Of a stretch of DNA of 27,758 bases, positions 1 to 27,758 are shown one piece after another. This DNA is from Nanobdellota archaeon. GTDB taxonomy: Archaea > Nanoarchaeota > Nanoarchaeia > Woesearchaeales > GW2011-AR9. How positions within the stretch are numbered: the first letter of the stretch is position 1; the number at the start of each line of letters is the position of its first letter. The notes below the pieces were generated by a model. The model did no database searches. It was not told the DNA's origin and saw only the letters and a list, made by a program, of their open reading frames with translations. The DNA lies in assembly GCA_002687775.1 (NCBI GenBank), contig NZBF01000017.1:1-27758 (forward strand), written 5' to 3'. The translations under genes were made by a program, and so were the position numbers.

Positions 1-2
1 AA

Positions 3-800
3 AAAAAAGAAACAAGAAAAAGTGTTTCATTAGATCTGCAAAAAATGGATACACGACTGGCAAGTGCATTCATTGAAACAGCCTATGCGTTAGGACATGA
101 TCCTATTGAACTGGTTCATGGTAACCAATTAAAAAATTATCTTGGTGCAGATTCTGTAGAAACGAACCAATTTCTTCAAGATTTTGTCAATGAAAAGTGT
201 ATTGGATCAGAGATTATAGAACAAACAAGCAAGCGAACGGTGTTAAAAGACCTAGGAGGAGGAGTTGATGAGGAATCAATTGATAATGTTTTTCAGCGTG
301 TATTGTTTATCATGAAGATGATGTCACAAGATGTTCTTTCTGCATTACAAGCCGGAGATAGACAACACTTACAGTCACAACATTTGAAAACAAAGAATAT
401 AAGCAAATTACTTCTTTATTATGCCCGAGTTTTAAACACTAGTAAGTTGAGTACGAACACTATTCGCATACGGAACAGTATGCTTGCCTATTTACGATTT
501 ATGAACAGCACATACAAAGTTCTGATACGAGAAACACTACGAACAAAGAAATTTTATTCAAAAAATAGCGTTGCTTTATTTTCAAATGTGACCACTCACA
601 TCCACGATATGATTTCTTTATTGCTTAAATTTAATGAAGAACGAGCAATAGAATTTATTGACAAGCGTGAACAAACGTGGAAAAACATTTACACATTTAA
701 ACCAGTGAAAGAGGATTACTTGCTTTATTCTCACCTAGGGGCATTAATGGGATCAACGTGGTTTGTGGCAAAACATCAAATTGCTTTGCATAATAATTAA
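3..800 (+). CDS. PhoU-like domain protein, 5' partial
   Basis: The frame is open to the left edge of the window, so the gene probably starts outside it; the first in-window ATG is at 45. The protein is predicted all-helical. It resembles the AbrB-PhoU protein at 22734-23684. Both share the segment E-(I/V)-(I/M)-E-Q-T-S-K-R followed by a short K-D motif and a helix starting after an acidic loop, and the residues before ATG 45 (SLDLQKMDTRLASAF) align with ITIDVNGKSIRQIQREI there. By analogy, the missing N-terminus probably holds a SpoVT/AbrB DNA-binding domain. PhoU-fold proteins are known from phosphate signalling, but in DPANN archaea the role of AbrB-PhoU proteins is unclear. Its 3' end overlaps the convergent HAD gene by 4 bp. 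The family call is fairly sure; the function is not. Confidence 0.7.
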   Translation, partial: KKETRKSVSLDLQKMDTRLASAFIETAYALGHDPIELVHGNQLKNYLGADSVETNQFLQDFVNEKCIGSEIIEQTSKRTVLKDLGGGVDEESIDNVFQRVLFIMKMMSQDVLSALQAGDRQHLQSQHLKTKNISKLLLYYARVLNTSKLSTNTIRIRNSMLAYLRFMNSTYKVLIRETLRTKKFYSKNSVALFSNVTTHIHDMISLLLKFNEERAIEFIDKREQTWKNIYTFKPVKEDYLLYSHLGALMGSTWFVAKHQIALHNN

Positions 801-1450
801 ACTCGGTCAGCAAGTTGGTCTAACGTTTCTAATTGATGTGTATCTGGCAGAAATCCAATATCTTCTTCATCTTCATAAAAACAAGCAAAAGTAGTTATGC
901 CTAAATAATGAGCTCCTGCAATTTCATCATAACTATGGCCAATGAAAGCACAGTTTTCCCTTTCTATACCATACGTTTCAAAGACGTAATCGAAAATTTC
1001 TTGAGATGGTTTCATGTGACCTACTTCTTTTGAAGACACAATTCCAGAAATATGTGGAAAGATACCAACTTTCCTAAACGTTTCTTCAGCACGTTCCAAC
1101 GGTAGACTATAATCAGTCACTACGTACACATCTTTTCCATCTGCTTGAAGTGCTTGCAGCATTTCAATCGCTCCTGGCATAACTCTTGTTTGCCTGTTTA
1201 ATTCGTGATTCCATGCAATGAATTCCTCGCACCCTTCAAGTTGAAGGTGGTCAAAAAGTTCTGTCATGGCATCTTCATAATGATAATCTGGATCTGTGTA
1301 GGACCGGTAGCGAAATTGCTTGTACGTAGCAATCAGCTCTTCTTTACCCATATCTATTTTATCTTTTACAAATTCATAGAAATTCTTTTTCGTGTATGCA
1401 GGCGAGTCAATAAGTAACCCGAATGCATCCGCAATAATTACGTCAATCAT
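797..1450 (-). CDS. HAD-superfamily hydrolase
   Basis: This is a 217-residue haloacid dehalogenase-fold protein, probably a small-molecule phosphatase or dehalogenase-like enzyme in the cytoplasm. Motif I is D8-A-F10-G, so the nucleophile is kept but the usual second aspartate is Phe, similar to the DAYGT form of 2-haloacid dehalogenases. Motif II is VVTDYS (T112), motif III is the lysine in MKPS (K147), and motif IV is F-I-G-H-S-Y-D-E-I-A-G-A with His in place of the first Asp but D175 present. Residues 15-90 form the helical cap. A TATA box 27 bp upstream of the ATG supports a leaderless start. The loss of the second Asp in motif I makes a classical phosphatase less likely. The substrate cannot be told from sequence. 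Confidence 0.8.
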   Translation of the reverse strand: MIDVIIADAFGLLIDSPAYTKKNFYEFVKDKIDMGKEELIATYKQFRYRSYTDPDYHYEDAMTELFDHLQLEGCEEFIAWNHELNRQTRVMPGAIEMLQALQADGKDVYVVTDYSLPLERAEETFRKVGIFPHISGIVSSKEVGHMKPSQEIFDYVFETYGIERENCAFIGHSYDEIAGAHYLGITTFACFYEDEEDIGFLPDTHQLETLDQLADRV

Positions 1451-1471
1451 AATTTTTCTATTTCTTGATGA

Positions 1472-1482
1472 GTATTTAAAAC
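1472..1482 (-). promoter_or_regulatory. TATA box of the HAD hydrolase gene
   Basis: On the minus strand this reads GTTTTAAATAC, centred about 27 bp before the ATG at 1450, which predicts a leaderless transcript. Confidence 0.5.
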
Positions 1483-1499
1483 GAATTCTTAAGAAGTAT

Positions 1500-3269
1500 C
1501 TACTTCACTACTTTTAGTCCTTCGCTCCATGGTCTATATTCACGAATTTCGAAATTGGTCACTCCATTTGTTGCTTTGAGAATATGAACATTGTACAGGT
1601 GCAGACCAGAATCATCCGATGCTGTGTACTTATTATCTTGGTCAAAAATTTCGATAGGTTGGTCCCGAAGGTAGGTTTTCTCGCCATCCGAAAGGGTCAC
1701 TGTCCATGTATCATTGTCCTGCACTTTGAACAGATGTTGTAGATTTTGATAGATAAATACTGATTCACTTCCTGGATTATTTGTAATTTGCTGTGGGAGT
1801 GAATGACTACTGTACATTCGTTCTTCTGTGGATTCAATGAAATCTCCAGCCCTAAGTATCTCTTCTGATGATAGGTGTACTTTTTGTGCTGGGTTTTGCA
1901 GAAAATTGACGGTTCGGTCGTACATATCAGAGCCAAGAGTACCCAAAGAAATACTAGCAAAAAGTAAGGGAATTACTCCATTGTTCACAAATTTTGAATG
2001 CATGCGTTGTGGCCAAGGGAGAGATCGTTCTGCGCTGGTTGCATAACCACGGGCCAATGCTGATGCTCTTTGACTAAAATGACCTTTATACGCATAAAAT
2101 GCAGTTGCAACAATCGTGTGAACTGCAGCACTTTGCAATGTATCCATGGTCAATCCGCTTCCAACTAAATAATCAAACATAGCTGTACCAGCACCCCATG
2201 TAGCTGCCACAACGGCGGCCATGCCAGAAAGACGACTCTTCAGATTCATTTTTGTAATTTCACGTTCAACGTCAGGTGAAAGAGATTTCTTTTTCTTGCT
2301 TCTTTTTGGTCCGTTAGTGCTGGCTTCTCGTACTTCTTCCGGCTGCATAACTATTTTGTATAATGTAATATCTTCAACTGGAAATTGCGGGTCATCATCT
2401 TCTTGCACTAATTCTGCAAGAGCTCTCGCATAATACGCCGGCCATAACTCAGGGAGGTGATAGGCTGCTGCAATTGGATGTATATTTCCATCAGAGAAGA
2501 ATTCATCAATTTCTGAACCACGAGGATGGTCAAGGTGAAGCCTTGCGATATCCCTATCAGGGTCTTTTTCGTAGTCACTCATCCAATTAATAATCCGAGC
2601 TGGTCCATGTGCTCGAATTGGTTCTTTAAGCTGAGCAAGTACAGAAGCGTCAAGAGATGATGGCTCAACTTGAACTAGTTGTTCATTCACTCGAAGTAAT
2701 TTTGCATGCTCATAATTTGGATCTCCACTTAGTCCCCTTTGAGTTTGTATAATCTCTGCAGAATGAGCGAAATAGGCCGGCCAAAGATCTTTTACTTTTT
2801 TCCACGGAATTTCATCCAAATCAAGCAACGCTTTTCTTACCAAATACGCCGTTTCTCCATAACTATTTTTCAAAATGAATTCCGTAGGATTCTCTTTGTA
2901 TTTTTCAAGTTCTTTCATGGAAAAACCTTCGCCAAGTTCCTCCAAAATGGCCTCAATTACTGCTTGTATCCCTTCGGGATGCAGGACTACAGATTCCAAA
3001 TTTCTGGCTTGCTGTCTGACGGGAGATTTTGCCTGTTGAGGTGCCGGGTTTCCCAAATCTGTCATCAACAAATTTGTTAATTCTGTCGCACCGACACCGG
3101 CAGAAGATAAAGATCCCAACTCAATCCGATCTTTCACTTCAACCAATGAACATGACCCTTCAAAAATTTTAAGGTTAATGTAAGACATTGCCTCATTGAA
3201 TTCGTCAGAGCTGTGCTTCCTTGCTAAGGAATAATATTCATCTGCTACTTTCTTTGCGTCATCAGTCAT
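1500..3269 (-). CDS. Hypothetical membrane protein with internal repeat
   Basis: I do not recognise this 589-residue protein. The N-terminal 310 residues look soluble and helical and seem to hold two related modules: D-L-W-P-A-Y-F-A at about 162-169 and E-L-W-P-A-Y-Y-A at about 274-281 end comparable helical stretches. A basic run (KRSKKKK, about 322-328) precedes hydrophobic segments at about 346-369, 379-394 and 430-446. The last 130 residues are polar and probably form a beta-rich domain (about 505-585). Its start overlaps the stop of the 461-residue gene by 4 bp (ATGA), so it is the third gene of an operon with 4655-5101 and 3266-4651. A membrane-anchored partner of the kinase-like protein is a possible role, inferred only from the operon. 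Confidence 0.7.
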   Translation of the reverse strand: MTDDAKKVADEYYSLARKHSSDEFNEAMSYINLKIFEGSCSLVEVKDRIELGSLSSAGVGATELTNLLMTDLGNPAPQQAKSPVRQQARNLESVVLHPEGIQAVIEAILEELGEGFSMKELEKYKENPTEFILKNSYGETAYLVRKALLDLDEIPWKKVKDLWPAYFAHSAEIIQTQRGLSGDPNYEHAKLLRVNEQLVQVEPSSLDASVLAQLKEPIRAHGPARIINWMSDYEKDPDRDIARLHLDHPRGSEIDEFFSDGNIHPIAAAYHLPELWPAYYARALAELVQEDDDPQFPVEDITLYKIVMQPEEVREASTNGPKRSKKKKSLSPDVEREITKMNLKSRLSGMAAVVAATWGAGTAMFDYLVGSGLTMDTLQSAAVHTIVATAFYAYKGHFSQRASALARGYATSAERSLPWPQRMHSKFVNNGVIPLLFASISLGTLGSDMYDRTVNFLQNPAQKVHLSSEEILRAGDFIESTEERMYSSHSLPQQITNNPGSESVFIYQNLQHLFKVQDNDTWTVTLSDGEKTYLRDQPIEIFDQDNKYTASDDSGLHLYNVHILKATNGVTNFEIREYRPWSEGLKVVK

Positions 3270-4651
3270 TGTAACATCCTCGATCGTAAATATTGTGAAG
3301 TGTTGTCAGCCATTGGCTGCAACATGAAATGATAATCATCCAAAAAAGTTTGTTCGTCAAAAGGTTCCATTGGTAGATCTAAACCCAACTTTGTTATTTC
3401 GCCTCTGACATAAGAACAGTAAGGACCCAAAACGCTTTTTATGGCTTTACTTCCCAATTCTGCCGTTTGAAACAATTTGAAACAATCCCACTGCAAGGGT
3501 GCATACTTTGAACTGAAGTCATGCAATTCCAATTCAGATAGATCAGCACTTCGCCTAAACACATTCATTACGGTAAGATCACCCCAAGTGGGAACGTGCG
3601 GCAACCTAGCCATTCTGCGAGCAGTTTGATTTCGGAACATATCTACTGCCCTATTAACAGTTTTGTCATTTAACATCACCGCTAGAACATTTCTCTTCTC
3701 ATCTTTAGATATATCATTGAATTTTCTTCCACGTGCGGCAAAATATCCACGAAGCAAAGTATTACCGATAAATCTATTTACATAATATTCCTCGAGCTGC
3801 TCCGGATTCTTTTTTACATTTTCAACAGCAGCAAGAATTCCCTCATAATGTTGTTCGTTTGTTCCAGAAACAGTTGTTTTGCCCTGCCTGTATGCTTCCA
3901 GTCCCAAACTAATATGAGCTGCCTTCTTGAGAACATCAAGAACAAATGGAACTTTGTCGTTATCAAGCGCAAGTACGATGTTTGAAAAATCTCCAGGGTA
4001 GTGCTTCAACATGACTACACGAGAACGTTCTGCATCTTCAACAATGGTCCCGGCTACATCAGGAAAAATATGTTGCGCATGGTATTGTGCTTTTGCTTGC
4101 AGAACTTGGGTATCCACCGTACCCCGCACTGGTTTAGGAAGGCTTTTTGCAACGACTGAAAAGGATGGCAAATCCTTTTTCAAACCAGTTTCAGGGAGAG
4201 GTGGCAGGTAAAATGTTAACTGATGGATGGCACCTCCCTCGTCTACTGTCAGACAGTTGGCATCCACTAAAGATTCCTCCCGCCAAGGCCAATTAGCCCC
4301 ATCTCCACCAGCCTGCAACATCGCTGCTTTGTACCGCTTTATATTTTCCATCCACATCCCACGTGCGGCACGAGGTAAATCCTGGCAAACTCGACGCACT
4401 TCTTCTTCGACAACTTTATTGAAAGCAATAGAATAACTTTCGCGAAATTGTTCTTGAGATCCAAGTTCATGCATCATTCGAAATCTTTGTTGAGCTTCTC
4501 CCTCTTCCCAATTATGACGTTTGGGATTTGTTCCGTTCCAAATTACCGCTTTGGCTAATTCAAAATCTCGCTGCGCCTGTTCAAATGCATCATTAATTAT
4601 TCCTTCTTCACGTAAACTAGTAAGAGTTAGCAGTATGTCTTCAAGTGCCAT
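3266..4651 (-). CDS. Divergent APH/kinase-like protein
   Basis: This 461-residue protein has no obvious close family, but its C-terminal half carries a degenerate aminoglycoside phosphotransferase/choline kinase-type core. Residues 355-365 (T-W-G-D-L-T-V-M-N-V-F) match the H-G-D-x4-N catalytic loop with Trp in place of His; D358 and N363 are kept. H-D-F-S at 377-380 provides the metal-binding Asp (D378), 15 residues after the Asn. V-V-A-K169 near 166-169 could be the ATP-binding lysine. The same loop is canonical (HGDLGPQNIF) in the unrelated-looking kinase at 23764-25155. A long helical N-terminus of about 130 residues precedes the kinase-like part. It is the middle gene of a three-gene operon: 3 bp separate it from the upstream gene and it overlaps the next by 4 bp. 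Activity and substrate are unknown; it could be an active small-molecule kinase or a pseudokinase. Confidence 0.7.
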   Translation of the reverse strand: MALEDILLTLTSLREEGIINDAFEQAQRDFELAKAVIWNGTNPKRHNWEEGEAQQRFRMMHELGSQEQFRESYSIAFNKVVEEEVRRVCQDLPRAARGMWMENIKRYKAAMLQAGGDGANWPWREESLVDANCLTVDEGGAIHQLTFYLPPLPETGLKKDLPSFSVVAKSLPKPVRGTVDTQVLQAKAQYHAQHIFPDVAGTIVEDAERSRVVMLKHYPGDFSNIVLALDNDKVPFVLDVLKKAAHISLGLEAYRQGKTTVSGTNEQHYEGILAAVENVKKNPEQLEEYYVNRFIGNTLLRGYFAARGRKFNDISKDEKRNVLAVMLNDKTVNRAVDMFRNQTARRMARLPHVPTWGDLTVMNVFRRSADLSELELHDFSSKYAPLQWDCFKLFQTAELGSKAIKSVLGPYCSYVRGEITKLGLDLPMEPFDEQTFLDDYHFMLQPMADNTSQYLRSRMLQ

Positions 4652-4654
4652 TTG

Positions 4655-5101
4655 TTACAGTAATGGATATTTTCTGTCATCAGGTAACCACACAAAAGGT
4701 TTGATTACTTTGCCCTGCGTCGTTACTACTGATTCACCAACATCTACTTCCTCTTCAATTATCGGAATGAACGCATAATCACCAAGGATTTTCGCGACAT
4801 TTGTTCCCATGCGACCCAAATTCCTTCTCCTCTCAGCTGAAAGTTCGCCCTCGTCAGTTAAACGATTTAAACAATTCAGTAACGCATTTCCATACCATGC
4901 CAGATAATCTTTCTTTGATTCAAAACTTGACATGAACGGATAGTCATCACATGGTGTTCCGCTAAACACTTCTTCCTTACATCGCGTGTAAGCTTTCAGG
5001 CGATTAATGTAATCGTCTTGAACTACCCACCTTTTGGGAATATCATCTATTTTCTCTAAGATTGTTTCAATATCCTTGTCGATTTTATAAAGTTTCCGCA
5101 T
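4655..5101 (-). CDS. Hypothetical protein, first gene of operon
   Basis: I do not recognise this 148-residue protein. It is polar and mostly helical for the first 110 residues, with no membrane segment, and ends with a short beta-like stretch (V-V-T-T-Q-G-K-V-I-K-P-F-V-W-L-P). It is the promoter-proximal member of the operon with the kinase-like and membrane proteins, ending 3 bp before the next ATG. An AT-rich element near 5141-5155 on the minus strand could be its TATA box. A 5-bp inverted repeat with a 7-nt gap (GAACA/TGTTC, 5118-5134) lies between the two and might be an operator, though it is short. Confidence 0.65.
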   Translation of the reverse strand: MRKLYKIDKDIETILEKIDDIPKRWVVQDDYINRLKAYTRCKEEVFSGTPCDDYPFMSSFESKKDYLAWYGNALLNCLNRLTDEGELSAERRRNLGRMGTNVAKILGDYAFIPIIEEEVDVGESVVTTQGKVIKPFVWLPDDRKYPLL

Positions 5102-5190
5102 ATTACCACTACAAGATGAACAAATAATATGTTCAAGTTACTAAAATAATAGTATGGAGAATCTTAACCATGTTTCTTAAGAAATATATG

Positions 5191-5478
5191 TTACAAGCCC
5201 ATCATTGCTCTGAGTTCTTCAGATGCTTGCCATGGCGGATCGAAGGTAATTTCAATATTAACTTTTTGTGCACCTTGCTGAGTGATTGCTTCTTCCAAAT
5301 CTTCAACCATCTGCGGACCGTACGGACAGAAAGGTGTGGTGAATGTTAAAAGGATAGTAACTGCATCGTCTTTTACCGTAATGTTGTAAATCAAACCTAG
5401 TGTCCATACATCAACACCCAGTTCAGGGTCTTCATACTTTTTGAATACATTTTCTATCAATAAATCTTTAGTCAACAT
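5191..5478 (-). CDS. sufT: SufT/MIP18-family (DUF59) Fe-S assembly factor
   Basis: This is a 95-residue single-domain protein of the MIP18/PaaD-like family. It shows the typical opening V-x-D-P-E-L-G-V-D-V-x-x-L-G-L-I-Y at about 15-31, and the hallmark T-T-P-F-C-P-Y-G-P-Q motif, with a conserved Cys in a loop after T-F. The C-terminal D-P-P-W is also characteristic. Family members help mature Fe-S proteins. It is the last gene of the suf operon, and its start overlaps the sufC stop by 7 bp, so translational coupling is likely. This placement supports a role in late Fe-S cluster delivery. Confidence 0.93.
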   Translation of the reverse strand: MLTKDLLIENVFKKYEDPELGVDVWTLGLIYNITVKDDAVTILLTFTTPFCPYGPQMVEDLEEAITQQGAQKVNIEITFDPPWQASEELRAMMGL

Positions 5479-6188
5479 GTTGCACCAAATCCATGTTCTT
5501 CAATGTGTTCTGCTAATTCAGGTCCGCCTTGCTTGACAATTTTCCCATCGTTCATAACGGTCACTTTATTTGGTTTGACAAATTGTAAAAATCGATTGTA
5601 GTGTGTGATAACTATCATTCCCATTTCTTTATTTTGATTGATACTTTCAGCAACTATTTTAATCGCATCAACGTCTAAACCAGAATCTGTTTCATCCAAT
5701 AATGCAAATGTTGGCTGCAACATCATCATTTGTAATATTTCAGCTTTCTTTCTTTCGCCACCTGAAAAGCTACCATTAAGAGGTCTTCGAGAAAAAGAAG
5801 GGTCAACTTGTAAAGTAGACATTTTTTCCTTCAATATGTTGTAGAAATCCATGACTGAATGTGGTTGTTCTCTTTTGGAATTTACAGCTGTGCGTAAGAA
5901 ATTTGTCATATTGATGCCAACTGACGTTGGATGTTGGAAGGAGAGGAATAAACCTAATTTTGCACGTTCATCTGGTTTACTGTGCGTGATATCTTTTCCA
6001 TCTAAGAGAATTTTACCTTTTGTAACCTTGTACTTAGGATGACCCATGATAGTTTTTGCTAACGTTGATTTCCCAGAACCATTTGGTCCCATTAATGCGT
6101 GTACTTTTCCTTTTTCAAATGTTAAAGAAATTCCCTTAATTATTTCTTTCCCATCCACTTCAACATGCAAATCTTGAATTTCTAGCAT
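5472..6188 (-). CDS. sufC: SufC, ABC-type ATPase of SUF Fe-S assembly
   Basis: SufC is the soluble ATPase that binds SufB-type scaffolds and powers Fe-S cluster assembly. The 238-residue protein has Walker A G-P-N-G-S-G-K-S-T at about 34-42, the ABC signature F-S-G-G-E-R-K-K, Walker B A-L-L-D-E-T-D-S-G-L-D and the switch His in V-I-T-H-Y. The frame extends 13 codons upstream, but those lie inside sufU and do not look like SufC. The ATG at 6188 begins M-L-E-I-Q-D-L-H, as family members do, and overlaps the sufU stop by 7 bp. sufC sits between sufU and sufT. Confidence 0.97.
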   Translation of the reverse strand: MLEIQDLHVEVDGKEIIKGISLTFEKGKVHALMGPNGSGKSTLAKTIMGHPKYKVTKGKILLDGKDITHSKPDERAKLGLFLSFQHPTSVGINMTNFLRTAVNSKREQPHSVMDFYNILKEKMSTLQVDPSFSRRPLNGSFSGGERKKAEILQMMMLQPTFALLDETDSGLDVDAIKIVAESINQNKEMGMIVITHYNRFLQFVKPNKVTVMNDGKIVKQGGPELAEHIEEHGFGATC

Positions 6189-6523
6189 AATGCACCTCGC
6201 AGTGCAAATAATGGTAATAATGCACACTTTCTTCTTGCATGGCTTATTGGAATTCCTAATAACTCGTAGACTTTTTCTTCAGTAATATTTTTCACATCTT
6301 CCATTGATTTTCCTTTCAAAAATTCAGTGAGCAGTGACGCAGATGCCTGACTAATAGCACATCCTTCTCCAGTGAATGTTACTTCTTTCTCATTCATAAA
6401 AATCGTAATGGTATCTCCGCAAAGAGGATTATGCTCTGCATGTGAATGCGTTGCATTACTCATTTCTTTCTTATTTCTTGGATTCTTGTAATGATCTACA
6501 ATATTTTCTTTATACATATTCAT
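6182..6523 (-). CDS. sufU: SufU-type scaffold/sulfur acceptor
   Basis: This 113-residue protein belongs to the SufU/IscU family. The three cysteines and the Asp are present: N-P-L-C35-G-D37, G-E-G-C55-A-I-S and R-R-K-C100-A-L-L. In SufU, which Bacillus-type systems use as a zinc-dependent sulfur acceptor for SufS, these residues bind zinc and take up persulfide. It is shorter than the Bacillus protein (147 residues). The C55-C100 spacing is 45 residues against about 62, so it lacks most of the insert that usually separates SufU from IscU. It overlaps sufS by 4 bp upstream and sufC by 7 bp downstream. Its gene position right after sufS fits a partner role. Confidence 0.93.
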   Translation of the reverse strand: MNMYKENIVDHYKNPRNKKEMSNATHSHAEHNPLCGDTITIFMNEKEVTFTGEGCAISQASASLLTEFLKGKSMEDVKNITEEKVYELLGIPISHARRKCALLPLFALRGALC

Positions 6524-7689
6524 GCGAACACCTCCTGCACTTGAGGAATGGTTTGGATTAGCTTGTCAATATCTTCCTTTGAGTTGTAGATTCCTAATGA
6601 GATTCTTGTTGTTCCTATTAATTGAAGTGCTTTCATTAATGGCATTGCGCAATGATGGCCACCTCGAACTGCAATGTTTTGTTTATCCAATATTTCAGCA
6701 GTATCATGTGGGTGGATGCCATCCAGAGTAAAAGAGAAAACAAGTCCTCTGTTGTTTGTTGGTCCTATGATGTTGAGATTTGGAATGTCTTTAAGTTTTT
6801 CTAAAGCGTAACTTGATAATTCGTTTTCTTTTTCTTTTATTTTTTCAATTCCCAATTCTTCCAAGTATTTGACAGCTGCAGCAAATCCAATAGCTCCTGC
6901 AATGTTTGGTGTTCCTGCTTCAAATTTCAATGGTGAATTTGTGAATGATGAGTTTTCTTTTGTTACTTGGTTAATCATTCCACCACCGAAAACTGATGGA
7001 TTCATGGTTTCTAGCAATTCTTTCTTTCCATATAATGCTCCAATACCTGTTGGTCCGTACATTTTATGCGCGGAGAAAGCTAAGAAGTCACAATCTAATT
7101 CTTTCACATCTATTGGTAAATGAGCAACAGATTGAGCAGCGTCTACTACAAATAATGCGTTTACTTCATGAGCTAATTGTGCCAATTCTTTAATTGGATT
7201 GATTGTTCCTAAAACATTTGACATGTGAGTAACTGCAATGACTTTTGTTTTTTCCGTGATTAATTCCTTCGCTTTGTCCATGTCTAATTCATAATCTTTG
7301 AGGGGAATGAATTTGACAGTGCACCTTTTAACTTTCGCAACTTCTTGCCATGGCACAATGTTTGAATGGTGTTCCATTTCGGTTAACAGAATTTCATCGC
7401 CTTCTTTTAATGGAATCATTCTTGCAAGCATGTTCAAACTTTGTGTAGTTCCGCTGGTGAAAATAAGTTCGTCTTCATCCGCATTAATGAAAGAAGCAAC
7501 CGTTTTCCTAGCATTTTGATATGCTCTCGTTGCATTGTCAGACAATTTGTAAATACCTCGATGAACATTCGCATTCATTGTTTTGTAGAAATTATTAATT
7601 ACTTGAATTACTTGATTTGGTTTCTGTGTTGTTGAACTGTTATCTAGATAAACTAATCCAGAGTTCAATAATGGGAAATCAGATTTCAT
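6520..7689 (-). CDS. sufS: SufS, group II cysteine desulfurase
   Basis: SufS is a PLP enzyme that removes sulfur from L-cysteine and passes persulfide to SufU. The 389-residue protein is full length. It starts with the N-terminal L-V-Y-L-D-N-S-S-T-T-Q-K-P motif, has the PLP-stacking H107-H108 region (E-M-E-H-H-S-N), the PLP-binding Asp in V-V-D-A-A-Q-S, the Schiff-base lysine K209 in S-A-H-K-M-Y-G-P, and the catalytic C347 in R-G-G-H-H-C-A-M-P. The short loop around the Cys is the group II type. The start overlaps the sufB stop by 4 bp and its stop overlaps the sufU start by 4 bp. Confidence 0.97.
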   Translation of the reverse strand: MKSDFPLLNSGLVYLDNSSTTQKPNQVIQVINNFYKTMNANVHRGIYKLSDNATRAYQNARKTVASFINADEDELIFTSGTTQSLNMLARMIPLKEGDEILLTEMEHHSNIVPWQEVAKVKRCTVKFIPLKDYELDMDKAKELITEKTKVIAVTHMSNVLGTINPIKELAQLAHEVNALFVVDAAQSVAHLPIDVKELDCDFLAFSAHKMYGPTGIGALYGKKELLETMNPSVFGGGMINQVTKENSSFTNSPLKFEAGTPNIAGAIGFAAAVKYLEELGIEKIKEKENELSSYALEKLKDIPNLNIIGPTNNRGLVFSFTLDGIHPHDTAEILDKQNIAVRGGHHCAMPLMKALQLIGTTRISLGIYNSKEDIDKLIQTIPQVQEVFA

Positions 7690-9098
7690 GCAACACCCTC
7701 CAATTCCATTTCAATCAATTTGTTTAATTCAATCGCGTGTTCTAATGGTAATTCTCGAATTATAGGTTCGATAAAACCAGTGACAATCATCTGCATGGCT
7801 TGTTCTTCGGATAATCCTCTTGATTGTAAGTAGAAAATAGCTTCCTCGCTAATTTTTCCAACTTTTGCTTCATGGGCAGCATCAACATCATTATTTTCAA
7901 TTTTTAGTTCCGGGATAGTATTAGATTTTGATTGATCGTCTAGAATTAATGCATCGCAAACCACACTGGTTGTGCAGCCATGTGCGTGAGGCATTATTTT
8001 AACCAGTCCTCTGTAGCTAGAAACGCCACCATCTTTACTGATACTTTTTGATGTTATTTTTGAGTTGGTGAATGGAGCTGCATGGATAGCTTTCGCGCCA
8101 ACATCTTGATGTTGATTTTTTCCTGCAAATGCAATGCCTAGATTATCTGTTGATGCGCCTTCACCTCTGAGAATAGAGCAGGGGTACAACATCGTTGTTC
8201 CGCTTCCCATGTTACCAGAAATCCAACTCAACGTTGCATTCTTATCAACCAATCCTCTTTTGGTGTTTAAATTAAAAACATTCTTACTCCAATTTTCAAT
8301 GCTACTGTATTTCATGGTTGCATTTTCTTTGACAAAAATTTCAACACATCCTGCGTGTAGTGCAGATTCTGTAAATAGTGGTGCACTGCAACCTTCAATG
8401 TAATGTAATTCAGAATTTTCTTCCAAAATAATTAGTGTGTGTTCAAATTGTCCTCCTCTCATTGCATTCATTCTAAAATACGCTTGCAATGGAATGTCAA
8501 CTTTGACATTTTTTGGAACGTAAATGAATGTTCCACCAGACCACACAGCTGCATGCAGCATGATAAATTTGTGATCAGTAATAGGGATACATTGCGTCAT
8601 GAAATATTGTTTTACAAGTTCTGGATACTTTTGTACTGCAACATCCATGTTTTCGAAAATGACTCCTTTCTCTTCCCATTCTTTTTTGAGGTTGTGATAG
8701 ACCATTTCAGAATCATATTGAGCTCCTGTTCCCGCTAGTGATCTTCGTTCAGCTTCAGGTACGCCGATACGTTCGAATGTCTTCTTTATGTCTTCCGGTA
8801 CGTCATCCCAGTTTCTTGTTTCTTTCACACCTGGTTGAATGAAAAAATGGATTTTTTCTAAGTCTAGATTTTTTAGAGAAGGACCCCAATTTGGCATTGG
8901 CGTTTCTTGGAATAATTTGAATGCTTGTAATCTTTTTTGTAACATCCATTCAGGTTCACTTTTACTTTCACTGATCTTTCTTACAACCTCTTCAGTTAAT
9001 CCAGGTTCGGATTTATAGACACTTTTATCTTCATTTGCATCATCATATCTATTACGATCTATAGTGAAGTTTTCGAGTTGTTCAGTTTGACTTTGCAT
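7686..9098 (-). CDS. sufB: SufB, Fe-S cluster scaffold
   Basis: SufB is the beta-helical scaffold on which Fe-S clusters are built together with SufC. The 470-residue protein is full length and has the characteristic segments S-E-P-E-W-M at 47-52, W-S-G-G-T-F-I-Y-V-P, E-G-C-S-A-P, H-A-H-G-C-T-T-S and F-Y-L-Q-S-R-G-L. C381 (V-V-C-D-A-L) and H409-E410 (A-A-H-E-A-K) correspond to the residues known to be required in E. coli SufB (C405, H433, E434). It is the first gene of the operon. No SufD-like paralogue is seen here, so the complex may be a SufB homodimer with SufC. TATA and a palindromic operator candidate sit just before its ATG. Confidence 0.97.
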   Translation of the reverse strand: MQSQTEQLENFTIDRNRYDDANEDKSVYKSEPGLTEEVVRKISESKSEPEWMLQKRLQAFKLFQETPMPNWGPSLKNLDLEKIHFFIQPGVKETRNWDDVPEDIKKTFERIGVPEAERRSLAGTGAQYDSEMVYHNLKKEWEEKGVIFENMDVAVQKYPELVKQYFMTQCIPITDHKFIMLHAAVWSGGTFIYVPKNVKVDIPLQAYFRMNAMRGGQFEHTLIILEENSELHYIEGCSAPLFTESALHAGCVEIFVKENATMKYSSIENWSKNVFNLNTKRGLVDKNATLSWISGNMGSGTTMLYPCSILRGEGASTDNLGIAFAGKNQHQDVGAKAIHAAPFTNSKITSKSISKDGGVSSYRGLVKIMPHAHGCTTSVVCDALILDDQSKSNTIPELKIENNDVDAAHEAKVGKISEEAIFYLQSRGLSEEQAMQMIVTGFIEPIIRELPLEHAIELNKLIEMELEGVA

Positions 9099-9101
9099 AA
9101 A

Positions 9102-9130
9102 AACTTAACTATAGTTAATATTTTATAAAA
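9102..9130 (-). promoter_or_regulatory. suf operon promoter with palindromic operator candidate
   Basis: TTTTATAAAA at 9121-9130 is centred 27 bp before the sufB ATG (9098), predicting a leaderless transcript. Between TATA and ATG lies a perfect 14-bp palindrome, TTAACTATAGTTAA (9105-9118), over the expected transcription start. An almost identical element (TTAAC-N3-GTTAA) is found in the same position before the regulator gene at 9273-9650. Promoter placement is well supported; operator function is inferred. Confidence 0.65.
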
Positions 9131-9159
9131 GTTTAGGTTTAGAAGTGGATATTGGAGAA

Positions 9160-9185
9160 TTGGGCATAACTAGTTTTATGCCCAA
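9160..9185. repeat. Inverted repeat, 10-bp arms
   Basis: TTGGGCATAA (9160-9169) and its exact complement TTATGCCCAA (9176-9185) are separated by 6 bp. The element lies between the regulator gene and sufB, upstream of the suf TATA box. It could be a distal operator for suf or a transcript hairpin after the regulator gene; there is no oligo-T directly after it on the minus strand. Confidence 0.6.
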
Positions 9186-9240
9186 GTCTGCTGTATCTCT
9201 GAAATTCTGGAGGTAGAGGCACTTTCCTCGAGGTCGTAAC

Positions 9241-9247
9241 AAAAAAA
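9241..9247 (-). terminator. Oligo-T terminator candidate after the HTH regulator
   Basis: The minus strand carries seven consecutive T about 25 nt after the stop of the regulator gene (9273). Oligo-T runs are the usual archaeal termination signal. Confidence 0.4.
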
Positions 9248-9272
9248 CATGTACTGATTCAAAAGTAAAAAT

Positions 9273-9650
9273 TTATTGAGCAACACACATTCCACACGGT
9301 AAATCTTCTTCTTTCAATCCAGATTTCTTTAAATGCATTTTACAGATAACTTTCTCTTTCTTTACCAATTCACATATGTTCATTATTTCATGCAAGGCAG
9401 CATCAGGTTCATTCATAATTTTCTTAGAAGCTTTCTTAATTTCATCTTTAATTTTCTTGTTAAACAAATCATCTTTTACGCGTTTATTCTTCTTATATTG
9501 AGAAATAGCAGCTTCAGTCAACTTTAATATTGCAGCGATAGCCTTCTGAGACATTCCCTCTTGTAGTAAATCCAGTGCCATCTGTTTTCTGATAGCTGGT
9601 AGAATGTACCACACTTCAACTTCCTGCGGGAAATAATAATTTCTTTTCAT
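9273..9650 (-). CDS. HTH regulator with C-terminal cysteines, likely Fe-S/iron sensing
   Basis: The 125-residue protein has a helix-turn-helix at about 33-57 (G-M-S-Q-K-A-I-A-A-I-L-K-L-T-E-A-A-I-S-Q-Y). The preceding L-P-A-I-R and the pattern as a whole match a family of archaeal predicted transcriptional regulators (COG2522-like). Four cysteines follow in the C-terminal part: C93, C103, C119 and C122 (P-C-G-M-C). This is enough to hold an Fe-S cluster or a metal. An upstream in-frame ATG at 9689 is unlikely, because it would precede the TATA-predicted start; ATG 9650 begins M-K-R-N-Y-Y-F-P as in relatives. Its promoter carries TTAAC-N3-GTTAA, nearly the same element as the suf promoter. I infer an autoregulated repressor or activator of suf; Fe-S binding is not proven by sequence. 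Confidence 0.85.
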   Translation of the reverse strand: MKRNYYFPQEVEVWYILPAIRKQMALDLLQEGMSQKAIAAILKLTEAAISQYKKNKRVKDDLFNKKIKDEIKKASKKIMNEPDAALHEIMNICELVKKEKVICKMHLKKSGLKEEDLPCGMCVAQ

Positions 9651-9652
9651 GC

Positions 9653-9680
9653 AACTTAACAGAGTTAATTTCTTTAAATA
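9653..9680 (-). promoter_or_regulatory. Regulator gene promoter with suf-like inverted repeat
   Basis: TATTTAAAGA (minus strand, 9671-9680) is centred 26 bp before ATG 9650. The inverted repeat TTAAC-AGA-GTTAA (9656-9668) lies between TATA and ATG. On the plus strand both this site and the suf site read AACTTAAC, then 3 or 4 bases, then GTTAAT, at matching distances from their start codons (5 and 6 bp). Confidence 0.6.
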
Positions 9681-9692
9681 CTTTACCATACA

Positions 9693-9704
9693 TTTTATAT
9701 AAAA
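9693..9704 (+). promoter_or_regulatory. TATA box of the metalloprotease-like gene
   Basis: TTTTATATAAAA is centred about 22 bp before the ATG at 9720 and is symmetric. It lies in the 69-bp divergent region shared with the HTH regulator gene. Confidence 0.5.
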
Positions 9705-9719
9705 TCAAATCCATGACTA

Positions 9720-10613
9720 ATGATGCAACGTCATAACATGGGTTTAGCAGTAACAAACGACGAGTACATTGAAGTGTACGGTAGCGATAGACCGGAAGAA
9801 CATGCCAGTGAGGCAAGAGATTTCTATAATACCATGATTGGTTATCTTCATTCAGAAGAAGGTGAGCGATTTGCCTCTTATGTGAAGGAACAAGGAGATG
9901 AATTTATCGATTTGAAAGGATACGGAGCAGCTGACTTAGGTGAAAGTACTGTAGCGGCAACCATCCATAATGGAATAGAAGGTATTATTGTTGGAAATTA
10001 TGATAATGGGAAGTCATTCTCCTCGAGAGTAGCAGACTTGGCATCAGTTTACGGTGTTCCGTTTTCAACAGCTGAAGAATACGTGTTAACACATGAACTG
10101 GCACACGCTGCAGGGTATCACAGTGAAGAAAGTACTGATGGATACATTAAAGATTTCTTTACCACAATGGCCTTTGAAACTGGTGGTGAAGAAAGGAGGA
10201 AATATGTGCAATTAGCAAGGATTGCTGCGCAGAGGGAGCAGGAAGCAGGTTTAGAAGAAGTTGTTAAAGAACAGGAATCTGTTGGCGAAATCAATGTAAG
10301 GAAAAAGAATTTGTACGAAGCTCAGCGGAAAATAGGAAACACGTCAAAGTACCACGACGGAAATCTAACTGAAGATGGAAAACAATTACTTGCTTACCTA
10401 AACACAGAAATTGACCCACGGCCGGACGCAGAACTGACTATTAGAGAAAGTATGTATAATGGATCTTTAAGTTCTGAGACTGCCGAAGAAGTTTCTGATG
10501 ATATTATTGACGAATATGTTTCTGATCTAAATGAGGAAGAGATACATATTGATGACAATTTGTATAATGTAACACAAATTGATGAATTAAACGACATCAA
10601 ATATGCTGCCTAA
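9720..10613 (+). CDS. Zincin-like metalloprotease domain protein
   Basis: The 297-residue protein has a zinc protease signature at residues 125-134, H-E-L-A-H-A-A-G-Y-H, inside a helix (E-E-Y-V-L-T-H-E-L-A-H). H125, H129 and the catalytic E126 are clear. The third ligand may be H134 or one of E136/E137; the spacing (HExxHxxGxH) is one residue shorter than the metzincin HExxHxxGxxH. No signal peptide or membrane segment is visible, so a cytoplasmic role is likely. The C-terminal 110 residues are highly acidic and helical. Start choice is uncertain: two adjacent ATGs at 9720/9723 fit the TATA box, and ATG 9738 is also possible. The gene is divergent from the HTH regulator and overlaps the convergent UDG gene by 4 bp. 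The family is not identified. Confidence 0.75.
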   Translation: MMQRHNMGLAVTNDEYIEVYGSDRPEEHASEARDFYNTMIGYLHSEEGERFASYVKEQGDEFIDLKGYGAADLGESTVAATIHNGIEGIIVGNYDNGKSFSSRVADLASVYGVPFSTAEEYVLTHELAHAAGYHSEESTDGYIKDFFTTMAFETGGEERRKYVQLARIAAQREQEAGLEEVVKEQESVGEINVRKKNLYEAQRKIGNTSKYHDGNLTEDGKQLLAYLNTEIDPRPDAELTIRESMYNGSLSSETAEEVSDDIIDEYVSDLNEEEIHIDDNLYNVTQIDELNDIKYAA

Positions 10614-11185
10614 TATTGACCTAATTTTCTTTGACTTTTCTTACCTTCAATAATTTCTTTCAGTTTTTTGAAATCTTCTTTCATCATATCTTTGAATTTG
10701 ACAAAACGTAAAGCTGCTGATGGATGTAATGTAGGGAAATAAGTACGACCTTCATGTTGAATAGTTTTTCCTCTTAATGATGTAACACCCGTTCTTCCCA
10801 AAACTGAGTTCAATGCCATGTTACCAAGTAACACAATGATGTTAGGATTTATCAATTCAATTTGTTTATCAAGCCATAACGATTTACAAGTGGACATTTC
10901 CTCAGCTAAAGGATTTCTATTATCAGGTGGACGACATTTCACAGTGTTTGTGATGAAAAATTCTTCCCTATCTAATCCAGATTCTGTGAGAACTTCTGTT
11001 AATAACTTTCCTGATCTGCCAATAAATGGTAATCCTTGCCGATCTTCTTCCTGACCAGGTCCTTCACCAATAATCATAATCTTTGCATTTTCTGGACCAC
11101 TACCAGGTACTGTCAACGTTCTTTCCTTAAACAACGGACAAGCTGTACACGTTCTAATCTGTTCAGCCAATTCAAATAATGTCAT
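10610..11185 (-). CDS. udg: Family 4 uracil-DNA glycosylase
   Basis: This enzyme removes uracil from DNA as the first step of base excision repair. From ATG 11185 the protein is 191 residues, the usual family 4 length. The four [4Fe-4S] ligands are present in the family spacing: C13 and C16 (R-T-C-T-A-C-P-L), C84 (V-K-C-R-P-P) and C100 (M-S-T-C). The active-site motif is G40-E-G-P-G-Q-E-E-D, and the second motif is H154-P-S-A-A-L-R. A longer frame begins at 11266, but a TATA-like GTTTTATAC (11204-11212) 23 bp before 11185 and family alignment (M-T-L-F-E-L-A-E-Q) favour the shorter start. It is a client of Fe-S assembly, fitting the nearby suf operon. Confidence 0.95.
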   Translation of the reverse strand: MTLFELAEQIRTCTACPLFKERTLTVPGSGPENAKIMIIGEGPGQEEDRQGLPFIGRSGKLLTEVLTESGLDREEFFITNTVKCRPPDNRNPLAEEMSTCKSLWLDKQIELINPNIIVLLGNMALNSVLGRTGVTSLRGKTIQHEGRTYFPTLHPSAALRFVKFKDMMKEDFKKLKEIIEGKKSQRKLGQY

Positions 11186-11203
11186 ACAGGTAGAATCATT
11201 CAC

Positions 11204-11238
11204 TTGTATAAAACTCTTTTCATAACACTTATTAATAA
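11204..11238. promoter_or_regulatory. Divergent promoter region, udg and 11258 gene
   Basis: GTTTTATAC on the minus strand (11204-11212) serves udg. TTATTAATAA (11229-11238) is centred 25 bp before the plus-strand ATG at 11258. Both predict leaderless or nearly leaderless transcripts. Confidence 0.45.
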
Positions 11239-11257
11239 CCTCTTTTCCCGATTCATC

Positions 11258-11881
11258 ATGGATCATGTAATAGCAAGTATGACAGCAACTCGAAATGCGA
11301 AAGATTTAGCTGAAGCTTTGGTGCGCAGGGGACGTGTTAAGGATCATTTGAGTAGAAAATCTCCCTGGATCAAGACAACGAGCATGGCGGATCTTGAAAA
11401 AGCATTGGAAAAAGAACCAACAATTATCATTACTTCAGCTTCGTCGCAAAGACTTATTCAGACAGAAGCTATTCCTGAGCGGGTGCATGCCTATCTTAGC
11501 GGAATCAACGCATATCGGGAAAGTCAGGAAAGACATGTGCCACTCGTACTTATTGCGAAACATTACGAACAAAATGGGGAGACGGGACAGCAAAATCTTG
11601 GTGAATTAGTAGCAAGATATCAACCGGATATTACTATGGTTGAATTGGGTATCGCACATACCCCAGACTATCGTTTTCTACTGGATGAAATGTCAAAAAT
11701 CTTTGCTACGCCAGAAATGTTTGCTGAGTCACCACGTATTGCTACTTCTGTTCAGCGGAAACATAGAATGAAATCTCGACTGCCACCCGCACTGCAAAAG
11801 CCAGAATTCTATGATAGTGGCAACATCGTAAGCAGAGGAAAAGCCCTACTCACTTCCGCCAGTGAATATTTAGGAATTTAG
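11258..11881 (+). CDS. Hypothetical protein
   Basis: I do not recognise this 207-residue protein. The sequence alternates helices and short hydrophobic strands (P-T-I-I-I-T-S-A-S-S, V-P-L-V-L-I-A-K, I-T-M-V-E-L-G-I-A), which suggests a Rossmann-like alpha/beta fold. The C-terminal 50 residues are basic. No catalytic motif is evident. The frame extends 18 codons upstream to 11204, but ATG 11258 matches the TATA position and avoids overlap with the udg promoter. The last 32 bp overlap the convergent HD-domain gene. Confidence 0.65.
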   Translation: MDHVIASMTATRNAKDLAEALVRRGRVKDHLSRKSPWIKTTSMADLEKALEKEPTIIITSASSQRLIQTEAIPERVHAYLSGINAYRESQERHVPLVLIAKHYEQNGETGQQNLGELVARYQPDITMVELGIAHTPDYRFLLDEMSKIFATPEMFAESPRIATSVQRKHRMKSRLPPALQKPEFYDSGNIVSRGKALLTSASEYLGI

Positions 11882-12425
11882 ATTTCTTCTTTGAGATATT
11901 AAAATGTAAATTATTTCTTCTTTTGTTCATTCCATGATTCATTTTGTTCAGCACAAATCGAACACCATTTCGACGTTCAATGTAATGATACACAAATATG
12001 CGATACATTCCACGTAATCCAAATCCATCTAATTTATCGGCGTCATACATAACTTTTTCTTCAATTGATTGATGGACAGTTTTATCGTCAATGCAATGCT
12101 TTGTTATTGCTTGCTTCACGATTTCAAGTTCTTCGTTGCTTAATTGTAATTGATTCATCAGAAAATCTTCAACTAACTTATAACTCATGAAACCGTGAAT
12201 ATCACCGCAATATCCGTACGATCTTGAAATGTCGTGCAGTAATGTGGAAATAATAAGAAGTTTGGTATTACATTGCAATTTCAGTTTTCTTTGCAACCAT
12301 AATGCATTTAACATTACTCGGTGTGTGTGATTAATTGTATGCCCATTACTTTTATTGCCATACTTCTTACAGTACCATACACTTTTTTCATAGGCAAATT
12401 GCAATTCTTTATTCTTAAATCTCAT
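11850..12425 (-). CDS. HD-domain phosphohydrolase
   Basis: The 191-residue protein carries the HD metal-binding pattern: H33/H35 (N-H-T-H-R-V), H64-D65 (L-L-H-D-I-S-R), H77 (G-D-I-H-G-F) and D128/D130 (Y-D-A-D-K-L-D-G-F-G). The order and the D-A-D-K-L-D motif match the YedJ-like subgroup of HD hydrolases, which act on nucleotides or other phosphate esters with divalent metal. The protein is complete apart from a basic C-terminal tail (about 150-191). Its ATG overlaps the stop of the upstream ParB-like gene by 4 bp, so the two form an operon. Its 3' end overlaps the convergent gene by 32 bp. The substrate is unknown. Confidence 0.85.
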   Translation of the reverse strand: MRFKNKELQFAYEKSVWYCKKYGNKSNGHTINHTHRVMLNALWLQRKLKLQCNTKLLIISTLLHDISRSYGYCGDIHGFMSYKLVEDFLMNQLQLSNEELEIVKQAITKHCIDDKTVHQSIEEKVMYDADKLDGFGLRGMYRIFVYHYIERRNGVRFVLNKMNHGMNKRRNNLHFNISKKKSKFLNIHWRK

Positions 12426-13087
12426 CCATCAATTCCCACAACACTTAGATCACGAAATTTTGAAATGTCTAAATTGACGTAACGATCTTTTATTTCAGGA
12501 CGTTCTGACATTTGAGAAACTGCAGACCAACCCTGAGGATCAAAGGGAAGTTCTGCATCAGCTCCTCGTACAACAACATACATCATGGTGCTTCCCGCAC
12601 TTTTGGCTAGATAACTTCGATGCATACCGTCAATGAGAACTTGCCGGTTGTCGTGAATTTCAAGTAATGGAGGGATGTAAATAGAGCAGCAATATTCATC
12701 ATCTTCATTCCGACCGTACAACAATGCCGGAGGAACGTTTGCTATCCCAGTTAACGAGAAATCTGAGAAGTGTGAAGGTAACCTGCACAAATCTAATATC
12801 TTTTCTTCCAGTACAAATGATTGACCAATCTTGATAGCTTCTGGCGAAATTTTGTATACATCTATACAGGAATTTTTGTATGGGAAGAGATCTGTTCCTC
12901 TGAGTGGTATGTTTCGTACCAGTTGTTCTATATCCCTTTTTCCCATGAGGGAAATACTTTCCACATTTCGCAATTCTGTTGGCGGAACTACGAATTCTGA
13001 GTCACCATTTCTGCTTAGACTCAAATTGATAGCTGATTCTAATTCAGATTTTCTTATCTTGAATTTTGGATTTATGTGCTTCGTCAT
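12422..13087 (-). CDS. ParB/sulfiredoxin-like domain protein
   Basis: This is a 221-residue protein whose middle part resembles the ParB/sulfiredoxin superfamily. After a strand (I-P-P-L-L-E-I) comes Q-V-L-I-D153-G-M-H156-R157-S-Y-L-A-K-S-A-G, matching the D-G-x-H-R motif and the helix after it, then a strand M-M-Y-V-V-V. Family members include nucleases, CTP-binding ParB proteins and kinases acting on small molecules, so the activity cannot be assigned. The N-terminal 90 residues are unfamiliar. It is co-transcribed with the HD hydrolase (4-bp overlap). A TATA-like GGTATAATGG (minus strand, 13105-13114) lies 23 bp before the ATG. Confidence 0.65.
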   Translation of the reverse strand: MTKHINPKFKIRKSELESAINLSLSRNGDSEFVVPPTELRNVESISLMGKRDIEQLVRNIPLRGTDLFPYKNSCIDVYKISPEAIKIGQSFVLEEKILDLCRLPSHFSDFSLTGIANVPPALLYGRNEDDEYCCSIYIPPLLEIHDNRQVLIDGMHRSYLAKSAGSTMMYVVVRGADAELPFDPQGWSAVSQMSERPEIKDRYVNLDISKFRDLSVVGIDG

Positions 13088-13104
13088 ATATTACTTCATA
13101 GTTC

Positions 13105-13183
13105 CATTATACCTATCAGTTGTGAGAAATGTTTTTCCAGGTAGTTTTACCATGCTAATCAAACAGAGAAATGCATATAAATG
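13105..13183. promoter_or_regulatory. Divergent promoters of the ParB-like and HTH genes
   Basis: GGTATAATGG (minus, 13105-13114) precedes the ATG at 13087 by 23 bp. CATATAAATG (plus, 13174-13183) precedes the ATG at 13203 by 25 bp. Both transcripts are predicted to be leaderless. Confidence 0.5.
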
Positions 13184-13202
13184 TCAAAAATGTTGAGAAA
13201 AT

Positions 13203-14030
13203 ATGAATCAGGAGACAAATCGAAAAATTCTCAACTTTATTGCATCTGAGCCACGAGCAATGAGTGAAATTGCACAGCACATTGAAAAGTCATGGAAAAC
13301 AGCTGATAAGTATGTACAATTACTGAAAGAAAATAATCCAAATGTATTGGTTAAAGTTTTCCGGAAGGGAAGTCATGGAGCGCTTAAAGTAGCATTTTTG
13401 AAAAGTATGATGAAGAAAAGTAGTGATCAAATAAAAGATAAATTTTTCAATGAATTTTTGCGTGGTAAGAAAAAACATGAATTTGATGTTCTTGACTTTT
13501 ATTCACATCTAAAAACCGATGATAAGAATATGATCATTGAACAATTCAAGTATGAGAATGTTTCTGAATGTCAAAACCTTGTTGAATTGTTGAGAAGTTG
13601 TGACAGCGTGTTACGTTGTTTATCAGGAAACCTATCATGGATTAACATGGAAGAAAATGGTGTGAGGATAATTGATGTTCTGCAGGAATTAGTTAATAGA
13701 GGAGTTGAAATTAAGGTATTATGCCGTATTGACGCTGCAAGCATGAGAAACATTTATAGGTTACGCTCATTGGGAGATATCAAATTTCGACATGTCAGGC
13801 ATCCATTACGTGGATTTATTGTTGATCAGAAAGTGTTCAGGTTAAAAGAAGAAATGCGAAGCACTCGATATCGTGACGGTGAATTAAATAACAACTTGCG
13901 TATTTTTTATGACGTTGCTGAGCCGGAATGGGTGCAATGGATGGGAAACATTTTCAATTATTCATTTGATAATTCTATGAACTTGGAGAGTTATGAAGAA
14001 GTTATGAAAATGATTAATCAGCATATTTAG
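13203..14030 (+). CDS. Winged-HTH regulator with TrmB-like C-terminal domain
   Basis: The 275-residue protein starts with a winged helix-turn-helix (about 5-55: R-K-I-L-N-F-I-A-S-E-P, M-S-E-I-A-Q-H-I, T-A-D-K-Y-V-Q-L-L-K). After a charged linker, the C-terminal part (about 125-270) has the alpha/beta pattern of the phospholipase-D-like sensor domain of TrmB-type regulators: R-G-V-E-I-K-V-L-C-R followed by I-K-F-R-H-V-R-H-P-L-R-G-F-I-V-D. The end of another such regulator is seen at the right edge of the window. It is probably a DNA-binding regulator of unknown ligand. The assignment of the second domain is by pattern only. Confidence 0.75.
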   Translation: MNQETNRKILNFIASEPRAMSEIAQHIEKSWKTADKYVQLLKENNPNVLVKVFRKGSHGALKVAFLKSMMKKSSDQIKDKFFNEFLRGKKKHEFDVLDFYSHLKTDDKNMIIEQFKYENVSECQNLVELLRSCDSVLRCLSGNLSWINMEENGVRIIDVLQELVNRGVEIKVLCRIDAASMRNIYRLRSLGDIKFRHVRHPLRGFIVDQKVFRLKEEMRSTRYRDGELNNNLRIFYDVAEPEWVQWMGNIFNYSFDNSMNLESYEEVMKMINQHI

Positions 14031-14040
14031 AAAAGTGTAA

Positions 14041-14214
14041 TTATCTGAACATTTCCCTTCGTAATGTTTCAATAAGTGACAATAATAGTACTGAAAAGTA
14101 CAGCACGTTAATGAACAATTCAATGGTGTTCAAACCTCGAAAAACGCCATACAAAACAATCATAACGGTGAATACAAATGCTATACTGTCCAGAATTTCC
14201 TTATAAGTAATCAT
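14041..14214 (-). CDS. Tiny membrane protein, 57 residues
   Basis: This small gene encodes M-I-T-Y-K-E-I-L-D and then two hydrophobic stretches (about 10-25 and 33-48), ending with the basic R-R-E-M-F-R. It looks like a helical hairpin in the membrane. Its ATG overlaps the TGA stop of the 36-residue gene as ATGA (14211-14214), a spacing typical of coupled archaeal genes. It ends 11 bp after the convergent HTH gene's stop on the other strand. Both small genes fill an otherwise empty 327-bp gap. Function is unknown; a membrane-embedded small protein pair, for example a regulator or toxin, is possible. Confidence 0.55.
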   Translation of the reverse strand: MITYKEILDSIAFVFTVMIVLYGVFRGLNTIELFINVLYFSVLLLSLIETLRREMFR

Positions 14215-14321
14215 ACTATCCCAATTATTTTTAGGAGAAGAAGAATTATTCCAAGAACGCCAAGAAAAATACCAACATACCCTAATATTCTAAAAAAATC
14301 ATCAACTTTTTTCTTATTCAT
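14211..14321 (-). CDS. Tiny single-span membrane protein, 36 residues
   Basis: The 36-residue product begins M-N-K-K-K-V-D-D-F-F-R and continues as a single hydrophobic helix from about residue 12 to the end (I-L-G-Y-V-G-I-F-L-G-V-L-G-I-I). The basic start predicts the N-terminus inside. A TATA box 27 bp upstream of the ATG predicts a leaderless mRNA, and the stop overlaps the next tiny gene as ATGA. These three signs together make it more than a chance frame, although no homologue is known to me. Confidence 0.5.
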   Translation of the reverse strand: MNKKKVDDFFRILGYVGIFLGVLGIILLLLKIIGIV

Positions 14322-14342
14322 GAATAAACTCAATGATTAAAA

Positions 14343-14353
14343 CTATATAAAAT
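14343..14353 (-). promoter_or_regulatory. TATA box of the tiny membrane-gene pair
   Basis: The minus strand reads ATTTTATATAG, centred 27 bp before ATG 14321 and just after the archease stop. Confidence 0.45.
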
Positions 14354-14357
14354 TATT

Positions 14358-14780
14358 CTAAATATCAATCAACACCTTAGCTTGCCATCCATCATTCATT
14401 TGCTTCACTTCAAACAAATGCATAGTAATAGCTTTCACGTCAACTTTCTGCTCATGTTTCTGTGCATTGAGTTCTTCACCTTTCGCTTCGCAGTGAAGAT
14501 GATACTCTCCCTCTTTCTTTTCTATAGTACAGTTGAATTCTGAGAATAATAGTCGTTCTGAATCTTTGTAGAATAATAAATCATCAAGGAAGTCAAATAA
14601 TAAGTTTTCAATACTCTTGTTCTTTCCTTCAATAATTTTGGTAAGTTTTGGTTCAAATTCTTTGAGCACAATCTGTGTTTCTTCAACGGCTAAAGCACAT
14701 TGTTCAAAGAGTTCGTTTAACGTTTTGCCTTCTGCTTCAAAGAGTACGTCTGCAGTGTGATCGATGAATGTGTATGGCAT
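14358..14780 (-). CDS. Archease, RtcB ligase cofactor
   Basis: Archease activates the RNA ligase RtcB, which joins tRNA exons after intron removal in archaea. The 140-residue protein has the family signature from the start (Y-T-F-I-D-H-T-A-D-V-L-F-E-A), with the metal-binding Asp in H-T-A-D, then D-V-K-A-I-T-M-H at about 114-121 and the terminal V-L-I-D-I with the second Asp near the C-terminus. The length is typical. It is relevant to the multi-intron tRNA genes at 26682-27139, which would depend on this ligase system. The TATA box lies 26 bp before the ATG. Confidence 0.95.
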   Translation of the reverse strand: MPYTFIDHTADVLFEAEGKTLNELFEQCALAVEETQIVLKEFEPKLTKIIEGKNKSIENLLFDFLDDLLFYKDSERLLFSEFNCTIEKKEGEYHLHCEAKGEELNAQKHEQKVDVKAITMHLFEVKQMNDGWQAKVLIDI

Positions 14781-14797
14781 ATTATGAAAAGAATTAT

Positions 14798-14816
14798 CTA
14801 ACTATAAAAAAGTTAG
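14798..14816 (-). promoter_or_regulatory. Archease promoter with TATA flanked by an inverted repeat
   Basis: CTAAC (14798-14802) and GTTAG (14812-14816) flank the TATA-like run (14803-14811), which is centred about 27 bp before the ATG at 14780. The half-sites resemble the TTAAC/GTTAA arms of the suf promoter but are spaced differently, so a common regulator is not implied. Confidence 0.4.
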
Positions 14817-14857
14817 CTTCTATTTCCTCTGTATTGAGGAGTTCCTGGGAAAATAAT

Positions 14858-16069
14858 CTAACCATTTCTAACTCGATCTGATTGAGAAGCAAACCTTGTT
14901 TTCAAATCCTGCCATGAATTACTTCGGTCAATTTCTCGTGGTAATTTAAGAAGCATGTACGTATTTTGCGAACCGTAAGCAGTTCCTACTCCACCAATCA
15001 ATGCAACATCTTCCCGGGCATTGTCAGCAATAAATTGATAACTATTACAGCCACCAAAGTATACAATAACGTGTTCTGCCTTATGTGGAAGGGTATCCTG
15101 TAATAAACCAGATATAGCATTAGTATGCCCGCGTAATTGAATCATGTCATACCCGCCGTTAACTCTTCTGATTGCTTGTCCTTGCACAACCACGTTCATC
15201 CGTACATCTCCATCACGAACTTGCATGGTTCCATCGTTACCATTGAAATTTATTCTTAATTTGTTTCCTCTTCTTCTTAAGCGATTTCTGCTTCTTACGG
15301 TATCCAAAACCATTTGCTTTTCACTTTGATCTGCACAGTAGACTAAAATGTTATCAATATTTTTGAATTCATTAATAGGATCAATTGGTAACTGACCGTA
15401 TGTTTGTACAGGTTCAGGGGTAAATGGTCCTTCATCATATGGAGATCGCAATCCGCTAGGTGGCGTTGGAGGGTTCTGTGCAGTTCTTCTATGCGGTGGC
15501 GGATTTCGCTGGGGTCTGTACGGTTCTGGCTGAGCAACTGGTGGTGGTGTTTGTAGTTCTTCTACGGAATCTTGAGGTAACAGCGCTTGTCCGCTTTTGA
15601 TTAATACATATAATGATAAACCAGCCATTCCAAGATCTTTTCCAAATTGTCTTCGTGATAGATTTGTTGGTTCTGTTGATAATCTATCAGTTAAACTTTG
15701 ATACATTTCCTGTGATTTTTCCACCGCTTTTTGTAGGAAAGATTTAACTTCACCGGTTGGATCTAATTTTGAATACCCAGTTTGTGCTGCCCATGCAATT
15801 CCTCTTCCTGTTAAACGAACTGCAGATTCAGATAATCGTGCAAGTGATTCTAGAGTTACATAACTTGCATGAGAAAGACCGTTAACCGTTTTCACTGCCG
15901 CTGTTGATGCCCAATGTGGATCTTCTTCTGCTCCGAAATCAGCCAAATATAATTGTAATAAATCAGCTGGCACAGAAATATGTTGTTCTAGTAATCGACT
16001 TTCAGAGAATAATCTATTTGAAGAAGGATGTGTTTGTACGAATCTTGTTGGTAATTTGTCTTCTAACAT
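14858..16069 (-). CDS. Caspase-like domain protein with internal twin-arginine segment
   Basis: The 403-residue protein has three parts. Residues 1-135 are helical and unfamiliar. Residues 138-164 are S-R-R-Q-F-G-K followed by a hydrophobic stretch (G-M-A-G-L-S-L-Y-V-L-I), very like a Tat signal, but in the middle of the protein. A proline-rich linker (about 172-225) follows. The C-terminal domain (about 237-403) shows the clan CD cysteine peptidase pattern: L-R-G-H315-T, then a strand V-I-V-Y-F-G-G-C341-N-S-Y, then A-L-I-G-G-V. H315 and C341 would be the catalytic dyad. Translation could also start at M122, which would put the twin arginine at the N-terminus as in a true Tat signal. The SD-like GAGGTG lies 13 nt before ATG 16069. 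It may be membrane-anchored or exported; peptidase activity is inferred from pattern. Confidence 0.65.
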   Translation of the reverse strand: MLEDKLPTRFVQTHPSSNRLFSESRLLEQHISVPADLLQLYLADFGAEEDPHWASTAAVKTVNGLSHASYVTLESLARLSESAVRLTGRGIAWAAQTGYSKLDPTGEVKSFLQKAVEKSQEMYQSLTDRLSTEPTNLSRRQFGKDLGMAGLSLYVLIKSGQALLPQDSVEELQTPPPVAQPEPYRPQRNPPPHRRTAQNPPTPPSGLRSPYDEGPFTPEPVQTYGQLPIDPINEFKNIDNILVYCADQSEKQMVLDTVRSRNRLRRRGNKLRINFNGNDGTMQVRDGDVRMNVVVQGQAIRRVNGGYDMIQLRGHTNAISGLLQDTLPHKAEHVIVYFGGCNSYQFIADNAREDVALIGGVGTAYGSQNTYMLLKLPREIDRSNSWQDLKTRFASQSDRVRNG

Positions 16070-16154
16070 TAGTCATTGTAAACACCTCATGACTTTAATT
16101 GTCTTTATTAAGAAATATAATGTTCAATTTATAAAAGTTACTATCAAAAAGTGA

Positions 16155-17915
16155 CTAATTCAATTCTGAAGGTTCTTCCCGAACAACAGCCCGTATTCTC
16201 CGCACACCAGCTGCGACTGACTTTTGTTTGACAATTTTAAAATAACCAATATCTTTCGTATTCTTTACGTGAGGTCCACCACAAAATTCTTTTGAATAAT
16301 CACCAATAAGATAAACAGAAACAATATCAGGATATTTCTGACCAAATTCCATTTCAGCACCAATTTTAATAGCTTCAGTTTTTGACATCTCTTTTCGTAT
16401 GACAGGAATTGCTTCATGAATAATCCGCATCATTTCTTCCTCAACTTGCGCAACTTCCTGTTCAGTTAATTTTCTATCAAAACTAAAATCGAATCGTAGT
16501 CGTTCTGAAGTAATATTACTTCCTCTTTGCTTGATATCTTTCGAAATTACTCGTCGCAACACTTCATTGAGTAAATGAGTAGCTGTATGCATCTTAATCG
16601 TATCTTCTGATAAATCTGCCAAGCCACCTTTGAACTTTTTCTCAGCACCTTTCTTTGACAACTTCTTATGTTCTTCATACTCTTTGAAAAAACCCTCAAC
16701 ATCAACTGTGATTTTTTTCTCATCAGCTAACTCTTCAGTCATTTCTAATGGAAATCCGTATGATTGGAATAGTAAGAATGCCCCTTTACCACTTATATTT
16801 TTTTGTTTAGACATCTTATCAAACTCTCGTAATCCTTTCTCAATAGTTTTTTCAAATTTCTCTTCTTCTTGTTGTAATTCAGTGAAAATAAATTTCTCAT
16901 TTTTCTTCAATTCAGGATACATTGGTTTGTATTCCTTGATAACTTCATCTGCTAATAATGGAAGGAAGGAATCTTCAATACTAATCATTTTTCCGTACCT
17001 AATTGCACGTCGAATTAATCTTCGCAAGATGTAACCCCGGTCAAGATTACTTGGAGTGACTGCATTGTCATCTCCTAAAATAAATACACTCGCTCTTATA
17101 TGATCAGCAATGATACGCATTGCTTTTTGTTCCTTTTCATATGATTTTTTGGATAATTCTTCAATCCGCTTAATAATCGGTTGAAACAAATCAGTTTCAT
17201 ACGCACTCTTTTTACCATTAAGTACAGCTAATGTTCTTTCGAATCCCATTCCGGTGTCAACATTCTTTTTATCAAGCGGTTTGATACCATCCTTTGTTTT
17301 GTTAAATGCCATGAAAACATCATTCCAAATTTCAACCCACCGCTCATCCTGTGGATCGTATTTCTCAGGAGCTTTACTATTACCAGTCCAATAAAACATC
17401 TCACTACTTGGACCACATGGACCAATTTCACCAGCAATCCAGAAATTATCCTTCTCTAAGAAAGCAATTCTATTTTTTGGAATGCCTAAATTTCTCCAGA
17501 TGTCATACGCTTCTTCATCTTTTACAAGATCTTTATTTCCCTTAAAACAAGTCACAGCTAGCATGTTTACTGGAATTTTCAGAACTTTTGTCAAAAATTC
17601 ATAACTCCACTCGATAGCTTCCTTTTTGAAGTAATCACCTAAACTCCAATTTCCAAGCATTTGAAAGAATGTATGATGGGTATTATCACCTACTTCATCA
17701 AAATCCACCGTTCTGAGACATTTCTGATTGTTGACTAATCGTTTCCCCTGAGGATGTTTCTGACCCGATAAGTAAGGTACTAACGGCTGCATACCTGCTG
17801 TGTTAAATAATACTGATGGATCATTGATAGGGATTAAACTAGCACTTGGGATAACAGCGTGCCCCTTAGTTTCAAAGAAGTGTAAATACGCATCTCTAAG
17901 TTCTTTTGCTTTCAT
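16155..17915 (-). CDS. alaS: Alanyl-tRNA synthetase, short bacterial type
   Basis: AlaRS charges tRNA-Ala and edits mischarged Ser and Gly. The 586-residue protein has the catalytic core from M-K-A-K-E-L-R-D-A-Y-L-H-F-F, with motif 2 around N-Q-K-C-L-R-T and F-F-Q-M-L-G-N-W-S-L-G-D-Y-F, the motif G-E-I-G-P-C-G-P-S-S-E, motif 3 G-M-G-F-E-R-T, and the editing-domain zinc ligands H443-T-A-T-H447, C545 and H549. The N-terminal form is bacterial rather than the longer archaeal form. The protein stops right after the editing domain and lacks the C-Ala region of about 290 residues that E. coli AlaRS (876) has. Short forms of this kind are known in reduced-genome lineages. A TATA box 26 bp before the ATG predicts a leaderless mRNA. 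Confidence 0.97.
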   Translation of the reverse strand: MKAKELRDAYLHFFETKGHAVIPSASLIPINDPSVLFNTAGMQPLVPYLSGQKHPQGKRLVNNQKCLRTVDFDEVGDNTHHTFFQMLGNWSLGDYFKKEAIEWSYEFLTKVLKIPVNMLAVTCFKGNKDLVKDEEAYDIWRNLGIPKNRIAFLEKDNFWIAGEIGPCGPSSEMFYWTGNSKAPEKYDPQDERWVEIWNDVFMAFNKTKDGIKPLDKKNVDTGMGFERTLAVLNGKKSAYETDLFQPIIKRIEELSKKSYEKEQKAMRIIADHIRASVFILGDDNAVTPSNLDRGYILRRLIRRAIRYGKMISIEDSFLPLLADEVIKEYKPMYPELKKNEKFIFTELQQEEEKFEKTIEKGLREFDKMSKQKNISGKGAFLLFQSYGFPLEMTEELADEKKITVDVEGFFKEYEEHKKLSKKGAEKKFKGGLADLSEDTIKMHTATHLLNEVLRRVISKDIKQRGSNITSERLRFDFSFDRKLTEQEVAQVEEEMMRIIHEAIPVIRKEMSKTEAIKIGAEMEFGQKYPDIVSVYLIGDYSKEFCGGPHVKNTKDIGYFKIVKQKSVAAGVRRIRAVVREEPSELN

Positions 17916-17936
17916 TGTGTTGGGAAAGAAATGGTG

Positions 17937-17946
17937 TTTTATATAG
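17937..17946 (-). promoter_or_regulatory. alaS TATA box
   Basis: The minus strand reads CTATATAAAA, centred 26 bp before ATG 17915. Confidence 0.5.
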
Positions 17947-17980
17947 TTTTAGTTCAGAATTATTGTAAATAATCGAAAAG

Positions 17981-18002
17981 TTTAAATATGTGCTACCACA
18001 TA
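17981..18002 (+). promoter_or_regulatory. vapBC promoter with operator candidate
   Basis: The TATA element TTTAAATA (17981-17988) follows a BRE-like CGAAAAG. It overlaps a perfect inverted repeat TATGTG-CTAC-CACATA (17987-18002) just before the antitoxin ATG (18013). VapB antitoxins commonly repress their own operon at such palindromes; this role is inferred here. Confidence 0.6.
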
Positions 18003-18012
18003 ATCATGTGAA

Positions 18013-18234
18013 ATGGGCAACATAACTCTATCGGTACCGGATGACATCCACAGTGAGATGAGACATTTCTCAGAAGTGAAGTGGAGTGAAGTAGCACGAA
18101 AAGCAATAGTGCAACGCTTAGAAACCTTACAATTGGCTGAAAAAATCGCTCAAAAAAGTAAATTAACAAAGAAAGATATTGAGGAATTTAGCAAAAAAAT
18201 AAATAGTTCAGCGACAAAAAGATTTTTAGCATGA
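18013..18234 (+). CDS. vapB: VapB-like antitoxin
   Basis: The 73-residue protein begins with a ribbon-helix-helix-type DNA-binding segment (N-I-T-L-S-V-P-D-D-I-H-S-E-M, then W-S-E-V-A-R-K-A-I). A flexible, charged C-terminal part follows, as in antitoxins that wrap around a PIN toxin. It overlaps the toxin gene by 4 bp (ATGA). The operator candidate in its promoter fits autoregulation. The predicted transcription start falls within a few bases of the ATG, so the mRNA is nearly leaderless. Confidence 0.88.
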   Translation: MGNITLSVPDDIHSEMRHFSEVKWSEVARKAIVQRLETLQLAEKIAQKSKLTKKDIEEFSKKINSSATKRFLA

Positions 18235-18641
18235 ATATTGTTATTGACTCAAATGTATTATTTTCTGCACTTATTAAAGATTCATTGACGAGGAAAATTA
18301 TTCTTGAATATGATGGACAATTTTTATTTCCCTCATTTATCTTTGAAGAAATGGAAAAACATAAAGCAGAATTATTTCGTAAGTCTGGATTATCTCAGGA
18401 GGAATTCGATCAATTACTTATTTTTATTCTCAAGAAAACAATAATTGTTCCCACAGAAATACTTTATCCGTATCGTAAACGGGCTTTAGAAATAATTGGA
18501 CATATTGACAAGGATGATGTTCTTTTCTTTGCATGTGCTCTTGCTTACCTTAATAGTTTCATTTGGTCAGATGATAAAAAATTGAAAGAACAATCCATAA
18601 TTAGAATATTAAATACAAGTGAAATGAAAGAAGTATTTTAG
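18231..18641 (+). CDS. vapC: VapC-like PIN-domain toxin
   Basis: The 136-residue protein is a PIN-domain ribonuclease of the type II toxin family. Acidic active-site residues are D6 (I-V-I-D-S-N-V-L), E40 (F-I-F-E-E-M), D93/D95/D96 (H-I-D-K-D-D-V) and D114/D115 (I-W-S-D-D-K-K). The length is typical. It overlaps vapB by 4 bp upstream and the convergent 102-residue gene by 4 bp at its 3' end. Such toxins usually cleave tRNA or rRNA; the target here is unknown. Confidence 0.92.
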   Translation: MNIVIDSNVLFSALIKDSLTRKIILEYDGQFLFPSFIFEEMEKHKAELFRKSGLSQEEFDQLLIFILKKTIIVPTEILYPYRKRALEIIGHIDKDDVLFFACALAYLNSFIWSDDKKLKEQSIIRILNTSEMKEVF

Positions 18642-18946
18642 TAGGATTGCATGTATTCATTCAACACGGCAACTTTCGCTTTTGAAATTTCGGAATCTAC
18701 TATGCTATTTCCTAAGACATGAGTAGCATATCTAAATGGTAGCCATGCAACGCCTGCATCTAGCATTAATCTGAAAAAAAGAGGAACTTCCTGCACTCCA
18801 GGAACTAAAGCTTGCTCAAGATAATGAAACCCGATTCCACAGGCAACTCCCACAGCTGCACCTGCCACAAGAGATTTCTTTCTTGCTTGTTCAATACCAC
18901 GGTCTATACCTTCCTCCAAAATGTCGTCTAAATGTTGTAAGTCCAT
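18638..18946 (-). CDS. Small hypothetical membrane protein
   Basis: I do not recognise this 102-residue protein. A polar N-terminal helix (about 1-24) is followed by a hydrophobic, Ala/Gly-rich segment (about 26-48) and a second one (about 56-75), so two membrane spans are likely. It lies 27 bp downstream of rps27ae on the same strand and may be co-transcribed with the rpo7-S27ae cluster. In many archaea, genes such as kae1-bud32 occupy this position. Confidence 0.65.
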   Translation of the reverse strand: MDLQHLDDILEEGIDRGIEQARKKSLVAGAAVGVACGIGFHYLEQALVPGVQEVPLFFRLMLDAGVAWLPFRYATHVLGNSIVDSEISKAKVAVLNEYMQSY

Positions 18947-18973
18947 TGTTTTTCAACCCTCAAACAAATTTCT

Positions 18974-19228
18974 TTATTCAGAATTTTCTTCTTTCTTCGA
19001 TTCAGATGATTCTTCTTTAACTTCAGAAGGTTTCTCTTCCTTCTTTTCAGCTGGCTTATTCATTTCTAAATATCCACATTTACCACAAACCACACGATCT
19101 TTATGTTTACCCATAAACATCCCAGGTCCACATTTTGGACAGGTTGTATTTTTTCTAGTAACAGAATCTCCGCTTACTTCATAGAGAGTATGTAATGTTC
19201 TTCCTTTGGATTTCTTCTCATCAGCCAT
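18974..19228 (-). CDS. rps27ae: Ribosomal protein S27ae
   Basis: S27ae is a small-subunit ribosomal protein with one zinc ribbon. The 84-residue protein has the four cysteines C30/C33 (C-P-K-C) and C48/C51 (C-G-K-C) in the family arrangement. Residues 58-84 form an acidic, Glu/Lys/Ser-rich tail not found in the short archaeal proteins of about 50-60 residues. Its ATG overlaps the S24e stop by one base (TAATG). It belongs to the conserved archaeal cluster rpo7-spt4-rps24e-rps27ae. Confidence 0.95.
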   Translation of the reverse strand: MADEKKSKGRTLHTLYEVSGDSVTRKNTTCPKCGPGMFMGKHKDRVVCGKCGYLEMNKPAEKKEEKPSEVKEESSESKKEENSE

Positions 19229-19743
19229 TATTCACTTGCCTCAGGTTTTTCTTCAGCCGGTGCTTCCTCTGCAGGTTTCTCTTCAGCTGCTGGTTCTGGA
19301 GCTTCCTCAGCAGGAGTTTCTGCAGGTTGCTCTTCAGGTGCAGGTGCCGGTTCTTCCGCAGGCTGCTCTCCTTGTGCAGGTTCTTCCTCAGCAGTTGCTT
19401 CTTCCGCAGGCTTCTCTGCTTCAGCTTCTTTAGCCTTCGCAGATTCTTCAGCAGTTTTCTTGTCTTCCTCTGCTTTCTTCCGTAAATGTTTCGTCATGAC
19501 AGAAAATTTTGATTTTGATTCTTTATCATCATACACATGTGCTTTGACAACACCAGTAGCTGTTCCCCTGTTAGTTAATATTTGTAAAACAACAACTAAG
19601 TCTTTATCTGCTGATAACTTCTTAGCTAATCCCTCATGAACTTGAGCATTAGACGGAGTCTGTCCACCGTACGTTACTGAAGCTGTCACTTCAGTTCTCT
19701 TCAAAAGTACATTTTTATTTTTTTCAGTAACTTCTAGCTTCAT
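19228..19743 (-). CDS. rps24e: Ribosomal protein S24e with long acidic tail
   Basis: Residues 1-95 are a standard S24e core (M-K-L-E-V-T-E-K, L-L-K-R-T-E-V, P-S-N-A-Q-V-H-E, N-R-G-T-A-T-G-V-V-K-A-H-V-Y). Residues 96-171 are a low-complexity tail made of Pro, Ala and Glu, with repeated P-A-E-E units, about 75 residues more than usual. The tail is in frame and ends in a stop shared with the next start, so it is not a sequencing artefact of a frameshift. It should be flexible and negatively charged. The gene starts 1 bp after spt4 stops. Confidence 0.95.
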   Translation of the reverse strand: MKLEVTEKNKNVLLKRTEVTASVTYGGQTPSNAQVHEGLAKKLSADKDLVVVLQILTNRGTATGVVKAHVYDDKESKSKFSVMTKHLRKKAEEDKKTAEESAKAKEAEAEKPAEEATAEEEPAQGEQPAEEPAPAPEEQPAETPAEEAPEPAAEEKPAEEAPAEEKPEASE

Positions 19744-19744
19744 T

Positions 19745-19933
19745 CTATTTTACCTTAATAGCATACTCACCTTTTGCAGTGATGCCAATCTTCTCAGCAA
19801 TTTCTGATTTTGTACTATCACTAATAAATAACCGTCCTTGCCATACTTGACTAAAACTACTGCCCTTGCATAATGGACACGTAGACTCGTCTACGAACGC
19901 TTTACATGATTTGCATACTTTTCGCTTGGCCAT
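19745..19933 (-). CDS. spt4: Transcription elongation factor Spt4 (RpoE'')
   Basis: Spt4 pairs with Spt5 and clamps RNA polymerase during elongation. The 62-residue protein has the zinc-binding cysteines C7, C10, C19 and C22 (V-C-K-S-C, S-T-C-P-L-C-K) and the family continuation G-R-L-F-I-S-D with S-E-I-A-E-K-I-G. The length is standard. It ends 1 bp before S24e starts and begins 4 bp after rpo7 stops. Confidence 0.96.
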   Translation of the reverse strand: MAKRKVCKSCKAFVDESTCPLCKGSSFSQVWQGRLFISDSTKSEIAEKIGITAKGEYAIKVK

Positions 19934-19937
19934 TTGT

Positions 19938-20690
19938 TTATTCCTCTTCCTTTTCTTCTACTTCTTCCGTAGTTTCTTCTTTCTCTTCGGCTTTAGATGT
20001 TTCTTCCGCAGTTTCTTCTTCAGTTGTTTCTTCAGGAGATTCTTCTGCTTGTTCAGGTTTTGCTTCTTCAATAACTCCATCAGCTTGCTCAGGATGTTCT
20101 TCTAATTGCACATCCAACTTCTCCGGTTCTTCAAATTCAACGTCACCGACAGATTCAGGAAATTCATTTCCAGTCCAGTCAAGTTTTCCTAAACCTTCTT
20201 GACGCATGGTTAACCCAATTTTTGGATTAGTAATATCTTTATAGGAAACAGCGATTATTCGTGCCTTACATCGATCATTCACTTTCAATACTTTACCAGT
20301 TTTCTTCCCTTGCAGAACTTTATCTTTACTGAAAGAAACAAAATCATCCATACTTTGAGAAACGTGTGTTAACCCTTCAATAGCTCCAATGAGCATGAAT
20401 GCACCGAAATCAGTAATGTCACGAACTTTTGCATAGACAACTTCGTTTAATTCCGGTTTGTATGTTAACAAACTAAATGTTGCCTGGTAATAACCAGCTC
20501 CATCTCCTGGTACGATAATTCCTTCCTCAATATCTTCAACGTCAATGACATTCACTACAAATCCAAGTTCTTTTGAGATGTAATTCTCATAACTTTTTGT
20601 AATATTTGCAAGAACTGCGTCACGTTTACCAACATTGAACATTGCAGGCGGAACCCTGATATGATCAGTAACTTTTGCCTTATAAAACAT
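19938..20690 (-). CDS. rpo7: RNA polymerase subunit Rpo7 (RpoE') with acidic tail
   Basis: Rpo7 forms the polymerase stalk with Rpo4 and binds nascent RNA through an S1 domain. The 250-residue protein has the N-terminal tip domain (M-F-Y-K-A-K-V-T-D-H-I-R-V-P-P) and an S1 domain from about residue 80 (G-D-G-A-G-Y-Y before V-Y-A-K-V-R-D-I-T-D-F-G-A-F, then G-L-T-H-V-S-Q). Residues from about 186 on are a Glu-rich low-complexity tail of about 65 residues beyond the usual length near 185. A TATA box lies about 28 bp before the ATG, and this gene leads the cluster. Confidence 0.96.
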   Translation of the reverse strand: MFYKAKVTDHIRVPPAMFNVGKRDAVLANITKSYENYISKELGFVVNVIDVEDIEEGIIVPGDGAGYYQATFSLLTYKPELNEVVYAKVRDITDFGAFMLIGAIEGLTHVSQSMDDFVSFSKDKVLQGKKTGKVLKVNDRCKARIIAVSYKDITNPKIGLTMRQEGLGKLDWTGNEFPESVGDVEFEEPEKLDVQLEEHPEQADGVIEEAKPEQAEESPEETTEEETAEETSKAEEKEETTEEVEEKEEE

Positions 20691-20713
20691 TTTAGAATGT
20701 CATTTTTGATACT

Positions 20714-20743
20714 GTTTATAAAGTTTTTGGCATTGTTCATGCC
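20714..20743 (-). promoter_or_regulatory. rpo7 cluster promoter with an upstream inverted repeat
   Basis: The minus-strand TATA CTTTATAAAC (20714-20723) is centred about 28 bp before ATG 20690. A short inverted repeat GGCAT-N5-ATGCC (20729-20743) lies just upstream of it. A second hairpin, TGGAAA-N6-TTTCCA (20751-20768), sits after the PIN gene stop. Function of the repeats is not known. Confidence 0.45.
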
Positions 20744-20779
20744 GAAGGGTTGGAAATGGCAGTTTCCATTGTTTTTTAC

Positions 20780-21148
20780 CTATTCCACTTTAACCACTGT
20801 CTTCTTCTGCCTAATCGTCAAATAAGGTTTAGTTAATCGAGATTTTAATTCTTTGTCTTGCGTGACAACAATAGCACCCGCTTTAGAAAGTTTGACGAGA
20901 AGATCATCAACATATCCAGGACTGCTTTTGATTTTCTTGATACCTTTCGCTTTAAGAATGCTTAGTGCTAGTTTGGCAGCCTGACTATCTTTCCCTTTAC
21001 TCTTTTTCTTTATTTTTTCTAATTCGTCAATTGTTTTGTCCAATACAAAAACATTATGCTCGAAAGGCAAACGTTCAAGTTCTTCAAATAAATCTAACTT
21101 CATCTGTCCAATGGCCATTACCGTGTTTGTATCAAGTATTACTTTCAT
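20780..21148 (-). CDS. PIN-domain nuclease, Fcf1/Utp24-like
   Basis: The 122-residue protein has the PIN acidic residues D6 (V-I-L-D-T-N), E42 (T-I-D-E-L), D81/D82 (Y-V-D-D-L) and D98 (V-T-Q-D-K-E-L). Its position directly upstream of rpo7-spt4 matches the archaeal PIN gene of COG1412, related to eukaryotic Fcf1/Utp24, which is tied to rRNA processing. That conserved context makes a toxin less likely than a housekeeping RNA-processing role. The C-terminus is basic (R-Q-K-K). It overlaps the upstream membrane-protein gene by 4 bp. Confidence 0.9.
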   Translation of the reverse strand: MKVILDTNTVMAIGQMKLDLFEELERLPFEHNVFVLDKTIDELEKIKKKSKGKDSQAAKLALSILKAKGIKKIKSSPGYVDDLLVKLSKAGAIVVTQDKELKSRLTKPYLTIRQKKTVVKVE

Positions 21149-21918
21149 TGTAATCGTTTTACCAAGTGTACTAAATAAATCTTACTGAAAGAAAATGATA
21201 AAATCAATAATGTCAAAGATAACAGTAATGTAGGAAGAGTATGTGCATACAGGTAAGCCAGATAAATTATTCCTGAAATAAAGCCAATAGAAATCAAAAC
21301 GGCAGGAATCATGTAATAATATTTCAGTATTGCTGTTTTGAAAAAAGAATAAGGATATTTAGAAAGTGGAGTTCTTAGTAACGTGAATAACGAAATCAGA
21401 ATGTAAGCGATAATCAATAGAATGTAGGGCATCATAGCAGTAAGTCTGGCAACCCCATCTGGATTCACTAAGACATCTTGAAAAAACTTATAGAGAAAAA
21501 ATCCAGTAGGTAACAGTACGATTAATGAAATGATAATGAAATTTGTGAGGTATGGTAACAATTTACCTTTGTTTACCATCACGTGAACTATTGACCAGAG
21601 CAAACCATTACCGATTAAGAAAATAATGAAAAACCAGAATATCATACTTGAAACATTTCCAAGTAAAGCGTCATAACTTCCAGTCACTGATGAAAAACCT
21701 GAAAGCATCCCTGTTAAATCTGATTCGTCAACTTCAATGTTTTGAATACCTGCAGTGATAGTTTCTAAATTTTGAAACATGAGAACTTGGTATTTCACAA
21801 AAACAATGGAGAGAGTAATGAGAAAAACAAGCTGCAGAATGATGATGAATGTAAACAATTTCTTATGCTGTTTAATAGAAGTAAGAGAATCTTTGAGAGA
21901 TTGTGTAAAAATGTTCAT
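21145..21918 (-). CDS. Hypothetical polytopic membrane protein
   Basis: I do not recognise this 257-residue protein. It has about six hydrophobic segments: about 23-44, 90-110, 124-146, 163-183, 201-222 and 228-248. Between the first two is a polar stretch (about 45-88), probably outside the cell. The N-terminus resembles archaeal DUF4013-like or DUF7847-like membrane proteins in layout only. It overlaps the PIN gene by 4 bp and so leads a two-gene operon with it. Confidence 0.7.
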   Translation of the reverse strand: MNIFTQSLKDSLTSIKQHKKLFTFIIILQLVFLITLSIVFVKYQVLMFQNLETITAGIQNIEVDESDLTGMLSGFSSVTGSYDALLGNVSSMIFWFFIIFLIGNGLLWSIVHVMVNKGKLLPYLTNFIIISLIVLLPTGFFLYKFFQDVLVNPDGVARLTAMMPYILLIIAYILISLFTLLRTPLSKYPYSFFKTAILKYYYMIPAVLISIGFISGIIYLAYLYAHTLPTLLLSLTLLILSFSFSKIYLVHLVKRLQ

Positions 21919-21936
21919 GAGGAAAAGAATTCAAAA

Positions 21937-21944
21937 TAGTTTAA
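21937..21944. promoter_or_regulatory. Shared symmetric TATA between divergent genes
   Basis: GTTTAAAG reads CTTTAAAC on the other strand. It is centred about 23 bp before the minus-strand ATG at 21918 and about 35 bp before the plus-strand ATG at 21976, and no other TATA is seen in the gap, so one element may drive both. Confidence 0.4.
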
Positions 21945-21975
21945 AGAACTTGTGTTTCTTAATCAAAAGGTTTTT

Positions 21976-22152
21976 ATGTATCAATTACTTCCTGATGATG
22001 TGGTCAAGAAGAAAAAGATTGAAGAACTTTTCGTTGAAGCGTTAAAAGAAGATGAAAAGTTACGTGAAGAAGTGTTTGATAATGTCCTTTCTGATGCTGA
22101 ACTAAAGAAAAATTTGCTTAAAGATGTATTGAAAGATAAGAAAGCGTCATAA
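21976..22152 (+). CDS. Small charged helical protein
   Basis: The 58-residue protein starts M-Y-Q-L-L-P-D-D-V and is otherwise a Lys/Glu-rich amphipathic helix, without cysteines or membrane segments. I do not recognise it. An in-frame ATG exists at 21952, but it would lie before the TATA-predicted start (about 21967), so ATG 21976 is preferred. Confidence 0.6.
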   Translation: MYQLLPDDVVKKKKIEELFVEALKEDEKLREEVFDNVLSDAELKKNLLKDVLKDKKAS

Positions 22153-22237
22153 AGCTACCTCTAGAATAAAAACATCTATCACCCCGAACGGCGAATGTCA
22201 AAAACCACTTGGTAATTTTTGAGCACACCTAAGTGTA

Positions 22238-22426
22238 TTAGTTTCTAACCCACCAGGCATCGTCCATGATGCAGTCGGGATTGAGTTGATTTAATTTTAC
22301 GGTCACTTTACGTCCATTTGGTAACATAAAGGCTACTTCGTTCAAATTTTTGGCTCTTGCTTCTTGAAGTCTGCCAACTATTTCGTAGTCCTTCAGTCCC
22401 AAATTTTGTAATGCCTTAATGTTCAT
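22238..22426 (-). CDS. Small hypothetical protein, 62 residues
   Basis: From ATG 22426 the product begins M-N-I-K-A-L-Q-N-L-G-L and has a helical first half and a beta-like second half with M-L-P-N-G-R-K-V-T-V-K. The frame extends upstream to 22528, but only by running through the neighbouring gene. Its ATG overlaps the last 11 bp of that gene. The two form a tiny operon of unknown function. Confidence 0.55.
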   Translation of the reverse strand: MNIKALQNLGLKDYEIVGRLQEARAKNLNEVAFMLPNGRKVTVKLNQLNPDCIMDDAWWVRN

Positions 22427-22577
22427 CTGCTCGGTTCCACTCCCGAAGGAATCCTGCCTCAAACGGCGTAAGCACCCCATCTTCAACTTTGTCGTCCAAA
22501 ACGCGGTCCTCATAGAGATCCAAATCATCTATCTCTAAAAAACCGGCTTCCGACCAGTGTTTTTTTCTCTGATACAT
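22416..22577 (-). CDS. Small acidic hypothetical protein, 53 residues
   Basis: The product is acidic (I-D-D-L-D-L-Y-E-D-R) and contains L-T-P-F-E-A-G-F-L-R-E-W near the C-terminus, a pattern I associate with small uncharacterised archaeal proteins. The start is uncertain. ATG 22577 has a strong SD-like GGGGGTG six nt upstream; ATG 22592 fits a leaderless start from the TATA box; ATG 22601 is the longest. It overlaps the downstream small gene by 11 bp. Confidence 0.55.
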   Translation of the reverse strand: MYQRKKHWSEAGFLEIDDLDLYEDRVLDDKVEDGVLTPFEAGFLREWNRADEH

Positions 22578-22612
22578 TCTTCCCACCCCCATGGTATACA
22601 TATAGTAGAAAC

Positions 22613-22626
22613 ATTTAAATATAAAT
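22613..22626 (-). promoter_or_regulatory. TATA region of the small-gene pair
   Basis: The minus strand has TTTATATTTAAATG, which predicts transcription from about 22592. Confidence 0.4.
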
Positions 22627-22640
22627 ACATTTCCCTAATG

Positions 22641-22648
22641 CTATATAG
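22641..22648 (+). promoter_or_regulatory. TATA box of the AbrB-PhoU gene
   Basis: CTATATAG is centred about 26 bp before 22671, giving a leader of about 63 nt. A second AT-rich element, GTATATAG at 22661, would give a start inside the leader hairpin. Confidence 0.4.
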
Positions 22649-22670
22649 TATTTAATGATTGTATATAGCT

Positions 22671-22739
22671 CAGGAGTGAGTGCAAAATGGAACAAAGAAT
22701 TTTCGAGTTCCATTTTAAAGCGGAGGAATTAAAATGGAA
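22671..22739 (+). promoter_or_regulatory. Leader with two mutually exclusive hairpins
   Basis: GTTCCATTTTAA (22707-22718) can pair in two ways. Its first ten bases match AAAATGGAAC (22684-22693) exactly, forming a 10-bp stem with a 13-nt loop. Alternatively TTCCATTTTAA (22708-22718) pairs perfectly with TTAAAATGGAA (22729-22739). That stem contains the ATG of the AbrB-PhoU gene and leaves its Shine-Dalgarno GGAGG (22722-22726) in a 10-nt loop. A leader frame of 21 codons also starts at 22688, after AGGAG, and overlaps the main start out of frame. This looks like a translational switch; binding sites for the AbrB domain are the alternative reading. Confidence 0.5.
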
Positions 22740-23684
22740 TATAGAAAATTAATCTCATTTGGAAAAAGTAGTTTCGTAGTGTCATTGCCAAAACCTTGGG
22801 TCACCAAGAACAAATTAAGCAAAGGGGATTTAATTTATTTTGATGAAGTGCCCAATGGTTTAGTCTTAAATCACAGAGAAGGATCTAACAACCAAGAAGA
22901 AAGTGAAATTACTATTGATGTTAACGGCAAAAGTATTCGACAAATTCAGCGAGAAATTATTTCTGCATATATTCGAAATTTTAAATCAGTTACATTAACT
23001 GGCGAAGAGGTTAAAGATAAAGCACGTGAAATTCAAAATATTATACAAAATCTGGTAGCTTTAGAAGTTATGGAACAAACTTCTAAGAGAATTTTGGCGA
23101 AAGATTTCTTGAACATGAAAGAAACTGATCCTCAATTGCTTGTGAGAAAAATGGATATCATCGTTCGAGCTATGATTGAAGATTGTAAATTAATGTTTAA
23201 GGAAGATGTCTATGACAGCATTTACCATCGAGATAATGATGTGAATAAATTAAGTTTCTTACTTTACCGAACGGTTCGGTATGGAATGGATAATTCTGGA
23301 GCGATTTTTAAGAAATTTAAATTTACGTCAAATGATCTATTACGGTATTGGTGGGTTACGTATAACCTAGAAAGCATTGGTGATGATGCCAAGCGTATCG
23401 CACGATGTATCAAGAAAATGGAATTGAACAAAGAGAGTCAAGCAGAATTTCTGGAGATTTTTTCTGCATTGGAAAAAAATTATTTAGACATGATGCGAGG
23501 GTTTTACAAACAAGATTCTGAATTAGCACATGACGTGCACGAAAAGAAAAGAATGTGTGTGCAAGACTGTGAAGCGTTTTACTCAAAGATTAATGATTTA
23601 ACATGGAGTGGATATTTAGTTAGTCAACTAAAATCCTTAGCAACCAACATTCATAGCATCGGACGATCGATTTACCAGTATTAG
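22734..23684 (+). CDS. AbrB-PhoU domain regulator
   Basis: The 316-residue protein has an N-terminal SpoVT/AbrB-type swapped-hairpin DNA-binding domain (about 1-48: R-K-L-I-S-F-G-K-S-S-F-V-V-S-L-P-K-P-W). A helical PhoU-like region follows (about 65-316), with the motif M-E-Q-T-S-K-R-I-L-A-K-D-F at about 107-119. AbrB-PhoU fusions are common in archaea and are thought to couple a signal, possibly phosphate, to transcription; the ligand is not known. The left-edge gene is a paralogue. Unlike most genes here it has a leader and a strong SD (GGAGG, 7 nt before ATG), and the leader can form alternative hairpins. The gene is monocistronic. Confidence 0.9.
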   Translation: MEYRKLISFGKSSFVVSLPKPWVTKNKLSKGDLIYFDEVPNGLVLNHREGSNNQEESEITIDVNGKSIRQIQREIISAYIRNFKSVTLTGEEVKDKAREIQNIIQNLVALEVMEQTSKRILAKDFLNMKETDPQLLVRKMDIIVRAMIEDCKLMFKEDVYDSIYHRDNDVNKLSFLLYRTVRYGMDNSGAIFKKFKFTSNDLLRYWWVTYNLESIGDDAKRIARCIKKMELNKESQAEFLEIFSALEKNYLDMMRGFYKQDSELAHDVHEKKRMCVQDCEAFYSKINDLTWSGYLVSQLKSLATNIHSIGRSIYQY

Positions 23685-23730
23685 TTCGTATATGTTTAAT
23701 TAGTTTACTCTAGAGTAACAAATTGGAGAA

Positions 23731-23740
23731 ACATTAATAA
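23731..23740 (+). promoter_or_regulatory. TATA of the kinase-phosphatase operon
   Basis: ACATTAATAA is centred about 28 bp before ATG 23764, predicting a leaderless transcript. Confidence 0.45.
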
Positions 23741-23763
23741 ATGGACCTCTTTATGAGTAATTA

Positions 23764-25155
23764 ATGGGCAAGTCAGGAAGCATCAGTGGTTTGGTAGAAT
23801 ATTCTCCTCCTATCTCTATAAGTGGACGAACAGCGATTTCTAGTGGAAATTTTAGAGGAGATGAGGTTGCCATTAAGAGTTTTATCCCATCTGGATATGA
23901 AGGATTTGATGAAATTGTACGTGATCAACCCCCTGTTACCTCTGATGGTGGATATAAACAAGGAAAGCAATATTATTTTGAAAAAGAAGCACAAATACTT
24001 AGACAATTAACAAAATTCTCAAAAGAAGGAACCATTGATGATTTAGTCCCTGAATTTCATTATTCTGATCGGAAAACAAGGAAAATTATTACTGAAAAAG
24101 TTGAAGGGCCAACATATCGTGACATGCTTGTAGCAACTGAAGGTACAGAAAATATGGAACTTCAAAAACAGCCTCTGCGTAAGAGATTGTTAGAACATGT
24201 TGGTTACTTCCAAGAACAAGTCAATAGAACTCCCGTGCGAACAAATCTTCTTGGACTTAATTATAGTGGTAATAAACCGCTGACAACCTTACGCAGTGAA
24301 ACTGAAGAAAGATTACGATTGATACATTACCTACGTTTAATAGTTTTTTCTCACTCCGAGGAATTTCGAGAGCGGTATAATATTGATGATGATTGGAAAT
24401 ACACCCGTTCTAGTTGGGTAAATGTTCGGCGCAATGTAAAGCAATTCATGGGTGATAAAGGCATGCACTGGGAACGTTTCATTAATAGAATACTTGATCG
24501 TAACAGGCAAATATTGTATGGGTCTCGCTCACCATATTCAAGCAAAGCTGATCGGAGAGCCTTAATGAGTAAAGGTGATCTTACCATTATCCATGGAGAT
24601 TTAGGTCCGCAAAATATTTTTTATGAACCAGATAATTTTGGGAAAATTATTGATTTTGATGAAATGCGAATTGGAAGTCCACAATATGACGTGGTACACG
24701 CTATGTATCACGTGTCGAGTAACCCTGCGGAATCTACAGCATTGGCACTCCTTGGTGAGTATGCATCCAATGCGGGAGAGAATTGGCAATCATACTTAGC
24801 TGAACACACGGCTGTTCGAAGTTTAGAGGGATTAAGAAAAATTGCAAGTGATGCAAGAATGTCACGCCACGATTTACTTAAATTTTCTGGAACTGTTGGT
24901 GACCTAAAATATGCATCCACAACATACCTTCGGCGCTACAACTTCGACCAGCACCAAAAATTCATTCAATTTTTCAGAGATGGTAGAGGACGAGGAGAAT
25001 TAAGTGGTTCGAAGAAAGGTAAGCTGGTTCTTGAACAATTAGCAGATCTTGGTTCACTTTTTCATTTAATTACTAATAGAAATGCTGACGAACGAGCATT
25101 TAGTCGCGCAGCAGTATATATTAGAAAACAAGATGATGAGGGTAATGGAAAATGA
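23764..25155 (+). CDS. APH-family small-molecule kinase
   Basis: The 463-residue protein has a complete aminoglycoside phosphotransferase/choline-kinase-type core: ATP-binding lysine K38 (V-A-I-K), E75 (E-K-E-A-Q-I-L), catalytic loop H277-G-D279-L-G-P-Q-N284 and metal-binding D297 (I-I-D-F-D-E). The loop is followed by Y-D-V-V-H-A-M-Y, as in the family. Extra helical regions at about 130-270 and after 330 make it longer than typical APH proteins of 270-330 residues. It overlaps the next gene, an inositol-monophosphatase-family enzyme, by 4 bp, so kinase and phosphatase are made together. The substrate is unknown; a sugar or polyol phosphate pathway fits. It need not confer antibiotic resistance. 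Confidence 0.88.
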   Translation: MGKSGSISGLVEYSPPISISGRTAISSGNFRGDEVAIKSFIPSGYEGFDEIVRDQPPVTSDGGYKQGKQYYFEKEAQILRQLTKFSKEGTIDDLVPEFHYSDRKTRKIITEKVEGPTYRDMLVATEGTENMELQKQPLRKRLLEHVGYFQEQVNRTPVRTNLLGLNYSGNKPLTTLRSETEERLRLIHYLRLIVFSHSEEFRERYNIDDDWKYTRSSWVNVRRNVKQFMGDKGMHWERFINRILDRNRQILYGSRSPYSSKADRRALMSKGDLTIIHGDLGPQNIFYEPDNFGKIIDFDEMRIGSPQYDVVHAMYHVSSNPAESTALALLGEYASNAGENWQSYLAEHTAVRSLEGLRKIASDARMSRHDLLKFSGTVGDLKYASTTYLRRYNFDQHQKFIQFFRDGRGRGELSGSKKGKLVLEQLADLGSLFHLITNRNADERAFSRAAVYIRKQDDEGNGK

Positions 25156-25967
25156 AAGAATATATGGAACTTGCTGAACGAGCCGTGTTGGAAGCAGGTG
25201 ACATGTTAACCAAATATACACTTTCTTTTACTGACGCTCAGAAAGCTGACGGAGACCCACACACACTATGGGATGAATTAGTTGGGTTTAAAGTATCATG
25301 CCAATTAGAAGATTCCACTGGGTTAAAAGTCTACACAGAAAACTATGATAACCCAGAGGAACGGATGCAGGAGGGATCTTTTTGGTGGGTTGATCCTATC
25401 GATGGAACCAGAAGTATGACTCACGGAGAAAATTATTTCTCAATTTCAGCTGGATTAATTGTTCATGGTGAACCAGTTGTAGGAGCTGTATATCAACCAA
25501 AAAAGAGGATATTGCTTTCAGCATTTAAAGATGGGGGAGCATTCGTCAAAGCTGGTTATTCCAATCAACGTAGATTAGCTCCCAAGAAGCCAGTGGTTGG
25601 AAGAGTCAAAGCTGCTCGTGGTTCAGGAGTGGACATTGTGGCAGAAAGTATGTATAAGCAACTTGGTGTTTCATTAATGAAACCAACTAGTAGTTTCACG
25701 TATAAAGTTTCCCTTGTTGGTTTAGGTAAAGCTCACCTCTACATTAAACCAAACATTAAATGTAATGAGCATGATAGTGCTGCAGTAGATATCTGGTTAC
25801 ATGAGCGAGGAGGTTATCTAACAGACCTGTTTGGTAATCGATTAGGATATAATAAAGAAGATCCACGGCATAGAAAAGGTACTGTTGCGAGTAACGGAAT
25901 AGATCATAGTCAAGTGATTTCTCAGCTTCGAGAACATTTTGATTTAGAAAACTTATTTAAAGAGTAG
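25152..25967 (+). CDS. Inositol monophosphatase-family phosphatase
   Basis: The 271-residue protein is a Mg-dependent, lithium-sensitive-type phosphatase. Motif A is W-V-D81-P-I-D84-G-T, and the first metal ligand E63 is in Y-T-E-N, where most relatives have E-E. Motif B is E-H-D208-S-A-A-V-D-I-W with R-G-G. The family includes IMPase, archaeal FBPase IV and PAP phosphatase (CysQ); the motifs alone do not separate these. The length is typical. The ATG overlaps the kinase stop (ATGA), which couples the two. The partner kinase suggests that both act on one metabolite or pathway. Confidence 0.92.
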   Translation: MKEYMELAERAVLEAGDMLTKYTLSFTDAQKADGDPHTLWDELVGFKVSCQLEDSTGLKVYTENYDNPEERMQEGSFWWVDPIDGTRSMTHGENYFSISAGLIVHGEPVVGAVYQPKKRILLSAFKDGGAFVKAGYSNQRRLAPKKPVVGRVKAARGSGVDIVAESMYKQLGVSLMKPTSSFTYKVSLVGLGKAHLYIKPNIKCNEHDSAAVDIWLHERGGYLTDLFGNRLGYNKEDPRHRKGTVASNGIDHSQVISQLREHFDLENLFKE

Positions 25968-26060
25968 CTGATTTTTCTTATTTGCGCGCGGGCAGAAATC
26001 TCTTCTTAAATCTTAAAACATTTAATCTTTAGCCCACTGGTCACTGGACATTTGGACGGA

Positions 26061-26070
26061 ATTTATATAC
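26061..26070 (+). promoter_or_regulatory. TATA of the LAGLIDADG gene
   Basis: ATTTATATAC is centred about 26 bp before ATG 26092. No convincing TATA is seen at the expected distance before the tRNA-Leu gene, so this promoter may also drive that tRNA. Confidence 0.45.
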
Positions 26071-26091
26071 TATTGATTCTTAATTTCACCA

Positions 26092-26691
26092 ATGAACGTT
26101 ACAAAAGAACTTGCAGAAATACTTGGGTTACTTTGTGCAGAGGGTTGTCATGTTTTATCCCACTCTAGTTACTGGGGAAAAGATAAAGGAAAGAAAAGAT
26201 ATTACAAAAACCAAAAATCGGAAAGAATTGAATTCTACAATAAAGATGAAAAATTGTTATTCCATTACAAAAATCTACTGCTTAAAGAATTTGACTACAA
26301 TCCAAACATTACAAAGCATGGTAAAATAAATATCTGCAAAGTCTTAATAATTAGAAACATATTATGTCATACTGCACTAGGGCATTTAAAATGGCAGATT
26401 CCAAAATCTGTTACAAACTCGGATAAAGAAATAAAAATTGCTTTCCTTAGAGGATTTTTCGATGGTGATGGAACTGCAAGTGGTTGTGTAAGAATGTTTT
26501 CTACAAATTATCCCGGGATCAAACAGCTTTCTCAGTTGCTAAATGATCTGAGTTTCAAACATACAATCCAGGGTCCAATTATCAAAGATGGTCGTAAACC
26601 CTCATATATCATACAAATTAGCAGGAAAGAGGAAGAAAGATTTTTAAAGGGTGTTGATCCAATATCTAAAAGACCAGATCTGCGGGGGTAA
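26092..26691 (+). CDS. LAGLIDADG-family homing endonuclease
   Basis: The 199-residue protein carries two LAGLIDADG motifs: E-I-L-G-L-L-C-A-E17-G near the N-terminus and F-L-R-G-F-F-D-G-D-G at about 118-127. It is therefore a monomeric double-motif enzyme that cuts a long DNA target. The second motif is canonical, while the first has Glu as its acidic residue, as some relatives do. A TATA box puts the mRNA start at the ATG. The gene is not inside a visible intron: its last 10 bp (26682-26691, including the stop codon) are the first 9 nt of tRNA-Leu plus the first intron base. This overlap suggests the endonuclease is linked to the mobility of introns in the neighbouring tRNA genes, or that its insertion targeted the tRNA 5' end. 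Confidence 0.9.
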   Translation: MNVTKELAEILGLLCAEGCHVLSHSSYWGKDKGKKRYYKNQKSERIEFYNKDEKLLFHYKNLLLKEFDYNPNITKHGKINICKVLIIRNILCHTALGHLKWQIPKSVTNSDKEIKIAFLRGFFDGDGTASGCVRMFSTNYPGIKQLSQLLNDLSFKHTIQGPIIKDGRKPSYIIQISRKEEERFLKGVDPISKRPDLRG

Positions 26692-26721
26692 TCCTTAAGC
26701 TTAGTTGCTTTGGGACCTTAG
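26691..26721 (+). other. tRNA-Leu intron 1, 31 nt, position 9/10
   Basis: The BHB is formed by exon GGGG (26685-26688) with CCTT (26716-26719, G-T wobbles), bulges TAA and AGG, and an intron hairpin TCCTTAAGC/GCTTTGGGA with one T-T mismatch. Confidence 0.75.
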
Positions 26722-26738
26722 GCAAAGTCTGGTCAAAT

Positions 26739-26762
26739 ACAAGGAAATACGCCTTGGTGAAA
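26739..26762 (+). other. tRNA-Leu intron 2, 24 nt, position 23/24
   Basis: The intron hairpin CAAGG/CCTTG (loop AAATACG) is next to a short helix of TCAA with GTGA (three pairs and one A-G), with bulges ATA and AAG. The weak helix makes this a relaxed BHB. Confidence 0.65.
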
Positions 26763-26776
26763 GCGCAGGACTTAAG

Positions 26777-26808
26777 TCCATGATGGGGCCCTTACTTCGT
26801 CGTAAGAT
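26777..26808 (+). other. tRNA-Leu intron 3, 32 nt, canonical 37/38
   Basis: Exon CTTA (26771-26774) pairs exactly with intron TAAG (26803-26806); the bulges are AGT and ATA. The inner helix CCATGATG/CTTCGTCG pairs at six of eight positions. Confidence 0.8.
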
Positions 26809-26840
26809 ATCCTGTCCCTTAGTGGGTTCGTGGGTTCGAA

Positions 26841-26859
26841 AGCCTTAAAGGTACGAAAG
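26841..26859 (+). other. tRNA-Leu intron 4, 19 nt, position 59/60 (T-loop)
   Basis: Exon TTCG (26835-26838) pairs with intron CGAA (26854-26857), with bulges AAA and AGT. Removal restores the consensus T-loop TTCGAAT. The inner hairpin GCC/GGT is short and leaves one unpaired A. Confidence 0.7.
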
Positions 26860-26873
26860 TCCCTCCCCCCGCA

Positions 26874-26896
26874 TTTTTCTTTTTATTTATTTTATC
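26874..26896 (+). terminator. T-rich terminator after tRNA-Leu
   Basis: TTTTTCTTTTTATTTATTTT-type sequence follows the discriminator base directly, as expected for archaeal oligo-T termination. Confidence 0.6.
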
Positions 26897-26901
26897 AAAA
26901 A

Positions 26902-26910
26902 TTTAATAAA
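26902..26910 (+). promoter_or_regulatory. TATA box upstream of the tRNA-Thr leader
   Basis: TTTAATAAA, after the BRE-like CAAAAA, is centred about 20-27 bp before 26926-26933. This is some 65-72 nt ahead of the mature tRNA-Thr 5' end. Confidence 0.4.
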
Positions 26911-26925
26911 GAAAATAGAATAACT

Positions 26926-26997
26926 GCTCCTGTGGCGCTGCGTAAATGCAGCAGCATTTAATAGTGCGTGCGGCATTCACTACGTTCAACCCCACAC
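26926..26997 (+). repeat. 72-nt leader starting with a copy of the tRNA-Thr 5' end
   Basis: GCTCCTGTGGC at 26926-26936 repeats the first 11 nt of tRNA-Thr (26998-27008) exactly 72 bp upstream. The TATA box points to the first copy. The leader can form TAAATGC-AGCA-GCATTTA (26943-26960) and TAGTG-N11-CACTA (26962-26982). An intron between the copies is unlikely, because a BHB would need self-complementary repeat bases. Confidence 0.55.
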
Positions 26998-27016
26998 GCT
27001 CCTGTGGCTCAGCGGT

Positions 27017-27033
27017 CAGATTTATCTTGCTAA
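27017..27033 (+). other. tRNA-Thr intron 1, 17 nt, position 20/21 (D-loop)
   Basis: Exon AGCG (27011-27014) pairs with intron TGCT (27028-27031); the bulges are GTC and AAA, and the inner hairpin is AGA-TTTA-TCT. The exon helix GCTC/GAGC borders it directly. Splicing restores the D-loop AGCGGTA. Confidence 0.85.
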
Positions 27034-27041
27034 AGAGCGCT

Positions 27042-27057
27042 AAGCTAGACTCGCTAT
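27042..27057 (+). other. tRNA-Thr intron 2, 16 nt, position 28/29
   Basis: Exon AGCG (27036-27039) pairs with intron CGCT (27052-27055), with bulges CTA and ATA and a two-pair AG/CT inner hairpin. Splicing restores the anticodon stem strand CTACC. Confidence 0.78.
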
Positions 27058-27066
27058 ACCTTGGTA

Positions 27067-27103
27067 TATTCCGTTCGGAATGATTTGAAATGGAATTCCA
27101 AAG
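27067..27103 (+). other. tRNA-Thr intron 3, 37 nt, canonical 37/38
   Basis: Exon TTGG (27061-27064) pairs with intron CCAA (27098-27101); the bulges are TAT and AGA, and the inner helix is ATTCC/GGAAT with one unpaired T next to it. Confidence 0.85.
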
Positions 27104-27138
27104 AGGTAGAGATCCCGGGTTCAATTCCCGGCAGGGGC

Positions 27139-27144
27139 TTTTTT
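27139..27144 (+). terminator. Oligo-T terminator after tRNA-Thr
   Basis: Six consecutive T begin at the discriminator base. Confidence 0.55.
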
Positions 27145-27150
27145 CACAAT

Positions 27151-27160
27151 TCTTTTATAG
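27151..27160 (+). promoter_or_regulatory. TATA box of the 27182 gene
   Basis: TCTTTTATAG is centred about 25 bp before ATG 27182 and supports that start over the upstream TTG at 27167. Confidence 0.45.
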
Positions 27161-27181
27161 TGAGCATTGTCAGAAATAAGC

Positions 27182-27619
27182 ATGAATGCACAATCAATGG
27201 ATGATATTGTTGAACATAATTACCAACTCATGATTAGTCGTGAAGAAGGTGGAATGGTTCTTATGGCGGAAAGTGTCGGAGGAAGTGGTGGAGTTACAAA
27301 AACTGGTGGTCGTACGATTGCCAACTATTCTTTTTTTTTTGAGCCTCATACCGGGGAAATGGTTGGGTTTTATCTTGAAAGGAATGCTCGTGTCCCGGAT
27401 TCTGCCTTGCAGGGCATCGTTAAATTAGTATTTCCACCCCTACAAGATCTTCGTCCGGAACGTTACGGCGCAACTGATATTCTTGGGTATCCCGATGTAC
27501 CATTAACAAGCTTAGAAGTGAGCGGTGAGGCCATAGCTGTTCTTGAACGGACGAGGAAAGTGTACAGTGAAAGACAACAAGGAAAAGTGAAAGAGCAATT
27601 GGAAAAACTGGGTTTATGA
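27182..27619 (+). CDS. Hypothetical protein
   Basis: From ATG 27182 the product has 145 residues: a Gly-rich, beta-like middle part (V-G-G-S-G-G-V-T-K-T-G-G) and a charged helical C-terminus (about 122-145). No motif or membrane segment is recognised. The alternative TTG start at 27167 would lie before the TATA-predicted transcription start. Its stop overlaps the convergent regulator gene by 6 bp. Confidence 0.65.
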   Translation: MNAQSMDDIVEHNYQLMISREEGGMVLMAESVGGSGGVTKTGGRTIANYSFFFEPHTGEMVGFYLERNARVPDSALQGIVKLVFPPLQDLRPERYGATDILGYPDVPLTSLEVSGEAIAVLERTRKVYSERQQGKVKEQLEKLGL

Positions 27620-27758
27620 GGATTTCCCATTCTTCCACATAAAATTGAAATAATTTCTGAAAGTCTCACTGACATCGGGATTTTCTATCAAAATGCCTTG
27701 GGGAGTATCATCCCACATTAAAATGGCAACTTTATCATCATAAATGTTAATGGTTGCC
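27614..27758 (-). CDS. TrmB-like transcriptional regulator, C-terminal fragment
   Basis: Only the last 47 codons are in the window; the gene continues past the right edge. The segment I-N-I-Y-D-D-K-V-A-I-L-M-W followed by G-I-L-I-E-N-P-D-V and F-R-N-Y-F-N-F-M-W-K matches the C-terminal end of the PLD-like sensor domain in archaeal HTH regulators of the TrmB type. The N-terminal HTH would be outside the window. The full gene is needed to confirm this. Confidence 0.7.
   Translation of the reverse strand, partial: ATINIYDDKVAILMWDDTPQGILIENPDVSETFRNYFNFMWKNGKSS

What the first reader, a model, noticed from the sequence alone, without database searches (positions are those of the whole stretch)
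26682..26873. tRNA-Leu(UAA) split by four introns
Removing 31, 24, 32 and 19 nt at positions 9/10, 23/24, 37/38 and 59/60 gives an 86-nt class II tRNA with the right anticodon and one T-T mismatch. Each junction sits in a BHB-like fold with 3-nt bulges, and three noncanonical sites are used. Multi-intron tRNAs are known mainly from Thermoproteales and some small archaea; four in one gene is, to my knowledge, at or above the usual maximum.
Basis: partly seen in the sequence, partly recalled or inferred. Interest (0 to 1): 0.85.

Follow-up and report, generated by a model that had tools for sequence, protein, structure and literature searches.

The report
Leucine tRNA gene with four introns
A tiny uncultured archaeon carries a leucine transfer-RNA gene cut into five pieces by four small introns, one more than the maximum in the reviews we read, and beside it sits a DNA-cutting enzyme gene that in related archaea is repeatedly found at this same tRNA gene.

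Summary
Confirmed. Positions 26682-26873 hold a tRNA-Leu(UAA) gene with introns of 31, 24, 32 and 19 nt at 9/10, 23/24, 37/38 and 59/60. The proof is comparative: relatives carry the same exons joined at these points, and one (L093) has no intron. The host is a Woesearchaeota-type archaeon. Of 133 tRNA-Leu(UAA) genes parsed from its order (window included), 20, 65, 26, 19 and 3 have 0, 1, 2, 3 and 4 introns; one gene from the wider phylum (G384) has five. Passages read in three papers give three as the maximum. The bulge-helix-bulge core is complete for three window introns, incomplete (3 of 4 pairs) for the second. Splicing itself is unproven.

Not in the finding: a LAGLIDADG homing-endonuclease gene (26092-26691) whose stop codon is tRNA positions 8-9 plus the first intron base. 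Close homologues recur upstream of tRNA-Leu(UAA) in scattered relatives. All 5 enzyme-adjacent genes of 133 have the 8/9-9/10 intron, against 18 of 128 others (Fisher p = 1e-4, ignoring kinship; a kinship-aware test was not significant). Enzyme and 5' intron may be a linked homing unit, but one homologue lies beside a gene without that intron.

The parts
26682..26873 (+). tRNA-Leu(UAA) gene, four introns
   Evidence: spliced product called Leu(taa); orthologues
26682..26690 (+). exon 1 (positions 1-9)
26691..26721 (+). intron 1, 9/10, 31 nt; central helix 4 of 4 counting G-T pairs (GGGG/CCTT); 9-bp inner stem with one T-T
   Evidence: full inner stem by eye
26722..26738 (+). exon 2 (positions 10-23)
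26739..26762 (+). intron 2, 23/24, 24 nt; central helix 3 of 4, 5-bp inner stem
   Evidence: no central helix in RNAfold
26763..26776 (+). exon 3 (positions 24-37, anticodon UAA)
26777..26808 (+). intron 3, canonical 37/38, 32 nt; central helix 4 of 4 by the rule, not in the RNAfold minimum
26809..26840 (+). exon 4 (positions 38-59)
26841..26859 (+). intron 4, 59/60, 19 nt; central helix 4 of 4 with covariation at position 57
26860..26873 (+). exon 5 (positions 60-73)
26092..26691 (+). LAGLIDADG_3 homing-endonuclease gene, 199 aa; stop TAA = tRNA T8, A9 and first base of intron 1
   Evidence: ORF; Pfam E 9.9e-14; I-DmoI among PDB matches; synteny

Best explanation
This is a real tRNA-Leu(UAA) gene of a Woesearchaeota-type archaeon, probably the cell's only one. 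Its primary transcript would be cut at eight places by the archaeal splicing endonuclease (EndA) at bulge-helix-bulge motifs and joined by the RtcB ligase into an 86-nt class II tRNA. Shown here: the sequence, the exon joins by comparison with intron-free relatives, and conserved or covarying BHB cores. Inferred: transcription, cutting, joining, and that it is the only copy. The lineage gains and loses introns in this gene at a limited set of positions, so four (five in G384) is the upper tail of a continuous spread, not a separate mechanism.
For: Spliced product is a clean Leu(taa) cloverleaf. Orthologues lack introns at these joins. Score 140 against a null maximum of 67, n = 120. 133 of 133 parsed genes splice to ARAGORN-called tRNA-Leu. 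Central helix complete in 108 of 182 introns of at least 14 nt (186 in all) at the predicted register, against at most 13 at eight shifted registers; for noncanonical sites 60 of 75 against at most 13, after taking out three introns of shorter genes that are probably canonical (61 of 78 before). The BHB score also settled sliding boundaries, which favours the true register somewhat. At 59/60, exon position 57 and intron base -6 read A-T 16, G-C 4, G-T 1 of 21, no mismatch; the window is G-C. EndA profile: one hit in 46 of 49 family genomes, two overlapping pieces in one, none in two.
Against: No RNA evidence. Intron 2 has only 3 of 4 central pairs and no BHB in its minimum-energy fold; intron 3's central helix is not in the minimum-energy fold either. 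T-T at 50-64. The window's own EndA, RtcB and possible second tRNA copy were not seen because no genome is held; RtcB was not searched for at all. One EndA gene suggests a single-subunit enzyme, a type thought (recalled) to favour canonical motifs; PMC4090602 (passage) assigns Nanoarchaeota a two-subunit enzyme, of which no second gene was seen.
Confidence: 0.93

Rival explanations
1. Homing unit: the LAGLIDADG enzyme encoded just upstream cleaves tRNA-Leu(UAA) genes lacking the 8/9-9/10 intron; the intron breaks the target and protects the host copy; repair copies enzyme gene and intron together. This would explain intron 1, not the other three introns. It adds to the best explanation rather than replacing it.
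For: All 5 of 133 tRNA-Leu(UAA) genes with the enzyme gene directly upstream have this intron, against 18 of 128 without it, Fisher p = 1.0e-4; leaving out the window as index case, 4 of 4, p = 6e-4; with the G134 remnant, seen by eye, 6 of 6, p = 1.5e-5. Bearers are scattered: window, G012 and G021 as one clade is rejected, p-AU 2e-6, quick tree; G019 and G020, closest to G021, lack both. In 56 of 108 untruncated homologues the C-terminus reads as tRNA 5' exon, against a mean of 6.1 and maximum of 13 in 500 tail shuffles; 35 of 36 informative tails do not run on into exon 2. G384, outside the order sample, has the same kind of overlap and a 5' intron.
Against: P0074 reads straight from exon 1 into exons 2 and 3: enzyme beside a tRNA without the 5' intron. 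In G491 the enzyme gene lies upstream of a tRNA-Leu(UAA) whose extra intron is in the D arm, not at 8/9 (by eye). 18 intron-bearing genes (17 without G134) have no enzyme gene upstream. Tree-aware pair test not significant: 4 pairs, median p 0.25, range 0.125-0.5. HE identity to the window tracks AlaRS identity (G021 62.8 against 60.4, G012 58.5 against 60.1, G194 53.3 against 58.5 %), no sign of recent transfer. Tail motifs were chosen after seeing the tails. No cleavage data.
Confidence: 0.3
2. The enzyme gene merely uses the conserved tRNA flank as a landing site, as many mobile genes do, and the 5' intron is an old, independently inherited feature of this order.
For: 5' intron without enzyme gene in 18 of 133 genes (17 if the G134 remnant counts); enzyme without 5' intron in P0074; HE divergence tracks AlaRS; tRNA genes are common integration sites (recalled).
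Against: Association in 5 of 5 (or 6 of 6) genes; enzyme tied to this tRNA at the same end and orientation in several distant genomes.
Confidence: 0.5
3. A decayed tRNA pseudogene made unusable by accumulated inserts.
For: T-T mismatch 50-64 (by eye) and a weak second BHB.
Against: Exons near-identical to intronless orthologues; paired covariation in introns; exact exon-3 sequence found once in each of 32 matching family genomes.
Confidence: 0.03
4. Assembly chimera or sequencing artefact.
For: The window is from an unnamed record with no held genome.
Against: The window's HE protein is recorded on 4 contigs; the same intron sites occur in independent genomes.
Confidence: 0.01

Closest known systems
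Multi-intron tRNA genes of Thermoproteales (Pyrobaculum calidifontis tRNA-Glu and P. islandicum tRNA-Pro with three introns; PMC4390854 and PMC8450103, passages read)
   Same: several short BHB introns at canonical and noncanonical sites
   Different: three is the stated maximum; here four, in one relative five; Woesearchaeota-type lineage; noncanonical sites mostly keep a complete 4-bp core (60 of 75)
Intron-rich tRNAs of Atabeyarchaeia and Freyarchaeia (Asgard; PMC11291895, passages read; supplement not available)
   Same: over half of tRNA genes have multiple introns, often noncanonical
   Different: different phylum; maximum per gene not given in the passages read
Archaeal rRNA BHB introns encoding LAGLIDADG enzymes such as I-DmoI (PMC4496867 passages; I-DmoI match; its rRNA-intron origin recalled)
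   Same: enzyme family, BHB intron
   Different: here the enzyme gene lies outside the intron, 5' of a tRNA gene and overlapping it
Collaborative homing of phage introns by adjacent free-standing endonucleases (term seen in the search listing; mechanism recalled)
   Same: intron without ORF next to a free-standing homing gene
   Different: protein-spliced tRNA intron in archaea; homing not shown

Membership tests
Archaeal BHB-intron tRNA gene | removal yields a standard tRNA cloverleaf | tested here: met
Archaeal BHB-intron tRNA gene | 4-bp central helix between two 3-nt bulges at each junction | tested here: inconclusive
   met for introns 1, 3, 4 by the pairing rule; 3 of 4 pairs for intron 2; RNAfold shows it for 1 and 4 only
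Archaeal BHB-intron tRNA gene | intron-free orthologues with the same joins | tested here: met
Archaeal BHB-intron tRNA gene | splicing endonuclease present | tested here: inconclusive
   found in 47 of 49 family genomes, not seen for the window's own genome
Archaeal BHB-intron tRNA gene | RtcB ligase present | not tested
   no search made
Archaeal BHB-intron tRNA gene | precise cutting and ligation in the cell | not testable with these tools
   no RNA data
Group I intron | ribozyme core, usually 200 nt or more (recalled) | tested here: not met
   introns 19-32 nt; no Rfam match at gathering score
LAGLIDADG homing endonuclease | family profile match | tested here: met
   PF14528 E 9.9e-14, 4 of 4 members
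LAGLIDADG homing endonuclease | two motifs with acidic residues | tested here: met
   LLCAEG and FFDGDG in the window; E17, D124 and D126 invariant in 4 of 4; motif assignment by eye
LAGLIDADG homing endonuclease | site-specific DNA cleavage | not testable with these tools
   none
HE-encoding mobile BHB intron | ORF inside the intron | tested here: not met
   ORF 26092-26691 lies 5' of the tRNA and overlaps it by 10 nt

The most novel reading that the evidence does not exclude
A LAGLIDADG homing-endonuclease family has settled at tRNA-Leu(UAA) genes of Woesearchaeota-type archaea, reads into the tRNA's own 5' exon, and travels with a BHB intron at 8/9-9/10 that makes the host gene immune. That would be a mobile unit in which a protein-spliced tRNA intron serves as the immunity element, and an engine for the intron gain seen in this lineage.
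Probability: 0.3. Interest if true: 0.82.

Novelty: new variant of a known kind. Interest (0 to 1): 0.62.

Why it matters
Four introns (five in G384) exceed the three stated in the passages read, and place extreme tRNA fragmentation in Woesearchaeota-type archaea, where one apparently single-subunit splicing endonuclease must do the work. The gene finder used here recovered 1 of 48 genes with two or more introns, so such genomes may be wrongly scored as missing tRNAs. The endonuclease link offers a testable route for how tRNA introns spread, a long-open question.

Tried and rejected
Own genome search and download: not held. Viral relatives of the HE: 8 pattern matches, none a relative. Paper searches for a four-intron or multi-intron archaeal tRNA, for Woesearchaeota or DPANN tRNA introns and for HE beside tRNA BHB introns listed no report of either that I saw in listings or in passages of eight papers; the library lacks most subscription journals and supplements were not available. 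First spliced-alignment run could not place introns at the exon-3 boundary and misplaced intron 2 by one base; rerun. Dropped before counts: 12 of 145 exon-3 loci (low score, truncated or other tRNAs); 33 of 50 exon-2 loci (other Leu isoacceptors, low score or unusable; 17 kept). L132, counted among the 19 three-intron genes, has two doubtful introns (5/6, 67/68). Not fetched: of the rows printed, G229, G231, G234, G235, G236 and G009:C82, plus all matches beyond its printed list; 6 of 56 rows. One search took 79 of the 145 order genomes without an exon-3 match. HE hits not looked at for context: G077 beyond a motif scan that printed nothing, and G509 and G405 not at all. G012 against G016: only the tRNA itself aligned, so no empty-site comparison; G019 and G020 against G021: flanks shared but inverted around the tRNA. 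A motif scan printed nothing and was rerun wider. No protein structure was predicted.

Full report
OBSERVATION. Exons 26682-26690, 26722-26738, 26763-26776, 26809-26840 and 26860-26873 join to 86 nt, called tRNA-Leu(taa) by ARAGORN, with one T-T mismatch at 50-64 (by eye). The unspliced locus is missed by ARAGORN and by Rfam at gathering score and up to E = 10. For each intron no other boundary gives the same product (by eye).

WHO IT IS. The seven best AlaRS matches, 66-70% identity, are MAGs titled Woesearchaeota, Nanoarchaeota or archaeon. No genome is held for the window, so whole genomes of relatives were searched.

PROOF BY RELATIVES. Two orthologues, L087 and L090, carry the exons contiguous at 9/10, 23/24 and 59/60 and only a canonical intron. 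L093 has no intron and matches exons 2+3 letter for letter over 31 nt. In the family of G004, 32 of 49 genomes have an exact exon-3 match, each once; with one base left free, one of them (G009) has two.

SURVEY. In the order of G004, 207 of 352 genomes matched the exon-3 pattern, 10 of them more than once. I parsed 145 loci (window, family, HE loci and most printed rows); 12 were dropped. The 133 kept have 0, 1, 2, 3 and 4 introns in 20, 65, 26, 19 and 3 genes; the four-intron ones are the window, L143 (G087) and L259 (G151). All 133 spliced products are called tRNA-Leu; unspliced, ARAGORN finds 72 of 85 with 0-1 intron and 1 of 48 with two or more. A null with the anchor planted in 120 resampled flanks peaked at 67; the window scored 140 and the cut-off was 103. 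A second, biased set came from 79 order genomes without the exon-3 pattern plus G384: of 50 loci, 17 were kept with 0, 1, 2, 3 and 5 introns in 2, 2, 7, 5 and 1 genes. Twelve of these carry an intron at 30/31, inside the anticodon stem, which hides them from the first pattern. G384 has five introns, at 8/9, 21/22, 30/31, 37/38 and 51/52, all with complete central helices.

BHB CORE. With the rule that exon bases p-5..p-2 pair with intron bases -6..-3 (recalled geometry, worked out on the canonical intron), the window introns have 4, 3, 4 and 4 of 4 pairs. Over 182 of 186 introns the helix is complete in 108 at the true register and in at most 13 at eight shifted registers; noncanonical 60 of 75 against at most 13. 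The score was also used to settle sliding boundaries. At 59/60 position 57 and intron base -6 read A-T 16, G-C 4, G-T 1. RNAfold shows the central helix in the minimum-energy fold of the junction for introns 1 and 4 only. EndA: one hit in 46 of 49 family genomes, two overlapping pieces in G038, none in G017 and G049. The G012 protein, 212 aa, best matches PDB 3iey chain A and 1a79, which I recall as the N. equitans catalytic subunit and M. jannaschii EndA, and lacks the short insert of the former in that alignment. A single-subunit enzyme that needs a strict core would fit the mostly complete helices; that is inference, and PMC4090602 (passage) assigns Nanoarchaeota a two-subunit enzyme.

THE NEIGHBOUR. 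ORF 26092-26691 is LAGLIDADG_3 (I-DmoI among PDB matches). Its TAA stop is T8, A9 and the first base of intron 1. In the family its only close homologues are in G021 (63%) and G012 (60%), both upstream of tRNA-Leu(UAA); 18 other genomes have weaker matches, best E 7.6e-11. In the order, 7 of 352 genomes match at E 1e-12 or better. Of the further ones, G194 shows the same stop-codon overlap; G206 has a disrupted copy upstream; G134 has a broken copy on another contig and a C-terminal-like remnant upstream of its tRNA-Leu (by eye); G181's copy ends at the contig end; G077 (28%) was not placed. By tblastn, 5 of 133 genes have the gene upstream; all 5 have the 8/9-9/10 intron, against 18 of 128 others, Fisher p = 1.0e-4, or p = 6e-4 without the window. 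A quick species tree scatters the bearers and rejects window+G012+G021 as a clade, but the tree-aware pair test is not significant, and HE identities track AlaRS identities. Of 113 database homologues, 108 reach the C-terminal motif and 56 end in residues that tRNA-Leu's 5' exon would encode, against a mean of 6.1 in shuffles (motifs chosen after inspection). Of 36 informative tails, 35 do not continue as exon 2; P0074 does, a counterexample. In the phylum sample 10 of 371 genomes match at E 1e-15 or better, three of them already named. G384 and G491 have homologues upstream of tRNA-Leu(UAA), but the extra intron of G491 is in the D arm; G442's frame runs into another tRNA-like gene; G382's faces one on the opposite strand; G411's shows none in the 350 nt printed; G509 and G405 were not looked at (by eye).

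LITERATURE. All papers were read as passages only. Up to three introns per archaeal tRNA: PMC8450103, PMC4033280, PMC4390854. PMC11291895 reports multiple introns in over half of tRNA genes of three Asgard genomes, maximum not stated in the passages. PMC12397907, PMC4090602, PMC4496867 and PMC6125680 gave background. I cannot exclude a report of four elsewhere.

VERDICT. A real four-intron tRNA gene, near the top of a continuous spread, with an endonuclease partner that I found in no paper searched and whose role is open.

Noticed in passing
window 26998-27139: tRNA-Thr(GGU) directly downstream, with apparent introns of 16, 16 and 37 nt; the spliced 73-nt form is called tRNA-Thr(ggt). ARAGORN misreads the unspliced gene as tRNA-Trp. 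First two BHB cores weak as placed (3 and 2 of 4).
   Followed up: partly
window 26926-26936 and 26998-27008: The first 11 nt of tRNA-Thr are repeated 72 nt upstream, as if the 5' exon had been duplicated.
   Followed up: no
upstream of tRNA-Leu in many family loci (for example L092, L094, L100, L120): A conserved leader, roughly GACACCTGYG about 25 nt before the tRNA (by eye), present in L094 and L100 despite the HE but missing in the window, where the HE reading frame takes its place.
   Followed up: no
L347/L340 (G384): tRNA-Leu(UAA) with five introns, all with complete central helices, with a homing-endonuclease frame running into it.
   Followed up: yes
L347, L360, L361, L363, L364, L370, L375, L379, L381, L382, L387, L388: Intron at 30/31 inside the anticodon stem, ending in GCGAA or GCGAT, next to the canonical one.
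   Followed up: partly
L367, L368: tRNA-Leu(CAA) genes with a 31-nt intron near 8/9-9/10, so this site is not confined to the UAA isoacceptor.
   Followed up: no
L341 (G442): A related LAGLIDADG frame runs into another, unidentified tRNA-like gene beginning GCCGGGAT (by eye).
   Followed up: no
window 26691-26721 and L094: Window and G012 use 9/10 where most other 5' introns use 8/9; the run of five Gs at positions 3-7 would let the central helix slip by one.
   Followed up: no
window 16155-17915: Short AlaRS (586 aa) whose 80 kept relatives include many bacterial records at 51-58% identity.
   Followed up: no
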